DNA of 64,000 nt. It comes from Fodinibius halophilus (GTDB lineage Bacteria > Bacteroidota > Rhodothermia > Balneolales > Balneolaceae). The number at the start of each line of letters is the position of its first letter. The stretch's first letter is position 1. The stretch covers positions 62,001 to 126,000 of the forward strand of contig NZ_JAALLS010000012.1 of NCBI RefSeq assembly GCF_011059105.1. Direction: 5' to 3'. Below are positions 1 through 64,000 of this stretch, one piece after another. The notes under the pieces are model-generated. The model had not been told where the DNA came from. It searched no databases and saw only the letters and a list, made by a program, of their open reading frames with translations. Position numbers and translations under genes: made by a program.

Positions 1-590
1 TAAACATAGGCGGGTTCTTGGCACTCAATGACAAAAAGCTCTACGAGCAGGCTCAAAATATGGTAGTAGTTTATGAAGGGCTCCATACCTATGGCGGAAT
101 GGCGGGCCGTGATATGGAAGCCCTGGCTATTGGTATTACGGAATCGGTAGATGAAGATCATATTCGAGCCCGAGTAGGACAGGTACAATATCTGGGCGAA
201 AGGCTGATTGAGATGGGCATTCCCGTCGTTCGTCCGATAGGCAGCCATGGGGTTTTCCTTAATGCCAAGAAGATCTTGCCACATCTCAGTCAAGATGAAC
301 TTCCTGCACAAGCACTGGCTGCGGCTCTGTATGTTGATTCGGGAGTACGAAGCATGGAGCGGGGCGTGGTTTCGGCCGGACGAAATCAGGAAACGGGAGA
401 ACACAACTACCCAGCGCTTGAACTGGTACGGCTTACTATACCTCGTCGTGCTTATACCCAGGCACACATGGATGTAGTTGCAGAATCTGTCGAAGCAGTG
501 TATAAGAATAGAGAAAATGTATCCGGACTCGCATTCGACTATGAGCCGGAATACCTACGATTCTTCCAGTCTCGCTTCAAAAAAGTATAA
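1..590 (+). CDS. Tyrosine phenol-lyase-like beta-eliminating lyase, 3' part (5' end outside window)
   Basis: PLP-dependent lyase of the tryptophanase/tyrosine phenol-lyase family, cut by the window edge. The frame is open from base 3 and the first visible residues, NIGGFLALND, align with the segment just after the PLP lysine, so the TTG at 18 is internal. The visible part matches tyrosine phenol-lyase better than tryptophanase: VVVYEG, YGGMAGRDMEA, GVRSMERG, SAGRN, TGEH and VRLTIPRR. The Arg in SMERG sits where tyrosine phenol-lyase has its substrate-recognising Arg381 and tryptophanases have Ile or Val. The likely reaction is cleavage of tyrosine to phenol, pyruvate and ammonia. The first two thirds, with the lysine and the substrate Thr, cannot be seen. 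A strong terminator follows. Confidence 0.85.
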   Translation, partial: NIGGFLALNDKKLYEQAQNMVVVYEGLHTYGGMAGRDMEALAIGITESVDEDHIRARVGQVQYLGERLIEMGIPVVRPIGSHGVFLNAKKILPHLSQDELPAQALAAALYVDSGVRSMERGVVSAGRNQETGEHNYPALELVRLTIPRRAYTQAHMDVVAESVEAVYKNRENVSGLAFDYEPEYLRFFQSRFKKV

Positions 591-618
591 CCCTTTTATT
601 TACATCTGATAATAATAT

Positions 619-653
619 GCAGCCGAGCAGCTATAGCTCGGCTGCCTTTTTTT
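619..653 (+). terminator. Rho-independent terminator of the lyase gene
   Basis: A 10-bp perfect GC-rich stem (GCAGCCGAGC / GCTCGGCTGC, 619-628 with 636-645) with a 7-nt loop, followed by a run of seven T (647-653), 29 bases after the stop codon. Confidence 0.9.
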
Positions 654-825
654 GTACCCTTCCTAAACTTTATTTCTTATTGAGGCCCAATCGTTTAAGA
701 AATTACACCCTTCTGCCGATAAGCATATCTCTGAATTAATAAACTGGTACTTTATTTGGGGAGGAAGCCTCCCAGCTCTATCATAACGAACCGAATATTT
801 TATCTTAGCAAACTTATTCATTTCA

Positions 826-2001
826 ATGAATTTATTCTTACGAATTTTTCTGGCTGTTGTAATCGTACCATTCTTAACTTTCTGCAACAATAGCACCAGC
901 CCTTCTCCCGAACCCACTTCCGGCACTTTAAAAGTCATTACTGCCACCGGCGGTGAAGATTTAGATGCAGAATATACTGTTACTGTAGATGGGCAATCTC
1001 TCACAGTCTCTTCAAACGATACCATTCGTGTTGATCTAAGCAAAGGAACCTACAGCACCGAACTCAGCGACATCAATGCCAACTGTGAAAGTAGTAGTAA
1101 CAACCCCGATAATGTAATTATAACGCTTGGAGATACGACCGAAACAAAATTTGATATCGACTGTAAAAAGATGATTCGTAATAAAATTGTCTTCTCCTCT
1201 GATAGAATGTCAAATGATAACGACAGAGACATTTTCATCATGAATGCTGATGGGGCAAATCCAACCCGCTTAACAACAAGTACTTATACTGATGAATTTC
1301 CCACTATTTCTAATGATGGCACCCAAATTGCTTTTCACAGCTACAGAAATACCGGATCATACAATGTTTATATCATGGATGCGGACCAAACGAACCTCCG
1401 AAAAGTAACCAATATTGAATCACACGTATATGGTGCTATCAGCTTCTCACCCGATGATTCTAAGCTGGTTTTTAAAAGTAATCATGAAGGTGATATGGAA
1501 ATATATAGTATCAATGTAGATGGAAGCGGCTTAACAAACTTAACTAATCACCCGGCTATTGATGAATCTCCCGAATGGTCACCAAATGGCAATAGAATAT
1601 TGTTTGAGAGCTATAGGAGTGGAGAAAAACAGCTACATACAATGAACCCGGATGGCACTGGGGTTAAACAGCTAACAACCACGAGTTTTACAGAAGCAGC
1701 CGAAACCCCTTCATGGTCTCCGGATGGAGAAAAAATTGCGTTTTCAGGATATCGAAACGGTCAACAGGATATCTATACTATGAACAAAGATGGGGCCGGA
1801 ATTACTCAAATAACTAATAACCCCGGGCTAAATATTAATCCCGCATGGTCTGCAGATGGTACAGAAATTATTTTCACAACAGATCGTGACGGACAGGCAG
1901 AAATTTACAAGGTCAATGCGGGTGGCTCTGGCATCCCCACCAATATGACAGCAAGCCAAGCTGCAGATGTATCAGCAAATTGGAGCCCGGTTGGCAGCTA
2001 A
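826..2001 (+). CDS. PD40/TolB-like beta-propeller lipoprotein
   Basis: Predicted exported lipoprotein of 391 residues. The N-terminus has a hydrophobic signal ending in LTFC (Cys20), followed by a Ser/Pro-rich linker. Residues about 34-115 look like a small beta-sandwich with two Cys. From about residue 120 there are repeated PD40 blades with the pattern W/FSPDG..I.F.S.R.G..DIY.MN.DG, at least five or six copies, typical of TolB-type six-bladed propellers. It probably sits on a membrane facing the periplasm or outside. It has no catalytic domain and no operon partner, and its ligand is unknown. ATG at 826 is the only start that keeps the whole signal peptide. Confidence 0.8.
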   Translation: MNLFLRIFLAVVIVPFLTFCNNSTSPSPEPTSGTLKVITATGGEDLDAEYTVTVDGQSLTVSSNDTIRVDLSKGTYSTELSDINANCESSSNNPDNVIITLGDTTETKFDIDCKKMIRNKIVFSSDRMSNDNDRDIFIMNADGANPTRLTTSTYTDEFPTISNDGTQIAFHSYRNTGSYNVYIMDADQTNLRKVTNIESHVYGAISFSPDDSKLVFKSNHEGDMEIYSINVDGSGLTNLTNHPAIDESPEWSPNGNRILFESYRSGEKQLHTMNPDGTGVKQLTTTSFTEAAETPSWSPDGEKIAFSGYRNGQQDIYTMNKDGAGITQITNNPGLNINPAWSADGTEIIFTTDRDGQAEIYKVNAGGSGIPTNMTASQAADVSANWSPVGS

Positions 2002-2033
2002 TATATTTTCTAACAGAATTACCTGCGTAACAC

Positions 2034-2071
2034 AAAAGCCCCAATGCCATTACAAGCATTGGGGCTTTTTT
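2034..2071. terminator. Bidirectional terminator between convergent genes
   Basis: A 14-bp perfect stem (AAAAGCCCCAATGC with GCATTGGGGCTTTT, 2034-2047 and 2056-2069), with A on one side and T on the other. It can end transcription from both the propeller gene and the tryptophanase gene. Confidence 0.9.
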
Positions 2072-2091
2072 ATTTCTGTTAATCATATAGT

Positions 2092-3483
2092 TTATCCCAA
2101 CGGTTGCAGCCGAGCGGAAAAGTGTCGCAGTACCTCCGGCCCTTCTACAATCTCGTAGCCCGTAAGTTGGTCACGCTGTTGATAAGCTGCAATTATCACC
2201 TCGGCCAAGTAATCAACATGACTTTGGGTATACACGCGCCGCGGAAAGGCGAGCCGCACCAGCTCCATGGCCGCGGGTTTTTCCGAACCGTCCGGCTGCT
2301 TACCAAACATTACCGAACCAATTTCTACCCCGCGTACGCCACCCAGCAGATATAGAGCATTATTAAAAGACCACGCCGGGTACTCCAGTGAATCAATGTG
2401 GGGCAACATCTCTTTGGCATCGATATACACCGCATGTCCGCCGGTAGGCTGAACAATAGGAACCCCCGCTTCCATAAGCTTATCCCCCAAATACGCAATA
2501 GAACGCACGCGATAGCGCAGATAATCTTCATCCAGGGCCTCATATAAACCGGTAGCCACTGCCTCCATATCGTAACCGGCCATGCCGCCATAGGTGGGAA
2601 ATCCTTCTGTGAGAATCTCCAGGTTTCGACACTCCGATGCCAACTCATCACTATTCAAAGCCAAGAACCCACCGATATTTGCCATTCCGTCTTTCTTGGC
2701 ACTCATCGTACAACCTTCAGCATAATTAAACATCTGCCGGGCGATATCTATGGGGGATTTATCCGCAAAACCTTCCTCCCTGCTCTTAATGAACCAGGCA
2801 TTTTCTGCAAAACGACAAGCATCAATAAAGAAGGGGATACCGTGGTCGCGGGCAATCTCAGACACTGCCCGTATATTTTCCATACTCACCGGCTGACCGC
2901 CACCCGAATTATTCGTAACGGTAATCATAATCACCGGGATATTTTCAACACCAACTTCCCTAATGGTTGCTTTTAGTTTTTCCAGATCCATATTTCCCTT
3001 AAAAGGATGTTGGCTGCGGGGCTTTTTACCTTCTTCGATGACCAGATCGCGTGCTTCGGCTCCCGCATGTTCTACATGGGCCCGGGTAGTATCAAAATGC
3101 GTATTACTGGGGATCACATCACCCTCAGAAGCGATAGTAGTAAAAAGAACATTTTCGGCCGCACGTCCCTGGTGCGTGGGAATAAGATGCTCAAAACCGG
3201 TGATATCATGCACAGCCGACTCCAACCGGTAAAAGGAAGAGGACCCGGCGTATGATTCGTCGCTGGAGATCATCCCCGACCACTGTTGAGACGACATCGC
3301 CCCGGTACCGCTGTCGGTCAACAGATCAATAAGCACATCATCGGCCCTTAACAAAAAGGGATTATACCCCGCCCGGGCAAGCAGCTCTTTTCGTTCGGCC
3401 ATTTCAGTGAATCGAATGGGCTCAACAGACCGAATTCGAAAGGGTTCAATAATAGTATCCGATTGAAATTCTTTAAGCTCCAT
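2092..3483 (-). CDS. tnaA: Tryptophanase (tryptophan indole-lyase)
   Basis: Full-length (463 residues) PLP enzyme that cleaves L-tryptophan to indole, pyruvate and ammonia in the cytoplasm. The PLP lysine is Lys264 in SAKKD, and Asp221 in DACRF contacts the pyridine nitrogen. Two specificity positions point to tryptophanase rather than tyrosine phenol-lyase: Asp131 in FDTTR (Thr in tyrosine phenol-lyase) and Ile388 in GVEIGS (Arg in tyrosine phenol-lyase). EGFPTYGG and HVD near the C-terminus also fit. No tnaC-like leader was recognised upstream; the 273 bases before it hold palindromic repeats. The gene converges on the propeller gene. A paralogous lyase with the opposite specificity residue lies 1.5 kb away. 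Confidence 0.92.
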   Translation of the reverse strand: MELKEFQSDTIIEPFRIRSVEPIRFTEMAERKELLARAGYNPFLLRADDVLIDLLTDSGTGAMSSQQWSGMISSDESYAGSSSFYRLESAVHDITGFEHLIPTHQGRAAENVLFTTIASEGDVIPSNTHFDTTRAHVEHAGAEARDLVIEEGKKPRSQHPFKGNMDLEKLKATIREVGVENIPVIMITVTNNSGGGQPVSMENIRAVSEIARDHGIPFFIDACRFAENAWFIKSREEGFADKSPIDIARQMFNYAEGCTMSAKKDGMANIGGFLALNSDELASECRNLEILTEGFPTYGGMAGYDMEAVATGLYEALDEDYLRYRVRSIAYLGDKLMEAGVPIVQPTGGHAVYIDAKEMLPHIDSLEYPAWSFNNALYLLGGVRGVEIGSVMFGKQPDGSEKPAAMELVRLAFPRRVYTQSHVDYLAEVIIAAYQQRDQLTGYEIVEGPEVLRHFSARLQPLG

Positions 3484-3756
3484 AGCAAGTATTTCCTAAT
3501 TAATATTTTTGGGGATTTTGCAAAATGATTTCTTCTTGTCATTCTGAACTCGTTTCAGAATCTCTTTTGTGTTTGTTAGTGTTTAAACGCAGATCCTGAA
3601 CTAAATTCAGGATGACAAGCTAAGCTTTACAAAGGGCCCAGTTTTGAATTTCCAGCATCTCTAAAAAGAGAGCCACTTATGTAATTAACATTGATAAATA
3701 ACAAAATTTAAGGTAAAATAAGATAAAATACTCTTAAATACTTAATTAGTTCTAAA
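3484..3756. repeat. Intergenic region with two copies of a palindromic repeat
   Basis: The divergent gap between tnaA and the acyl-CoA synthetase gene. It holds two inverted copies of a roughly 27-bp element: GTCATTCTGAACTCGTTTCAGAAT (3538 onward, reverse orientation) and GATCCTGAACTAAATTCAGGAT (3593 onward, forward), about 30 bp apart. Each copy is itself an imperfect palindrome. Related copies occur near 6023, 6731 and 51508. The rest of the gap is AT-rich and should hold the two promoters. Confidence 0.7.
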
Positions 3757-5838
3757 ATGCTTGATCCTTTCTTCAAACCCAAAGGGGTTGCCATCATCGG
3801 TGCCTCTCGAAATCCCCACAAATTAGGGTATGGTGTTGTTCGCAATCTTAAAGAGTACCACTACCAGGGAGAAATATATCCTGTGAATCGATCGGCCACC
3901 GAAATACTGGGCGAAAGCTGTTATTCCAGGGTGGGCGAAGTGCCCGACCCCGTTGATTTAGCTGTGCTCATTGTTCCCGCCACCGTTGTGCCCGAAACAC
4001 TCAGAGACTGTGGCGAGCGGAGCATCAAGCATGCAATTGTAGTAAGCGGTGGATTTAGTGAAACGGGAGAAGAAGGAGAAAAGCTGGAAAAAGAGTTGCA
4101 GGCTGTCGCAGATGAGCTGGATATTCATGTCATTGGACCAAACTGTATTGGCACAATCGATACCCACACCCCGGTAAATACTACTTTCGTGACCGGCATG
4201 CCCGAATCCGGGGAAATTGGGTTCTGCTCGCAGTCGGGGGCAATGGTAGCCTCTGTAATCGACTGGGCAAGAGGGGCGGGCGTGGGTTTCTCGCGTATCG
4301 TAAGCCTGGGCAACCAAGCCGGAGTGAATGAGACACAGATGATTGAAGCCCTGCGTGAAGATCGTCAAACGAAAGTAATTACCGCATATATTGAAGGGGT
4401 ATCCAACGGAGAGAAGTTTTTAGAATCAGCAAAAAAGGCGGCCTTGGAAAAACCTTTTGTAGCTCTTAAAGGAGGTCGGGGAGAAAGCGGAGCCAAAGCA
4501 GTAGCCTCCCATACCGGTGCCCTGGCCGGTAGTGCTGAAGCCTACGAATCTGCATTTGAACGCAGTGGCGTACAACAGGCCGATACTATGGAAGAGATGT
4601 TTGACTGGGCCCGTGCCCTGGCATGGCAACCCCTGCCAAAGGGGAAACGCGTAGCTGTGTTAACAAACGCGGGCGGACCAGCAATTCTGGCTGTTGATGC
4701 CCTTGAAAGTGCGGGAATGGAACTGGCCGACCTCACCGAAGAAACCAGAGATTATTTACAATCGCGCCTGCCCAAAGCAGCAAGCATTAAAAATCCCGTG
4801 GATGTGTTAGCCGGATCGGGACCCGGCACCTATGCCGTAGCCCTCGATGCTATTCTTACGGATGAAACCGTAGACTCTGTGGTCGTTATCCAAGCGCCAC
4901 AAGATTGGTTTTTGCCTGCTAGTTTAGCTGAGGTGGTCGGCGAAGTAGCCAGCACGCATGACAAACCGGTTATTGCTTCTATTATGGGCAAGGCCTCTGT
5001 GGAAGAGGCACTCAATATTTTACACAAACGAAAAGTACCCAATGTCTCTTTCCCCGAGCGTGTGGCATCGGTACTGGCAGCAATGGTAAAACGCAAAGAA
5101 TGGCTGGAAATGCCCAACGGCACTCCTGATCCTTTTGAAGATATCAACACAGAATCCGCCCAAGCGTTAGCCAACCAACAGCAGTGGCAGCAGTTACTCA
5201 CTGAGTACGGTATCGCCCTGCCGCCTCAAAAACAGCTGTCATCAAAAAACGAAGCTATTACATTTGCTGATAGCATTGGCTATCCGGTCGTTCTTAAGTT
5301 AGTCTCCGATTCTATCTCGCATAAGACTGAGGTAAACGGAGTAAAGCTAAACTTGCACAATGGCCGGGAAGTTGAAGAGGCGTGGAATGAGATAGCCCGT
5401 TCTGCAAAAGAAGCCGGGGCTACGATGGATGCCGGTATGGTGCAAAAAATGCTAACAGGTGGACAGGAAGTAATAGTTGGTATAAAACGAGACCAACAGT
5501 TTGGGGCACAGGTACTCTTTGGTACGGGCGGGACGGATGTTGAGCTCTTGAAAGATGTGGCATCGGCACTGGCGCCCCTTAACCGCCAGCAGGCCGAACA
5601 GCTTATTGATGCTACCCGCGCCGGCACAAAACTGAGGGGATGGCGCAATCAACCGCCGGCTGATCGTGAAGCCGTAATCGATTACTTGATGAGACTTTCA
5701 CAGCTGGCAAAAGATCTACCACAGGTTGATGAGCTGGAGATCAATCCGCTTTATGTGCTTCCAAAAGGACAGGGTGCATATGCCGTTGATGTTCGGGGAT
5801 TCCTGGCCGAATCAATGCCTGAGGAACTCTCTGTATAG
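3757..5838 (+). CDS. Acyl-CoA synthetase (ADP/NDP-forming), fused alpha-beta subunits
   Basis: 693 residues. Family role: reversible conversion of acetyl-CoA or another acyl-CoA, ADP and phosphate to acid, CoA and ATP. N-terminal CoA-binding Rossmann domain (residues about 5-130, KGVAIIGASRNP), succinyl-CoA-ligase-like domains to about 460 with the phosphohistidine His252 in SHTGALAGS, and a C-terminal ATP-grasp domain (about 480-690, with VLKLVSDSISHKTEVNG and ELEINPLYV). The alpha and beta parts are fused in one chain. There is no GNAT domain, which argues against the Pat-type protein acetyltransferase relatives. ATG at 3757 places the Rossmann strand 8 residues in, as is usual. Close to tnaA, it could recover ATP from acyl-CoA made during amino-acid fermentation; that link is inference. 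Confidence 0.88.
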   Translation: MLDPFFKPKGVAIIGASRNPHKLGYGVVRNLKEYHYQGEIYPVNRSATEILGESCYSRVGEVPDPVDLAVLIVPATVVPETLRDCGERSIKHAIVVSGGFSETGEEGEKLEKELQAVADELDIHVIGPNCIGTIDTHTPVNTTFVTGMPESGEIGFCSQSGAMVASVIDWARGAGVGFSRIVSLGNQAGVNETQMIEALREDRQTKVITAYIEGVSNGEKFLESAKKAALEKPFVALKGGRGESGAKAVASHTGALAGSAEAYESAFERSGVQQADTMEEMFDWARALAWQPLPKGKRVAVLTNAGGPAILAVDALESAGMELADLTEETRDYLQSRLPKAASIKNPVDVLAGSGPGTYAVALDAILTDETVDSVVVIQAPQDWFLPASLAEVVGEVASTHDKPVIASIMGKASVEEALNILHKRKVPNVSFPERVASVLAAMVKRKEWLEMPNGTPDPFEDINTESAQALANQQQWQQLLTEYGIALPPQKQLSSKNEAITFADSIGYPVVLKLVSDSISHKTEVNGVKLNLHNGREVEEAWNEIARSAKEAGATMDAGMVQKMLTGGQEVIVGIKRDQQFGAQVLFGTGGTDVELLKDVASALAPLNRQQAEQLIDATRAGTKLRGWRNQPPADREAVIDYLMRLSQLAKDLPQVDELEINPLYVLPKGQGAYAVDVRGFLAESMPEELSV

Positions 5839-5872
5839 GCAGAGTGTCGAACTAAGAGATGATAATAATACT

Positions 5873-5907
5873 ACTAATAGTACGAGCGAGACGCTCGCAC
5901 TATTAGT
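5873..5907 (+). terminator. Stem-loop after the acyl-CoA synthetase gene
   Basis: A 16-position stem with one mismatch (ACTAATAGTACGAGCG with CGCTCGCACTATTAGT) and a 3-nt loop, 34 bases after the stop codon. The following T-run is weak (GTGTGTTTATAA). It may be a terminator or a copy of a mobile hairpin repeat of the GAGCGAGACGCTC kind. Confidence 0.55.
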
Positions 5908-7283
5908 GTGTTTATAATAACTCAAATAAACCTGTCAGCACCTCCTTCGGTTTACACTACAAGCCCTGCTACCGGCAGAACCACAAAGAGTCCATTAGAT
6001 CCTACGCGGACCTATATAAGGAGATCCTGAAACAAGTTCAGGATGACATTTCTTTTAAAAGGGTTTAAAACGGGGGTCTGGGGCGAAAGCTTGGGAAAGA
6101 TGCTTTAGGACAATGACTAATGAGGAAGAGCACTCCCTGCTTTAGAACTGCAAAAAGACCACAATCTAGCTTTCCCCAGCGAAGTCCTACGAAGCTATAG
6201 CGCAGGAGGGCAGTTTTTTCGTCTATTTTTTGCTGACAAAAAATGGACATGCCTATAATCAGCAGCTCATTCTAATACATAACATTGGTATGAGATAAAC
6301 GTGGTCATCCTCCTTCGGTTTCCGTTGGTAGCTCCATCTGCGTTATAGCCACAAAGAGGACTTTTTTGCTCTATCAACGTCTGTCATCGCGAGCGGAGTG
6401 AAACGAAGCGCGGCGATCTCCCTGTCATAGCTACTTGATGTGTTAAAGGATATCCTTTAGATCCTACGCACACCTATGGCCTCGGGTTCGGTGCACTTCC
6501 CGATCTAAGAATAAGAGACTGTCACGGTCTCCCGAAAAATCACCGGAATCCCTCGCAGTGATACTGCTTTTAATTTATAAAACCAACGCCTGTCATTGCA
6601 AGGAGTGCCGTGGGTTGGCGGGACGACGCGGCAATCTCCCTGAAAAAGCTGGTTGATGTCTGAAGGATGTCCTCCGATGCTACGTACTATCTATGTTTAA
6701 GCTTTGGTGCACTCTGCATATCTATTCAAGGAGATCCTGAAACGAGTTCAGGATGACAAGAAGGTTTTTAATTATTCTATGAAACTGATGCCCGACCTTA
6801 GGGTAGTGAGAGTTCTGGGAATACGGATGGGCGGTGAGGAGCAGGGCAAATGTTCTATCCAAAGCTCCGAGTATCGAAGCAAGTATTATATTTGTTCCCG
6901 AACCACTAGGTTGCATAAACCCGAAGAACCCACAACCAGTGTCGTTTTAAAAAATGGAACAAACAAGATCAATGCTATCATCTCTTTTCCAGCTTGCGCT
7001 GGTTCGACATGACCTATGGGCTATTTACTGCTCTATACTATCAATTTTCCCGGACAAACCTGGACCAGTGTCGGAATATATTCGTTCCGACGCAGAGCTC
7101 AACTATGCTAAAGCTTCGTTGAACAAGGCATCGGAACGAGATAAAAGTAACCATCCTCCGCCACTACGTTAAAACTTCGAGGCGCATAGCTACACCTCCT
7201 TCGGTTCACACTGACAATCCTTTCAACTATAGTGCCAAAAGGAGGACCTTCCCGGGGCAAATTTGCAGATCAAGAAAACACCT
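5908..7283. repeat. Gene-free tract made of degenerate interspersed repeats
   Basis: About 1.4 kb with no credible gene. Visible repeats are: (a) two forward copies of the GGAGATCCTGAAAC(A/G)AGTTCAGGATGACA palindrome (about 6021 and 6729), given here as a degenerate pattern; (b) a roughly 120-bp unit present twice (about 6382-6500 and 6592-6716), beginning GTCATCG/TTGC, passing through GCGGC(G/A)ATCTCCCTG and ending GGTGCACT; (c) three roughly 50-bp units with CCTCCTTCGGTT at one end and ACAAAGAG or CAAAAGGAGG at the other (about 5940, 6308, 7194); (d) GATCCTACGC..ACCTAT twice (5998, 6460). Short open frames here include repeat-encoded peptides such as ILKRVQDD and are not genes. Confidence 0.7.
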
Positions 7284-9443
7284 CTATTCCTGTGACTTGG
7301 GATACCACTGGAAGCCGTCGGCTCGGTTGAACTTAATTACCGAGCGGTGGTTGTCTTTAAATACCACTTTCTTCTGGTCGGTATACAGCCACTCTTCGCT
7401 GGTTGTATCTCCCAGGTAAACCTCCACAGTATGTGCCCCTGCTTTAAGGGGGATGTATTCCACGGCTCCACTCATCCCATCGTTATACAAGCCGCTGGGT
7501 TCGTACTTCTGTTCGTGCACCGTCTCACCATCTACATCAATACGTAAGCGCACATCAGAACGCTCACGTTTAGCCGGGGCATTCCTGGACTGCATATGCG
7601 ATTGCAGATTCTGTTGTTCTGATTCTTTTTTGACACTGCTATCCACAGGACGACCCGGCATGGTAAAGGATACCACAAGCTCTGAGTCATTTTGTATAGG
7701 TACGCTGTAAGGGGCATTACTAAAGAAGTAGGTAAGGCTGCTCAACATGAGCACTAAAAACGCACCCATAATATATTTCTTCATCTTAGTTGAAGAGCTC
7801 TCATCCTGTTTCAACGTGAATTTACTTGTATTTCGCTGTAGCTCTCGGGCCTCTTTGATAAAGCCATCATAATCAGTTCGGTCGTACTGCAGGTAATGGA
7901 TTCGAGATGAGTCCACTTTTTCATTTCGTAACTCGGGATGACGTCCTCCGCTAATACGCTCCTCGGTCCACATGGCCCCCAACCGATAATCCGGCTCGCT
8001 CTGGCAACCCACAATAAGCACTCCTTCCGCCCCTTTGCGCAGAGCACGCTCTATCATAAGCGGATGTACCCATCCCACACAAGGAATAGATCGAACGATA
8101 TAGCCCGGCAGCTCTTTACAACGACCGGTAGCCTCATCAATATGCAGATCTGCCCCTGCAGAGTTAGAACAGATATAGGCTACATCTACCGAAGACTCTT
8201 CTTCCAGGCGTTCATGGAGCCAGCTATCTATCTCTCTGCGTACATCCATGGCCGGGAGTCGGGGAAATTCGATACCCACCGGATCACATGATCCTACACA
8301 AATACCACAGGCAATACATTTTGAGGGATCTATGGAAGCATAGAAGTCGCCCCGCTTTTTATCGTCCTCTGCACGAGGCAGCATTGTAATGGCATTAAAG
8401 GGGCAATCTTTATAGCACTGCTCACAACCGTTACACCGATCAGCATCTACTTGTGGCTTGGGACGTCTCTTCTTGACAAGAACCCAGGGCACGCTTACGA
8501 AGGCGATAAATCCGATTAGGGTAATGGCCCATAGTGCTCCACCTTCCAGACGATCGGTAAAATACATCGGCAACATGTAGAAGTAATCGAGAGGCATCGT
8601 CTGCTGGATCTCCAGCATTTTAGCCGGCTTTGCCAATCCGGCCGGCAGGGCAGCTGATAAAACTCCTAACGACCCCAACACAGCTATTGTCATCGGCTTT
8701 TTTGTAATAAAGTGGGCCTTATTAAGCCGTGAAACATGTAGCCATAAAGCGATCCCCATCGCAAGGGGAATCAGCATATGGAAGAAAAAGACCAAAAAGA
8801 ATAAGAGAGAGTCAAAACTGTCGTCCGTCAAAAATGATCGACTTAGAGGCTCAGCAAAAATAGGGAGCTGGTCCAACATTTTTGCCGTCCCTACTGCAAC
8901 CTGATTTGCTGCCTCATCCCATACCAGCCAATAACCCAGCCAGCCATCAAACCAAAGCAGGGCCAGGGCCACTATCCCTGTTACCCACGCCAGCCATCGG
9001 GCACCACTAAATCTGCGCGCAAAAAACATCTTAAAAGCATGAAACATGATAAACAGCATGCAGGCATCAGAGCTGTAGCGGTGCAATGATCTGAAAAAAT
9101 CGCCCAACGGACTTATTTGATCTAACGAGCTGTAGGCTTGATGTACACTGGGCTTATACCAGAATAACAACACAAATCCTGATACGAGCGCAATAATAAA
9201 GGTGGTATTGGCTATGGCTCCCGACTGCGTAAATGGATTAAGATTCTGCGGAATATATCGCTCTACAAGACGATCAAGCTGATGAAACCAGCGATCGATA
9301 ACGCGTAAAACAGATTCTCCGCGAACCGGTGGATCGGGACGCTGATCTTTAACTTGTGAAGAGAAGTCGTTTTCATCGGTATTCACTTCCTGCTTTCCGG
9401 ATGCGAGTTCTACCAGATTAATTTCCTGTTTCTCAGTATTCAT
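7284..9443 (-). CDS. Cytochrome b / 2x[4Fe-4S] ferredoxin / MvhD-like fusion membrane protein
   Basis: 719 residues from ATG 9443 (AAGGA upstream; the TTG two codons earlier is less likely). Residues about 75-245 are a cytochrome b N-terminal domain with two exact H-x13-H pairs (His121/135 and His222/236), enough for two b hemes. Two more helices follow. A ferredoxin domain has CNGCEQCYKDCP (337-348) and CIACGICVGSCDP (376-388). Residues about 420-535 resemble MvhD, the hydrogenase/heterodisulfide reductase iron-sulfur subunit (ICSNSAGAD, PCVGW, GVLIVGC), but only three of the usual Cys remain (425, 455, 480). One more helix (about 553-572) leads to a periplasmic tail. It is the last gene of the heme-copper operon and may move electrons between quinol, or a soluble donor, and that enzyme. 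The direction is unknown. Confidence 0.8.
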   Translation of the reverse strand: MNTEKQEINLVELASGKQEVNTDENDFSSQVKDQRPDPPVRGESVLRVIDRWFHQLDRLVERYIPQNLNPFTQSGAIANTTFIIALVSGFVLLFWYKPSVHQAYSSLDQISPLGDFFRSLHRYSSDACMLFIMFHAFKMFFARRFSGARWLAWVTGIVALALLWFDGWLGYWLVWDEAANQVAVGTAKMLDQLPIFAEPLSRSFLTDDSFDSLLFFLVFFFHMLIPLAMGIALWLHVSRLNKAHFITKKPMTIAVLGSLGVLSAALPAGLAKPAKMLEIQQTMPLDYFYMLPMYFTDRLEGGALWAITLIGFIAFVSVPWVLVKKRRPKPQVDADRCNGCEQCYKDCPFNAITMLPRAEDDKKRGDFYASIDPSKCIACGICVGSCDPVGIEFPRLPAMDVRREIDSWLHERLEEESSVDVAYICSNSAGADLHIDEATGRCKELPGYIVRSIPCVGWVHPLMIERALRKGAEGVLIVGCQSEPDYRLGAMWTEERISGGRHPELRNEKVDSSRIHYLQYDRTDYDGFIKEARELQRNTSKFTLKQDESSSTKMKKYIMGAFLVLMLSSLTYFFSNAPYSVPIQNDSELVVSFTMPGRPVDSSVKKESEQQNLQSHMQSRNAPAKRERSDVRLRIDVDGETVHEQKYEPSGLYNDGMSGAVEYIPLKAGAHTVEVYLGDTTSEEWLYTDQKKVVFKDNHRSVIKFNRADGFQWYPKSQE

Positions 9444-9482
9444 TTTCAATCCTTTTTTTATGTACTACAAAAGCGACTATAT

Positions 9483-10439
9483 TTAAACAGTCGGTATTTC
9501 TTTTATCAGCGTTTCTACAGCTTTTATTAACCACTTTTTTTGCCGATCGCCCAGCGTAAAGCGATAAGCGACTTTGCCGTCTTTATCAATCAGAATAAAA
9601 ATATTTGCATGATCAATAGCCCCGTCGGCACGGCGCTTACGGGGTATATTTAAGTTGTCCAGCAGTTCATCTACATACTGCTTTTCACCGGTTAATAGGT
9701 GTTGTTTAGGATCAGCGAGCTCATAATGCTCTGCCGTCATCTTTAACATTTTAGGGGTATCCTTCTGGGGATCCATGGTGACAGCCATCAGTTGAAGTGG
9801 TAGCCGTTCATTGGATCTGTTTAATTCTTGCATAACTTCCCGGGCCTGATCTAAAATCACAGGACACGTTTCTGAACAGGAAGCATATACTGCTGTTATC
9901 ATTATTACATTATCACGATAATCGGAAAGAGAGATCTGCTTCTTATCCTGGTTGATGAGCGTAAAATCGGGAGCCTCAATTTCCGTTCGTAAATCCTGAG
10001 CAGGAAATGGTAGCTCACCGCTCTCGCCATCGGAATAAAGGGAAGGCAATGTGCTTCCTAATAATATGATGATAAGTAATCCCGGAAAGATATAGGGAAT
10101 AGCTTTCTGAGGATAATTCTTAAGCATTTCTGTTATTGGCTTGTACCAGAAAGCGAAAATAAACAGGCTTAACATCGTCGGTTGCACCAAAAACATCACC
10201 AGGTAGATAGATTCGATTTCTCCGGTAGCCGGATCATAACCGAGACACCATTTTTTGAATTCACCGGCAAACGTACCCAGTGTTGACTCTGAAACCGGTA
10301 TCAGGGTAACGACAATAACCAGAATGGCTAAAAAGAATAGGATAGAAAGCATGAAGACAGGAAATCTCCACGACGAAAAGAACGACTCCAAGTTGGCCAA
10401 AAAAATCTTAAAACGCTTCCTTGTTCTTTCCTTATTCAT
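9483..10439 (-). CDS. SCO1/SenC-family protein with three N-terminal membrane helices
   Basis: 318 residues. The C-terminal thioredoxin-like domain (about 150-318) carries the SCO copper site: Cys188 and Cys192 in CSETC, and His277 in DHANIF. SCO proteins deliver copper to, or reduce, CuA in oxidase subunit II. The N-terminal half is unusual, with about three hydrophobic helices (26-47, 77-98, 113-133) instead of one anchor. The gene sits 81 bases after the catalytic subunit I gene and 39 bases before the cytochrome b fusion gene, so it is most likely the assembly factor for the CuA subunit of this operon. A second, lipoprotein SCO lies at 26720. Confidence 0.85.
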   Translation of the reverse strand: MNKERTRKRFKIFLANLESFFSSWRFPVFMLSILFFLAILVIVVTLIPVSESTLGTFAGEFKKWCLGYDPATGEIESIYLVMFLVQPTMLSLFIFAFWYKPITEMLKNYPQKAIPYIFPGLLIIILLGSTLPSLYSDGESGELPFPAQDLRTEIEAPDFTLINQDKKQISLSDYRDNVIMITAVYASCSETCPVILDQAREVMQELNRSNERLPLQLMAVTMDPQKDTPKMLKMTAEHYELADPKQHLLTGEKQYVDELLDNLNIPRKRRADGAIDHANIFILIDKDGKVAYRFTLGDRQKKWLIKAVETLIKEIPTV

Positions 10440-10520
10440 ATCATTGCTTCTCTTAGCTATGAAAGCCGGCTCGGGGCAATATCCCCGAACCAGCCTTTAT
10501 GCATAGCGAAATGTTAGCCG

Positions 10521-12248
10521 TTATCGCACGAACCAGAGATCTGCTAATGCTTTCCAGTTGGCGAAATAGTAGACCGCAAATGTCAGCAAGAATATGATGA
10601 CTACGGTTAACGTACCGGGTGTTTTAATGTGTTCGTAATCTTTACCTTCTTCTTCGTAACCTTTTTCAATGAGCTCGTCTTTCATACGAGTAGAATGCTC
10701 ATCTTGCCAGCTCTCCATCGGACGTCCTTCATTGGAACGACCAAAGAAGACCGTTGCTACCGTTAGGCCAATAAAGAGCAAGAGACCTAAGAAGGCAATA
10801 ATTCCACCGATTCCTACCAGTCCCAACATAACGTGGGCAATAGGATCAAAACCAGCACTTAGGATAGAACCTGAGAAATCTACATCCCAGTGACGTCGTG
10901 GTACACCGTACGACCCGGCAAATGACATTCCCAATGACATTACTACAATACCACCTCCAAAAACATATGGCTGAATGCGTGCCAATCCTTTGAGATAAAA
11001 CTCTTTCTGGAAAATCAGGGGTACCAGATAGTAGGCAAGCCCCATAAATGCCAGCGATGTTCCTCCTACCACAGTGGCGTGGAAGTGACCGGGAATACGC
11101 AGTGTATTATGCGCAATAATATTGATCTGCTCAGTACCCAGTGTTACACCGGTGATACCGCCCATAAATCCAAAGATGATAATAGACAGCATTACTGCAG
11201 AAAATCCGGGATCTTTCCATGGTAGTTTTGAAAACCAGCCGAAAATCCCTTTCGTAAATCCTTTACGTCGTTGAGCGACCTCCAGTGAAGCAGGAACAGT
11301 ATATCCGTGAATCATAGATGCGAGAACAGCAAGATACATCGCATAAGAAGTGTTCCAGATTTTCCATCCGGGGCCAACGCCTGGATCTACCAGTAAGTGG
11401 TGGGCAGAAGCCAAATTGATAAACAGGATGTACAATAGAAATGCTCCTCGACATACGGTTTCGTTCAACGGCTTGGCGCCCGTCGTCATAGTACCCATGA
11501 AGTACCAAACCGAAACCATGGCACAGACGTTAATCTGCTGCGACATGTGACCAAGTCCCCACCAAAGCAGGCGATATAGGCCGGGATCTACCGGACCGAT
11601 CCATCCCATAGACCACATGAACGTTGGTATCAGAGCTGCAGCACCGTGTGCCAAAGCAAGCACTGCAATAATAGCTGCTGCCATGGCTCCAAAAGTAACC
11701 AGCGGCATTGACCCTTCATAGGTTTCGTCTCGCTTGGCTATGTAGAGCGTTGCAAAGAAGTTAAAACAAACAATTAACGCTCCTACCGCAAATAATATGA
11801 TTCCCAAATAAAACATCGGGTGTGCTTTCAAGGGCACATATGAGGTCAACAGTACATCTGCCTGACCGGCAAGAATAATGTAGTTGGTCATCAACGCACC
11901 TATGCCCATTAACGCAAGAGATATCCATCCCAGCATCTTCGAGAATAAGCGACTATTCAACAGGGTCGTACATGCAAAGTAGAGTATCCCCATCTCCATA
12001 AAAATGATCCAAAATACCAACATATTTACCCCGTGCAGAGTAAGCATGCGATAATAATAAACGCTGCCTAATAGGTGAACAGCAGTCCATCGTGTTAAAG
12101 CCAGGCCAATAGCGGCGATGGCTCCAACAAGCAGAAAGACAACGGCCAACACCGCATTGACCTTCGTAAAGAACTCTGCGTTACGGAATACGCGAAGACC
12201 GGTTGTCTTACAGGTTCGAAATTTTGCTATAGCTTGTGTAGCATTCAT
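10521..12248 (-). CDS. Heme-copper superfamily catalytic subunit I, Gln-type (probable NO reductase)
   Basis: 575 residues with about 12 membrane helices. All six metal-binding His of the superfamily are present: His72 (LHG, helix II), His234 (GHMSQQ, helix VI), His283/284 (SAHHLL, helix VII), His388 and His390 (GHFH, helix X). Four residues after His234, where B-type oxygen reductases have the cross-linked Tyr, there is Gln238 (Gln237 before it). Absence of that Tyr is a hallmark of NO-reducing members of this superfamily such as the eNOR group. Together with a CuA subunit II and neighbouring nirK, NO reduction to N2O is the favoured role, though a variant oxygen reductase is not excluded. 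The start is ATG 12248, 19 bases after the subunit II gene. Confidence 0.8.
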   Translation of the reverse strand: MNATQAIAKFRTCKTTGLRVFRNAEFFTKVNAVLAVVFLLVGAIAAIGLALTRWTAVHLLGSVYYYRMLTLHGVNMLVFWIIFMEMGILYFACTTLLNSRLFSKMLGWISLALMGIGALMTNYIILAGQADVLLTSYVPLKAHPMFYLGIILFAVGALIVCFNFFATLYIAKRDETYEGSMPLVTFGAMAAAIIAVLALAHGAAALIPTFMWSMGWIGPVDPGLYRLLWWGLGHMSQQINVCAMVSVWYFMGTMTTGAKPLNETVCRGAFLLYILFINLASAHHLLVDPGVGPGWKIWNTSYAMYLAVLASMIHGYTVPASLEVAQRRKGFTKGIFGWFSKLPWKDPGFSAVMLSIIIFGFMGGITGVTLGTEQINIIAHNTLRIPGHFHATVVGGTSLAFMGLAYYLVPLIFQKEFYLKGLARIQPYVFGGGIVVMSLGMSFAGSYGVPRRHWDVDFSGSILSAGFDPIAHVMLGLVGIGGIIAFLGLLLFIGLTVATVFFGRSNEGRPMESWQDEHSTRMKDELIEKGYEEEGKDYEHIKTPGTLTVVIIFLLTFAVYYFANWKALADLWFVR

Positions 12249-12267
12249 ATTCTTGTATTGTTTTTAA

Positions 12268-12792
12268 TTATTCGACTATGATTTTACCGGTCATCATATG
12301 GTGTCCGATACCGCAAAACTCATTGCAGATAATTTCGAAATCACCGGTTGAGGTAGGTGTTATGGTAAGCACGTGATCGTAACCGGGCAGAATATGGAAG
12401 TTCATATTCATAGGCAGCAACGAAAACCCGTGCTGCAGATCCGGAGATGAGATATGCAGACGGTACGTTTGACCTTTCTTAAGTTTAAGAATGGGGTACC
12501 AGCGCCACATCTCTCCCACCAAATATGCATCTCCCCCGGGAGACGGCTCTACGATAGGAACACCTTTTTCTTCTCCTACTTTATTAGATTCGATAAATTG
12601 ATTGGCCCGGTCCAGAAAAGCTGATGCTTCAACTTTATAGGATTCACCGGTACTATTCTGCTTTCCTTTGAAGTGCCAGTACGGCATCGTAACGGACATG
12701 ATCAAGCACCAGGTGAGCGCCAGACCTACCCAGAGCCGCTCGGTACCGGTCGGGGCCTTAAACCAATTTCCAACAGGACTAAAAATACTCAT
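12268..12792 (-). CDS. Heme-copper enzyme subunit II with CuA site
   Basis: 174 residues: one N-terminal membrane helix (about 20-42) and a periplasmic cupredoxin domain. The CuA ligands are intact: His in DLQHGFS and the motif CNEFCGIGHHMM (C-x3-C-x3-H-x2-M). It accepts electrons from a cupredoxin or cytochrome c and passes them to subunit I. The short length with a single helix is typical of B-family (ba3-like) subunit II. It is the third gene of the operon. The auracyanin-like protein encoded at 16611 is a reasonable donor (inference). Confidence 0.9.
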   Translation of the reverse strand: MSIFSPVGNWFKAPTGTERLWVGLALTWCLIMSVTMPYWHFKGKQNSTGESYKVEASAFLDRANQFIESNKVGEEKGVPIVEPSPGGDAYLVGEMWRWYPILKLKKGQTYRLHISSPDLQHGFSLLPMNMNFHILPGYDHVLTITPTSTGDFEIICNEFCGIGHHMMTGKIIVE

Positions 12793-12829
12793 GATAATTT
12801 ATTAGTTAAGTGAATTTTAAATTCGGTAA

Positions 12830-12979
12830 TCAAGGTAACGTGGCATCACCCATTGAGATTAATTCTATAATGCCCCAAAGGGTGTACGATATGGTTGGTA
12901 CAGCCAGTCCCAGTGCCAGCAAAAGCCACATGTTATCTAGAATGCGCTGTCCCAATGGTGGTTTTCTTTCTTCTTCCAT
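12830..12979 (-). CDS. 49-residue single-helix membrane peptide of the heme-copper operon
   Basis: A small gene of 49 codons plus TGA that lies between the stop of the subunit I paralogue (5 bases away) and the subunit II gene. The peptide begins MEEERKPPLGQRILDNMW, then has one hydrophobic helix (LLLALGLAVPTISYTLWGII), and ends ELISMGDATLP. The charged N-terminus followed by a single helix resembles small accessory subunits of ba3-type oxidases in size and position, but no sequence homology is claimed. Being in the same direction and tightly spaced, it is probably co-translated and part of the complex. Confidence 0.65.
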   Translation of the reverse strand: MEEERKPPLGQRILDNMWLLLALGLAVPTISYTLWGIIELISMGDATLP

Positions 12980-12984
12980 GGTGA

Positions 12985-14427
12985 TTAAGGGTTTGATTGA
13001 AATGGTGAATTTTTTCTATTCATCCAGGCTTTTACTACGATCCATAAGAATAGTAAACCGCCGGATACGGCCAGCAATCCGCCAACCGTCATAAAACCAA
13101 GTCCTACAAATGCTTCTATAGAACCGATATGTTGTTCAGAACCGAATGATTTTCTTGCCAGTCCATGGGCTCCCGCATAGCCAAAACCGGCTGCAAAAAT
13201 AGCTTGCCCCAATCCAAACAACAGGGGCTGTATGGCAGCAAGCTTTTTGAGTCTTCCTTTTGGGATTGGCACCCCGTGGACTTCCAGTAAGAAATATGTT
13301 ATAGCCATAAAAGCTACGGTGATACCGCCAACGGCTGCATGGTAGTGGGCCGGCACCATTGTGTTAGAGCCGCGAATCATAGCTCCTAAAATGAAACCAA
13401 TAATTGTGAGTAGCATACTGGTGACCAATCCCCCGAAATATGGATTCCTTAAAATTTGTTTCGGGAGCTCATTATTGGCCCGGGCTCTCACCAGTTTTGT
13501 TACAATAATGCCTACAAAAATTGTGACTACAGGAAATATGCCCCACTGCATAAAGCGTGTGAAGCCCCAGTGATAAAGCAGGTCGCCCGTTCCATTCATA
13601 GTCAAAAGAGGAGCAGCAAGCAGAGGTAGCGTATAAATACCAAACAGAACGGCAGACACCCGGTAAGAAATTGGGTTTTTACCAAGAAGTTCTCCCAACA
13701 GAATAATCCAAACTGAGAGCATGGCCGCTACATTAACAAACTGCAGCAAGTGTCCGCCTCCCCAAATTGTCAATTCATAATAGGTTAGCACTTCTAATCC
13801 CATGGGGGTAACCAGCCAAGAACTGAAAAAAGTAATAAGGCTTATCAATAAAATTACAGCAGCAGATCTAAAACCCGGGATTGAAGAGGCCGGAAATATA
13901 GTATTAGTCGTAAAAGAGGACTGATTTGAAGAAGGAATAATACGTGTGTTAAACACCGTACACGCTACCCCTCCGGCAAAGAAAAGAAGGCCCCCTATAA
14001 ACAACGGGTGATCTAGTACCGGTATATAATTAGAGAGAACGGGCTCCGCCGAGGGTACAAAGATTGAAGCCACCAACATACCAACCCCTGTTACTGCGAG
14101 CGCATATCCCATTGGCAATAATCGATTTCCATTTTTTCGCGTTGGCACCAACACAAAGAGGCCACACAAAAAAGCATAAATCCAGATCAACAATGCCAAA
14201 TCAACATGCACCACCAACCCTCGCTTTGCAAATAGAGGATCGGATATTAACTCGCTGATTATCGGAGCCCGTCCTAAAACGATAATTACTGAAAAGAAAC
14301 CGGAGAGCAGCAGCGTACCGATACTCATGAGTATCCATAGCCTCGACTGAGTCTTTGAATCTACCTCTACCCGGTCTAGCAGTGATGCAACCGGCAACGT
14401 CAATATTTTTTTAAGAGCAACCAACAT
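12985..14427 (-). CDS. Degenerate heme-copper subunit I paralogue (helix-VII metal ligands lost)
   Basis: 480 residues from ATG 14427 (GGAG 7 bases upstream); the TTG at 14448 would overlap the operator. About 12 helices. It aligns with the catalytic subunit I downstream: His74 (VVHVD, helix II), WGGGHLLQFVNV with His226 (helix VI), and PAHYH with His361 and His363 (helix X). In helix VII, where the catalytic subunit has SAHHLLVDPG, this protein has LAAPLLTMNG, so both His ligands of CuB or the non-heme metal are replaced by Ala-Pro (272-273). Ligands for both hemes remain. It probably keeps hemes but lacks a normal dinuclear centre, so an electron-transfer or structural role in the complex is inferred. 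First gene of the operon. Confidence 0.75.
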   Translation of the reverse strand: MLVALKKILTLPVASLLDRVEVDSKTQSRLWILMSIGTLLLSGFFSVIIVLGRAPIISELISDPLFAKRGLVVHVDLALLIWIYAFLCGLFVLVPTRKNGNRLLPMGYALAVTGVGMLVASIFVPSAEPVLSNYIPVLDHPLFIGGLLFFAGGVACTVFNTRIIPSSNQSSFTTNTIFPASSIPGFRSAAVILLISLITFFSSWLVTPMGLEVLTYYELTIWGGGHLLQFVNVAAMLSVWIILLGELLGKNPISYRVSAVLFGIYTLPLLAAPLLTMNGTGDLLYHWGFTRFMQWGIFPVVTIFVGIIVTKLVRARANNELPKQILRNPYFGGLVTSMLLTIIGFILGAMIRGSNTMVPAHYHAAVGGITVAFMAITYFLLEVHGVPIPKGRLKKLAAIQPLLFGLGQAIFAAGFGYAGAHGLARKSFGSEQHIGSIEAFVGLGFMTVGGLLAVSGGLLFLWIVVKAWMNRKNSPFQSNP

Positions 14428-14447
14428 ATTTAAACTCCAGTTTTTCA

Positions 14448-14498
14448 ATAGATGTCTATGTCTATAATCGATATTTTTTAATAGATATACAAGTCTAT
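14448..14498 (-). promoter_or_regulatory. Two candidate operators ATAGA-N8-TCTAT upstream of the heme-copper operon
   Basis: Two perfect copies of ATAGA-N8-TCTAT (14448-14465 and 14481-14498) start exactly 33 bp apart, about three helical turns, and lie 21-71 bases before ATG 14427. The same 18-bp inverted repeat is found before nirK. The Rrf2 gene at 14689 is divergent from this region, making its product the first candidate to bind. Confidence 0.6.
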
Positions 14499-14688
14499 TG
14501 ATAAATTTTTTTTATATATTATATGGTCCAAGCTTCTTACCAAAACCGTAGGTAAGCTTCACATAATCACAATTGGTTTATAACACAGATCCCTTATTTT
14601 TGTAATCATATTTAGTATATATAGATGACTGACATCAGGGATCAGCCAGTACTGAACAACTGATACTTACAAACCTGATCAATTACTT

Positions 14689-15141
14689 ATGCATTTACCT
14701 CAGACTGCAGAATACGCATTGCGAGCAATGGCCTGTATTGCCCTCAAAAAAGACGGGCGCCCTGTTCCATCAAAAGTACTCGCACGTGCTACCGGTATTC
14801 CCAGCCATTACTTATCTAAAATTTTACGCAAGATGGTTGAAGCCGACCTTGTGACCTCTCAAAAGGGGCACGGTGGCGGGTTTCGACTTGCTAAAGATCC
14901 CAGTGAAATCAAATTCAGAAGTATTTTAGCCACGGTAGATTATAAAATTGAACCTAACAGCTGTGTGTTTGGCTGGGATGAATGCGACAGCGATGATCCG
15001 TGTCCACTACATAACACCTGGAGCCAACTTAAAGACTCATTCCAGTGGTGGGCCGAAAACACAACCCTTCAAGATGTTATTGACGACCCCGGGAAAGCGG
15101 AATCACTCCTTAACCCCATAAATGCCACCAAGGCAGACTAA
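14689..15141 (+). CDS. Rrf2-family Fe-S transcription regulator (NsrR-like)
   Basis: 150 residues. N-terminal winged helix-turn-helix (1-65: YALRAMACIAL, IPSHYLSKILRKM, GHGGGFRLA), then a dimer helix and three cysteines C92-x6-C99-x5-C105 with the following PLHNTW, which in NsrR, IscR and RirA hold a [2Fe-2S] or [4Fe-4S] cluster. Divergent from the heme-copper operon, with 261 bases between start codons and two ATAGA-N8-TCTAT sites in between. Position and cysteines suggest an NO-responsive repressor of this operon and nirK. The exact signal (NO, iron or redox) cannot be told from sequence. Confidence 0.85.
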   Translation: MHLPQTAEYALRAMACIALKKDGRPVPSKVLARATGIPSHYLSKILRKMVEADLVTSQKGHGGGFRLAKDPSEIKFRSILATVDYKIEPNSCVFGWDECDSDDPCPLHNTWSQLKDSFQWWAENTTLQDVIDDPGKAESLLNPINATKAD

Positions 15142-15231
15142 CCCTTCTTGTTTAAAACAGCCGGGCAAGCAGAATTACTGCTTGCCCTACTATCGTTTTG
15201 AATAACGGGCTGCAGGGATCTACACCTTTTC

Positions 15232-16476
15232 TTACTTAATAAAACTGGGTGTAACAGATAACATTACCCAACCCCAGTGCTGTGTTGATTCAGCTCCAGG
15301 CACACCCTTGATACGTTCCATTGAATCGGTAGAACTTAACAGAGAGTATCCCATCTTTAATGCAATATCATCACTAAAACTGTGAGACAGATTAAAATCA
15401 AACTCAGCCCCTAGCCCTTTATCCAGAGAAGACGTTGCTGAAACCTCCTCTGCAAGTGCAAAGTTGTGATAGGTCAATGACAGAGTTGTCTTTTCAGAGG
15501 CAGTATAAGTTGCCTTCAGATAGATATCCTGGAGACCGCCCAGCTGCGTATCATTTGGCACATTCAAGAAGTAATCCATATTACCATAGAACTTGTGGTT
15601 TGTGGCATACAACGTATTGAATACGTTTCGCTGGGGATTGTTATCATTCACGCTACCCCCAGACAAATAATCATAGCCAGCTGTTAGTCCGAAGCTACCA
15701 AAGTTATATCCTGCCTTAACTGCATACATCCAGGCAGAGATATCAGTTCGCATATTATCATCTCCATTCTGCAGATAGATACTTCCGGATGCATTAAATG
15801 CATCCTTGTTATAGGCTAAATGCGTACCATAGGTATAACGAAAGTTAGTGGCATCAGTAACTTGGAAACCATCAGTAATACCTATGACAGAAATATTAAA
15901 TGCATCCATCTTTTTATGTAACCACAAGTACGATAACACCTTGTAGTTATTCATGGTGTAAGTATTTCCAATAACGTTTTGAGCCTCTTGGTTATAAGCA
16001 GCTCCCAAATCCAACTTAAAGTTATTGTTATCTACCTTCACCACTAACGCATCGTGACTACGGGCCTGTTGCGTCCAATTAACGCTGCCTAACAGGCGAT
16101 GGTCGTCATAAATAAGTTCTTGGCGACCAAGTTTTAGATCCATTGCATCTGTGACCTTTAATTGGGCCCAAACTTCATGGATATTGACATTGGGATTATC
16201 TTGCAGCTGCGCTACCTCACCCCAGGTACGTACATCCTGTCCGGCAACTTTAATTTTGTACAGATCCGTTTTGTATTGTAGAGTAAGTCGTGCTCTTTGC
16301 GAGGTAAAAAATGCGGGATCCATATCCGCAGTTCGTACTGTTCTATATCCATTCCGATATTCCGTTCGTGGTCGTAACTCCCCATCTAAAGAAAGTTGTG
16401 CCTGTACCAACGCCGGAATTGCAAATAGTACAGATGAAATAATTGTTAGTCGGCGAATAGCTTTATAAAATTTCAT
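15232..16476 (-). CDS. Outer-membrane beta-barrel porin (alginate-export-like family)
   Basis: 414 residues with an N-terminal signal peptide cut near LVQAQLS. The rest is built of alternating amphipathic beta strands with aromatic ends and finishes VTPSFIK; blocks such as LDGELRPRTEYRNGYR, LGRQELIYDDHRLLGS and WTQQARSHDALVVK are typical of the alginate_exp domain porins. It probably forms an outer-membrane channel. It lies 134 bases after the cupredoxin gene on the same strand as nirK. In this context it could let nitrite or another small anion into the periplasm, but the family does not define the substrate. Confidence 0.7.
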   Translation of the reverse strand: MKFYKAIRRLTIISSVLFAIPALVQAQLSLDGELRPRTEYRNGYRTVRTADMDPAFFTSQRARLTLQYKTDLYKIKVAGQDVRTWGEVAQLQDNPNVNIHEVWAQLKVTDAMDLKLGRQELIYDDHRLLGSVNWTQQARSHDALVVKVDNNNFKLDLGAAYNQEAQNVIGNTYTMNNYKVLSYLWLHKKMDAFNISVIGITDGFQVTDATNFRYTYGTHLAYNKDAFNASGSIYLQNGDDNMRTDISAWMYAVKAGYNFGSFGLTAGYDYLSGGSVNDNNPQRNVFNTLYATNHKFYGNMDYFLNVPNDTQLGGLQDIYLKATYTASEKTTLSLTYHNFALAEEVSATSSLDKGLGAEFDFNLSHSFSDDIALKMGYSLLSSTDSMERIKGVPGAESTQHWGWVMLSVTPSFIK

Positions 16477-16534
16477 TGCTAATAATTTTTAAAATTCTTG
16501 TATGTAAGTTATTCTGCCACCTTTAATTAAAACC

Positions 16535-16563
16535 GGAGAGAACTGCCTGATGCAATCCTCTCC
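16535..16563 (-). terminator. Weak stem-loop between cupredoxin and porin genes
   Basis: GGAGAG (16535-16540) pairs with CTCTCC (16558-16563) around a 17-nt loop. Read on the minus strand it is followed by GGTTTTAATT. The stem is short, so it may be a partial terminator or an mRNA processing element that lowers porin expression relative to nirK. Confidence 0.35.
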
Positions 16564-16610
16564 AGTCTTTAAGATGGAAACCCAGAATTACGATAAACTA
16601 GGTTGCCTTA

Positions 16611-17069
16611 TTATTTAACCGTGAGTACTCCTTTCATACCCCCAGCAAAGTGGCCGGGAAAACTACAGATGTACTCATAATCACCGGGCTCCTCAGGAGC
16701 CGTAAAGGTGACCTCTACTGTTTCGCCGCCACCGGCCAAACCTGTGTAAGCAATGATCTGATCTTTCATATCCGCAGGGATATACTCATTGTCTGAGGCT
16801 TTGGCTGAGGCACGAGCAACAGCTGTTACATCAGCATCAGCTGTAAGGAGCACAAAATTGTGAGCCATTGCTGCCTTCGGAAAGTCACTAACAGTTGTGA
16901 GCTTAACCGTAATCTCCTGTCCTGGCTGCGCTTCTATGTTCGTTACCGTAAACTTCATCTGGTTAGTACCATCCATTTCGATAACCTTCGGTGCTGTGTC
17001 GTTAGCCATGACCACTTGTGCCATGAACATGATCAACAGTACGGGTAGTATTCGCTTTATTGTTTTCAT
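16611..17069 (-). CDS. Azurin/auracyanin-like blue copper protein
   Basis: 152 residues with a signal peptide (about 1-22, MAQVVMAN) and a cupredoxin domain. Type 1 copper ligands: His in AMAHNFV, and the C-terminal loop CSFPGHFAGGM, i.e. C-x4-H-x4-M. Azurin itself has C-x4-H-x3-M, while C-x4-H-x4-M is the spacing of auracyanin-type proteins. It is a periplasmic electron carrier. Directly downstream of nirK (35 bases), it is the obvious electron donor to NirK and perhaps to the CuA subunit II. Confidence 0.88.
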   Translation of the reverse strand: MKTIKRILPVLLIMFMAQVVMANDTAPKVIEMDGTNQMKFTVTNIEAQPGQEITVKLTTVSDFPKAAMAHNFVLLTADADVTAVARASAKASDNEYIPADMKDQIIAYTGLAGGGETVEVTFTAPEEPGDYEYICSFPGHFAGGMKGVLTVK

Positions 17070-17104
17070 AGTTCTAGTATTTATGATTTAAAATTCTTTG
17101 TTGT

Positions 17105-18241
17105 TTAGGTGATGTCCGGATCGAAAATATCGGCTTCTTTAGCACCCTCTACATTAATAATGCCGAGCATACCTTTCTTCGCTACACGGGTGAGTGCGTG
17201 ATCTACCATCTTAACCGGTCCGGGCACGGGGAAGTCCATTTCAAAAATCCCACAGCTTCCCGGAGGCACCTGGCAAGTTTGAACGTAACGCTCTGGTTCA
17301 CTTGCAATAGCTCCTTCTCTCCAAGCCTTGGTAAATACGTTGCCAATGGGGTGGAAATTACTGGTCACGTTAGGGCCACCTGTTACAAGGTATACACGTG
17401 CAGTATCTCCTTTCTTCACCGTAAGCGCACCATGACGATTTCCTGTAATAGCGTACTTTTCGCCATTCAGCACGACATAGGTCGGATCTTCTGCCTTCAT
17501 CCGCTCGGTATCAAAGCCGTGTAATCCTTTAGTACCAGCTGCCTTGTCGGTATAAATTTCGTTCTGACCGAAATAGAACTCGTGGTCAACTTCTGGTAAT
17601 CCTTCTTCAGGCTCTACCAAAATCATTCCGTACATACCACTGCTGATGTGATAATCCATACGAGGTACCGCACAGTGATAGATATATGCTCCGGGATACA
17701 TCGCCTTGAACTTCACTTTCTTGGATTGACCGGGAGGGCAAATTGTAGCATCCGCAGCGCCACCGGGGCCATAACAAGCGTGGAAGTCCACGTTGTGGAT
17801 CATCGTGTTGTCAGTAAGATTCTTATGGTTCAAAATAATAGTATCACCGCGCCGTACACGAAGCATGGGACCGGGAACCTGTCCGCCGTATGTCAAATAC
17901 TTAAACTTCACACCGTCCTCGATTTCAGCAACAACCTCTTTACTCTCAAGCGTAATATTGTGTGTCTTTGAGCTGCGACGCTTGATAGGAGCAGGAATAT
18001 CCGTTGGGTCAGCTGCCACTCTATTCACTTTTGGTAGAGAGAATATTGAGGTAGAGGCCGGATCAGTATTAGTCGGAGCTCCCAGATCATTAGCTTTAGA
18101 CTGGAATGGAAATCCCATACTTGCCAGAAAGCCACCGGAGAGTAATGCTGCACCGGTATTTCTCAAGAAGTTCTTGCGAGACTGCTTTTTATCTGTGGTT
18201 ATATTTTTTTCTTCAACCGTTTTATCGTTTTTCGTTTCCAT
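17105..18241 (-). CDS. nirK: Copper-containing nitrite reductase
   Basis: 378 residues, two cupredoxin domains; reduces nitrite to NO in the periplasm. The N-terminus has a Tat-like signal with RK rather than RR (SRKNFLRNTG, then a hydrophobic stretch to about residue 50). Type 1 copper: His149, Cys190, His198, Met203. Type 2 copper: His154, His189, His348. Catalytic Asp152 and His297 (FHPIGNVF) are present, so it should be active. The Cys-to-His loop (AVPRMDY) is one residue shorter than in Alcaligenes-type NirK. It is the first gene of nirK-cupredoxin-(porin), with candidate operators 27 bases upstream. A second, different NirK is at 24450. Confidence 0.95.
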   Translation of the reverse strand: METKNDKTVEEKNITTDKKQSRKNFLRNTGAALLSGGFLASMGFPFQSKANDLGAPTNTDPASTSIFSLPKVNRVAADPTDIPAPIKRRSSKTHNITLESKEVVAEIEDGVKFKYLTYGGQVPGPMLRVRRGDTIILNHKNLTDNTMIHNVDFHACYGPGGAADATICPPGQSKKVKFKAMYPGAYIYHCAVPRMDYHISSGMYGMILVEPEEGLPEVDHEFYFGQNEIYTDKAAGTKGLHGFDTERMKAEDPTYVVLNGEKYAITGNRHGALTVKKGDTARVYLVTGGPNVTSNFHPIGNVFTKAWREGAIASEPERYVQTCQVPPGSCGIFEMDFPVPGPVKMVDHALTRVAKKGMLGIINVEGAKEADIFDPDIT

Positions 18242-18267
18242 CTTATTCAGATTTTTTGATTTATATT

Positions 18268-18301
18268 ATAGAGTTATTTGTCTATAGATCAATTTGTCTA
18301 C
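18268..18301 (-). promoter_or_regulatory. nirK: Candidate operators ATAGA-N8-TCTAT upstream of nirK
   Basis: One perfect ATAGA-N8-TCTAT (18268-18285) overlaps by two bases a second copy with one mismatch, ATAGA-N8-TCTAC (18284-18301). The same motif occurs twice before the heme-copper operon, suggesting a shared regulator. Confidence 0.6.
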
Positions 18302-18729
18302 TAAGATAGATGCAAGAGTTATACCAGATTCAGAATTTTTTGAAATTTTTTATAGAAAAGGTGATTTAAGGCTCAAAGGAGGGTAAAAAATAAAACCCTA
18401 GTAATACACGGGGAGCAGTATTGCAGACTTGCAACAGTTTGACATTCGACTACTGCAGATTTACAAGAATATTTTATGACCTATGAGATCATAACCCATT
18501 CCAGTTACAGGATATATCCATTAATAAACAGTTTTAAATTTCACTGGCATTTATATCACAATTCCCTTACCTAACAACTTAAACTGCTAACTGAGGCAGA
18601 CCACTGCAGTCGTATTATATGGATTCACAGTTGATTACTTTTTTTATACAATGCCAATTAAAAAATAGTATCACTAAATAAGTCAACGGACATTAACTTA
18701 TAAGAAGGGCTTCTAAAAACAGTATCTCT
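18302..18729. other. Divergent intergenic region between nirK and the ketosynthase gene
   Basis: About 430 AT-rich bases with no credible gene. It should contain the nirK promoter at its left end and the promoter of the FabH-like gene at its right end. Nothing else was recognised. Confidence 0.5.
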
Positions 18730-19815
18730 ATGCAACAACAGTATCGCTCCATAATTACCGGCACCGGATCTTATATTCCCAAAACAAAAGTTCCAAACAG
18801 TCATTTCTTAGACCGTACCTTTTTAAATGCCAACGGCACTCCTTTTGACAAGGAAAATGAGGAAATTATTGAAAAGTTTGCAGAGATCACCGGCATTAAG
18901 GAGCGCAGATATGCCGAAGAGGATATGCTTGCTTCGGATATGGGGGCCGAAGCAGGCCAGATGGCCATCAAATCAGCGGGACTAGAAGCCGAAAACCTCG
19001 ATTATATTATCGTCGCTCACAATTTTGGAGATGTCAGAGCTAAAAACCCCAAAGTGGATATGGTACCAAGCCTGGCTTCACGGGTTAAAAATAAACTGGG
19101 CATAAAAAATCCCGGCTGTATTGGCTACGATCTTCCCTTTGGATGTCCCGGTTGGTTGCAAGGCCTCATCCAGTGCCACTACTACCTTCAAAGCGGTAAT
19201 GCTTCTGCCGGACTTATTATCGGCACCGAAACCCTCTCCCGCATTTGTGACCCCCACGATCGTGATAGCATGATTTATGCCGATGGAGCCGGAGCTACTA
19301 TATTGGAATCCCGAGAAACCAGTGAAAAGACAGGCCTACTCAGCCATGCCGCTCGCACAGATGCTGATCAAGCTTACTTTTTACGCATGGCTCCTTCATT
19401 CCACCCCAATAGCGACGATACGCTTTACCTTAAAATGGACGGGCGAAAACTTTATCAATATGCACTACAAAATGTGCCGGGAGTTGTTAAAGCCAGTATT
19501 CAGGATGCCGGAATCAAATTTAAGGATATCAAGAAGGTTCTTATCCACCAAGCCAATGCCAAGATGGATACTGCAATTATGGACCGGCTCGCTAAACTCT
19601 ACGGTTATGACAAGGACCCAAAGGATATCATGCCCATGACCATATCCTGGCTTGGGAATACCTCGGTTGCTACCGTCCCTACGTTACTGGATCTTATACT
19701 ACGAGACCAAATGGAAGGGCATCAAATTAACAAGGGCGACCACATTGTATTTTCTTCAGTAGGAGCAGGCATGAACATCAATTCTGTCATCTACAAGATA
19801 CCTTCAACTGAATAA
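18730..19815 (+). CDS. 3-oxoacyl-ACP synthase III (FabH-like)
   Basis: 361 residues, thiolase fold. The catalytic triad of ketosynthase III is visible: Cys139 in FGCPGW, His273 in IHQANAKM and Asn310 in GNTSVATVP. FabH starts fatty-acid synthesis by condensing acyl-CoA with malonyl-ACP. The insert after residue 30 and the sequence style (HNFGDV, MVPSLASRVKNKLG) match the FabH-like paralogues common in Bacteroidota-like genomes, which may act on other acyl groups. It stands alone, with no fatty-acid operon around it, so the exact substrate is open. Confidence 0.85.
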   Translation: MQQQYRSIITGTGSYIPKTKVPNSHFLDRTFLNANGTPFDKENEEIIEKFAEITGIKERRYAEEDMLASDMGAEAGQMAIKSAGLEAENLDYIIVAHNFGDVRAKNPKVDMVPSLASRVKNKLGIKNPGCIGYDLPFGCPGWLQGLIQCHYYLQSGNASAGLIIGTETLSRICDPHDRDSMIYADGAGATILESRETSEKTGLLSHAARTDADQAYFLRMAPSFHPNSDDTLYLKMDGRKLYQYALQNVPGVVKASIQDAGIKFKDIKKVLIHQANAKMDTAIMDRLAKLYGYDKDPKDIMPMTISWLGNTSVATVPTLLDLILRDQMEGHQINKGDHIVFSSVGAGMNINSVIYKIPSTE

Positions 19816-19823
19816 CGATTACT

Positions 19824-20210
19824 CTAAAGGCGATCGATCACTTTTTGGAGCAATCCTTGTACGTTCCGGGCGACCTCTCCCAATCCTTCATTTTCGATTG
19901 CCTGCATGGAAGCAACCGGGTCAACGGCTGATACCTCTACTTCTCCATTCTCATGTTCCTGTACTATAACATTACATGGTAACATTAGCCCTATATGATC
20001 TTCGGCAGTTAGGGCCTTATGGGCAAGAGGGGGATTACATGCTCCCAATATCTGATACTTCTTAAAATCTACGTCCAGCTTCTTTTTTAGGGTCGCCTTT
20101 ATATCAATTTCTGTGAGCACCCCAAAGCCCTCTTTTTTAAGCTCCTCCGTTGTTTTTTCAATAGCCTCTTCAAATGGTAAATCAATAACAGTACTGTAAT
20201 AATAAGACAT
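19824..20210 (-). CDS. DUF302 family protein
   Basis: 128 residues, cytoplasmic. It matches the DUF302 pattern: an N-terminal PFEEAIEKTTEELKKEGFGVLTEIDI, then LGACNPPLAHKAL and LPCNVIVQE, ending with a helix. The family's biochemical role is not established. It is the last gene of a minus-strand run with DUF2892, thioredoxin, OsmC and Dps, pointing to redox or thiol stress. Its stop lies 8 bases from the end of the convergent FabH-like gene. Confidence 0.85.
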   Translation of the reverse strand: MSYYYSTVIDLPFEEAIEKTTEELKKEGFGVLTEIDIKATLKKKLDVDFKKYQILGACNPPLAHKALTAEDHIGLMLPCNVIVQEHENGEVEVSAVDPVASMQAIENEGLGEVARNVQGLLQKVIDRL

Positions 20211-20297
20211 GACACTAGAATTTATGTTGTATTAAGATTTTAAATACCGGATACAACAGCTATCTAAAAGTGATAGCTGCTCCATCCACACTTGCAC

Positions 20298-20777
20298 TTA
20301 TTGATCACTTATATAGGATGAATACATCCAAACCTTTTTTTCCTGTTCACTGATGTAATCACTCATCAAAGCATTTGTACCCTCATCACCAAGTTCGTCA
20401 GAAAGTTCTAAAATTTCTCGCTGGAGTTTTATAATTGACTTATATGCATTTAAAATTTCTCGAACGGCTTCTTTTCCATCTGTTACCTGCTTGCTTTCTT
20501 TAATTACAGACTGTGTGATATAAGCAGAATAGTTATGATTAGGAGTTCCCCCCAATGTTAAAATCCGTTCGGCGACATCATCAATTTTTATAAAGAGATC
20601 GTTGTACAGTTCTTCAAACTTCTGGTGCAGCTCAAAAAACGTATCTCCCTTAATATTCCAGTGATAACCGCGTGTATTTTGATAAAAGATCGAATAATTT
20701 GCCAACAGTGCGTTGAGTTTCTCGCCCAATTCTTTCGATTTATCTTTATCTAATCCAATATGATTTAACTTGCTCAT
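20298..20777 (-). CDS. dps: Dps-family ferritin-like protein
   Basis: 159 residues, four-helix bundle. The ferroxidase residues of Dps are visible in YHWNIKGDTFFELHQKFEE (given in part: YHWN, then D and E further on, with KIDDVAERI). Dps dodecamers bind and oxidise iron with peroxide and protect DNA. Part of the stress run; 87 bases before the DUF302 gene and 24 bases after the OsmC gene. NO and nitrite chemistry releases iron, so an iron-sequestering partner near a denitrification locus is sensible (inference). Confidence 0.9.
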   Translation of the reverse strand: MSKLNHIGLDKDKSKELGEKLNALLANYSIFYQNTRGYHWNIKGDTFFELHQKFEELYNDLFIKIDDVAERILTLGGTPNHNYSAYITQSVIKESKQVTDGKEAVREILNAYKSIIKLQREILELSDELGDEGTNALMSDYISEQEKKVWMYSSYISDQ

Positions 20778-20801
20778 AACTAAGTGTTTTAAAATTTAAT
20801 T

Positions 20802-21245
20802 TTAGGCAATAACCTGAATATCAGGGTTAAGTAATATTTCTGTACTGACTGATCGCGAAATTAAACAAGCTTTTTCAGCTTTTTCCAATATTCGTAATGC
20901 TTTATCTGATCTCTTTTCATCCGCAATAACAAGTTGGGGGCGTAATATAATTTCTGTTACCTCAAATTTACCGTCTACCTTACCAACCTTGGCCGTAGCA
21001 TTAACGTCCAATTCTTTAAACTCCAGCTTTGAATATTCTGCAATAGCAATAAACGTAGTCATAAAACAACTGCTAACAGATGAAGTAAACAGGTGCTCCG
21101 GTGACCAGATTCCTTCTACACCTCCGGGAAACTGGGGTGGCGTTGCCACCTCTATTTCTTGCTCTAATTCGTTTGACCGTAATGTTCCAATTCTATCTTT
21201 TTTCCAGGAAAGGTCCACTTCATACTTATGTTCTGCTTCACTCAT
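20802..21245 (-). CDS. OsmC/Ohr-family peroxide-detoxifying protein
   Basis: 147 residues with the OsmC fold: GTLRSNELEQEIEVATPPQFPGG near the N-terminus (only partly diagnostic) and the helix SSCFMTTFIAIAEYSKL. One family cysteine is in SSCFMT and the second is in KACLISRSV. These enzymes reduce organic hydroperoxides with thiol donors such as lipoyl proteins or thioredoxin. The start codon overlaps the stop of the upstream thioredoxin gene (ATGA), which ties the two functionally. Confidence 0.85.
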   Translation of the reverse strand: MSEAEHKYEVDLSWKKDRIGTLRSNELEQEIEVATPPQFPGGVEGIWSPEHLFTSSVSSCFMTTFIAIAEYSKLEFKELDVNATAKVGKVDGKFEVTEIILRPQLVIADEKRSDKALRILEKAEKACLISRSVSTEILLNPDIQVIA

Positions 21246-21568
21246 CCGCTTGTAATTTTCTGGTTGATAATCTGTTGCAGCTGCTTAGCTTGCACAACCC
21301 CTGACTGCTGCCATAATATCTGACCATTTTTAAACAGAATGAGAGCAGGTACACCGCGGACATTATATTTAATAGCCGCATCTGCGTTTTTCTCAGCATC
21401 TACCTTTATGATATTAATACGGTCTCCCATCATCTTTTTGAGTTTCTTCAATATGGGATTCATTGCCTTGCAGGGGCCACACCAATCGGCATAAAAATCG
21501 ACCAGTACCGGTGTTTCTCCGCTTATTAATTCCGAAAATGAACTGGATTGCTCTGTTTTATCAGCCAT
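21242..21568 (-). CDS. Thioredoxin
   Basis: 108 residues, single thioredoxin fold, no signal peptide, so cytoplasmic. Active site WCGPC (Cys30, Cys33) and the cis-Pro in RGVPALILF. It probably supplies electrons to the OsmC-like protein translated from the overlapping downstream gene. The stop of the DUF2892 gene is one base upstream of its start. Confidence 0.93.
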   Translation of the reverse strand: MADKTEQSSSFSELISGETPVLVDFYADWCGPCKAMNPILKKLKKMMGDRINIIKVDAEKNADAAIKYNVRGVPALILFKNGQILWQQSGVVQAKQLQQIINQKITSG

Positions 21569-21569
21569 A

Positions 21570-21821
21570 TCATCTTTCCTTTATTTCTGTGTATTCTATT
21601 GTATCGGCATGCGAAGACTCAGCATCATTTGCATGTGAAGCCGAGCAGTTTCGTCCAACCAAACAACCTTTGTTAGTAATTGCCTGATATAACATAAATC
21701 CACCAAGCAGGGCAGAAAGCGCATCCATATAACGAATAGCCTGGATTGCCATAAACAAGCCGGCTACAAAAACCACCCACCGCATGGGATACCAATTACT
21801 AAAGAAGTCTTTTTCCATCAT
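21570..21821 (-). CDS. DUF2892/YgaP-like small membrane protein
   Basis: 83 residues with two hydrophobic helices (about 13-30 and 33-50) and a Cys-containing end NKGCLVGRNC, followed by a polar tail. This is the inner-membrane DUF2892 pattern also found in the rhodanese YgaP. It opens the operon with thioredoxin. Two adjacent ATG codons (21821 and 21818) are possible starts. Confidence 0.7.
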   Translation of the reverse strand: MMEKDFFSNWYPMRWVVFVAGLFMAIQAIRYMDALSALLGGFMLYQAITNKGCLVGRNCSASHANDAESSHADTIEYTEIKER

Positions 21822-22083
21822 TTTGTCATTACTTCAAATTCTTACTATACCCTCAATGTCAGGCAGTGACTAAATATAACAAATAAAAGAGTTAATTGTC
21901 CTAAATTGCCGATAGAAACATTTTATCAACTTCATAGGATGGTACAAACCGGTTTTTGGTTTGGAGATCGTTATAACTCTAACACTCACTTATTACTTTA
22001 ACGGATGTATAGCTTTCTCAGGACTGTCATCCAACAGACTTTGCAAAGCCTTCCTATAAACAAGAGAGAGAGTTTTAAAATTA

Positions 22084-23157
22084 CTACTTAGTAATATCGA
22101 AAACAGTGGACCGGGGCCGAACCGTTTCCCTGCCCTCTAACTTTTCTTTTAACAACAACGATTGGGCTTTGTCAGACTCAAAGACCTGTTTCAAATTTTT
22201 TATTCTAGCAGCAGGCACATGATGGTTTCTGCACTCTTTCAACAACTCCCCACACTCTAATGCCTCCACCTTTTCCTGGATTTTTTCAGCCAATAATTCA
22301 CGGTTTTCTACCCTGTCGGTATTCTCTTGAAATTCCTTTTGTTGTGATAGGATTTGTGCGTCTAAAATAGTACACAAATCCTGAAACTGGCGATCACTTC
22401 CTATTGCAAACGTAACTGACGCCCCATCATCAGTAGTGAATACCTCTCCATAAGGGGCTATATTCGGATGCAAAGAGCCTATACGTTGAGGGATATTTCT
22501 ATTCATTAACCAGTTAGTTGCCTGATTAATCAGTGAAGACACAGCGCTGCCGTAAAGACTTGCCTCAATTTTAAATGGTTGGTTAGGCTGATCCTTTTGC
22601 TTCAGTAGGGCACATAAAATGCCCTCTTTGAGCTGGTGCGCTGCTAACAGATCAATCAAAGCCAGCGGCATTTTAGTAGGCGGACTTTCGGGCTGCCCGT
22701 TCATCGACATAAACCCTGTTTCGGCTTGCAATATTAGGTCATAAGCCAGCCGATCACTTTCGCTTCCGAAGCCCGAAATATGTCCGTAAATGATAGTTGG
22801 ATTTATTGCCTTTACATCATCATAGGTGAGATCAAACTTTTCTCCATCTCCCTTTTTAAAGTTGGATATCACGACATCCGCTTCACTAAGCAGCTGTCGA
22901 ACGACTGCCTGATCTTCGGGGTCCCCCAAGTCCATGAAACGTACCTCTTTATTCCAGTTTACCGAGGCATAGTATGCGGATGGCCCCTGCTCTGTTTCAC
23001 CTTCCTGTCGCCATCTCCTCGTTACATCTCCATCGTTTTTCTTATTTTCTACCTTTACAACTTCAGCGCCCAGCTCCGAAAAGAAATTACCTACAGCGGG
23101 TCCAGCAAGTACACTTGCCAACTCAACTACTTTTAGATCTTCAAAGATTGGTTTCAT
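22084..23157 (-). CDS. CaiB/BaiF-family (type III) CoA transferase
   Basis: 357 residues, close to the family length. Motifs: VVELASVLAGPAVGNFFSELGAEVVKVE (given in part: LAGPA, ELGAEVVKVE), then NWNKEVRFMDL, VISNFKKGD, and the catalytic Asp in DLILQAETGFMS. These enzymes move CoA between acids by way of an Asp-CoA anhydride. The substrate cannot be read from the sequence. It is 57 bases downstream of lplA on the same strand. Confidence 0.85.
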   Translation of the reverse strand: MKPIFEDLKVVELASVLAGPAVGNFFSELGAEVVKVENKKNDGDVTRRWRQEGETEQGPSAYYASVNWNKEVRFMDLGDPEDQAVVRQLLSEADVVISNFKKGDGEKFDLTYDDVKAINPTIIYGHISGFGSESDRLAYDLILQAETGFMSMNGQPESPPTKMPLALIDLLAAHQLKEGILCALLKQKDQPNQPFKIEASLYGSAVSSLINQATNWLMNRNIPQRIGSLHPNIAPYGEVFTTDDGASVTFAIGSDRQFQDLCTILDAQILSQQKEFQENTDRVENRELLAEKIQEKVEALECGELLKECRNHHVPAARIKNLKQVFESDKAQSLLLKEKLEGRETVRPRSTVFDITK

Positions 23158-23214
23158 AAATAGTATTTCAGGTGTTCATTCATTTCCGAGGGATCAGAAT
23201 ACTATAATATTATT

Positions 23215-24216
23215 TTATTCATCAGCCCCATAAACCAGTTCGATAAATTCCTCTTTGGGCACTGACCCAAAATATCCCTCAATATCTATTGGAGACAAAA
23301 GCTCTTCAACCTCTTCCCGGTCATAACGCGCTCCCTGCAGATGATCTTCCAACTGTTCCACGGGTTCTTTGCCAAAGAAATCTCCATAGATCTTAACATT
23401 TTCGATGTGTCCCTTTTCAACATCCAGCCGTAAATCTATCTCTCCGGCTTCAAATCTGCGGCTACGCTTAATGTTAAACTTCGGGGATTTGCCAAAATTC
23501 CAATCCCATTGATCATACTTCTCATTTTTAAGCTCATGAACTTCCGCCCACTCCTTTTCCGTTAGCTGGTAGGTTTCAAAATCATCGCGATACTCGTACA
23601 ACCCTTCCAGCAACTTTTCTCTGAACACTGTAACAGGCATTGGCTCATCCAAAAATTCACTGATATTAGCTACACGACTGCGAACCGACTTATGTCCCTT
23701 TGACTGGATCTTACTCATCTTAACATCCAGCGCATTGGTAACCTCAGAGAGATCACTGTCAAAAAGAAGTGTCCCATGGCTAAACATTCGTTTCACACTC
23801 GAAAACTGGGCATTGCCCGATATTTTCCTTCCATCTACCTGTATATCATTCCGACCACTAAGCGCTGCATTAACTCCCATAGATTCTAATACCCTAATTA
23901 CAGGATCCGTGAACTTCCGGAAATTATTCAGGTGCTTTTTATCATAATCGGTAATAAAACTAAAGTTCAGATTACCGGTATCATGATATACCGCCCCACC
24001 GCCCGAAATACGGCGAACCACGTAGATATCTTCTTGTTCTACATACTCATGGTTTATCTCTTCCAGGGTATTCTGGTTTCTGCCAATAATAATTGATGGA
24101 TCATTAATATAGAACAGAAGATAATCGTGACTGTAATCGAGATTACGCAGCGCATATTCTTCAAGCGCTAAATTTAGGTGGGGATTGGTAACGCCTTCGT
24201 TATCTATAAAAATCAT
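23215..24216 (-). CDS. lplA: Lipoate-protein ligase A
   Basis: 333 residues. N-terminal ligase domain with NLALEEYALRN, IIGRNQNTLEEIN, RRISGGGAVYHDTGNLNFSF (motif RRxSGGGAVYHD) and KISGNAQF; C-terminal accessory domain from about residue 245. Activates lipoate with ATP and attaches it to the E2 and GcvH domains of 2-oxoacid dehydrogenases and the glycine system. Salvage of external lipoate is implied. Confidence 0.92.
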   Translation of the reverse strand: MIFIDNEGVTNPHLNLALEEYALRNLDYSHDYLLFYINDPSIIIGRNQNTLEEINHEYVEQEDIYVVRRISGGGAVYHDTGNLNFSFITDYDKKHLNNFRKFTDPVIRVLESMGVNAALSGRNDIQVDGRKISGNAQFSSVKRMFSHGTLLFDSDLSEVTNALDVKMSKIQSKGHKSVRSRVANISEFLDEPMPVTVFREKLLEGLYEYRDDFETYQLTEKEWAEVHELKNEKYDQWDWNFGKSPKFNIKRSRRFEAGEIDLRLDVEKGHIENVKIYGDFFGKEPVEQLEDHLQGARYDREEVEELLSPIDIEGYFGSVPKEEFIELVYGADE

Positions 24217-24449
24217 AAATGATGTAACTTAGATCTAATTTACTAAACAAAGGATATAGTAGGGCACTACTTTGAACGAAGTATGAAGAGCTCATGATAA
24301 TATCATCGTCCATTATTCATCCATACAGTTTTAAATAGTTATAAAAAGAACTTTCAACTTGGGATTGATATTGGGATCTGATAGATTAAAAACAATTAAT
24401 AAAGGATTGAAGGCGCGTTCCAACAATTAACTAAATATAGAGGAATGTT

Positions 24450-25901
24450 ATGAATAGCTTGAGAGATAAACTAACCACCGTTTTACTCACCACACTATCT
24501 GTTGCTCTACTATACAGTTGTTCCAGCAAAGACAATTTTAACCCACAAGAAGCAGAAATTGAGGGCGAGGAAAAGGCCGAGTTAACCATGCCGCCCAATG
24601 TACCGCCTCCCATAGACAGAGACCATGCTACAAAACTAACAGTTGACCTAGAAGTGGTTGAAAAAGAGATGAAACTGGCTGATGGAGTCACTTATACCAT
24701 GTGGACCTTTGGCGGTTCGGTGCCGGGAAAGTTTATCCGAGTCCGCGAAGGAGATATGGTTGAGTTTCACCTGAAAAATCATCCCGACAATAAACTGCCC
24801 CATAATATTGACCTGCACGCTGTTAATGGCCCGGGCGGCGGTGCCGAATCTACCTTTACTGCACCGGGACGTGAAACCGTCTTTTCTTTCAGAGCGCTGA
24901 ACCCCGGCCTCTACGTATACCACTGCGCAACCGCCCCGGTAGGTATGCATATCGCCAATGGCATGTATGGACTTATTTTGGTTGAGCCTCATGAGGGACT
25001 GCCGGAAGTTGATAAAGAGTATTATGTAATGCAGAGCGAGTTCTACACGGAAGGGGATTACGGAGAACGCGGACTGCAGCCATTTGATATGAATAAAGCT
25101 ATTGATGAACATCCCGAATACGTTGTATTTAACGGTGCAGTCAATTCTATGATGAATGATAAATCCATAACTGCAGAAAAAGACGACAAAGTGCGCTTAT
25201 TTGTAGGTAACGGTGGGCCTAATCTCACCTCCTCGTTCCATGTAATTGGAGAGATCTTTGACAAGGTGCACTATGAAGGAGGAGATCACGTTCAAAAAAA
25301 TGTACAGACCACATCGGTACCCGCTGGGGGAGCCAGTATGGTTGAATTCACTACTGAAGTACCCGGTAACTTTATACTTGTTGACCACGCTATTTTCAGA
25401 GCCTTTAACAAAGGGGCACTTGCAACACTTTCGGTATCAGGTGAAGAAGATGAAAATGTATATACCGGTCAACAGCTTGATCGGGTTTACCAACCCGAAG
25501 GAGGAGCTATACAAGAGATGCCTGAAGAGAAAGAGCGTGAAATACCTACTGCCCAAACAGTGGAAGAACGTATTAAGTTTGGCCAAGAAACCTACATGTC
25601 TGTCTGTCAATCTTGCCATATGAAAGATGGATCGGGAGTAGAAGGAGCATTTCCTCCTGTCGCTGAATCTGATTATCTGAATGATGATCCTAAGAAAGGT
25701 ATTAGTGCTGTTGTACACGGCCTGTCAGGGGAAATTACTGTAAATGGAGAAACGTATAAGGGGATAATGCCCAAACAAAACCTCACGGATGAGGAAGTTG
25801 CTAATGTTATTACCTATATATTAAATAACTTTGGTAACGATGGTGGTACTGTTACTCCTGAACAAGTTGCTGAAGTCAGGGAACAAGGTCCGGTAAAATA
25901 A
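24450..25901 (+). CDS. nirK: Copper nitrite reductase with C-terminal cytochrome c (lipoprotein)
   Basis: 483 residues. Lipoprotein signal ending in YSC (Cys24). Two cupredoxin domains with intact sites: type 1 copper His118, Cys159, His167, Met172; type 2 copper His123, His158, His313; catalytic Asp121 and His264. After a linker (about 340-370) comes a cytochrome c domain with CQSCH (386-390) and probable axial Met440 in GIMPKQ. The fused heme should feed electrons straight to the copper site, replacing a separate donor. It differs in signal, anchoring and fusion from the NirK at 17105. AGAGGA precedes ATG 24450. First gene of nirK-nirV-sco. Confidence 0.94.
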   Translation: MNSLRDKLTTVLLTTLSVALLYSCSSKDNFNPQEAEIEGEEKAELTMPPNVPPPIDRDHATKLTVDLEVVEKEMKLADGVTYTMWTFGGSVPGKFIRVREGDMVEFHLKNHPDNKLPHNIDLHAVNGPGGGAESTFTAPGRETVFSFRALNPGLYVYHCATAPVGMHIANGMYGLILVEPHEGLPEVDKEYYVMQSEFYTEGDYGERGLQPFDMNKAIDEHPEYVVFNGAVNSMMNDKSITAEKDDKVRLFVGNGGPNLTSSFHVIGEIFDKVHYEGGDHVQKNVQTTSVPAGGASMVEFTTEVPGNFILVDHAIFRAFNKGALATLSVSGEEDENVYTGQQLDRVYQPEGGAIQEMPEEKEREIPTAQTVEERIKFGQETYMSVCQSCHMKDGSGVEGAFPPVAESDYLNDDPKKGISAVVHGLSGEITVNGETYKGIMPKQNLTDEEVANVITYILNNFGNDGGTVTPEQVAEVREQGPVK

Positions 25902-25917
25902 GTAGCCATTTACACGT

Positions 25918-26706
25918 ATGAAAACTTCCTGTAGACTCTTATTCATTGTGTCATTAGTTAGCCTTTGGGGAGTGGCTTCTGCCCAACCCAAAGGCATGGC
26001 ACATATAGAACGAGGCACCTATATGCCGTTCTACAGTAGTAGCGGAGACAGCGTAACTGTTGAACCTTTTTTTATGGATAAATATCCGGTAACAAATGCT
26101 GATTTTCTGGCTTTTGTTAAAGAAAACCCTGAATGGCGTAAATCTAATGTAAAATCAATTTTTGCCGAAGAAGGATATCTTAAACACTGGCAAGGAGATC
26201 TTAACCTGGGACCTAAAGCTGAGAAAATAAGAAGCAGCCCGGTTACAAATGTTTCATGGTTTGCTGCCAGGGCCTATGCCAAATGGAAAGGGAAACGTCT
26301 GCCCACCCTCGACGAATGGGAATATGTAGCCTCGGCAAATCAGCAGAAACCTCTGGCCAGCAGGGACAAAGAGTTCGTGCAAAAGATCTTAGACTGGTAC
26401 AGTAAACCTAACCCCGATACCATGCCCAATGTGGGACAAAAAAAGCCTAATTATCATGGAGTTTACGATATGCATGGCCTGATATGGGAGTGGGTCCAGA
26501 ACTTTAATACCGTTTTTATCAGCGGAGCCTCGCGCAGTGACCAAGGTGAACTTAAACAGTTTTACTGCGCGGCAGGCAGTTCGGCCGCCACTGATGCTGA
26601 CAAAGAAAATTACGCTGCCTTTTTACGCTACTCTTTGCGTGGTAGCCTGGAAGCAGATTTTTCGGTTGGGAATCTTGGATTTCGGCTTGCTAAAGATATT
26701 GAATAA
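25918..26706 (+). CDS. nirV: NirV-like formylglycine-generating-enzyme family protein
   Basis: 262 residues with a signal peptide (about 1-22, GVASAQ). FGE/sulfatase-modifying-factor fold: PFFMDKYPVTNADFLAFV, SPVTNVSWFAARAYAKWKGKRLPTLDEWEY (shown in part: VSWFAARAYA, RLPTLDEWE) and LRGSLEADFSVGNLGFRLAK near the end. NirV proteins of this family are encoded next to nirK in several denitrifiers, though their function is unresolved. 16 bases after nirK, so co-transcribed. The FGE active-site cysteines are not evident; the only Cys in the mature part is in FYCAAGS, so true formylglycine activity is doubtful. Confidence 0.75.
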   Translation: MKTSCRLLFIVSLVSLWGVASAQPKGMAHIERGTYMPFYSSSGDSVTVEPFFMDKYPVTNADFLAFVKENPEWRKSNVKSIFAEEGYLKHWQGDLNLGPKAEKIRSSPVTNVSWFAARAYAKWKGKRLPTLDEWEYVASANQQKPLASRDKEFVQKILDWYSKPNPDTMPNVGQKKPNYHGVYDMHGLIWEWVQNFNTVFISGASRSDQGELKQFYCAAGSSAATDADKENYAAFLRYSLRGSLEADFSVGNLGFRLAKDIE

Positions 26707-26719
26707 AATAATAAAGCCT

Positions 26720-27361
26720 ATGAAAAACGTAACGATTTTAACACTTTTTGTGGCTGGCAGCCTATTCTTTAGCAGTTGTTCAGAAGAAGAAAAAAAACAA
26801 CAAGATAAGGACACCAAGGATAACCATTCTGCCCATTCCAATATGGATATGGGTACCTCAGAACCTTCTGACGGATCGATCTATCATATTAACAGCAGAT
26901 GGAAGAATCGCTATGGTACCACTATAAATATCGACAGCCTTAAGGGCAAGGTACAGATACTGGCCATGGTTTATACCAGTTGCGAATATGCCTGTCCCCG
27001 AATCCTGGCCGACATGAAGCGTATACAAGATGGGTTACCCGCTCAGGTGCTCGGGCAAACAAATTTTACCATTGTTTCCATTGACCCCGCCCGCGACACT
27101 CCCGGCAAGCTTAAGCAGTTTGCAGAAGAGAATGATCTGAATAATGAACACTGGACATTACTGCACGGGAACAACGGCAACATTCTTGAACTTGCTGCCC
27201 TGCTTGGCTTCAGGTATAAACGAATTAGTGAAACTGACTTTACCCATTCCAATCTTATAACTATCCTCAACAAAAAAGGGGAAGTAATATACCAACGAAA
27301 AAAGCTTGTTGAGAAACCAACAGAAACAATTAAAAAAGTTATTGAAGCTGCTTCGGGGTAA
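26720..27361 (+). CDS. SCO-family copper/redox lipoprotein
   Basis: 213 residues from ATG 26720; a longer in-frame extension upstream overlaps nirV and is rejected because it would bury the signal peptide. Lipobox FSSC (Cys20), a His/Met-rich linker (HSAHSNMDMG), then the SCO domain with CEYAC and His in DFTHSNL. It may load copper into the upstream NirK or keep CuA thiols reduced. It ends the nirK-nirV-sco unit and converges on an Rrf2 gene 12 bases away. Confidence 0.88.
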   Translation: MKNVTILTLFVAGSLFFSSCSEEEKKQQDKDTKDNHSAHSNMDMGTSEPSDGSIYHINSRWKNRYGTTINIDSLKGKVQILAMVYTSCEYACPRILADMKRIQDGLPAQVLGQTNFTIVSIDPARDTPGKLKQFAEENDLNNEHWTLLHGNNGNILELAALLGFRYKRISETDFTHSNLITILNKKGEVIYQRKKLVEKPTETIKKVIEAASG

Positions 27362-27373
27362 CCCCACCAGTAA

Positions 27374-27826
27374 TTATGCCCATTTAAACTCGCCCTCTTC
27401 GGTAAGCCGCAAATTCCCGGCCTTGCCCCGATCCACCAAATTACGAAGTGTAGTTTCTGTTAACATTTGACGGATCTCATCACGGGTATCGGCCCACTGG
27501 TCGTGGATAGGGCATGGCTTAGCCGTGCCACAACCGGGCAAACCAAGCGCACATTCTGTTAATATGTCCATGCCGTCAATAGCAGCAACAATCTCTAACA
27601 GTACGATCTCATCACCCGGACGAGTAAGTCGCACACCGCCCTTTGGCCCCTTCATCGACTCCATGATATCGTTATCTGTCAGCTTTTGTAGCACCTTTGT
27701 CAGAAAGTGACGCGAGATATCCAACTCCTCACTAATCTTGGTGATAGAGACGTAAGAATCATCAGAAACAGACGCCAAATAAACCGACGCCCGCAATCCA
27801 TAAACACAAGCACTTGATAGTAACAT
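27374..27826 (-). CDS. Rrf2-family Fe-S transcription regulator
   Basis: 150 residues from ATG 27826; the in-frame ATG at 27844 would add six residues before the family's usual N-terminus. Winged helix with YGLRASVYLAS, ISRHFLTKVLQKL and GPKGGVRLTRP, then C92-x6-C99-x5-C105 and PIHDQW. An Fe-S cluster is expected. It is divergent from another Rrf2 gene (28031) and may control the cbb3 cluster or the second nirK unit. Confidence 0.85.
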   Translation of the reverse strand: MLLSSACVYGLRASVYLASVSDDSYVSITKISEELDISRHFLTKVLQKLTDNDIMESMKGPKGGVRLTRPGDEIVLLEIVAAIDGMDILTECALGLPGCGTAKPCPIHDQWADTRDEIRQMLTETTLRNLVDRGKAGNLRLTEEGEFKWA

Positions 27827-27866
27827 GAAATCAACAAATAACAATTAAGGTTTTAAGATGTAGTAC

Positions 27867-27881
27867 TCTTTTAATAAAAGA
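27867..27881. promoter_or_regulatory. Inverted repeat between two divergent Rrf2 genes
   Basis: TCTTTTAATAAAAGA, a 15-bp inverted repeat (TCTTTT-AAT-AAAAGA), 40 bases upstream of the minus-strand Rrf2 start. It is a candidate operator for one of the two divergent regulators. It does not match the ATAGA-N8-TCTAT motif. Confidence 0.35.
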
Positions 27882-28030
27882 ACACTTAGGGTATTTGCAA
27901 ACTATTTTTACTACCGTAAAAAGACAAAATACTCCTTAATCTATATTGTGTTTAAATAAATTCCTTCGTAAAATCTAACCTTGATATTAGAATAAAGATA
28001 TAGGATTAATAAAAACCCCCTGTTTCGTAG

Positions 28031-28480
28031 ATGAAGCTGTTATCTCAAGGGACTCAGTACGCCCTGTCGGCTGTTATTGTACTTTCGCGACAACCGAAAG
28101 GCACAACAATATCTGCTGCAGATTTGGCAAAGCCATTGAACTGTCCGGCACCGTATCTCTCTCAGGTTTTATCAAAGCTTAAGCCCTCGGGCATTTTAGA
28201 ATCGCGCCGAGGACTCAACGGTGGTGTACTTCTTGCGCGTCCCCCCAGCGACATCACACTCATGGAAGTAGTAGAAGCAATTGACGGCACCGACTTTTTT
28301 ACTCGCTGCTTTATGGGCATTGAGGGATGCGGAGATATCGACCCTTGTCCCTTCCACAGCTTTTGGGCCAAGGAACGTGATAACATAAAAAAGTGGTTAA
28401 TGAACACCACCTTCGACAAAATTGAAGAAAATATGTCTGACAGCTGGTTTAATCTCAGACTTCATTTTTCAAAAGACTAA
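28031..28480 (+). CDS. Rrf2-family Fe-S transcription regulator
   Basis: 149 residues. Winged helix with QYALSAVIVLSR, APYLSQVLSKL and GLNGGVLLARP, then C93-x6-C100-x5-C106 and PFHSFW. It has the same cysteine spacing as the other two Rrf2 proteins in the window. It lies 8 bases before ccoI on the same strand, so it is probably the first gene of the cbb3 transcript and its likely regulator. Confidence 0.85.
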   Translation: MKLLSQGTQYALSAVIVLSRQPKGTTISAADLAKPLNCPAPYLSQVLSKLKPSGILESRRGLNGGVLLARPPSDITLMEVVEAIDGTDFFTRCFMGIEGCGDIDPCPFHSFWAKERDNIKKWLMNTTFDKIEENMSDSWFNLRLHFSKD

Positions 28481-28488
28481 CATACCCA

Positions 28489-30921
28489 GTGAATACTGAC
28501 GTACTTACATCTACAGACTGTTACCACTGCGGGGAATCCTGCGATGAAACAGCGGTATACCTGGACGATAAACCATTCTGCTGTTCCGGGTGCAAAATGG
28601 TTTATGAAATTCTTGATGAGAACGAACTCGGCACCTACTACTGCCTGGAAGACCAGCCCGGCGTTTCTTTCAAAAAGTATCAAAGCAGTAAGCGTTTCGA
28701 TTACCTGGAAGACGCATCTGTAATTGAACGCCTGGTCGACTTTAGAAATAACGGTTTTATCTCTGCCAGCTTCTATATCCCCAATATTCACTGTACCTCT
28801 TGTGTATGGCTGCTCGAAAATCTTTTTAAGCTTAATGAAGGTATCACTAAAAGCAGTGTAAATTTTCTTAAGCGCGAGCTTAGCGTTTCTTTTGATGAGG
28901 AAAAGACTACGCTGAGAGAAGTGGTTGAACTCTTAGCTTCTATCGGCTACGAACCGGAACTTCGTCTCGAAAATCTAGATGAGAAAAAGGCGGCTTCTCC
29001 CAACCGTCGCCTTTGGCTGAAGTTAGGCGTTGCCGGCTTCGCCTTTGGGAATATCATGTTGTTCAGCTTCCCGGAATACCTATCGGGATCTACCCTGAAT
29101 ACCCAGGGTTCATTTCACATTTTCTTTGGCATACTCAATATAGCGCTTGCCCTTCCGGTATTGCTCTACAGCAGCAGTGACTACCTCAAATCTGCATGGG
29201 CAGCGATCAAGCAAGGAGGCATAAATCTTGATGTGCCCATCTCTGTCGGCATTCTTGCCCTATTTAGTCGCAGTGTGTATGAAATTACTGCAGGAGTGGG
29301 CGCCGGTTATATGGATTCATTTACGGGCCTGGTCTTTTTCCTGTTGATTGGCCGCATCATCCAGAAAAAAACATATGAACGCCTTTCTTTTGATCGCGAT
29401 TACAAATCCTATTTGCCCATTTCTGTTACAGTTTTAAATGATACCGGTGATGAACAGTCCACTTCTATAGATAAGCTTACTGAGGGAATGCAGATGCTTA
29501 TTCGCAACCGAGAATTGCTTCCGGCCGATGCCCTCTTACTTTCTGATAACTGCTATGTAGACTACAGCTTTATTACAGGTGAATCGGAGCCGGTAGAAGT
29601 ACAGAAGGGCGAAACCGTATATGCCGGCGGTAAAATCATTGGTCCCTCTGTAAAACTGGAGACTATTAAAGAAGTTTCTAACAGCTACCTGACTAAGTTG
29701 TGGAACAATGCAGCCTTTGAAGATCAGGACCAAAATCAAAAAATAAGCTCTCTTGCCGACCGTATCAGCCCCCATTTTACATTGGCTGTAATTGGTATCG
29801 CTATCACGGCCGGCATTTTATGGCTGCCTACGAGCACCGAAATGGCGCTTACCGTATCAACAGCAGTACTTATTATTGCGTGCCCCTGTGCACTGGCATT
29901 GTCGACCCCCTTTACCCTGGGATCAGCCCTCAATATTTTGTCGAGAAACGGCCTCTATATAAAAGGAATTGAAGTTGTTGAGCAGCTTGCCAATACTACT
30001 TCGGTTGTGTTTGATAAAACGGGGACCCTTACCAAGGCCGATCGAGCAGAAGTTGTTTTTAATGGTACCATTTCGGAAAACGGGCAGGCACTGGTTGCCA
30101 CTGCTTGTCGGCAGTCCATGCATCCCCTCAGCCAAAAAATTGCCGCTCACCTGGAGGGTGCTCAGCTTGAAGTAACATCCTTTAATGAACAGATAAATAA
30201 AGGAATCACAGCTGTTGTAAGTGGTAAGGACGTAATTATTGGATCCCCCTCTTTTGTAGAAGAACAGCTAAACACTAATATCCAGGCTCCTGCTCTCGAT
30301 AAGGAAGTATCGATCGTACATATTGCTATTGATGGAGAATGGAAGGGATGGTTTGAAATTGGCAACAGCTATCGCGGAGGGGTCAAGGATATGCTTGGCA
30401 CTTTTAAAGAGCGGTTTTCAACCTTTTTACTTTCCGGTGATAACGATTCTCAAAAGGGACAGTTTGCACCATTTTTCGGAGAAAATGCTCTCCGGTTTAA
30501 TCAAACGCCCCAACAAAAATTAGACTTTATTAAAGGGCTTCAAAAAAATGGACATACGATTCTCATGGTTGGGGACGGGCTCAATGATGCAGGGGCTCTG
30601 CAACAAAGTGACTTTGGCATTGCCCTCACTGATAATGTTAGCTCTTTTACACCGGCATGCGATGCCATTATGGATGGACAATCGCTACGCCGCATGAATA
30701 CTTTTATCGATTTTTCTCAACGCAGTATTACCATTATCAAATTTAGCTTCGCCATCTCACTCCTCTATAACATTGTGGGTCTTGGCTTTGCTGTTGCCGG
30801 GCAATTATCGCCCCTTGTAGCGGCTATCCTGATGCCGTTGAGTTCCATCAGCATTATGGTTTTCACTACCGTCAGTACGCACCTGACGGCAAAAAGGATG
30901 GGGCTGGCATCATGGAAGTAA
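28489..30921 (+). CDS. ccoI: Copper-translocating P1B-type ATPase for cbb3 oxidase (CcoI/FixI)
   Basis: 810 residues, GTG start. N-terminal Cys-rich metal-binding segment (CYHCGESC, CCSGC), an HMA domain with IHCTSCVWLLE, then about eight helices with CPC at 465-467, the phosphorylated Asp509 in DKTGTL, and GDGLNDAGAL. This matches CcoI-type pumps, which export copper to the periplasm for CcoN rather than for detoxification. It overlaps the start of ccoS by 10 bases. Confidence 0.93.
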   Translation: MNTDVLTSTDCYHCGESCDETAVYLDDKPFCCSGCKMVYEILDENELGTYYCLEDQPGVSFKKYQSSKRFDYLEDASVIERLVDFRNNGFISASFYIPNIHCTSCVWLLENLFKLNEGITKSSVNFLKRELSVSFDEEKTTLREVVELLASIGYEPELRLENLDEKKAASPNRRLWLKLGVAGFAFGNIMLFSFPEYLSGSTLNTQGSFHIFFGILNIALALPVLLYSSSDYLKSAWAAIKQGGINLDVPISVGILALFSRSVYEITAGVGAGYMDSFTGLVFFLLIGRIIQKKTYERLSFDRDYKSYLPISVTVLNDTGDEQSTSIDKLTEGMQMLIRNRELLPADALLLSDNCYVDYSFITGESEPVEVQKGETVYAGGKIIGPSVKLETIKEVSNSYLTKLWNNAAFEDQDQNQKISSLADRISPHFTLAVIGIAITAGILWLPTSTEMALTVSTAVLIIACPCALALSTPFTLGSALNILSRNGLYIKGIEVVEQLANTTSVVFDKTGTLTKADRAEVVFNGTISENGQALVATACRQSMHPLSQKIAAHLEGAQLEVTSFNEQINKGITAVVSGKDVIIGSPSFVEEQLNTNIQAPALDKEVSIVHIAIDGEWKGWFEIGNSYRGGVKDMLGTFKERFSTFLLSGDNDSQKGQFAPFFGENALRFNQTPQQKLDFIKGLQKNGHTILMVGDGLNDAGALQQSDFGIALTDNVSSFTPACDAIMDGQSLRRMNTFIDFSQRSITIIKFSFAISLLYNIVGLGFAVAGQLSPLVAAILMPLSSISIMVFTTVSTHLTAKRMGLASWK

Positions 30922-31106
30922 TATTTATGCTTGTTGGTTTTAGCCTGATGGTAGCACTGCTATTTCTGGGACTTTTCTTCTGGGCCGTCCGCGATGGACA
31001 ATATGATGACGGACACACCCCGGCAATGCGAATCTTATTCGACAAGAACAAAGACAATACAAAAGAACAATCAAAAACAACAAACACTAAAAACAATACC
31101 GATTAA
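30912..31106 (+). CDS. ccoS: cbb3 oxidase maturation protein CcoS
   Basis: 64 residues: one membrane helix (LVGFSLMVALLFLGLFFWAVRDGQYDD, shown for the family signature FFWAVRDGQYDD) followed by a charged tail. CcoS is needed to insert cofactors into cbb3 oxidase. It overlaps ccoI at its start, and its last stop base is the first base of the ccoNO ATG. Confidence 0.92.
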   Translation: MEVIFMLVGFSLMVALLFLGLFFWAVRDGQYDDGHTPAMRILFDKNKDNTKEQSKTTNTKNNTD

Positions 31107-33304
31107 TGGCTGTAGATACTTTTTACTACGACAATAAGATAGTCAAGAAGTTCGGGATTGCGACCGTTTTTTGGGGCATCACTGGTTTCCTTGTTGGGCT
31201 CATTGTTGCTCTAAAACTTATTTATCCCTCTTTCCTTGGCTTCATTCCCGAGCTTTCGTACGGACGCCTACGCCCGCTGCATACTAATGCAGTAATTTTT
31301 GCCTTTGCAGGCAACGCCATCTTTTATGGTGTATACTATTCACTCCCGCGTCTGTGCAAAACTCCGATGTGGAGCAATATGCTCAGTAAAATTAACTTTT
31401 GGGGCTGGCAGGGCATTATTCTGTCTGCTGTAATCTCATTGCCAATGGGCTTTAATACCAGTAAAGAATATGCCGAACTGGAATGGCCTATTGATATTGC
31501 TATTACTATTGTATGGGTCATCTTCGGCATCAATATGCTGATGACGATCTGGAAGCGCCGAGAGAAGCACCTGTATGTAGCAATCTGGTTCTACATTGCG
31601 ACCTTTGTTACGGTAGCTGTGCTACACTTGGTTAACTCCGTTGAGATTCCAGCTACGTTAATGAAAAGTTACCCGGTATATGCCGGCGTGCAAGATGCCC
31701 TTGTGCAGTGGTGGTACGGGCACAATGCTGTTGCATTCTTCCTGACCACCCCCTTTCTGGGTATCATGTACTACTTTATACCCAAAGCGGCAAACCGACC
31801 AATATTTTCTTATCGTCTTTCAATTGTACACTTCTGGTCACTGATTTTCTTATACATCTGGGCCGGACCCCACCACTTGCTTTATACCGCACTGCCCGGC
31901 TGGGCTCAAGCCTTAGGTACTGTTTTTAGCCTGATGCTTATTGCTCCTTCCTGGGGTGGTATGCTCAACGGCCTGTTAACACTCCGCGGTGCCTGGGACA
32001 AAGTACGTGAAGATCCGGTACTTAAGTTTTTAGTTGTTGGCGTCACCGCATACGGTATGGCAACGTTTGAGGGGCCGATGCTCTCCATCGGAAATGTAAA
32101 TGCCGTAGCGCACTACAGCGACTATATTATCGGGCACGTTCACTTGGGAGCCCTGCTCTGGAATGGCGGTCTTTCTTTTGCCATGCTCTATTACATTACG
32201 CCGCGTATCTACAATACAGACTTATACTCTATAAAGCTTGCCAATGTCCACTTTTGGTTTGCTACACTGGGAGCCATCTTCTACGTTATCCCAATGTACT
32301 GGGGCGGGATCACACAGAGTTTGATGTGGAAAGAGTTTACTTCTGAAGGTCTGCTTGCATATCCTAACTTCTTGGAGACGGTACAGCAAATTATTCCGAT
32401 GTATGCACTCCGCGCCGTCGGTGGAACGCTCTTTATTTTGGGGGCCTGCTTTGCAGTATATAACCTCTACAAAACAGCCAAACAAGGCTCTTTTGTTGAA
32501 CAAGAGCAAGACGAAGCACAACCTATTGCCGACCCAACCGGAGACGACAACGAGAAATGGCACCGTCGCCTGGAAAGCCGTCCGGTACAGTTTACAGTGC
32601 TAACACTGATTGTAATCCTTATTGGAGGTATTGTTGAATATGTACCTACCGCCCTGGTTGATTCCAATGTGCCAACGATTTCCAGCGTTAAACCATATAC
32701 ACCACTCGAAGTTGAAGGTCGCGACATCTATATAGCAGAAGGTTGTAATAATTGTCACTCGCAGATGATTCGCCCCTTCCGCTCCGAAACCGAGCGTTAC
32801 GGCGAGTATTCCAAAGCCGGTGAATTTGTGTATGACCACCCACACCTTTGGGGCTCAAAACGTACCGGTCCCGACCTCCATCGCATAGGAGGCAAGTATC
32901 CAGATTCATGGCACCTGCGCCACATGTATGATCCCACATCAACATCACCGGGATCAATTATGCCGGCCTACCCATGGATGCTAACACAAGAAATGGATAC
33001 CGAAACCATTGATGAGCGTATCTCGGCCCTGCGTACGGTAGGTGTTCCGTATGCGCCCGGCTATGAAGAAGAGGCCCTGGCAGATCTTAAAGCCCAGGCT
33101 GAAGAGATCACCCAAAATCTGCACCAAAGCGGGTTTAAGGAGATTGACGGCATCAAAATTGAATCTGACAAACAAATTATTGCCATCATCGCTTATCTGC
33201 AGCGGTTAGGTATTGATATCAAAGGAAATAATAATCCCTTTGAAGGCCTGCCATCCAGTAAAGCACTGAGCAAAGGCGACATGGTAAAACAAAATACAAA
33301 CTGA
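31106..33304 (+). CDS. ccoNO: Fused cbb3 oxidase subunits CcoN-CcoO
   Basis: 732 residues joining the catalytic subunit and the monoheme cytochrome subunit. CcoN part (1-~475): helix II His in LHTNAV, GHNAVAFF (CuB His), GPHHLLY (His pair) and IGHVHLGAL (heme ligands). CcoO part (from ~500): one membrane helix, then CNNCH starting at Cys547, HLWGSKRTGPDLHRIGG and SIMPAYPWM with the axial Met. It reduces oxygen to water with high affinity while conserving energy. The CcoN-CcoO fusion is known in Bacteroidota-type lineages. Confidence 0.95.
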   Translation: MAVDTFYYDNKIVKKFGIATVFWGITGFLVGLIVALKLIYPSFLGFIPELSYGRLRPLHTNAVIFAFAGNAIFYGVYYSLPRLCKTPMWSNMLSKINFWGWQGIILSAVISLPMGFNTSKEYAELEWPIDIAITIVWVIFGINMLMTIWKRREKHLYVAIWFYIATFVTVAVLHLVNSVEIPATLMKSYPVYAGVQDALVQWWYGHNAVAFFLTTPFLGIMYYFIPKAANRPIFSYRLSIVHFWSLIFLYIWAGPHHLLYTALPGWAQALGTVFSLMLIAPSWGGMLNGLLTLRGAWDKVREDPVLKFLVVGVTAYGMATFEGPMLSIGNVNAVAHYSDYIIGHVHLGALLWNGGLSFAMLYYITPRIYNTDLYSIKLANVHFWFATLGAIFYVIPMYWGGITQSLMWKEFTSEGLLAYPNFLETVQQIIPMYALRAVGGTLFILGACFAVYNLYKTAKQGSFVEQEQDEAQPIADPTGDDNEKWHRRLESRPVQFTVLTLIVILIGGIVEYVPTALVDSNVPTISSVKPYTPLEVEGRDIYIAEGCNNCHSQMIRPFRSETERYGEYSKAGEFVYDHPHLWGSKRTGPDLHRIGGKYPDSWHLRHMYDPTSTSPGSIMPAYPWMLTQEMDTETIDERISALRTVGVPYAPGYEEEALADLKAQAEEITQNLHQSGFKEIDGIKIESDKQIIAIIAYLQRLGIDIKGNNNPFEGLPSSKALSKGDMVKQNTN

Positions 33305-33313
33305 TATTACGTC

Positions 33314-33502
33314 ATGTATAAAGAGGTATTACGATCAATAGAGGGTGTAGGCATCTTCCCCAGTATTTCACTCATACTGTTTCTGGGATTCTTCGTCCTG
33401 CTTATTATTCACTTAATACGTAAGGGACGTTCCCATTACGAAGATGCTGCCCAGCTGCCTCTCACATCGGACGATGAAATTGAAAATTACAAAAACGGAT
33501 AA
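33314..33502 (+). CDS. ccoQ: CcoQ-like small subunit
   Basis: 62 residues with one helix (ISLILFLGFFVLLIIHLIRKG) and an acidic tail (DAAQLPLTSDDEIENY). Size, topology and position between ccoNO and ccoP identify it as CcoQ, which stabilises the cbb3 complex. Sequence conservation in CcoQ is low, so the call rests mainly on context. Confidence 0.85.
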   Translation: MYKEVLRSIEGVGIFPSISLILFLGFFVLLIIHLIRKGRSHYEDAAQLPLTSDDEIENYKNG

Positions 33503-33504
33503 CT

Positions 33505-34116
33505 ATGGATGTTTATGAAGGGGAAAAAGATAAATTACTGGATCACGAATACGATGGTATCCGTGAACTGGATAACCACATGCCATTTTGGTGGCTGTGG
33601 CTGTTCTTCATCACGATCGCAATTAGTGTATTCTACCTGCTTTTTTACCAGGTATTAGGGTGGGGGCAAACCCAAATCGAAGAATACGAACAGGAAATGG
33701 CAGAGGCAGAAGCAAAGTTTGGCGGTTCTGAAGGCCAGGAACCGGCGGCAGCTTTTACCTGGAAAATCAGTGAAGATGAAGCTGACATCCAGGCCGGCAA
33801 GCAGATGTTTAACGGCTCACAACTCTGCTATACATGCCACGGAAAAGAAGGGCAGGGGATGGTAGGACCAAACCTCACGGACAACCAGTGGATCCACGGC
33901 TGCAGTCCCAAAGAGATCGCACAAAGTATCATTGAAGGATTTCCCCAAAAGGGAATGCTTGCCTATGGCAGTGGCTCAAAAATCAGCAATGAAAAAGTAC
34001 AGCAGATCGTTAGCTATATGGCAACACTGCAGGGTACCGAACCCGCTGATGCCAAAGAAGCAGATCCAAACAGGGCCACCCCCTGTACCGAAGGGCCTTT
34101 TGCCTCCTCGGAATAG
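33505..34116 (+). CDS. ccoP: cbb3 oxidase subunit CcoP, monoheme form
   Basis: 203 residues. FixP N-terminal region with HMPFWWLWLFFITI, one helix (about 27-50), then one cytochrome c domain with CYTCH at 108-112. A Met in KGMLAYGS is the probable axial ligand. Proteobacterial CcoP usually has two c-hemes; here only one CxxCH exists, so electrons reach CcoO through a single heme. A terminator follows 15 bases after the stop. Confidence 0.9.
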   Translation: MDVYEGEKDKLLDHEYDGIRELDNHMPFWWLWLFFITIAISVFYLLFYQVLGWGQTQIEEYEQEMAEAEAKFGGSEGQEPAAAFTWKISEDEADIQAGKQMFNGSQLCYTCHGKEGQGMVGPNLTDNQWIHGCSPKEIAQSIIEGFPQKGMLAYGSGSKISNEKVQQIVSYMATLQGTEPADAKEADPNRATPCTEGPFASSE

Positions 34117-34130
34117 CAATTTAGAATTAA

Positions 34131-34160
34131 AGCCCGGGAAGCTAAATCCCGGGCTTTTTT
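34131..34160 (+). terminator. Terminator after ccoP
   Basis: A 9-bp perfect stem (AGCCCGGGA with TCCCGGGCT, 34131-34139 and 34147-34155) followed by TTTTT. It separates the structural ccoNOQP genes from ccoG and ccoH; readthrough or a separate promoter is needed for the latter. Confidence 0.88.
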
Positions 34161-34186
34161 AAAAAAGAAGGTTAGTTCTACAGAAC

Positions 34187-35659
34187 ATGTCTAAAGAAAA
34201 AGATCGACGAATAGACAACGATTCCTTCCGAGATCATCTCGCTACGGTCGATGAAGAGGGTAAACGAAACTGGATATTCCCCAAAAAACCCAGTGGCCGA
34301 TACTATTTCTGGCGAAATATCGTCGCCACTCTGCTGCTGCTGTTTTTTTTCTCCGGACCCTTTATCACTATCAACGGACAACCGTTGCTGTTGCTGAATA
34401 TCCTGGAGCGGAAGTTTGTGATTTTTGGAATGGCTTTCTGGCCCCAAGATCTGCATCTGTTGGTTTTTGGGATGCTCGCCTTTATCGTTTTTATCGTGCT
34501 CTTTACGGCCGTATTCGGCCGCCTATGGTGCGGTTGGGCTTGCCCCCAAACCATATTTATGGAGATGGTTTTTCGAAGGGTTGAATACTGGATTGAAGGA
34601 GATCGCGGCAGCCAAATCCGACTCAATAACGCCCCCTGGAACTGGACAAAGATTTGGAAAAAGTCCCTCAAGCACGGCATCTTTTTCGGATTGGCATTTC
34701 TGATTTCTAATCTCTTTCTGGCCTATATTATTGGAGCGGACCAGCTTTTTGATATTATTACAGATCCGCCTTCTCAACATTTAGCAGGCCTTACCTCTAT
34801 CACCATATTCAGTGGTGTCTTTTACGGAGTTTTTGCTTTCCTCCGTGAACAGGTTTGCCATTTTATCTGTCCATATGGGCGCATGCAGTCGGTGTTGCTG
34901 GATAATAATTCTATCAACGTGATGTACGATTACCAGCGCGGCGAACCGCGAACAAAAGTTAAAGACAGGGATGATCTGGGACGTAAAGCCACACTCGATG
35001 ACCTAAATTTAAGTGGCGCCGACTATGGCGATTGTATCGACTGCCACCAATGCGTGCGGGTATGTCCCATGGGCATTGATATTCGCAACGGCACGCAGCT
35101 GGAATGTGTACACTGTACTGCCTGCATTGATGCCTGCGATGACGTAATGGATAAAATTGACAAGCCCCGGGGGCTCATTCGGTACTCCTCCGAAAATGCT
35201 ATTAAAGAAGGGGACAAAAAAATATTGACACCGCGCGTGGCCGGCTATAGTGCAATACTAATTGTACTGATTGCCACCTTCATTACATTTTTGAGCATAC
35301 GTCCTAATACAGAAACATCTATCTTACGCCAACCGGGCACACTCTATCAAGAACTGCCCAACAACCGATATAGCAACATTTATGAGATCAAATCGATCAA
35401 CAAAACATTTAAAACCATTGACCAAGAAGTGAAGTTGGTACAACCCGAAGGAGAAATAACTGCGCTCGGGAACTTTAGCTCGGTACCGGCCCAGGGATCA
35501 ACAAAAGGCCGATTCTTAGTTAAGCTCAAAAATGACCAGCTAAGCGGATCCCAAACAAAAGTGGTATTTGCGGTTTATTCCAACGGCGAAAAAATTGAAA
35601 CTATTGAATCCGGATTTATAGGTCCCGGCTCAAAGAAAGAACGAGAAAACAATGACTGA
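34187..35659 (+). CDS. ccoG: Cytochrome c oxidase accessory protein CcoG (FixG/RdxA)
   Basis: 490 residues. Several helices, CGWACPQTIF, CHFICPYGRMQS, then a polyferredoxin segment with CIDCHQCVRVCP and CVHCTACIDACD for two [4Fe-4S] clusters, and a C-terminal periplasmic Ig-like domain (about 370-490). CcoG reduces copper during cbb3 assembly. It overlaps ccoH by 8 bases. Confidence 0.93.
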   Translation: MSKEKDRRIDNDSFRDHLATVDEEGKRNWIFPKKPSGRYYFWRNIVATLLLLFFFSGPFITINGQPLLLLNILERKFVIFGMAFWPQDLHLLVFGMLAFIVFIVLFTAVFGRLWCGWACPQTIFMEMVFRRVEYWIEGDRGSQIRLNNAPWNWTKIWKKSLKHGIFFGLAFLISNLFLAYIIGADQLFDIITDPPSQHLAGLTSITIFSGVFYGVFAFLREQVCHFICPYGRMQSVLLDNNSINVMYDYQRGEPRTKVKDRDDLGRKATLDDLNLSGADYGDCIDCHQCVRVCPMGIDIRNGTQLECVHCTACIDACDDVMDKIDKPRGLIRYSSENAIKEGDKKILTPRVAGYSAILIVLIATFITFLSIRPNTETSILRQPGTLYQELPNNRYSNIYEIKSINKTFKTIDQEVKLVQPEGEITALGNFSSVPAQGSTKGRFLVKLKNDQLSGSQTKVVFAVYSNGEKIETIESGFIGPGSKKERENND

Positions 35660-36122
35660 CCAAGAACAAAAATCGAGTGGCTTTAACTGGGGTAACGGGC
35701 TAACAGTAGTGATTGTACTCTTTGTCTGTGCCACGCTCAGTATTGTTGGCTTTCTGATCACTTTAGATTATGAAATGGTTACGGAAAATCATTACGAAGA
35801 AGCCGTAAACTACCAAGAGCATATCGACCAAGTAGAACAGGCTCAAAACATGGAAAACCCCGTAACCATAGCCCTCTCAGAAGATAACAAAAACATAGAG
35901 GTTACTTTCCCATCGTCACTGGCCAATAAACCTTTAAATGGGACCATTAAACTATATCGCCCCAGTGACTCTTCACTTGATAAGACCGTTGCGCTAAATC
36001 TTGATGAAAAAGGAGTTCAACAACTAGCCACCACTAATCTACCGGATGGCAAATGGCTTATCAAAGTTAGCTGGAATGCGGCCGAAAAAGACTTCTTTAC
36101 AGAAAAAACCATTTTTATTTAG
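35652..36122 (+). CDS. ccoH: FixH/CcoH-family protein
   Basis: 156 residues with one N-terminal helix (about 14-36) and a periplasmic beta domain; LDYEMVTENHYEEAVNYQEHID is typical of FixH (key: VTENHYEEAVNYQ). It helps assembly or stability of cbb3 oxidase. Its start lies inside the 3' end of ccoG. It is the last recognisable gene of the cbb3 cluster. Confidence 0.88.
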   Translation: MTDQEQKSSGFNWGNGLTVVIVLFVCATLSIVGFLITLDYEMVTENHYEEAVNYQEHIDQVEQAQNMENPVTIALSEDNKNIEVTFPSSLANKPLNGTIKLYRPSDSSLDKTVALNLDEKGVQQLATTNLPDGKWLIKVSWNAAEKDFFTEKTIFI

Positions 36123-36271
36123 GAGGCTACAAAACAGTTATATATACCAGAGAGCAAAAAAGCGGATGAGTAAAAAGGTGGTGCTTATTTAGAATAGAAG
36201 AATATCTTTTTCTTGATAACCACTTCTGACTACAACAATAAATGCTAAGAATGTACTGGCCAAAGTAATTT

Positions 36272-37744
36272 ATGGATATCCAACTCCATATATCAACAGA
36301 TGAAGAGGTAATAACACCTGTCTGTGATTTTACCTATAGCTGGTGTATCAATTGCGGACTAAATGATCCGGAAGCAACACGTTTTACTGTAGCAGTAAGC
36401 GAACTGGTAAGTGACATTATACTTTTTGCTTTTCCATATGAAAGTAAAGCCAGCTTTGACTTAACCTTCAAACAAACACTTTCTAACATTGAAGTTGTTG
36501 TCAGTGAAGCCGGCGAACCCTTTGACCCGGACCAGCATCGATACAATCCCAAGCGGGCACGTAAAGAAGGTGATTTTGAAGGAGCCGGCCTTCGATTAAT
36601 ACGCCGTTTTTGTGATGAATTCCTTTTTATTAATAAGGGGAAAGAAGGTAAAGAGTTTCGTCTGTCAAAAAGGTTGAACGTTCACGATATCGATGAACTC
36701 CTCGAGCTTTCCAGATCTAAAAAACCCGAGGAGCCGGACAGTAGCAAAACAGCTGTACCAGAGGATATCAGTTATACCATCAGCCAGATTACCCCTTCTG
36801 ATGCCGAAGATATTGCAAAACTCATTTACCGGACATACGAATACTCCTACAGCAAAGAGGATCTTTATTATCCCAAAAAAATTGAAAAAACATTATTGGG
36901 AAAAGAAAAACTGGGCGTTATTACCCGCAACCAAAATGGAATGGCCATAGGGTATTTTGCCGTCCTTAAAAAAGAAGATTCTAATGTTGCAGAAGTGGGA
37001 GAGGCCGTTGTTTCACCCGACTATCGGCGCCGCGGAATAATGAGCAGCATGATGGAGCAACTCATTCTTACCGCAAAAGAACACCAGTTAGACGGGCTCT
37101 ATGGAAAAGCCGTGACTCTTCACCCGGTAAGCCAGCGAGTAAATCACAAGTACAACTTTATCACAACTGCGCTGATGCTGGCAGAGTCCAATAATATCGT
37201 TTTCAAAGGGTTTGACGAGGAGTATCCCCAGCCGGTATCCGTGGTCATCGATTACCTTCCGCTCTTTGAAACAGAAGGTAAGAAGGTATATTTGCCAGAG
37301 CCGTATGCGGATATACTTTTGGAAACCTATAATGAATTAGGGGTATCGGTCTCCAGAGATTATGAATCTAGCCCTACAATGGCTGAAAAGTCTGACATTC
37401 AGCTGACGATAGATTACCAGGATAATACTTCGCTTATTGTGGTTAACAGATACGGATCTGACTTTAATACCGTACTTTCAAACATGCTCGAAAGCCTCCA
37501 AGAACAAGAAAACCCTAATGCCGTTTATATAGACCTTCCACTGGAAAATTCAGCTACCCCCGAGCAATTCGACATCGTTAAATCACTCGGCTTTATCTAT
37601 TGCGGGCTTGCGCCCATGTTTCACCAGGATTCTGATTATCTGCGACTTCAAAAAATTAATACTGCTCTTGAGCTTGAACTAATTGAAATTTTTTCTGATT
37701 TCGGCCAAAAAATAAAAGCACTTATTGCTGATGAATATTGTTAA
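36272..37744 (+). CDS. HATPase (anti-sigma-kinase-like) domain fused to GNAT acetyltransferase
   Basis: 490 residues. Residues 1-~135 resemble RsbW-type Ser kinases: ATRFTVAVSELVSDIILFAF, VSEAGEPFDP and GAGLRLIRRFCDEF. Two ATP-site residues differ from the usual pattern: the N-box Asn is Asp (SELVSD) and the DxG Asp is Glu (EAG), so kinase activity may be altered. A linker leads to a GNAT domain (about 165-300, EVGEAVVSPDYRRRGIMSSMMEQL) and a C-terminal region (about 330-490) that may be a second GNAT-like fold. The downstream gene (14-base overlap) encodes a STAS protein, the normal partner of RsbW-type kinases. The target is unknown. Confidence 0.75.
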   Translation: MDIQLHISTDEEVITPVCDFTYSWCINCGLNDPEATRFTVAVSELVSDIILFAFPYESKASFDLTFKQTLSNIEVVVSEAGEPFDPDQHRYNPKRARKEGDFEGAGLRLIRRFCDEFLFINKGKEGKEFRLSKRLNVHDIDELLELSRSKKPEEPDSSKTAVPEDISYTISQITPSDAEDIAKLIYRTYEYSYSKEDLYYPKKIEKTLLGKEKLGVITRNQNGMAIGYFAVLKKEDSNVAEVGEAVVSPDYRRRGIMSSMMEQLILTAKEHQLDGLYGKAVTLHPVSQRVNHKYNFITTALMLAESNNIVFKGFDEEYPQPVSVVIDYLPLFETEGKKVYLPEPYADILLETYNELGVSVSRDYESSPTMAEKSDIQLTIDYQDNTSLIVVNRYGSDFNTVLSNMLESLQEQENPNAVYIDLPLENSATPEQFDIVKSLGFIYCGLAPMFHQDSDYLRLQKINTALELELIEIFSDFGQKIKALIADEYC

Positions 37745-38033
37745 TACCCATAAAGACGGAACTACAATCCAGGTACGGGACTGTAAAACCTTTAACTTGC
37801 AGACAAAGAATGTTCTTAAAAGTCGCCTGACTGATAAGATTACGAAGCTCTACATAGATTTTAGTCATTGCAAACTTATTGACAGCGAAGGCATCATATT
37901 TCTATACGAATGGCAACATTCCGGTAACGAGCTGGAACTTAAAAATCCGCCCGAGATCATGTTTGAAATACTTAATATCTTGGAGCTTGATGATACATGG
38001 GACCTCAACTACTTTATAACTGAAGACAACTAA
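37731..38033 (+). CDS. STAS-domain protein (anti-sigma-factor-antagonist-like)
   Basis: 100 residues from ATG 37731, overlapping the end of the HATPase-GNAT gene. Predicted STAS fold: KLYIDFSHCKLIDSEGIIFLYEW contains the loop IDSEG, in which Ser aligns with the phosphorylated Ser of SpoIIAA and RsbV. It lacks any extra domain. The overlap with a kinase-like gene suggests a two-protein switch. STAS homology here is moderate, from the core motif and length only. Confidence 0.65.
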   Translation: MNIVNTHKDGTTIQVRDCKTFNLQTKNVLKSRLTDKITKLYIDFSHCKLIDSEGIIFLYEWQHSGNELELKNPPEIMFEILNILELDDTWDLNYFITEDN

Positions 38034-38036
38034 TTC

Positions 38037-38651
38037 ATGGCAGATCAAGAATACGAACATATGGTTGATATTACCGGGGACCCGGAACTTTGGAATCGAT
38101 GTTACACCGTTCACTCCCTCGTAGTTATTGGAAGCACCGAAGAAAATGGAGATTACAATTTTGCTCCTAAACATATGAGCATGCCACTGGGTTTTGGCCC
38201 TTACTTCGGGTTTATGGGAACGCCCAGAAAAACCACCTACCAAAATATCGAACGCGAAAAAGTGTTTACGGTAAGCTATCCCAGTCCCGATCAACTTGTT
38301 TTTTCGAGCCTAATGGCCTCGCGCCGCGAAGCGGATGATTCTAAACCTGTGGTTGATGAAATCCCAACAGTAGAAGCTCAACAAATTGAAGGCAAGTTTT
38401 TAAAAGATTCCTACTTTCAGCTGGAATGTAAGTTATCTCAGATCCTGGGAAAGTTTGGTGAGTGGGAAATAATTGCGGGTGAGGTGGTATCGGCCCATGT
38501 TCATAAAGATGCTTTAAAAAGAGAAGGGCATGATATTTCTGACGATTCCCCGCTTCAAGAACACCCCTTGCTGGCTTATTTGCATCCGGGTCGCTTTAGC
38601 ACCATAAAAGAAAGTAACGTATTCCCCATCCCTAAGAATTTCAAACGATAG
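38037..38651 (+). CDS. Flavin-reductase-like FMN-binding split-barrel protein
   Basis: 204 residues, no signal peptide. The order of segments fits flavin reductase-like proteins: YTVHSLVVIGS, NFAPKHMSMPLGFGPYFGF, KTTYQNIEREKVFTVSYP and a late acidic C-terminal part. These proteins bind FMN and pass electrons to it or to partner proteins. It is 3 bases after the STAS gene and 10 bases before the M20 peptidase gene, so probably one transcript. The substrate is unknown. Confidence 0.75.
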   Translation: MADQEYEHMVDITGDPELWNRCYTVHSLVVIGSTEENGDYNFAPKHMSMPLGFGPYFGFMGTPRKTTYQNIEREKVFTVSYPSPDQLVFSSLMASRREADDSKPVVDEIPTVEAQQIEGKFLKDSYFQLECKLSQILGKFGEWEIIAGEVVSAHVHKDALKREGHDISDDSPLQEHPLLAYLHPGRFSTIKESNVFPIPKNFKR

Positions 38652-38661
38652 CAGCATCGCA

Positions 38662-39822
38662 ATGACCGAACGCGGACAGGAGTTACTCCAATATTTCCGG
38701 AACCATCAGCAGGATTTTCTCAGCCTATTAAAATCACTTGTTGAGTTAGAAACCCCCTCTGATGATCCCTCTTCATTTTCAGAAATCTTTTCTCTCCTTA
38801 CAGAAGAGTTCGAGGAACTCAATTTTTCAGTAACCCGCATTGAAGGAGAAAAGACCGGAGGACAACTTTTATGCACTCCCAAAGACACCGATCCCCAAAA
38901 GCCCAACCAACTCATCCTAGGCCACTGCGATACCGTTTGGGAAACAGGCACCCTCGACCAAATGCCCTTTACCGTTGAGGGTAATGAGATTTCGGGACCC
39001 GGTATCTATGATATGAAAGCCGGTATCGCCATGATGATTTTTGCTCTCAAAGCCATTACAGAACTTAATAGTGAGATGAGCCATCAGCCCATCTTCCTGA
39101 TTAACACCGATGAAGAGATCGGAAGCAACGAATCAAAAGAGTTGATCATTGAACAAGCCAAAAAATCAGCACGGACTTTTGTTTTAGAACCCTCACTCGG
39201 TTCTGAGGGAAAAATTAAAACAGCCCGAAAGGGGATCGGGGAATTCGAAGTTACCATTAACGGCACCCCTTCTCACGCCGGGCTCGCCCCGGAAGAAGGG
39301 GTTAGTGCCATACTGGGACTTTCCCATATAGTACAGCAACTATTTAAGCTTAACGACCCTTCATCCGGTATTTCGGTAAATGTCGGTACTATTGAAGGGG
39401 GAGAGCGGTCTAATGTTATTGCAGCCCAAAGTAAAGCCGTTATTGATGTCCGTATCCCTACCAAAGAGGATGGGGAGCGTATTAAAGAGAAGATCTATAA
39501 CCTTGAGTCGGATATGGATGGCATAGAGCTTGAAATTTCCGGAGGCATAAACCGTCCTCCGCTGGAAAAGGGACCTGCCAATAAACAGCTGTGGCAGACT
39601 ACGAAAAAACTAGGTAAAGAACTGGGTATAGAACTAGAAGAGGGAACATCCGGCGGTGCCTCTGACGGCAACTTTACCAACCTTTACTCCCCTACCATTG
39701 ATGGCCTGGGAGCCGTAGGAGAAGGAGCCCATGCCTATCACGAAAAAATATTCCTGGACGAAACAATCAAACGCTTAGCCCTTTTTACCCTTCTGTTACA
39801 ACAACCCGATATAGGAAAATGA
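38662..39822 (+). CDS. M20-family metallopeptidase (carboxypeptidase G2-like)
   Basis: 386 residues. Di-zinc site residues are visible: His and Asp in LGHCDTVW, Asp in GPGIYDMKAG, Glu-Glu in NTDEEIGS, Glu in FVLEPS, and His in GAHAYHEKIF. The dimerisation domain begins near residue 195 (RKGIGEFEVTINGTPSHAG, in part). It cleaves C-terminal residues or amides from small peptides or folate-like conjugates in the cytoplasm; there is no signal peptide. Confidence 0.88.
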   Translation: MTERGQELLQYFRNHQQDFLSLLKSLVELETPSDDPSSFSEIFSLLTEEFEELNFSVTRIEGEKTGGQLLCTPKDTDPQKPNQLILGHCDTVWETGTLDQMPFTVEGNEISGPGIYDMKAGIAMMIFALKAITELNSEMSHQPIFLINTDEEIGSNESKELIIEQAKKSARTFVLEPSLGSEGKIKTARKGIGEFEVTINGTPSHAGLAPEEGVSAILGLSHIVQQLFKLNDPSSGISVNVGTIEGGERSNVIAAQSKAVIDVRIPTKEDGERIKEKIYNLESDMDGIELEISGGINRPPLEKGPANKQLWQTTKKLGKELGIELEEGTSGGASDGNFTNLYSPTIDGLGAVGEGAHAYHEKIFLDETIKRLALFTLLLQQPDIGK

Positions 39823-39965
39823 AGTTATGATTTACGGTGAATCAACCTATCCTCGTTTACCTTTCGTATTTACTTTTAGGTTATTATTAAAACCTGCCAA
39901 TTTATAGGTAAGATTTGAGGCAGAAATACCATCAGCAGTATTGAAGTTTAGTTTATTATCTAACG

Positions 39966-40673
39966 TTGAAAAAAGACAGCACAGATATTGGTGTTTTATT
40001 CTTTAGCCGGTCGGCTTCGGCTGAAGCGGGGAATAAAATATTTGCGGCAGATAACCATCACCGGAAAAACACCCGGCTAGCCCGACAACTTATTACACAG
40101 AGCCGTAAACAGGTTATCAAAACGGCATTGCCCTATATCATCTTTGATGAACAACTGCAACAAGGAAACACTTTTGGCGAACGCTTTGCCAATGCCTTTC
40201 TCACTATGTTTGAGCTGGGATATGATCATGTAATTGCCGTTGGTAATGACACCCCGGAACTACATTCCGACCATATAAAACAAGCTGCTGATCAGCTACA
40301 AACCGGGCAAGCAGATATCGTACTGGGGCCTGCGAAAGATGGCGGCACCTGGCTAACCGCATTTAGTAAAAGTGCATTTGAAGCTCAAATTTTTGAATAC
40401 CAACCGTGGCAAGAAAACCAACTACTTTCATCCCTCCTCCAAAGTTTTGGCAGCCGATTTACCATCAGCAAACTAGAGTCCCTGGCAGATATTGATGATG
40501 CTCGCACTTTGCAGCACTTCGTTCGCAGAGTCAGCCACCAACTCTATGCTTTTGTCTCCTTATTACAATCTATTTTAGCGGCTCTACCTTTTTTGAGGAT
40601 AAATGCTTTCCGCTCTTCCCTCTCCTTTTTCTACTATCAAAACCACCTGCTTAGAGCTCCTCCATTGGGATAA
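39966..40673 (+). CDS. DUF2064 (glycosyltransferase-like) protein
   Basis: 235 residues, apparently from TTG 39966; no ATG occurs in the first 80 codons and the frame is closed at 39942. Nucleotidyl/glycosyl-transferase-like fold with GVLFFSRSASAEAG, FGERFANAFLTMFELGYDHVIAVGNDTPEL (key GNDTPEL) and IVLGPAKDGGTWLTAF. The last ~45 residues are hydrophobic and basic and may be a membrane-binding tail. DUF2064 proteins are linked to sugar or nucleotide transfer, but no reaction is assigned. Confidence 0.72.
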   Translation: MKKDSTDIGVLFFSRSASAEAGNKIFAADNHHRKNTRLARQLITQSRKQVIKTALPYIIFDEQLQQGNTFGERFANAFLTMFELGYDHVIAVGNDTPELHSDHIKQAADQLQTGQADIVLGPAKDGGTWLTAFSKSAFEAQIFEYQPWQENQLLSSLLQSFGSRFTISKLESLADIDDARTLQHFVRRVSHQLYAFVSLLQSILAALPFLRINAFRSSLSFFYYQNHLLRAPPLG

Positions 40674-40725
40674 GTACAGCACTTACTATTACAACTCCTT
40701 AGCGCTATAAATACTATATCCCGAT

Positions 40726-43700
40726 ATGAAAAAGCTATTTCTTACTATTACCGGTTTATTATTTTCATGCTCAGTACTTGCACAATCCAGCTTGGAAGTT
40801 TCTGTCATCAATAAAACAAACGGACAGGCAGCCAAGAGGCTTACCATCCTGTTGGAGAATGAAAGCATTGGCTTCCAAGCCGAGCACAAAACCAACAAAC
40901 AGGGCAAGGTCAATTTTAACGGGCTTTCCACATCCGGCAATTACCGGGTGACAGCTGTTGAAAATGATACATACTATGGGCTTACAGCTTCAAAAATTGT
41001 ATTCCGATCCAATGCCAACAAGAGTATTACATTAGCGCTCTCTCCCAAAGAAACACAACAGCTCGATGAAATTACCGTGGAGGCAAGTAACTCCATTGCT
41101 CGCATTAACACCCTTGATGCCGAAGTATCCTCGGAGTTACAAGAAGAGGAACTCAATAATATCCCAATAGAGGGCAGAGATGTGACAAACTCATTGCACC
41201 GACTACCCAATGTCACAAAATCTACCGGCTTTTTTCCCGAGGCTCCCAATGTAACGATCAATGGAGCTAACTCACTGTACACCAGCTACCTTATCGACGG
41301 GATGGATAACAATGAACGATTTTTGGGAGGTACCCGCTTTCGTATCCCCACGGGCTTTACGAAAAATGTTACCGTGCTTGCCAATAACTTCTCAGCCGAA
41401 TACGGGCAAACCAGTAACGGGTTGTTCAACATTACTACGAAATCAGGAGGTAACGAATTTAGTGGACAAGGATATTATGAAAGCCGTCCCGGCCCCGTTA
41501 TTGACGCATCTTCTCCTTTTGCCCAAACCGACCTTTCCGGTAATGCCATAAAAGATGGCTTTCAACGTCACCAGTTCGGGCTCAGTTTAGGCGGACCCAT
41601 TAAAAAAGATAATACCTTTTTCTATCTCAATGCCGAACAGACCATCAGCATAAAAGACAACCTGCTCAATGTTCCTGAACTGGGTGTTAACTCAACCGTA
41701 CGAGGCCAAAACAACTATAGCCTGCTCTCCGGTAAGATCGATCATAATTGGAGCAACAACCTGCGCACCTCACTTCGCTTACATAAAGGATACGTTGGCA
41801 TAGAACGCCAGGGCGGAGGGCTCAATGGCGGAACCACCTTTCCCGAGGCAGCCAACGAACAGCGACGTGATTCTTTTACCGCGGCAATGAATACCGTATA
41901 CAACGGTAACGGCTTTACCTCTGAGACCAACTACCAATACTCAACATTCGACTGGATCTACATTCAACCCAAGACCACCGATGCCCCTTCCGTGTATGTC
42001 CGCGATCCCCAGGGTAGAAACATCGCCATACTCGGTGAATCGCTCGGCAATTTTGATATCGTTGAACGTATCCACCAGGTCCAGCAAAAATTCACCTTCT
42101 ACAAAGGAGATCATACCATTAAAGTAGGCGGAGGTATTATCGGTTCTATCCATCACGACACCCGGGGCGGAAACGGCAACGGATTTTACACGGTACAATT
42201 AAATAATCAGCAACTAAACGAGCTCAAGAGTAAAAGTCTGGGTAAAGACCTGTCATATCGGGACATCCCTTCCGATGCCGAAGTTCTTTTCAACAGTGTG
42301 GAGTTACATCCCAATACTTTCGATGGCAATCAGATGATCTACAGCCTGTACGTCGAAGACCTCTATTCAGTTACCAACCGACTAAATATTAGCCTGGGGC
42401 TGCGGTACGACTATGACAATCTTTCTAAAGCAGGCGCCAGGCAGGGGGACTTTAACAACCTTGCCCCTCGCTTTAATGCCAATTATCGCCTGTCAAAACG
42501 AAGTACCTTACGCGCCGGATATGGTCTTTTCTATGATCGTATTCCCTATGCCATCTACAGCGATGCTATTGCCGGCAGTTCCAATGCTCCGGATTTTAAA
42601 GAACAGCTTCGGCTGCTTCGTGATGGCGGCTACCTGCCCAAAAACACTGACATCGACCGCATTACTTCCAACGGCAATGCCTCCGCCACAGAAACCAATG
42701 TCGATTATCTTGAAGGATCTACAAGTAGTAATTTTGCAAACTCCGACGGCTATACCTTCAGTAACCAGAAGACCATCCTAAATCCCAATGGTCTCGACAA
42801 TCCATATGCCCACCATTTTAGTCTGGGATACCAAAACCAACTGCGTGAGGATATACTCTTTTATGTTGACCTGATTCATAAGCGCGGGTACAACCAGTTC
42901 CGTCTAGTAGATGTTAATACCCCTTCACCTTACGAAGTAGATAATCCCAATGCCGATGCCTCCGATATCCGTACTCAAGAAGAAGCCGATGCTAGCCGCA
43001 GAATTCCTATTAAATACGATAGCGAAGGTAACCCCTATGCACTCAGCGGCACTGATACTCTTCGAAATGTTGCCCGACGCATCACAATGACCCAAACCGG
43101 GGGAGAGTCACGATACTGGGCCGCTAACGTTAATCTGCTTAAACATCGCGGGAATGATCGCTACAGCTATCGCATCAGCTATACCCTCTCCAGCCTCCGC
43201 AATAATACCGAGGATATCAATTTTGAGGCCGAAGATGCCAACGACTTTTCAGACGAATGGGGACCTTCTATTAATGATCGGCGGCACGTACTCAGTGCGC
43301 TGGGAACACTGTATCCTCTTGATGGACTGGCTGTTACCCTTACCTCGCTCATTCAAAGCGGACAGCCTGTCAACAGAATTGCCAATGCCGAAAATTACGG
43401 TGGTACCTCAGATCTCAATGGAGATGGCACCAGTCGGGCGGTGCAGTATACCGGAAAAACCGACCGAGCCCCGGGTGCAAGCCGTAACGATAAACGCCTT
43501 CCGTGGTCTTACACTTTTGACCTGAGCCTCAAATATTCACTCTCTATTATGAATGCCCATGATCTAGCTATCCGGGCAGATGTTTTTAACCTGCTTAATA
43601 CCACTAACTACAGCGGATATACCAGTAATGCCACAGCAAGCAACCAAGTGCAGGTTGGGCTCATCGATCGTGACGATTTTGAATATCGCAATGCTGCCCC

Positions 43701-43740
43701 GCCACGGCAGTTTCAGCTTAGCATCAGCTATCAATTTTAG
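40726..43740 (+). CDS. TonB-dependent receptor, Oar-like
   Basis: 1004 residues. Signal peptide (1-20, SVLAQS), a carboxypeptidase-regulatory-like beta domain (about 22-110), a plug domain (NVTINGANSLYTSYLIDGMDNNERF, key LIDGMDNN; FSAEYGQTSNGLFNITTKSGGN, key GLFNITTKSG), then a long barrel finishing QFQLSISYQF with a terminal aromatic. Oar-type receptors take up large substrates or secrete proteins using TonB. It lies 37 bases before an ABC importer's binding-protein gene, so the two may share a substrate. Confidence 0.88.
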   Translation: MKKLFLTITGLLFSCSVLAQSSLEVSVINKTNGQAAKRLTILLENESIGFQAEHKTNKQGKVNFNGLSTSGNYRVTAVENDTYYGLTASKIVFRSNANKSITLALSPKETQQLDEITVEASNSIARINTLDAEVSSELQEEELNNIPIEGRDVTNSLHRLPNVTKSTGFFPEAPNVTINGANSLYTSYLIDGMDNNERFLGGTRFRIPTGFTKNVTVLANNFSAEYGQTSNGLFNITTKSGGNEFSGQGYYESRPGPVIDASSPFAQTDLSGNAIKDGFQRHQFGLSLGGPIKKDNTFFYLNAEQTISIKDNLLNVPELGVNSTVRGQNNYSLLSGKIDHNWSNNLRTSLRLHKGYVGIERQGGGLNGGTTFPEAANEQRRDSFTAAMNTVYNGNGFTSETNYQYSTFDWIYIQPKTTDAPSVYVRDPQGRNIAILGESLGNFDIVERIHQVQQKFTFYKGDHTIKVGGGIIGSIHHDTRGGNGNGFYTVQLNNQQLNELKSKSLGKDLSYRDIPSDAEVLFNSVELHPNTFDGNQMIYSLYVEDLYSVTNRLNISLGLRYDYDNLSKAGARQGDFNNLAPRFNANYRLSKRSTLRAGYGLFYDRIPYAIYSDAIAGSSNAPDFKEQLRLLRDGGYLPKNTDIDRITSNGNASATETNVDYLEGSTSSNFANSDGYTFSNQKTILNPNGLDNPYAHHFSLGYQNQLREDILFYVDLIHKRGYNQFRLVDVNTPSPYEVDNPNADASDIRTQEEADASRRIPIKYDSEGNPYALSGTDTLRNVARRITMTQTGGESRYWAANVNLLKHRGNDRYSYRISYTLSSLRNNTEDINFEAEDANDFSDEWGPSINDRRHVLSALGTLYPLDGLAVTLTSLIQSGQPVNRIANAENYGGTSDLNGDGTSRAVQYTGKTDRAPGASRNDKRLPWSYTFDLSLKYSLSIMNAHDLAIRADVFNLLNTTNYSGYTSNATASNQVQVGLIDRDDFEYRNAAPPRQFQLSISYQF

Positions 43741-43777
43741 CTTTATTAGGATTTAAATCTGTATCAACAAGACTTGC

Positions 43778-44992
43778 ATGAATCTAATGATCCGTTATTT
43801 CTTTATTCTCTGCGCACTGTTGCTCCTATCCTGTAGTGGCAACGAGCAACAGCAGCCTGACTTAAGCACTCTTGGTTGGGAACAGATTCAACATAGAGCA
43901 GAAGGCCAAACCGTTAATATGATGATGTGGCAGGGCGACCCGAACATTAATGCCTATATGCAAAACTATGTCGTACCCAAGGTAAAAGAACTATATAATG
44001 TGGATCTTGAAATTGCAAGCGGACAAGGAAATACCATTGTTTCCATTCTGATGAGTGAACTCGAAGCAGGCAAAGAAGAGGGAGAGCTCGACCTTGTTTG
44101 GATCAACGGAGAAACCTTTTACCAGCTCCGGCAAATAAACGGACTCTATGGTCCCTTTGTCTCTCAACTCCCAAATGCAAAGTATATCGATTTTGATAAT
44201 CCATTTATCAAATATGACTTTCAACAGCCTATTAACGGCTATGAAGTTCCTTGGGGTAACGTACAGTTCATGATGATCTATGATTCTGCGCAAGTCCAAA
44301 ATCCCCCAAAAACTAAAGAGCAGCTGGCCCGATACGTTCGGTCGCACCCCGGCACTTTTACCATTGCCAATGACTTTTCGGGGATGACATTTTTAAAATC
44401 ACTGCTCATCGGAATTGCCGGACCAGGTACGCTGGACGGTTCATTTGATCAGGAGAAATATCAAAAATACTCAACACAGCTCTGGGAGTATATTAATAAC
44501 ATAAAGTCCGATTTCTGGAAAAACGGCGAAACCTTTCCTTCTTCCGTATCAGCGATGCACCAGCTTTTTGTTAATGGGGAGCTTCATTTTACGATGAGCA
44601 ATAATGATGCAGAAGTGGATAATAAAATAAGCGAGGGCTTCTTCCCGGAATCAGCCCGGGCCTATTTGCTGGACAACGGAACCATCCAAAATTCCCATTA
44701 CCTGGGTATCCCCGTTAACTCATCCCAAAAAGCTGGAGCAATGGTCGTCAGTAACTTTATGATTTCTCCCGAGGCCCAGTATCGCAAAGCACGTCCTGAT
44801 GTATGGGGAGACGGCACAGTATTGGATGTTCAAAAACTGCCGGAAAAGATAGCATCTAAGTTTTCTACATTACCCAAAGAAAGCCATGCGCCGAATAACA
44901 AAAAAATGCAAGAAAAAGCACTGCAAGAGCTGGCTCCAGAATATATGATTCGACTGTATGAAGATTTCCGAACTCACGTTATTCAACAATAA
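43778..44992 (+). CDS. ABC transporter substrate-binding lipoprotein (YnjB-like)
   Basis: 404 residues. Lipobox LLSC (Cys19), then a periplasmic binding-protein fold: TVNMMMWQGDPNINAYM, ELDLVWINGETFYQL, EVPWGNVQFMMIYDS and GIPVNSSQKAGAMVVSNFM. It is closest to the YnjB group of binding proteins. It overlaps the first permease gene by 35 bases, so the system is translationally coupled. The ligand is not known. Confidence 0.82.
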   Translation: MNLMIRYFFILCALLLLSCSGNEQQQPDLSTLGWEQIQHRAEGQTVNMMMWQGDPNINAYMQNYVVPKVKELYNVDLEIASGQGNTIVSILMSELEAGKEEGELDLVWINGETFYQLRQINGLYGPFVSQLPNAKYIDFDNPFIKYDFQQPINGYEVPWGNVQFMMIYDSAQVQNPPKTKEQLARYVRSHPGTFTIANDFSGMTFLKSLLIGIAGPGTLDGSFDQEKYQKYSTQLWEYINNIKSDFWKNGETFPSSVSAMHQLFVNGELHFTMSNNDAEVDNKISEGFFPESARAYLLDNGTIQNSHYLGIPVNSSQKAGAMVVSNFMISPEAQYRKARPDVWGDGTVLDVQKLPEKIASKFSTLPKESHAPNNKKMQEKALQELAPEYMIRLYEDFRTHVIQQ

Positions 44993-45839
44993 GGCAGAAA
45001 CTGCCGGCATCGGTCTTTTTCTACTGCTGGCTGTATTGCCATTGGTACTGGGAGTATTGTATGCTCTGCTCTATAGCTTGGGCCTTATAGGTTTAATCAG
45101 TGACGGTTTTACTTTTAGCCACTGGCAGCGAGCACTGTCCGACCAAGAGTTCTGGCTATCGATCCTCTATACCTTTTACATCGCCTTAACTACGATAGCA
45201 ATAAGTATAACTTCGGCTCTCGCGGCTTCTCTATACATCAACAAACCATTACAAAAGGGCATAGCAGGCTTTTCGGCCTATATCCCCCTGGCCTTTCCTG
45301 CTATTGTAGTAGCATTTCTGGCTTTTCAGTTAGGGTCGCAATCCGGATTCTTTGCTCGTCTCTTTTTCCAATTTGGAATTATCACCGACACTGCTGCCTT
45401 CCCGGAAATGGTAAATGATCCTTTTGGTATAGGGATTATTGCTGCCCACACCTTTATGGCCATGCCATTCTTTACGCTCTATTTTATGAGTCTCTATGAT
45501 CAAGAAAATATATCTGAGCTTTCTCAAGTTGCTCAAACACTCGGCGCTTCAAGAACTGCCCAACTGCGCCGTATTATCGTACCCATCATTTTAAAACGGG
45601 CATTTCCCACACTTACGCTCTACACTATTTTTGTGATGGGATCCTATGAAATCCCGTTAATACTCGGCCGGCAAACACCACAAATGATGTCGGTACTTGT
45701 GATACGAAAACTTCGTCGGTTTAGTCTTTCAACAATACCCGAAGCCTATATCACAGCTCTTGTTTTTATTGCCATAATTCTCACGATTCTATACCTCCTA
45801 TTTAAATCTCGCACTTTTAGCTATGACCTCGACCGTTAA
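44958..45839 (+). CDS. ABC transporter permease 1
   Basis: 293 residues with about six helices and the permease EAA-like loop SQVAQTLGASRTAQLRRIIVPII (key LGASRTAQLRRIIVP). It pairs with the permease at 45823, which it overlaps by 17 bases, to form the importer channel. The start ATG 44958 lies inside the binding-protein gene. Confidence 0.87.
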   Translation: MKISELTLFNNKAETAGIGLFLLLAVLPLVLGVLYALLYSLGLIGLISDGFTFSHWQRALSDQEFWLSILYTFYIALTTIAISITSALAASLYINKPLQKGIAGFSAYIPLAFPAIVVAFLAFQLGSQSGFFARLFFQFGIITDTAAFPEMVNDPFGIGIIAAHTFMAMPFFTLYFMSLYDQENISELSQVAQTLGASRTAQLRRIIVPIILKRAFPTLTLYTIFVMGSYEIPLILGRQTPQMMSVLVIRKLRRFSLSTIPEAYITALVFIAIILTILYLLFKSRTFSYDLDR

Positions 45840-46602
45840 CATAAAATCTTTCTGGGCCAAAGTGCTTGCTGCTACTTTTATATTTCCGGTAGCCTACCTG
45901 CTTGTGCTATCTTTGGCAGAGTCATGGCTCTTTCCCGAATTATTCCCGGTATCCTTTACGGCAGAACGCTGGAGCACCCTTTTCAGTACGAACAGTGAAT
46001 TATTTAACAGTTTGTTACTCTCTTTGGTTGTCGCGGTAATGGTCGCCTTTATTTCTACGCTCAGTGGATTTTATACCAGCAAACAACTTGCCTATCATCG
46101 CAAGCGTAAACTCTGGATGCGACTCTCCTATTTCCCTTTTGTACTCTCTCCGGTGATATATGCTGCTGTATTGTATTATTACTTTATAGAGTTAAACTTA
46201 GCAGGCAATATTGGGGGCGTGATCCTGGGGCATATCCTTATTGCGTATCCCTATAGTGTTATCCTTTTTAGTGGTTTTTGGGGGAATCGCACCCAACGGA
46301 TAGAACAACTTGTTCAAACACTTGGCGGCAACCGCTGGCAAACATATAAACACGTATTCTTGCCACTGGCCCAAGGTTTGTTGCTCATCTGTTTCTTTCA
46401 GACCTTTCTGATCTCTTGGTTTGAATATGGTCTCACCACTATCATAGGAGTTGGGAAAGTTCAAACACTTACCCTAAAAGTATTTCAGTATATTAACGAA
46501 GCTAATTTTTATAATGCAGCCCTGGCCAGTTCTCTTCTGATTCTACCACCTATTATTTTGCTTTATTTTAACAAGAAGTACTTATTTCAAAAACGATGGT
46601 AA
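45823..46602 (+). CDS. ABC transporter permease 2
   Basis: 259 residues, about six helices and the loop EQLVQTLGGNRWQTYKHVFLP, the site that contacts the ATPase. The two separate half-permeases contrast with YnjC of E. coli, which joins both in one chain. It overlaps the ATPase gene by 7 bases. Confidence 0.87.
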   Translation: MTSTVNIKSFWAKVLAATFIFPVAYLLVLSLAESWLFPELFPVSFTAERWSTLFSTNSELFNSLLLSLVVAVMVAFISTLSGFYTSKQLAYHRKRKLWMRLSYFPFVLSPVIYAAVLYYYFIELNLAGNIGGVILGHILIAYPYSVILFSGFWGNRTQRIEQLVQTLGGNRWQTYKHVFLPLAQGLLLICFFQTFLISWFEYGLTTIIGVGKVQTLTLKVFQYINEANFYNAALASSLLILPPIILLYFNKKYLFQKRW

Positions 46603-47333
46603 CACCGCTGGAAACAAAACATATATCAAAATCCTATGGCAATGAACGGGTACTCTCCGATATTAACCTCAGCCTAAACAGTAACGAGACGTTAAGCATA
46701 TTGGGGCGTTCGGGATGTGGTAAAACAACCCTACTTAAGGTTTTGGGGGGACTTGAATCACCAGACGGTGGAACCGTCTTCGTTAATCAAACAGATATTC
46801 AGACCCTGCAGCCCCAAGACCGGGATGTGGTCTACTTGTATCAAGAAGCCTTACTTTTTCCGCATTTAACGGTTTTTGAGAATATCGCCTTTGGACTGCG
46901 ACTAAGAAAAATCGATGAAAAGAAGGTCTCCAAACGAACCCATACCATGATCAGGAAGCTACAGCTAAATGGCATGGCCGACCGTATGCCTGATCAACTG
47001 TCGGGTGGCCAAAAGCAACGGGTTTCTTTTGGGCGTGCGCTTATTACCAATCCCAGCGTGTTACTGTTAGACGAACCTTTTGGTAACCTTGATGCTTATA
47101 CCAGGAGTAATATGCAGGAGCTTTTTAAACAGATTGCGAATGACCTTACTATTACTGCTGTCTTTGTCACCCACAATGTAAAGGAAGCTATACTGATGGG
47201 AGACCGTATTGGCAGTATTTCTGAGGGTGGCCTTACGATATATCCATCTGTAGAAGCGTTTGTTGAAAGTGAAAAAAATGGTGTGCAAGAAGAGATTGAA
47301 TTCTGGCAATCAATCGACAAAAATACAAACTAA
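46596..47333 (+). CDS. ABC transporter ATPase
   Basis: 245 residues. Walker A GRSGCGKTT, Q-loop LYQEALLFPHLT, signature LSGGQKQRVSFGRA, Walker B LLLDEPFGNLD and the switch His in FVTHN. It powers the importer formed by the two permeases. It belongs to the spermidine/iron/thiamine-like importer ATPases. 18 bases before the phosphorylase gene. Confidence 0.92.
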   Translation: MVTPLETKHISKSYGNERVLSDINLSLNSNETLSILGRSGCGKTTLLKVLGGLESPDGGTVFVNQTDIQTLQPQDRDVVYLYQEALLFPHLTVFENIAFGLRLRKIDEKKVSKRTHTMIRKLQLNGMADRMPDQLSGGQKQRVSFGRALITNPSVLLLDEPFGNLDAYTRSNMQELFKQIANDLTITAVFVTHNVKEAILMGDRIGSISEGGLTIYPSVEAFVESEKNGVQEEIEFWQSIDKNTN

Positions 47334-47351
47334 TTAATTAGTTAATACAAT

Positions 47352-48137
47352 ATGAAATCACTAGCTGTGATACTCGGAAGTGCCTTTAAAAACAGCATTC
47401 CGGATAAATTGGGGCTCCAGCCCATTGAGGTAGATACCCGATGGGGACAGCAAACCATCTATGGTGGCACTGCTGACAATGGTCGAAAAATCTATGCTTT
47501 AATTCGGCATGGCTCTCCCCATCATTTACTACCCCACCAGATAAACTACCGGGCCCAAGCCGCTGCCCTGAAAGCCGTTAACTGCGGGGCTCTTGTTATA
47601 AACAGCTCTGTTGGAGTACTAACCGAAGAGCTACCGCTCTACCAACCCCTACTACTAACCGACCAGTTAATGCCTGAAAACAGACTCCCCGATGGTTCTA
47701 CCTGCAGTATGTTTCAAGAACCTACAGAGCAGCAGGGGCACCTGGTGCTCAATGAAGGCTTATTTTCGGAGGCTTTAAATGATCAGTTGTACAACCGTCA
47801 TAGTGATAGCATCTGCCAAGCTGATAATGTCGTCTTTGTTTATGCGGGCGGACCACGCAGCAAAACCCCGGCTGAAAATCGCATGTGGGCTCAACTTGGA
47901 GGCCACGTAAATTCTATGACGGTAGCTCCGGAAGTTGTACTTGCCAACGAATTGGAGATCCCGGTGGCAGGGCTCGTGGTAGGACACAAGTATTCTATGC
48001 CCGATATTGAAAATCCACCGGAAGAGGAGATCCGGGAGACGTTGGTTAAAGCCCGGACCGCCACCAAAGATATTTTAGTGGATTTCTTGGAGCACGGCAA
48101 ACCTGTCGCATTTGGCAACCATATCTACCGATACTGA
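47352..48137 (+). CDS. Purine nucleoside / methylthioadenosine phosphorylase-family protein
   Basis: 261 residues. PNP/MTAP fold: IRHGSPHHLLPHQINYRAQAAAL (key RHGSPHHLLPHQINYRA), NSSVGVL, DQLM, and AENRMWAQLGGHVNSMTVAPEVVLANE (key SMTVAPEVVLANE), which matches the substrate-Met region of MTAPs. It cleaves a nucleoside with phosphate to base and sugar 1-phosphate. It is encoded directly after an ABC importer and one base before a kinase gene. Whether the substrate is methylthioadenosine or another purine nucleoside cannot be decided. Confidence 0.8.
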   Translation: MKSLAVILGSAFKNSIPDKLGLQPIEVDTRWGQQTIYGGTADNGRKIYALIRHGSPHHLLPHQINYRAQAAALKAVNCGALVINSSVGVLTEELPLYQPLLLTDQLMPENRLPDGSTCSMFQEPTEQQGHLVLNEGLFSEALNDQLYNRHSDSICQADNVVFVYAGGPRSKTPAENRMWAQLGGHVNSMTVAPEVVLANELEIPVAGLVVGHKYSMPDIENPPEEEIRETLVKARTATKDILVDFLEHGKPVAFGNHIYRY

Positions 48138-48138
48138 C

Positions 48139-49176
48139 ATGATTTCGGAGCAACAGATTTACTTAACGTTATCTCGGAACCTGCCAAATTTTAAGGCCAC
48201 CTCGGATTTACAACCTGTTAACGGAGGAAACCTAAACCATGTTTGGCGAATCAAGGGCAGCGATAAAGACCTGATTATAAAATGGGCGCCCCCGTATATT
48301 GCATCAAACCCCGATGTACCACTCAGTGCCGAACGGATTCACTTTGAGGCCAAAGCCTTACAACTATTTGATGAAGGGAACGCCCTTGATGACTTAGGAG
48401 GAAATACCGTGCGCCCACCCCGATGCCTCCATTTTGAAGAGGAGCTGAACCTGCTGATTATGGAGGACATAGGCATGGCCCCATCACTCGATGAATGGCT
48501 CACCGATAACAGTGCCGCAACAGCAGGCAAAAAGCTGGGAAAGTTTATTGGACAACTTCACCGGCAAACTTTTGCAAACAAGCAGCTTTCCCGAAGGTTC
48601 CGTAACCTGGATATTCAACAAACACGACTGGAGGTGCAGTATAACCCGGCCGCCGATTATGCTATGCAAAGCGGGGCAGCGGGGGTGGACTTCAACCTCA
48701 TCCAATCCCAAACAAAAACGCTGGGTCAACAACTGCTAAAAGAGGGCTCTTGCCTGGTTATGGGCGACTTGTGGCCGCCTTCGGTACTGGTTCGCCGGGG
48801 AGAAATGCGCATTATTGATTGGGAGTTTTCGCACTTTGGGCAACCCCTGCAAGATGTTGGACACTTTGCGGCTCACTGCTGGATGCAGGCGCATATGGCG
48901 CCCTCTAAAGAGCTGAAAGATAAATTTCAAAAGCTCTGGATCTTATTTTGGAAGCATTACCGGGCTTCTTTGGGTAACCGAATTATTGAGCTGAAACAGG
49001 ATGAGGTGATGACCCACGCAGGAGCTGAAATTTTGATCCGGGCTTGCGGACCTTTTCAAGAGGGATATCTGTATGAAGGGCATAAACCCGGCAGCCGTTC
49101 CATCATGCAAGCTGTACAAAAAGCGCAGCAGTTTATAGAATCATCTCAAATTTCAGAATTATGGACTAATAGCTAA
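48139..49176 (+). CDS. APH/methylthioribose-kinase-like small-molecule kinase
   Basis: 345 residues from ATG 48139; an earlier in-frame TTG would overlap the phosphorylase gene by 26 bases. Protein-kinase-like fold: PVNGGNLNHVWRI (nucleotide loop, similar to MtnK DGNLN), LIIKWAPP with the Lys, catalytic VMGDLWPPSVLV with Asp, and RIIDWEFSHFGQPLQDVGHF with the metal-binding Asp. The usual HGDLHPxN has Trp and Ser in place of the last His and Asn. Together with the phosphorylase it suggests salvage of a nucleoside-derived sugar. The substrate is unknown. Confidence 0.72.
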   Translation: MISEQQIYLTLSRNLPNFKATSDLQPVNGGNLNHVWRIKGSDKDLIIKWAPPYIASNPDVPLSAERIHFEAKALQLFDEGNALDDLGGNTVRPPRCLHFEEELNLLIMEDIGMAPSLDEWLTDNSAATAGKKLGKFIGQLHRQTFANKQLSRRFRNLDIQQTRLEVQYNPAADYAMQSGAAGVDFNLIQSQTKTLGQQLLKEGSCLVMGDLWPPSVLVRRGEMRIIDWEFSHFGQPLQDVGHFAAHCWMQAHMAPSKELKDKFQKLWILFWKHYRASLGNRIIELKQDEVMTHAGAEILIRACGPFQEGYLYEGHKPGSRSIMQAVQKAQQFIESSQISELWTNS

Positions 49177-49264
49177 TGGGACCTAAATAATTTATATATT
49201 TACATGCTTTTCTGTTAAATATTTACTTAATTAAAGTATACAGATTAACAAAAGAGGGGTTATT

Positions 49265-50062
49265 ATGAGAAGATTGCTTATTATTGCTTTCCTGGTTGGT
49301 GTCTTCACTTCGATTTCTGTTGCTCAAACTGCTCTCAACGATTATAAAAAAATGGACTACATCAGTGTTGAGAAAGAAAATATACAGCAGTTTTTAAACC
49401 TTTTTGAACAAGAGTTGCAGAAGACATATAAAAAGCTTGTGGAATCGGGGGCTATAAAATCCTGGGCGTTATATCATGCCAAATTTCCCGGGGGAGAAGA
49501 AAATAACTATGATTTTATCAGCATTATTACTGCTTCTGATGTTGACTCTCTGTTAAATCTGTTTAATGATATTAAGGACCCGCCTTTTATTCCGGCTTCT
49601 TTTGCAGACAACCTCTCTCAGAAGGTTGCTCTTAACTGCAGCGTTATTAAATCTGAAATATGGAAGGTGGAAAATATAGCTTCTGGCGAAAAAGCGGACA
49701 AGGCACCGGGCAAATATGTAAGTATGGACTATATGGAGGTTGCCCCCGGTAAGGGGGCAGATTATTTGATGCTGGAAGAGGAGATCGCCAAACCTATTCA
49801 TCAAGAACGTATCAATAGAGGTAAAATGGATGAATGGCATGCCTATTCGCTCATTGCCCCCAGTGGGTTACAGTATGGCTATAATTTCGGTACGGCTAAC
49901 TTTTTTGAAAACGTAAGTGATTTAGAATTTGGCTTTACTGATGAGATTATGAAGCAGACAATGGATGAAAATGCTGATGTTACTGAGCTATTCGATACTA
50001 TCTATGAAACGCGCGACCGAATGCGAGTAGAGCTCTGGGAGCGTTACCTGTATGTTAACTAG
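49265..50062 (+). CDS. Exported protein with two dimeric alpha-beta-barrel-like repeats, function unknown
   Basis: 265 residues; signal peptide (1-20, ISVAQT). The mature part contains two similar halves: DYKKMDYISVEKENIQQFLNLFEQEL with GAIKSWALYHAKFPGG (shown by key words KMDYISVE, SWALYHA) and KYVSMDYMEVAPGKGADYLMLEEEI with KMDEWHAYSLIAPSG (SMDYMEV, EWHAYSL). Each looks like an ABM/EthD-type ferredoxin-like domain with the pattern YISVE...E..IK.W.LYH. A strong GAGGGG ribosome site precedes ATG 49265. No enzyme motif was found. Confidence 0.7.
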   Translation: MRRLLIIAFLVGVFTSISVAQTALNDYKKMDYISVEKENIQQFLNLFEQELQKTYKKLVESGAIKSWALYHAKFPGGEENNYDFISIITASDVDSLLNLFNDIKDPPFIPASFADNLSQKVALNCSVIKSEIWKVENIASGEKADKAPGKYVSMDYMEVAPGKGADYLMLEEEIAKPIHQERINRGKMDEWHAYSLIAPSGLQYGYNFGTANFFENVSDLEFGFTDEIMKQTMDENADVTELFDTIYETRDRMRVELWERYLYVN

Positions 50063-50758
50063 TTATAATGCCTCACCGCACCCTTGGTGGGTTTTCCCAT
50101 CAATGGTAAGTTGTACTGTTGATGGGTACTCAATCCCATTCATAGAATCGGTACAGGGTTTATCTGTTATCTCGATGGTAAGACTGTGGGCTTCGGTCTG
50201 GGTGGTGTATGTTTTACGGTTTTTTTCTTTATCAACGACGGGTTGGGGAACGGGGACATAAACAGTATCCTGTCCGTAGTTACCAACATATTTAATCTGC
50301 TCTCCGTTAGTTATTTCAATTCGCCATCCGGGTTCTTGTCCAAGTGCCAAAAAACCTACCCCTCTTATACGGGCTGCGACTTTTGCTTTTTCTTTCTTTA
50401 CTGCTTGGCAAGTCATAAACGACCCTCTGGGCTTTTGGAGAATAGCTTCATTGCCTTTGCTCCAGTAAAGGTAAGCGTTACCTTCGTATCGGGCCCCGGA
50501 GCCGGAGCGTACCGACTTGACTTTAACGGTGGTATCGGGTAAAAACAGCCAGCTGCTGTCGGGAGTTACATGGGCTGAAAACTGTAATGAATCGCCACAA
50601 TTGTATACAAAAACATCGGATGTCTGTATTGATGAAAAATCCGGCAGGGCTATTTCTAAACTATCTTGGTCCGGCTTCGCAGAAGTAGATTTTTTTTCGG
50701 TATTACAGCCGGCACATAGTCCTACTGCCAAAAAGAGAAATAATAATTTATAACTCAC
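50063..50758 (-). CDS. MliC/COG3650-like lipoprotein (possible lysozyme inhibitor)
   Basis: 231 residues from GTG 50758. Lipobox LCAGC (Cys18). Residues about 48-115 resemble the MliC lysozyme-inhibitor domain (VFVYNCGDSLQFSA, LPDTTVKVKSVRSGSGARYEG, key VRSGSGARY; YWSKGNEAIL). Residues about 130-231 resemble COG3650-type domains (GFLALGQEPGWRIEI, QLTIDGKTHQGCGEAL). The conserved Ser and Lys of MliC (SGSGARY, SKGNEA) are there. It converges exactly on the previous gene, with no spacer. Confidence 0.7.
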   Translation of the reverse strand: MSYKLLFLFLAVGLCAGCNTEKKSTSAKPDQDSLEIALPDFSSIQTSDVFVYNCGDSLQFSAHVTPDSSWLFLPDTTVKVKSVRSGSGARYEGNAYLYWSKGNEAILQKPRGSFMTCQAVKKEKAKVAARIRGVGFLALGQEPGWRIEITNGEQIKYVGNYGQDTVYVPVPQPVVDKEKNRKTYTTQTEAHSLTIEITDKPCTDSMNGIEYPSTVQLTIDGKTHQGCGEAL

Positions 50759-50790
50759 AAACCTTCGTCAACTTTGAGTTGTTATCAACT

Positions 50791-50823
50791 TAAAAATTGG
50801 GAACCCAGTAAAAGGTTCCCAAT
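50791..50823 (-). terminator. Terminator of the DoxX gene
   Basis: A 10-bp perfect stem (ATTGGGAACC with GGTTCCCAAT, 50796-50805 and 50814-50823) followed on the minus strand by TTTT. Confidence 0.8.
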
Positions 50824-50832
50824 CGAAATCAT

Positions 50833-51252
50833 TTAGGCGTTGCTATCGATAGAATACTTGCCCGGACCAAACAAAAAGATTACTCCAAACACACATAGGT
50901 AAAAGAGCGCAGCTTCCATACCTCCAAATCCATCACCTGCAGGAATATGATAGGCAAAAACGGCAACTGACATATTAACAACTAAAATAGCGGCTGCTAA
51001 TCGTGTCCAGAAGCCTACAATAATTAACATAGCACAAACTCCTTCGGCCAACGCTGCTAATATCATTGAAAGCTCCGGACCAATTCCGATAGGATCAAAA
51101 CCAGATGGGAAATCGCCGCTGAATACAGTCATCAGCTTGCCCCAGCCGTGACCATACAACATGAAAAAAGCAGCGAAAATACGAAGTACTGCTGCAGATG
51201 TTTTAGCATCAACAAATTCACTGAGGGTAGAAGAATTTAATCGATTTAGCAT
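50833..51252 (-). CDS. DoxX-family membrane protein
   Basis: 139 residues, four helices; RIFAAFFMLYGHGWGKL, GIGPELSMILAALAEGVCAMLIIVGFWTRLAA (key LAALAEGVCAMLIIVGFWTR) is the DoxX signature. Some family members oxidise thiosulfate or maintain redox balance, but most bacterial ones have no assigned role. A single-gene unit with its own terminator. Confidence 0.85.
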   Translation of the reverse strand: MLNRLNSSTLSEFVDAKTSAAVLRIFAAFFMLYGHGWGKLMTVFSGDFPSGFDPIGIGPELSMILAALAEGVCAMLIIVGFWTRLAAAILVVNMSVAVFAYHIPAGDGFGGMEAALFYLCVFGVIFLFGPGKYSIDSNA

Positions 51253-51637
51253 AAAGTGAGAGACTTGTTTGGATTGATGAGATAGTACAATAAAAACAGA
51301 TCCATACCAATAAATCCAGTGCGTTCTTTCTTTTCTGCTACTTTATTACACTATTTTACGCAATTTCCCTTTGGATAACATACTAATCCGGCCATTAAAG
51401 CCCCTGCTATATCTCTCTAAACACGGGTACAGGATGCTTTGTCCATCTCCTATGTCTGTCAGCCGATGAATTGGAATCTCTTTACCGGCTATCAGTATAA
51501 AACCCAAGATCCTGACCAAAATTCAGGATAAGATACTGGATTGTACAAAGCTCCCATTATGGAAAAACACAGCGCCCCTAAAGCGCCACCCCCTTTTCTA
51601 TACACCTTGCCTATAGCGCGTATTTTATATTCCTAGC
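51253..51637. other. Intergenic region with one copy of the palindromic repeat
   Basis: 385 bases with no credible gene. It contains a diverged copy of the dispersed palindrome, GATCCTGACCAAAATTCAGGAT (51508-51529, shown as the repeat core GATCCTGA..TTCAGGAT). It should include the DoxX promoter at its left end. Nothing else was seen. Confidence 0.55.
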
Positions 51638-52036
51638 TTAGCTACAGCTCTTGCCGCTTGCAAAAAGCAAGTATCCGAACCATACCGCAAAAAGAGAGTT
51701 CAATAAAGCCAGCACAACCAATGGGGTAGCAGCAGAACTATTAATGAGATATTTTATCATTGCGATCCCGGCCATTAAAAAGTGGGCAAAGTTTCCGATT
51801 GCGACGGGACGGCTATATATCGCTCCTATAATATTACTCCGCGCCATCCAGTTGAGTAGGGCATATCCTACGTATAACCCTCCCAATACCTTAACAAGCA
51901 ATACAGAGTTCCCTTTTACAGTCACGTCAAAATATGAAAGTAGTTCTTGAGGTAAAAAAGAAGCACCAACCCCTAATAGCCCGAGCAATACAGCACTTGC
52001 AACCATTAGAGCTTTTGTTTTTTTCTTATCTATCAT
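51638..52036 (-). CDS. Small four-helix membrane protein, function unknown
   Basis: 132 residues with four predicted helices (about 9-30, 43-63, 75-97, 102-125) and a C-terminal GKSCS. No family was recognised. The Arg in NWMARSN and the short loops resemble DUF-type membrane proteins found in marine Bacteroidota. Its start lies 18 bases after the serine hydrolase gene's stop, same strand, so it may be co-transcribed. Confidence 0.55.
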   Translation of the reverse strand: MIDKKKTKALMVASAVLLGLLGVGASFLPQELLSYFDVTVKGNSVLLVKVLGGLYVGYALLNWMARSNIIGAIYSRPVAIGNFAHFLMAGIAMIKYLINSSAATPLVVLALLNSLFAVWFGYLLFASGKSCS

Positions 52037-52054
52037 AAAGCGTCTCTTTTATAG

Positions 52055-53422
52055 TTATTTATTTCGTTTAAAGAGATAAGTGCCGCCAGCTTGTTTTAAC
52101 ATAAACTGCTGATACTTGCCATTACTTAAAGAATCAAACTCCATTTTAACTCCTGCTGGCTCGAAGCGAAAATCTGTTTTACTGCCGGCTGTTAACGGGA
52201 ATGCTCCTTGGCCTGTTGCCTGAGCTTTTAATGTCCCCTTATCGGTAAATATTTTAATATCCATCGGCAGCTGGCCGGATTCATAATTTCCGGCATATTT
52301 TTTCATCTGCTTCTCGCTCAACGTAATCGTCTTCTTATCAAAAGATGGAATTTCAAATGGCCTGTTAAAATAGATACTCAAGGTTCCCAGCAGAATATCA
52401 TTCATACTGTAATTTAACGCATTAGTTGTTACAGCCAGTGCTACATCTTCGCCGGGAAAGTATGAGAGATTTGACTTAAAACCATCTATCCCACCACCGT
52501 GCCCATAGGCAAAAGTGTTATAAAAAGGAATCTTCATTAATCCCATTCCCATGCCCTGCTTGGTATTCGTCATCTTGTCAAGAGATTCCTCGGAAACAAC
52601 TTTTCCTTTAAATAATGCTCGAATAAAGTCTGTCAGGTCACCGGGTGTTGATACAATGGCACCTGCTCCACCCGGAATACTCATATCTGTTTCGGGAGCT
52701 TTTGTCCACCCTTCTTGTGATGGCCTGAAGGAATAAGCTTCATTTTTATCGGAAGAAATACTTCCACCGTAATAGGTATGCTCCAACTCTAGCGGCTCTG
52801 TAATCCGCTTTTCTAACTGATCAGCATACGATTGCCCGGTAATATCCTCAATAATAAAGCCGAGAAGCACATAATTAGTATTGCTGTAGCTTGTTTGTTG
52901 TCCGGGCGAAAATTGCGGTTCGTCATTACGAAACAGTTCCAATAACTGATCTTTGGAACGCTGCTCCGTCATCCAGTCGGAATAATCTGAAGCATTCGTA
53001 AAATTATACAGTCCCGCCCGGTGAGCTAATAGATGTTCAATAGTAATACTATCGGCTTGCGGAATTTCCGGATAAAAATCAGCCAATGAGGTATTCAATA
53101 ACAGCTTGTCCTCTTCAATGAGTTGAAATATCATAGCTGCTGTAAATGTCTTGGTTACAGAACCGATACGATACTTCGTATGATGTCCGGCTTCTTTTTT
53201 CTGATCCTCATCGACGTAGCCCATCGTTTTCTGGTACGCCTCACTACCGGCAGAATCGATAGCGACTGAACCCATAATTTTATCTTTCTCTGCCAGCTTA
53301 TTGAAATAGGTATCTAACTTATCCTGATCAAAGCTGGATGCAGATTGTGCATATAGCGCAGGCTGCAATAAAAGTGACAACAATACTACTGCCAGTGATA
53401 CTCTCAATCGTGATTTCGTCAT
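52055..53422 (-). CDS. Serine hydrolase of the beta-lactamase / penicillin-binding-protein family (class C-like)
   Basis: 455 residues with a signal peptide (1-25, LYAQS). Catalytic SxxK is SVTK (Ser88, Lys91), YxN is YSN in TSYSNTNYVLLG, and the third box is HGGG in YGHGGGIDGF. The C-terminal ~110 residues form a lipocalin-like extension (MKKYAGNYESG). These exported hydrolases act on peptides or esters; resistance activity is not implied. Confidence 0.88.
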   Translation of the reverse strand: MTKSRLRVSLAVVLLSLLLQPALYAQSASSFDQDKLDTYFNKLAEKDKIMGSVAIDSAGSEAYQKTMGYVDEDQKKEAGHHTKYRIGSVTKTFTAAMIFQLIEEDKLLLNTSLADFYPEIPQADSITIEHLLAHRAGLYNFTNASDYSDWMTEQRSKDQLLELFRNDEPQFSPGQQTSYSNTNYVLLGFIIEDITGQSYADQLEKRITEPLELEHTYYGGSISSDKNEAYSFRPSQEGWTKAPETDMSIPGGAGAIVSTPGDLTDFIRALFKGKVVSEESLDKMTNTKQGMGMGLMKIPFYNTFAYGHGGGIDGFKSNLSYFPGEDVALAVTTNALNYSMNDILLGTLSIYFNRPFEIPSFDKKTITLSEKQMKKYAGNYESGQLPMDIKIFTDKGTLKAQATGQGAFPLTAGSKTDFRFEPAGVKMEFDSLSNGKYQQFMLKQAGGTYLFKRNK

Positions 53423-53604
53423 AATTTTGCCCTAATTTATATTTTCGTTCAAGCCCCGCTTACGAATGTAAGGCATCAGGTGTTACACTTCATTATCCCG
53501 CCATCTAAATACTTGACCTTAGCTATCAGTCTGCTAACTTATGGGGGTCTTGAGTACAATATTTTCAGTCTTTTTAATGTGAACAGTTAAGATCATGTTT
53601 AAAA

Positions 53605-54381
53605 ATGATGTATGAAAATGTAGATACCCAGAATTGCCATCCCCCCGGCACCTTTTGCCGCCAACTTCCACACCCTTCCGGTGATGATCGAACTATTGAA
53701 AAGGCGGTTATAATGGAGCACCGCTTTGCATTTTTCTACTGGCTAAAATGGACCAACAGCCTCCGTGACAATGGTTTACTTACCCAATCGCCCCCCACAC
53801 TGGTAACCATCGACTGGCATCGCGACTTGGCCCCCACCCCTGATGATCAAAAAAAGCGGTTGTTAGAGCTGGATCAATCCAATCTTTCTGATGTTTCGAA
53901 CTATGTGTGGGCTCAGTTCGATCAAACGAACGACGGACATATCTTGTGTGCAACCTGGCTGAACCTTGTGGGAGATGTTATACTTCTCAAAAACTCAGCA
54001 GAAGATATGCACGATGTAGTTACCGACCACGATGGCAACAAGCACCATATACATGAATTTCGCTCTTTCGACCGATTCCAGGAATTTATGCTGGAACGCG
54101 ACGATAAGAATATCTTTTTCGATGTCGATCTTGATTATTTTATTCACGGAAAGGGCAAACGCTATTATTCCGAAGATTTTAAACGCTATTCTGATAAAGA
54201 AATAACACAGGTCATAGATCCGAAGTTGCCTATCTTTCAGCATATTTTTCCCAAGATCGACGGTATCACACTAGCCCAAGAACCCGGCTATTGTGGGGGA
54301 ATCGTCAACTCTTGTAAAATCATGGAAGTTATTCACAGTCAACTCTTTGGTGATGAAAATAATTGGCGACATCTCTTATAA
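53605..54381 (+). CDS. UPF0489-family protein
   Basis: 258 residues, cytoplasmic. Contains TLVTIDWHRDLAPTPDD and NIFFDVDLDYFIHG, the patterns of UPF0489, plus GITLAQEPGYCGGIVNS. The two acidic/His blocks (DWHRD and DVDLDYF) look like a metal site of an arginase-like fold; function has not been established. The start could be either of two adjacent ATG codons (53605 or 53608). It precedes the DUF3095 gene by 98 bases on the same strand. Confidence 0.75.
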   Translation: MMYENVDTQNCHPPGTFCRQLPHPSGDDRTIEKAVIMEHRFAFFYWLKWTNSLRDNGLLTQSPPTLVTIDWHRDLAPTPDDQKKRLLELDQSNLSDVSNYVWAQFDQTNDGHILCATWLNLVGDVILLKNSAEDMHDVVTDHDGNKHHIHEFRSFDRFQEFMLERDDKNIFFDVDLDYFIHGKGKRYYSEDFKRYSDKEITQVIDPKLPIFQHIFPKIDGITLAQEPGYCGGIVNSCKIMEVIHSQLFGDENNWRHLL

Positions 54382-54479
54382 CACTCTTATTGAATTAATC
54401 ACATGTGATATTAGTTTCAATAGCGAACACCCCTAGTAGAATTTAAGCCCATAACTATCATGCTACCAACTAATAATTG

Positions 54480-55667
54480 ATGGCAAAAAGCGACTCCTCT
54501 AACTTTTATTCTGGCCTGCCGTTCATTGAAGATTTTTTTAATGCTTCTGATGACAATAATTATCATTCCCTACCATCTGACTGGCATGTCGCTGTTACCG
54601 ATATCGTAAATTCCACGGCTGCTATAAATGATGATCGTTACAAGACCGTAAATATACTTGGAGCTTCTCCTATTGTTGGCATCCTCAACATTACGGACCG
54701 CAACAGTATCCCGTATGTCTTTGGAGGAGATGGATCTTCTTTTTGTATTCCGCCGGAACTCTATGAAGATGCTCGCTCAGTACTCGCAGCCAGTCGCCAA
54801 ATTGGGAAAGAAGAATATGGGTTGGATATTCGGGCTGCAATCATTCCTATTTCGCACCTCAATGAAAAAGGATATGAGGTGAATGTTGCCCGATACCGTG
54901 CCTCAGAACACTATATCCAGGGCATCTTTTCGGGAGGTGGTCTCAGCTACGCAGAAGAGTTACTAAAGAAGCCCGGCCTGGATGAATATCGTATTGAAGC
55001 ATCTTCGGGTGGTGAAGAGGTGGATTTCACCGGACTGGAGTGTCGTTGGCAAGAAGTGAAACAACCAAATAAAGAAGTTATAACCCTGCTTGTTAAAAAC
55101 AGACCCGGGATTTCATCACCCGAAAAAGTATACCAGGAGGTGCTCCATAAAATGCGTGAAATTTTTGGATTTGATGATAAAACAAATCCTATTGCCCCTT
55201 CACAGTTACATATGAATATGTCTGTCTCTGAGCTTATGGGAGAAGTTAAATTGCGAACTTTTGGCCAACACTGGATTCAACAGCTTTTATACATAGTAAA
55301 GGCGCAACTCCAGATTCTTATTGGAAAGGTATTGATGGCCTTTAATTACGAGACCTCTGCAACAGACTGGGGACAGTACAAAACAGATATGGCTCTGAAC
55401 TCCGACCATCGCAAATTTGATGATATGCTACGTGTAGTCATCAGTGGAAGCCCCAAACAACGGAAACAACTGCAAGCCTACTTGCAACAACAGTATGATC
55501 AGGAAAAGCTGGCGTACGGTATGCATATCACTGATGCCGCCATGATTACCTGTATGGTGTTTCAGTACCAAAACGAACACGTTCATTTTGTAGATGGGAA
55601 AGATGGGGGATATGTCACGGCCTCAAAAGAATTAAAAAAACGTCTAAGAAAACTAAAAAAGGGATAG
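54480..55667 (+). CDS. DUF3095 protein (nucleotidyl-cyclase-like)
   Basis: 395 residues from ATG 54480. N-terminal half: WHVAVTDIVNSTAAIND and PYVFGGDGSSFCIPP, which resemble the two metal-binding Asp segments of class III nucleotidyl cyclases and GGDEF proteins (D..NST and GGDG). C-terminal half contains QRKQLQAYLQQQYDQEKLAYGMHITDAAMITC (key YGMHITDAAMITC). DUF3095 is described as adenylyl-cyclase related, but product and signal are unknown. No transmembrane helix. Confidence 0.75.
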   Translation: MAKSDSSNFYSGLPFIEDFFNASDDNNYHSLPSDWHVAVTDIVNSTAAINDDRYKTVNILGASPIVGILNITDRNSIPYVFGGDGSSFCIPPELYEDARSVLAASRQIGKEEYGLDIRAAIIPISHLNEKGYEVNVARYRASEHYIQGIFSGGGLSYAEELLKKPGLDEYRIEASSGGEEVDFTGLECRWQEVKQPNKEVITLLVKNRPGISSPEKVYQEVLHKMREIFGFDDKTNPIAPSQLHMNMSVSELMGEVKLRTFGQHWIQQLLYIVKAQLQILIGKVLMAFNYETSATDWGQYKTDMALNSDHRKFDDMLRVVISGSPKQRKQLQAYLQQQYDQEKLAYGMHITDAAMITCMVFQYQNEHVHFVDGKDGGYVTASKELKKRLRKLKKG

Positions 55668-55672
55668 TCAGT

Positions 55673-56224
55673 TTACATTTCTTCTATATACTCGGTCAAA
55701 ACTTGTTTAGTAAGCCAAATATCAGGCTCACTTTCCGACTGGTAGAACTTAATACCATTCTTTGCCATTTTTTGTGATAAAACTTCTAGAATTACGGGCA
55801 TTCCATGCCGCGCCCCTACCTGTTTGGCGTCATCCTTCTGGGCAGAAAGGTGCACAAAGTTTCGACTACCGGAATGCAATCCCTCTTCAAGAATTGATTG
55901 TACATTCTTTTGTGCTGTCCCATGGTAAAGCACTTCGGGCGGCTGCTTGGGGTGCAGTTGTAGATCTACGTCAATAGAATGCCCATAGCCGGCTCGAATA
56001 TATTGTCCGTCTTCACTTATTATAAACCGTTGTTTATTGCTGTGCTCAATAACCTTTGTGATCTTCTTTCTGCTCAACAATCTTCCATCGGCTTCGGCTT
56101 TTGTTATTAACTCATTTATTGCAACCCATCCATTTTTATCTATCTCAACACCGATAGACTCGGGATGATGTCGTAGCACATAACTCAAAAACTTACTCAA
56201 TGATACTAAATCAACCATCATCAT
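55673..56224 (-). CDS. kptA: RNA 2'-phosphotransferase (Tpt1/KptA)
   Basis: 183 residues from ATG 56224; a TTG at 56239 is possible but less likely. N-terminal winged helix SKFLSYVLRHHPESIG, then the ADP-ribosyltransferase-like core with IRAGYGHSID, VLYHGTAQKNVQSILEEGL (key YHGT) and NFVHLS. The RHH, GHS and YHGT motifs of Tpt1 are all present. It removes a 2'-phosphate from RNA using NAD+. No RNA ligase leaving such a phosphate was found in this window. Confidence 0.9.
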   Translation of the reverse strand: MMMVDLVSLSKFLSYVLRHHPESIGVEIDKNGWVAINELITKAEADGRLLSRKKITKVIEHSNKQRFIISEDGQYIRAGYGHSIDVDLQLHPKQPPEVLYHGTAQKNVQSILEEGLHSGSRNFVHLSAQKDDAKQVGARHGMPVILEVLSQKMAKNGIKFYQSESEPDIWLTKQVLTEYIEEM

Positions 56225-56328
56225 ATTTTTTGCTTGCAAATAATGAACCCTATTTACATTAAGTATATGAATTAGTATATAGATATAGGTTACAATACGA
56301 AAAAAGCAACAAGGGATTTGGATATATT

Positions 56329-56811
56329 ATGAGTGAACATTCTCTTACCTCCCGTTCTAAATTTGGTCTTCTTTTTCTATTTGCCTTTATCGGATCTCCG
56401 ATACTATATGCTTCTTACTTGAACTTTCAGATCGATGAAACCATGATAGGAGCTATGCTCATCGTGCTCTTTGTCTGTTGGGCGCTGGTAATTCTTTTGC
56501 TCACGGGCTTTAAAATAAAAATATCAGATACTGCTATCGAAAGAGAAGGCCTTATTGAACCCAGCGTTATAGAATATTCTGATGTTGAAGCTATTCACTT
56601 TGGCTCTACCTGGTCCGACTTCCACTTAGAAGCAGGGGATACCAAGCTTTTTATTTCAGAAGGTTTTGAAAACCAAGAAGATATTATCCAAAATGTTGTA
56701 AGTAAGATTCGCTCTGTAAAATCTTTTGATAGTATAGAGTGTACAGGAACATCCGAGGAAATTGAAAAATTTACTGACGCCCATAGCACCGGTAATCATA
56801 CCGATAAATAA
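56329..56811 (+). CDS. Two-helix membrane protein with PH-like domain, function unknown
   Basis: 160 residues: two helices (about 12-30 and 38-62) followed by a beta-rich cytoplasmic part (KIKISDTAIEREGLIEPSVIEYSDVEAIHFG) that resembles bacterial PH-like membrane proteins; key words are IERE and IEYSDVEAIHFG. The tail is polar. No operon partner. The call is tentative. Confidence 0.55.
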   Translation: MSEHSLTSRSKFGLLFLFAFIGSPILYASYLNFQIDETMIGAMLIVLFVCWALVILLLTGFKIKISDTAIEREGLIEPSVIEYSDVEAIHFGSTWSDFHLEAGDTKLFISEGFENQEDIIQNVVSKIRSVKSFDSIECTGTSEEIEKFTDAHSTGNHTDK

Positions 56812-56812
56812 A

Positions 56813-56852
56813 ATAACCCGCTAACATTGGCGAACCAACATCAGCGGGTTAT
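56813..56852. terminator. Bidirectional terminator between convergent genes
   Basis: A 10-bp perfect stem (ATAACCCGCT with AGCGGGTTAT) enclosing an inner TTGG-cgaa-CCAA hairpin. It lies between two convergent genes and probably serves both, although T-runs are short. Confidence 0.75.
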
Positions 56853-56880
56853 ATAATTGGCGAAGTTCTATCTCAGGAAC

Positions 56881-58917
56881 TTATTTCTCGGCCTTCACTT
56901 TTACTGCCGGTCGTTGCTGCTCGTCCCCTTTTAAATACTCATTAAACCAGCGCATCATTCTGATGTTATAATCAAAGCGAGCAGTAGCTTTTGCATTTCC
57001 ATGCCCTTCTCCGGGGTAAAGGACTAACCGAACGGGGGTATCGGTACGCGTTTTGATATGCCGATACAACTCATAAGACTGGCCGGGATCTACACGTGTG
57101 TCTTGCTTACCTGCCATTATGAGTAACGGGGTGTTTGCCTGTCCCGCATGATAGATGGGGCTGCGCTCTAAAAACGACTGATAATCATCCCAAATACGCT
57201 CGCGGGCGTGTACTAAAAACAACTCTTCAGGGATATCACTGGTTCCCCATTTTGAGATATTATTACTGATACCCACAAACATAACACCGGCCGCAAAACG
57301 ATCAGTGTAGCGGGTAGACATCCAACCCGTAGCATAACCGCCATACGAGCCGCCGGTAACACCCACTTTAGCAGAATCTATTAATCCCACTTCAATAAGT
57401 TCATCAACACCGGCTACGATATCATCAAATTCGGCTCCTGCCATATCTGCCTGGCTGCTTTTGGCAAATGCTTCACCGCGCCCGGTACTTCCTCTGTAAT
57501 TGGGATAAAAGACAAAGTAACCCTGAGCCGCTCCTACCTGCCCGGGGTCAGAATAGCCCGTAACCCAACCATTATCGTAATGTGCTTCAGGTCCCCCGTG
57601 TACCGAAGTAATCATTGGGTATCGTTTTCCCTCTTCAAAATCCAAGGGATACACAAGAATTCCCTGGAGTTCAGTTCCGTCTTCAGCTTTCCAGCTTACC
57701 ACTTTTTGTTCCCCGAACTTTTTATTCTCAAGCCAGGGATTACTATTGGTTATACGTTTAAGATCTCCATCATTAAGTTGAAATAACTCCGAGGGATGGG
57801 TAGCAGTGCTCGCTGTAACAATGGTACTCCCGTCCGAAGTTCGATCAAAAGAACCAATACTGGGACCGTCACTGTCAACAATGGTGGTCATCTCGGTTCC
57901 ATCAGTGTTGATACGCCCGTAGGTAGACCAAACACCCTTGCTCGTTAAATAGTAAATGGTGTCGTTTCCGGCCCATGCAAACTGCTCAAACTTTTGCTTC
58001 AGTTGTGGTTGCAGCTGGGTAGTTTCTCCACTTTCAGCAGAAATTACAAACAGGCGTCCTGCTGTAGGATCATGAATATCTGCTGCTGCAATCATAGCAA
58101 GCTTAGACCCATCAGGACTCCAACTAATATCTCCGAGTTTCCCTTCATGGTCTACCTCTGTAATAATTTCTTTACCATGATGTGCGGTAATCTTCACCTG
58201 TTGATGCATATAATAATCATCCACCAATGGCGTAGGAGCTACTGCAATAGCTAACCTTTTCCCCTCTGGGCTCCAATGCATTTGGTAAACAGAACCCTCA
58301 ACTTGTAGCTGGTGAGGCTTATGACCTTCTTTGGCCAGGTTTGTGACAAATCCACGTCGCTGCTTTAGGTTTTCTTCATAAACTTCAGGTTCATAAGGCA
58401 GTGAAGATTCGGCAAACGCATTGGTATCAGCAGCCATAAAAGCAAGGTGATCACCATCCGAAGCCCAAGAATAGTCGGCAATAGCGGTTTTAAACGAAAA
58501 GATCTTTTGTGCTTCTCCGCCATTCATTGAAATCTCGTAAAGTGAAGTCGTTTCATCAGAAGACCGATGTCCCAAAAATGTAATAGTTCCGTGATTTGGG
58601 CGAAATGCGATATTACTCACACTCATGGTTGTGACATACGGCAAGGAATTACCGCTAGCCAAATCTGCTAAATACAGATGATAGCTCGCCGGCTTATTCT
58701 CTTTATGCGGATCTGCCTGCACGCGAAGTGTGTAAGCAGCTTTATCGCCGGATGGAGCAATCGCAATATCCGAAACCTGTTCTATATTAGCCACATCTTC
58801 AGGAGTAAGCACATCAGTTGAAGATTGTGCTCGTATGGCGGCCGGCCATAACAATACAATTGATACCAAAATTAATAACGAGTAGTTTGTTCGTGTTGAA
58901 ATCATACCTGTTCCCAT
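56881..58917 (-). CDS. S9-family serine peptidase (acylaminoacyl-peptidase/DPP-like), exported
   Basis: 678 residues. Signal peptide (1-~30, AAIRAQSS); a second ATG at 58905 is also possible. N-terminal beta-propeller with repeated SPDG/SWSPDG..LA blades (about 50-400) and a C-terminal alpha/beta hydrolase: Ser524 in GGSYGGYA, Asp in GKQDTRVD and His639 in GEGHGN. It cleaves dipeptides or N-acyl residues from short peptides in the periplasm. Single gene; a terminator lies downstream. Confidence 0.9.
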   Translation of the reverse strand: MGTGMISTRTNYSLLILVSIVLLWPAAIRAQSSTDVLTPEDVANIEQVSDIAIAPSGDKAAYTLRVQADPHKENKPASYHLYLADLASGNSLPYVTTMSVSNIAFRPNHGTITFLGHRSSDETTSLYEISMNGGEAQKIFSFKTAIADYSWASDGDHLAFMAADTNAFAESSLPYEPEVYEENLKQRRGFVTNLAKEGHKPHQLQVEGSVYQMHWSPEGKRLAIAVAPTPLVDDYYMHQQVKITAHHGKEIITEVDHEGKLGDISWSPDGSKLAMIAAADIHDPTAGRLFVISAESGETTQLQPQLKQKFEQFAWAGNDTIYYLTSKGVWSTYGRINTDGTEMTTIVDSDGPSIGSFDRTSDGSTIVTASTATHPSELFQLNDGDLKRITNSNPWLENKKFGEQKVVSWKAEDGTELQGILVYPLDFEEGKRYPMITSVHGGPEAHYDNGWVTGYSDPGQVGAAQGYFVFYPNYRGSTGRGEAFAKSSQADMAGAEFDDIVAGVDELIEVGLIDSAKVGVTGGSYGGYATGWMSTRYTDRFAAGVMFVGISNNISKWGTSDIPEELFLVHARERIWDDYQSFLERSPIYHAGQANTPLLIMAGKQDTRVDPGQSYELYRHIKTRTDTPVRLVLYPGEGHGNAKATARFDYNIRMMRWFNEYLKGDEQQRPAVKVKAEK

Positions 58918-59158
58918 TTGTTCACAGTTATATAGTTTAGCAAATTCTTTTGATAGCGTCTTTCTGGTCCCACGGTATTACATACTAATACCTATTCGGA
59001 CTATCTTGTCTTATTTGTGGAAGGTATAAAAAGTATTCATCCCAATCTATATATAAATTTGGAATAGAAGTTGGACCCCACCGGTCTTAATACTGTATCT
59101 TTAGTGATAATTTTTTTGTAAGCTACCACAGAATAATTGGCAATCTGAACTTTTTATA

Positions 59159-59779
59159 TTGGCTAACCAACACGATATTATTTTTCAGCATGTCTCTTTT
59201 TCTTTTGGGGATGAAATAGTGCTTAATAACCTGTCTTTTAACATAAAAACAGGTTGTCACACCCTGATAAAAGGAGAGTCCGGCTCGGGTAAGAGTACTA
59301 TCCTTAAACTATTGCTGGGCTTTTACCATCCTGATGAAGGTCGTATTAGATGGAAGGACAACACCATACATCCCCAGGAAATACGAAAGCAAACAGCGTG
59401 GCTTCCACAAGATTTAGACCTGGGCAGCCACAGCGTATCCAAGGTGATGGAAAAACCATTTGAGTTTAGCTGCAACCAAAAAAAGGCTACAACTGAGCAT
59501 CAGAAAATTGAAATACTGAACCAACTGGGACTGCCCAAGAATATTCTGGACAAACCCTTTCGGACCCTTTCTACAGGACAGCGGCAGCGGGTGGGAATTG
59601 CTATCTGTTACTTGCTTGATAAACCTATCCTCTTACTGGACGAACCCACCTCGGCCCTTGATAGCAAATCAAAACGGCACATTGCAAACTTATTACTTTC
59701 CAACAAGGCTAAAACCATCATATCAACTTCACATGACCCTTCTTGGGTTAAAAAAGCAGATTATATCATAGAAATATAA
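59159..59779 (+). CDS. fetA: ABC transporter ATPase, FetA-like
   Basis: 206 residues, TTG start (no ATG nearby). Walker A GESGSGKST, signature LSTGQRQRVGIA, Walker B LLLDEPTSALD and switch STSHD. It resembles FetA/YbbL, the ATPase of the FetAB iron exporter, and is followed 4 bases later by the matching FetB-like permease. It exports excess iron and protects against oxidative stress. Confidence 0.85.
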   Translation: MANQHDIIFQHVSFSFGDEIVLNNLSFNIKTGCHTLIKGESGSGKSTILKLLLGFYHPDEGRIRWKDNTIHPQEIRKQTAWLPQDLDLGSHSVSKVMEKPFEFSCNQKKATTEHQKIEILNQLGLPKNILDKPFRTLSTGQRQRVGIAICYLLDKPILLLDEPTSALDSKSKRHIANLLLSNKAKTIISTSHDPSWVKKADYIIEI

Positions 59780-59783
59780 CGTT

Positions 59784-60575
59784 ATGGAGATTATAGATCT
59801 CAGCTGGCTACAAATTGGAATGGGATTCATCATCCTGCTATTGCCGGCCTACATCCTCTGGAAATATAATACCGGCCTGAATAAAAAGCTGCTTACTGCC
59901 TGCCTGCGAATGGTCTTGCAACTGCTATTTGTGGGATATTACCTGGAGTATCTTTTTGAGTACGATAATCCCTGGGTCAATTCTGCTTGGATCCTCATCA
60001 TGGTTCTGGTAGCAGACTTTGCTACTATTGACCGCAGTGATCTAAAACGAAAAGCCTCTACTTTGATACCCATATTCGGGGCAACGCTATTAGGAATCAT
60101 TGTAATTGATCTTTTTTTCCTGGAGGTAGTGATACAGTTACCTAAACTTTTAGCAGCCCAATATACCATCCCCATAACCGGTATGGTGCTGGGCAACTGT
60201 CTGCGCAGTAATGTTATAGGGATTAATGCCTTTTACTACAAATTGGCTGACCATCGCGAACGCTACCAGTTTTACCTGGCCTGTGGCGCCTCCCGAACAG
60301 AAGCGTTACAACCATTTATCAGCGAGGCCCTGCAAAAATCAGCAAACCCGACTTTGGCATCGATGGCTACCATAGGGCTGGTTTCGCTCCCCGGTATGAT
60401 GACAGGGCAGATCCTCAGCGGAAGCTCGCCCCTTATTGCCATCAAATACCAAATTATGATTATGGTCGCAATTTTTTCAGGAACAGTACTTTCGGTCTTT
60501 CTGGGAATTCTGTTTACCAACCAAATGACCTTTAAGGATACCGATATGCTGGATGAGTCGATTTTAAAAAACTAG
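59784..60575 (+). CDS. fetB: Iron-export ABC permease, FetB-like (UPF0014)
   Basis: 263 residues with about six to seven helices. UPF0014 signatures: TIPITGMVLGNCLRSNVIGINAFY (key GMVLGNCLRSNVIG), ACGASRTEALQPFISEAL and GLVSLPGMMTGQILSGSSPLIAIKYQIMIM (key LPGMMTGQILSG). It forms the membrane channel of the FetAB exporter. It precedes a two-component system by 58 bases. Confidence 0.88.
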   Translation: MEIIDLSWLQIGMGFIILLLPAYILWKYNTGLNKKLLTACLRMVLQLLFVGYYLEYLFEYDNPWVNSAWILIMVLVADFATIDRSDLKRKASTLIPIFGATLLGIIVIDLFFLEVVIQLPKLLAAQYTIPITGMVLGNCLRSNVIGINAFYYKLADHRERYQFYLACGASRTEALQPFISEALQKSANPTLASMATIGLVSLPGMMTGQILSGSSPLIAIKYQIMIMVAIFSGTVLSVFLGILFTNQMTFKDTDMLDESILKN

Positions 60576-60593
60576 CCCCTTCTTATAGGTTGT

Positions 60594-60611
60594 CTTCAGT
60601 TTTACTTCAAA
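60594..60611 (+). promoter_or_regulatory. Two CTTCA direct repeats 11 bp apart before the response regulator gene
   Basis: CTTCAGTTTTACTTCAAA: CTTCA at 60594 and 60605, i.e. an 11-bp period, 23-36 bases before the start codon. OmpR-family regulators bind tandem half sites at 10-11 bp spacing. The same repeat occurs before the gene at 62692. Confidence 0.5.
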
Positions 60612-60633
60612 ATCATTTGCTATATTTTGATTT

Positions 60634-61311
60634 ATGAAGTTACTCATTGTTGAAGACAACCAGGATTTACTGCAGAATATACAGACCTATCTTAAAAAGG
60701 AAGGGTACATCTGTGAATCCGCCAAAGACTATGAGCAGGCCTTTCACAAAGTAATGTCTTACACCTACGATGTTGTGCTTATTGATATTATGATTCCCGG
60801 TGGTTCGGGCTTGCAGGTACTGCGTAAATTAAAGGCCGTAAATCCTGAAACCGGCACCATCATCATATCTGCCAAAAATGCCCTGGACGACAAAGTGGAA
60901 GGGCTTGAGCTGGGCGCTGATGATTATTTAACAAAGCCTTTTCAGCTGCCCGAACTGCATGCTCGTATTAAAGCGGTCCATCGGCGCCAGCAACATAACG
61001 GTAAAGAACTAATTACTATAAATGAGATAACGATCAATACAAAAAAAATGGAGGTTACCGTAGATGACAATACGGCTGATTTAACACCCAAAGAATATGA
61101 GCTATTGGTCTATTTTTCGGCTAATAAAAATCATGTTCTCTCAAAACAAACCATCGCAGAACACTTGTGGGGCGATTACGTCGATCACCTGGATAATCTT
61201 GATTTTGTTTACCAACACATCAAAAACCTGCGTAAAAAATTAAAAGCTGCAGGAGCAACAGATTACATAGAAAGCGTCTACGGTATTGGTTATAAGTTTA
61301 AAGTCAGGTAA
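60634..61311 (+). CDS. OmpR-family response regulator
   Basis: 225 residues. Receiver domain with Asp51 (VVLIDIMIPGGSG) and Lys101 (YLTKPF), then a winged-helix output domain (about 130-225, LTPKEYELLVYF, GIGYKFKVR). It is the transcription factor of the system; the kinase gene follows 5 bases later. The upstream CTTCA repeats suggest autoregulation. Confidence 0.93.
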   Translation: MKLLIVEDNQDLLQNIQTYLKKEGYICESAKDYEQAFHKVMSYTYDVVLIDIMIPGGSGLQVLRKLKAVNPETGTIIISAKNALDDKVEGLELGADDYLTKPFQLPELHARIKAVHRRQQHNGKELITINEITINTKKMEVTVDDNTADLTPKEYELLVYFSANKNHVLSKQTIAEHLWGDYVDHLDNLDFVYQHIKNLRKKLKAAGATDYIESVYGIGYKFKVR

Positions 61312-61316
61312 CTGTT

Positions 61317-62588
61317 ATGAGGCTCACATCAAAATTTGTGCTTATCTATTTAGCTGTTACCCTGGTAGTATTAAGTATCGGTGGCTATGTTTCTTACTTT
61401 ATTATTAAGGGTGAGATCGACAAAGAGCTTAAATGGCGGTTTTTGGATCGCGTAAAACGTGTTACCTACCTCTTGGAACAAGGGCACCATTTTGACTATG
61501 AAGATGCCGGCTCTGATAATCATACCCACAACCATTTAACAATAACCCAACTTCCTGCAAAGGTAGAGCCTTCTGTTCAGGTTCGCGATACCATGGTTTG
61601 GGACAAACGTCTGCAACAGAGAGAGACCAACCTAAAATTAATTGCTATACGAAATGTGAATGGCCAGTCTTACCGTATAGCCACGCATGGAGCACTCGTT
61701 GAAACCGATGATATTACTGAAGCTGTTACAAAAATTCTTTTATGGATCCTGGGAATGCAGGTTATTGGGGCAATAGGAGTAGGGCTCATTGTATCAAACA
61801 GACTTTTTAAACCCTTTCGTAAAACGCTAGCTCAAATAAAAAACTTTTCCCTGCAGAATAAACAGCCTATAGAAGCTGAAAATACCAATGTAAAAGAATT
61901 TAATGATCTCAATACCTTTGTGGAAGAGATGACCCACAAAGCTGTGGGCGATTATAGAAACCTCAAAGAGTTTGCTGAGAATGCATCTCACGAATTACAA
62001 ACCCCTCTATCCGTAGTTAAAGGAAAACTGGAGTTGCTTACCGAAACAGATCTCTCACCTAAACAATATCAACTTGTTGAAGGCAGTCAACGCTCTATCA
62101 AAAAACTTTCAAAACTTAGTGAGTCTTTGGCACTTCTGACAAAGATTGAAAACCATGAGTTCACTGACACCGAAGAGGTCAATATGACTCAACTAATTAA
62201 AGAAAGCACGACAATGTTTGAGGAGTTCATCACCCTCAATGGGCTTTCAGTAGAAACTGAACTGGAAACAGATGTTACTATTCGGATTCATTCAGTACTT
62301 GCAGATATTTTGTGGACCAACCTTTTCCAAAATGCGATTAAACATAATGTGGAAGGAGGGCATATCCACATAACATTAACACAAGAAAAGCTGATAATTA
62401 AAAATACCGGTCCAGAACCCGATCATCCTTTAGAAGAACTTTTTGGGCGTTTTAAAAAAGCCGACACCAGCTCAAGCTCTATAGGATTGGGCTTATCAAT
62501 TGTTAAAAGAATTATTGATCAAAATAACTTTGATATTGCATACGCTTACCTAAATCAAGAACATATCATCAAGATCGATTTTTCCTAA
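61317..62588 (+). CDS. Membrane sensor histidine kinase
   Basis: 423 residues. Two helices (about 8-30 and 140-160) enclose a periplasmic domain of about 110 residues that includes the His-rich stretch DNHTHNHL (67-74), a possible metal-binding site. HAMP-like linker, then phospho-acceptor His225 (ASHELQTP), N-box NLFQNAIKHN and G-box GLGLSIVKR. With FetAB upstream and an outer-membrane receptor downstream, metal sensing is a reasonable guess, not proven. Confidence 0.9.
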   Translation: MRLTSKFVLIYLAVTLVVLSIGGYVSYFIIKGEIDKELKWRFLDRVKRVTYLLEQGHHFDYEDAGSDNHTHNHLTITQLPAKVEPSVQVRDTMVWDKRLQQRETNLKLIAIRNVNGQSYRIATHGALVETDDITEAVTKILLWILGMQVIGAIGVGLIVSNRLFKPFRKTLAQIKNFSLQNKQPIEAENTNVKEFNDLNTFVEEMTHKAVGDYRNLKEFAENASHELQTPLSVVKGKLELLTETDLSPKQYQLVEGSQRSIKKLSKLSESLALLTKIENHEFTDTEEVNMTQLIKESTTMFEEFITLNGLSVETELETDVTIRIHSVLADILWTNLFQNAIKHNVEGGHIHITLTQEKLIIKNTGPEPDHPLEELFGRFKKADTSSSSIGLGLSIVKRIIDQNNFDIAYAYLNQEHIIKIDFS

Positions 62589-62596
62589 TATAAAAT

Positions 62597-62625
62597 CTTC
62601 AAAGTTGCTTCAGTTTTGTTTCAGA
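62597..62625 (+). promoter_or_regulatory. Three CTTCA/TTTCA direct repeats at 11-bp period before the outer-membrane receptor gene
   Basis: CTTCA at 62597, CTTCA at 62608 and TTTCA at 62619, each 11 bp from the last, 67-95 bases before ATG 62692. Matches the repeats upstream of the response regulator gene (60594). Confidence 0.55.
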
Positions 62626-62691
62626 GTTCACACAAATTCACTTGGTATGTTAAAGCTCTGAAATAATTAGAATCAATTTTACAAGTAACTG

Positions 62692-64000
62692 ATGAAGAAA
62701 GGCTATCTGATACTATTCGTTATATTATTCGCACTTGCGCCCTCACTTTTTGCTCAGTCTGCAAAAGGAACTATCGCTGGTAAAATCATTGATCAACAAG
62801 GCCAACCTTTGGCCAGCACATCAATAGCAGTCTATGATTCAACACAATCAACTATACTTACCGGAGCTTCCAGCGATGCAGATGGAGAATTTAACATTAC
62901 CATAAAACCGGGTAGCTATGTCATTAAAGTTACATACATATCCTACCAATCAATCACTAAACATGTTGAAGTTAACGCTGGCAAAACTACGGAACTGCAA
63001 GATATTGCAATGACACCCACGGCCGAAAGCCTGGGTGATATTTTTGTGCGTGCTGATAAATCCCAAATGCAGTTAAATTTCGACAAGCGTGTTTTTAATG
63101 TTGGCAAGGATATTACCAGCCTGGGGGGATCGGCAGTTGAAGTTTTAAATAACGTTCCTTCTATTGCTACGGATATTGATGGAAATATCAGCCTTCGAGG
63201 CAATGAGTCTGTTCGCGTGCTCATCAACGGAAAACCCTCGAGTATGGTCAGCGGCGATGTAGATGCTCTTCGCAGTATTCCGTCAACCATGATTAAAGAA
63301 GTAGAAATCATTACGAACCCCTCTTCTAAATATGCCGCAGAAGGCTCGGCAGGTATTATAAATATCATCCTGAAAAAAGAGCAAAGTCCCGGAATTAATG
63401 GAAGTGTAAATGCCGGTGTTGGCCTACCGGAGCAGTATGAAGGGTCAGCAAATCTAAACTACCGTGTCAAAAATATTAACTGGTTTATGGATATCGGAGC
63501 TGATTATCGATCTCAGCCGGAATCCGGCAGCTCCTTTCAACGATATGCCGGCCCTGATGCCGGGAATCCCGACACTACTTATATGTATCGGGAAAAAACC
63601 GATGCTATGGAATCAGAAATTGACGGTGACCTTCGGTTTGGAGCAGATATCTACCTTTCAGAAAATGAAGTGTTAACGGCCAACACCTACCTAAACCTCG
63701 AAAAAGAAACGAATAACGAAGATATACGGTATACCGACTACAACTACCGTTTAGGGGCAAAAGAAGGAACAGTCCAACAACAGGTTCTTCGAGATAATGT
63801 TGAAGAGCAGCAGGGCCGTAACCTTGACATAAAGGTAAATTACGAAAACAAAATTGACGGTGACGATCATACATTAGTCGCAGATGCAAGCTTTAATATC
63901 AGCCGTGAAGAGGCTGAGTCAGATATCGAAGAAACCATTCAACAGGGAAATACAACGCCTCTCAAACAACGAGCTGAAGATACTGAAGAGGAGATGGACC
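62692..64000 (+). CDS. TonB-dependent/outer-membrane beta-barrel receptor, 5' part (runs off window)
   Basis: A frame open from ATG 62692 to the window end (436 codons seen). Signal peptide (1-22, PSLFAQSA), a carboxypeptidase-like regulatory domain (about 23-110, TIAGKIIDQQGQPLAS), a TonB-dependent plug (VEVLNNVPSIATDIDGNISLRGNESVRVLINGKPS, key SLRGNESVRVLINGKPS; EVEIITNPSSKYAAEGSAGIINIILKK, key GSAGIINIILKK), then the first barrel strands. It resembles the outer_membrane_beta-barrel group of receptors often controlled by a neighbouring two-component system. CTTCA repeats upstream support control by the adjacent regulator. Confidence 0.85.
   Translation, partial: MKKGYLILFVILFALAPSLFAQSAKGTIAGKIIDQQGQPLASTSIAVYDSTQSTILTGASSDADGEFNITIKPGSYVIKVTYISYQSITKHVEVNAGKTTELQDIAMTPTAESLGDIFVRADKSQMQLNFDKRVFNVGKDITSLGGSAVEVLNNVPSIATDIDGNISLRGNESVRVLINGKPSSMVSGDVDALRSIPSTMIKEVEIITNPSSKYAAEGSAGIINIILKKEQSPGINGSVNAGVGLPEQYEGSANLNYRVKNINWFMDIGADYRSQPESGSSFQRYAGPDAGNPDTTYMYREKTDAMESEIDGDLRFGADIYLSENEVLTANTYLNLEKETNNEDIRYTDYNYRLGAKEGTVQQQVLRDNVEEQQGRNLDIKVNYENKIDGDDHTLVADASFNISREEAESDIEETIQQGNTTPLKQRAEDTEEEMD

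Follow-up and report, generated by a model that had tools for sequence, protein, structure and literature searches.

To our knowledge, the heme-copper subunit I families known are terminal reductases. NO reductases related to the B-family oxygen reductases (sNOR, eNOR, bNOR and others), along with further uncharacterised heme-copper families, are reportedly described in Murali et al. 2024. The norSY-senC-orf1 operon of ammonia oxidisers is named in the available text of PMC4940428, and norSY and senC also appear in that of PMC6967387. No description of a subunit I family lacking CuB was found in the accessible portions of PMC6967387, PMC8756737, PMC11388526, PMC12569097, PMC10359470, PMC11707229, PMC8239418, PMC4940428 and PMC5492636, and a term search of PMC9145763 for it was empty. 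No paper on such a family was recognised in this literature search, and the family may already have been published.

The window analysed here, a stretch of 64,000 nucleotides from Fodinibius halophilus, carries on its minus strand, in this order, the genes for a CuB-less heme-copper subunit I homologue (hereafter the paralogue; 12985..14448, 487 aa from a TTG start), a subunit II with a CuA motif (H...CNEFCGIGHHMM; 12268..12792), a catalytic subunit I (hereafter the sister; 10521..12248), a SCO1/SenC copper chaperone (9483..10439) and a recurrent operon member in which cytochrome b, [4Fe-4S] and FlpD domains are combined (7284..9449). A single subunit II gene thus lies between the two subunit I genes. 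The downstream genes, subunits I and II plus SenC, resemble those of norSY-senC-orf1, whereas no extra subunit I is mentioned for that operon in the available text. The product of 7284-9449 is one protein of 721 aa with cytochrome b, [4Fe-4S] sites, an FlpD-like domain and a C-terminal extension; its counterpart is split across two genes in the proteobacterial loci examined and occurs in NO reductase-like operons. An alternative in-frame ATG for the paralogue at 14427 would yield 480 aa, and since the initial annotation ended the gene there, its His74, His226, His361 and His363 are numbered 7 lower than the present His81, His233, His368 and His370. Promoter-like sites around the paralogue gene showed no excess (6 against a shuffle mean of 6.2), and terminator-like sites numbered 6 against 2.3 in shuffles (sd 1.6); as the latter are located within the paralogue and subunit II genes, nothing was concluded from them.

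A divergent Rrf2-family regulator (14689..15141, plus strand) lies on the other side of the paralogue. Beyond it are the genes for a porin-like protein of the alginate-export family (15232..16476), an azurin-like cupredoxin (16611..17069, minus strand; 81.4 bits, under the NCBIfam azurin cut-off of 105.1), which is a possible electron donor, and the copper nitrite reductase NirK (17105..18241, minus strand; 383.9 bits, above the NCBIfam cut-off). These three genes (15232-18241) adjoin the operon and probably form one denitrification cluster with it; the same order was found in genome G396 (L092).

The best PDB matches of the sister were ba3. Its helix VII His-His pair is present in 28/28 aligned rows, and the oxidase-Tyr position is occupied by Gln in all 28 (GHMSQQIN). 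This Tyr replacement and the CuA-bearing subunit II are shared with the B-related NO reductases, and the sister, B-family-like and encoded beside NirK, is a probable NO reductase. A metal site is expected in those enzymes, whereas the normal one is gone from the paralogue. In the accessible part of PMC8756737, a table lists eNOR with Gln and sNOR with Asn. However, the NO reductase role of the sister is uncertain because the available text of PMC6967387 argues that sNOR of Nitrosomonas, a norSY-type enzyme, may mainly reduce O2.

A structural model of the paralogue (pLDDT 81.5, pTM 0.83) returned heme-copper oxidases as its top PDB matches, and the best of these, 3omi_C (Z 30.2, rmsd 3.3, 426 aligned), points to a subunit I fold. 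Thermus ba3 (3s8f) ranked first in Foldseek with a TM of 0.70 for the predicted fold, and VIA-align gave the modelled likeness a Z of 27.5, though A-family chains reach Z 30. When the paralogue profile was searched against PDB sequences, 18/18 matches at E <= 1 were cytochrome c oxidase subunit 1 of ba3 (best E 7e-13). The Pfam COX1 family PF00115 scored the window paralogue at 31.9 bits, under the curated cut-off of 34.8, and scored two relatives above it (L134, 44.1 bits; L128, 51.9 bits). No NCBIfam family matched the window paralogue at E <= 0.01; among 18 family members, two matched CtaD_CoxA (best E 2.2e-5; cut-off 670.75 bits) and one malonate_madL (E 0.0043), none of them above the curated cut-off. 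Elsewhere in the same genome, outside the window, two tandem small proteins of 138 and 148 aa (L008:702-1118 and 1121-1567) correspond to COX1 over no more than its first quarter to third; nearby are a 542-aa protein whose C-terminal part matches globin, a ScdA/hemerythrin protein and a CtaA gene.

Profile-profile alignment of the paralogue with the sister (probability 99.9, E 5e-37, 435 columns) paired His81 with His72, His233 with His234, His368 with His388 and His370 with His390. The sister holds His283-His284 in helix VII, where the paralogue has no His; in the window protein, residues 266-288, covering helix VII and the next loop, contain no His, Cys, Asp or Glu. The initial annotation had read the change as a replacement of the His pair by Ala-Pro. 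The loss of the pair was borne out and the exact residues were not: the register of helix VII could be off by 1-3 residues, the path without gaps in hhalign places the sister pair over Leu282-Thr283 of the paralogue, and alignment with the PDB profile moves the register again, a His pair appearing in none of the registers. The loop between helices VII and VIII is also shorter in the paralogue than in the sister, and the helix VI motif HxxQ is common to the two, extending to HxxQxxN in both window proteins.

Conservation was assessed on 91 non-redundant sequences, obtained from 126 paralogue ORFs by dropping duplicates and those shorter than 380 aa. Arg60, His81, Trp229, His233 and Gln236 are present in 91/91, and His368, Tyr369, His370, Arg432 and Lys433 in all 90 rows covering them, so that the four His proposed from the window sequence as retained ligands are kept wherever covered; Glu225 is kept in 84/91. 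The three heme-ligand His that characterise the heme-copper superfamily, in helices II and X, are therefore all found (91/91, 90/90 and 90/90), and of the three CuB/FeB His only His233 is found in the window protein. The helix VII His-His pair occurs in 0/91 and the four His are kept wherever covered, so the change is not a sequencing error. Column 248, aligned with Tyr248 of ba3 (we assume this numbering and a proton-path role for it), is Tyr in none of the 91 paralogues and in 28/28 sisters. At the helix VI position that we take to be that of the B-family oxygen reductase active-site Tyr, the window protein has Phe237, and the 91 rows have Phe in 74, Leu in 10, Tyr in 1 and other residues in 6. 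The paralogue thus shares the heme His and a basic pair with ba3 and differs from it in having neither the helix VII His pair, nor the cross-linked Tyr, nor the proton-path Tyr. Across the 91-sequence sample, then, the heme ligands and His233 are strictly conserved, and the normal copper site is everywhere either reduced or gone.

The initial annotation held that other residues at the metal position would overturn its reading, and substitutes were accordingly looked for. A replacement ligand at 239 or 292/293 was rejected for the window protein, which by alignment has Asn239 and Tyr292 where many members have His, and an invariant His at 292/293 was likewise rejected, column 293 being His in 4/37 rows, window included. 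Column 239 is His in 63 of the 91 paralogues, Asn in 17 (the window protein among them), Tyr in 8 and Trp in 3, and a single helix VII His stands at column 283 in 26/91, the window protein lacking it. Given these His residues, some family members may bind metal in another way.

An approximate tree was calculated with FastTree from 145 rows, including the 91 paralogues and 42 sisters. The paralogues were separated from all other rows with a support of 0.997 in the unrooted tree (0.805 in the re-rooted print), and the 42 sisters grouped at 0.995. The paralogue clan is poorly placed among the A, B and C families, branches being long and the deeper order untrustworthy; two single rows, L002 and L003, group on a long branch. 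Recent duplication and decay of the sister was rejected as the origin of the paralogue, since the paralogues belong to their own clan and are conserved over several lineages. Because of this separate clan, the window paralogue looks, from the sequences compared, like an old separate subfamily and not like a local duplication.

From what was observed (the pattern of ligands and how it is conserved, the fold as predicted, and the gene contexts), the reading that we prefer, with a probability of roughly 0.45, is that the paralogue is a CuB-less diheme electron carrier built on the subunit I fold; its heme content, partners and function are what we infer. A low-spin heme would be bound by His81 and His370 and another heme by His368; above this second heme His233 and Gln236 would sit, His233 perhaps acting as its sixth ligand. 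With no His in helix VII, a normal three-His CuB or FeB site cannot form, and since both these His and the B-family proton-path Tyr are missing, the protein is not expected to reduce O2 or NO in the usual dinuclear way. The retention of heme ligands and basic pair, combined with the lack of a three-His site and of the proton-path Tyr, argues for a redox protein and not a terminal reductase, and to this extent the non-catalytic heme subunit suggested initially fits. A CuA-bearing subunit II and a partner in the membrane would exchange electrons through the paralogue, which would serve the operon of the NO reductase in the window; other bacteria encode it with its own CuA subunit or next to heme A synthase.

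Gene neighbours within 1.2 kb were counted in 55 loci flanked by 1.5 kb or more in both directions, 36 of the 91 having been dropped for shorter flanks. A subunit II gene on the same strand was found in 8/55, in three cases overlapping the end of the paralogue gene by a few bases, and the CuA motif is kept in 13/13 subunit II genes near paralogues, a hand-picked and not a random set. This CuA partner favours an electron transfer role. However, the other 47/55 loci have no subunit II gene this close, and electron carrying alone leaves unexplained the linkage to CtaA, which was detected by profile in 23/55 loci (15 on the same strand, 8 on the opposite strand). Other neighbours were cytochrome b/ferredoxin genes in 10 and CcsA in 4 of the 55.

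The CtaA neighbours, together with CcsA and ResB, favour a role in heme A/O biogenesis, in which the paralogue would be a CtaA partner exchanging electrons or heme, or a COX1 mimic holding heme before the true subunit I. CtaA/COX15 heme A synthase belongs to a different Pfam family (PF02628), and no homology between it and the paralogue was found by any search in this analysis. Three arrangements were seen, with CtaA directly behind the paralogue on the same strand, in a divergent pair with it, or at the tail of the NO reductase operon, and for 12 of the 23 loci the fetched stretch showed no recognisable catalytic gene, COX1 or COX3. PF02628 confirmed 11/11 of the suspected CtaA genes scanned. 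In addition, a branch of longer paralogues adjoins CcsA and ResB, heme-handling proteins of cytochrome c assembly, and multiheme cytochromes. However, 10/39 control loci likewise have CtaA no more than 1.2 kb from the catalytic gene, so that the linkage is partly a property of oxidase and NO reductase clusters, and the CtaA profile matched some out-of-frame ORFs as well, which in L014 and L039 lie within the paralogue gene itself (the neighbouring CtaA of L039 being a profile call only). CtaA was not noted in operons of the window's own clade, as mapped with window queries only, and the two CtaA genes of its own genome are located outside the window; a pure heme scaffold would, moreover, have no need of a CuA partner. 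We regard a biogenesis role as the main rival of the electron carrier, though rather unlikely. A version joining the two ideas is improbable: here the family would supply CtaA with a redox partner, a CuA/diheme module exchanging electrons during conversion of heme O to heme A, and in NO-respiring bacteria this module would have been recruited to the operon of a NO reductase that depends on heme A.

Two further kinds of locus were observed. L134:6245-8167 encodes a longer member of 641 aa and is clustered with genes for CcsA, ResB, a multiheme cytochrome and an NHL protein, as in L133, L139 and others; some genomes with the longer form (e.g. G533 and G548) also carry an ordinary paralogue and a sister, and the longer-form clusters look like a separate respiratory or cytochrome-assembly system. 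In L121-L127, L137 and L172-L177, the paralogue stands beside CtaA, mostly with an MFS gene behind and in many cases an extra CuA subunit II nearby. These CtaA/MFS loci come mostly from one class of small genomes (14/78 with a match at E 1e-50), of which G699, G634 and G725 additionally carry the NO reductase operon paralogue (L160, L164 and L143).

The distribution of the two subunit I genes bears on the architecture proposed in the initial annotation, a second, pseudo-catalytic subunit I within one NO reductase complex. A scan of named genomes yielded 31 loci. A true paralogue is present in 17 of them (from a Balneolaceae MAG, from Burkholderiales and other Betaproteobacteria, from Paramagnetospirillum and its relatives, and from one Magnetococcales MAG), and in the other 14 only the catalytic gene was found in the fetched stretch. 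The adjacency of paralogue and catalytic subunit expected from the window recurred: the sister lies in the same stretch in 17/17 paralogue loci, and the two share an operon in 8 of the 10 paralogue-bearing genomes of the window's own phylum, in 8/8 with the order paralogue, subunit II, catalytic subunit, SCO, cytochrome b/ferredoxin, the one subunit II gene between them keeping its position. These 10 different genomes, including the window's own, combine at least 6/394 and 8/58 with a paralogue at E < 1e-100; in the scans of 394 and 398 genomes, up to four first-look candidates per genome were scored, so that counts are minima, and the absences used here were re-checked. In the family of Zeimonas arvi (74 genomes), a full-length paralogue was found in 19 and a fragment in 1; the sister is also present in 16/19, and the other three paralogues lie on short contigs, where the stretches fetched carry other genes of the NO reductase operon or its neighbours.

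However, each gene also occurs without the other. The sister is absent from the paralogue-bearing own-phylum genomes G278 and G394, where none of ten neighbour genes scanned was a NO reductase or oxidase gene, and its operon lacks the paralogue in own-phylum genomes G135, G242 and G365 and in 3/74 genomes of the Zeimonas arvi family. In the phylum of Magnetospirillum sp. SS-4, at least 59 of 398 genomes gave a match with E <= 1e-30, counting sister matches; 27 of these, with a family member and no sister seen, were searched again with the sister profile, and 26 had no sister at E 1e-60, G568 having one. Where the sister is missing, the paralogue may be found next to CtaA, next to a CuA subunit II or, in its longer TPR-bearing form, next to CcsA/ResB. 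The two plasmid matches of the paralogue (24-26% identity) were the same genes as two sister matches. A second subunit I in one complex is thus unlikely for much of the family and, overall, improbable as an explanation of the paralogue. Least credible is a mononuclear heme enzyme or NO/O2-binding sensor with an open heme and His233/Gln236 as its distal pocket: the invariance of these two residues at an otherwise empty site, the C-terminal TPR region of one longer member scanned and the NO-related context of the window would suit it, but the domain scan found no signalling domain in the window protein and no substrate clue is at hand.

If the preferred reading as an electron carrier, or one of biogenesis, is true, a wide family that keeps the heme ligands, the helix VI His and often a CuA partner, and that has no copper site, would mean that the subunit I fold can serve as a relay or a biogenesis factor. 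Since domain searches label such genes as oxidase or NO reductase subunits, counts of denitrification genes could be inflated by them.
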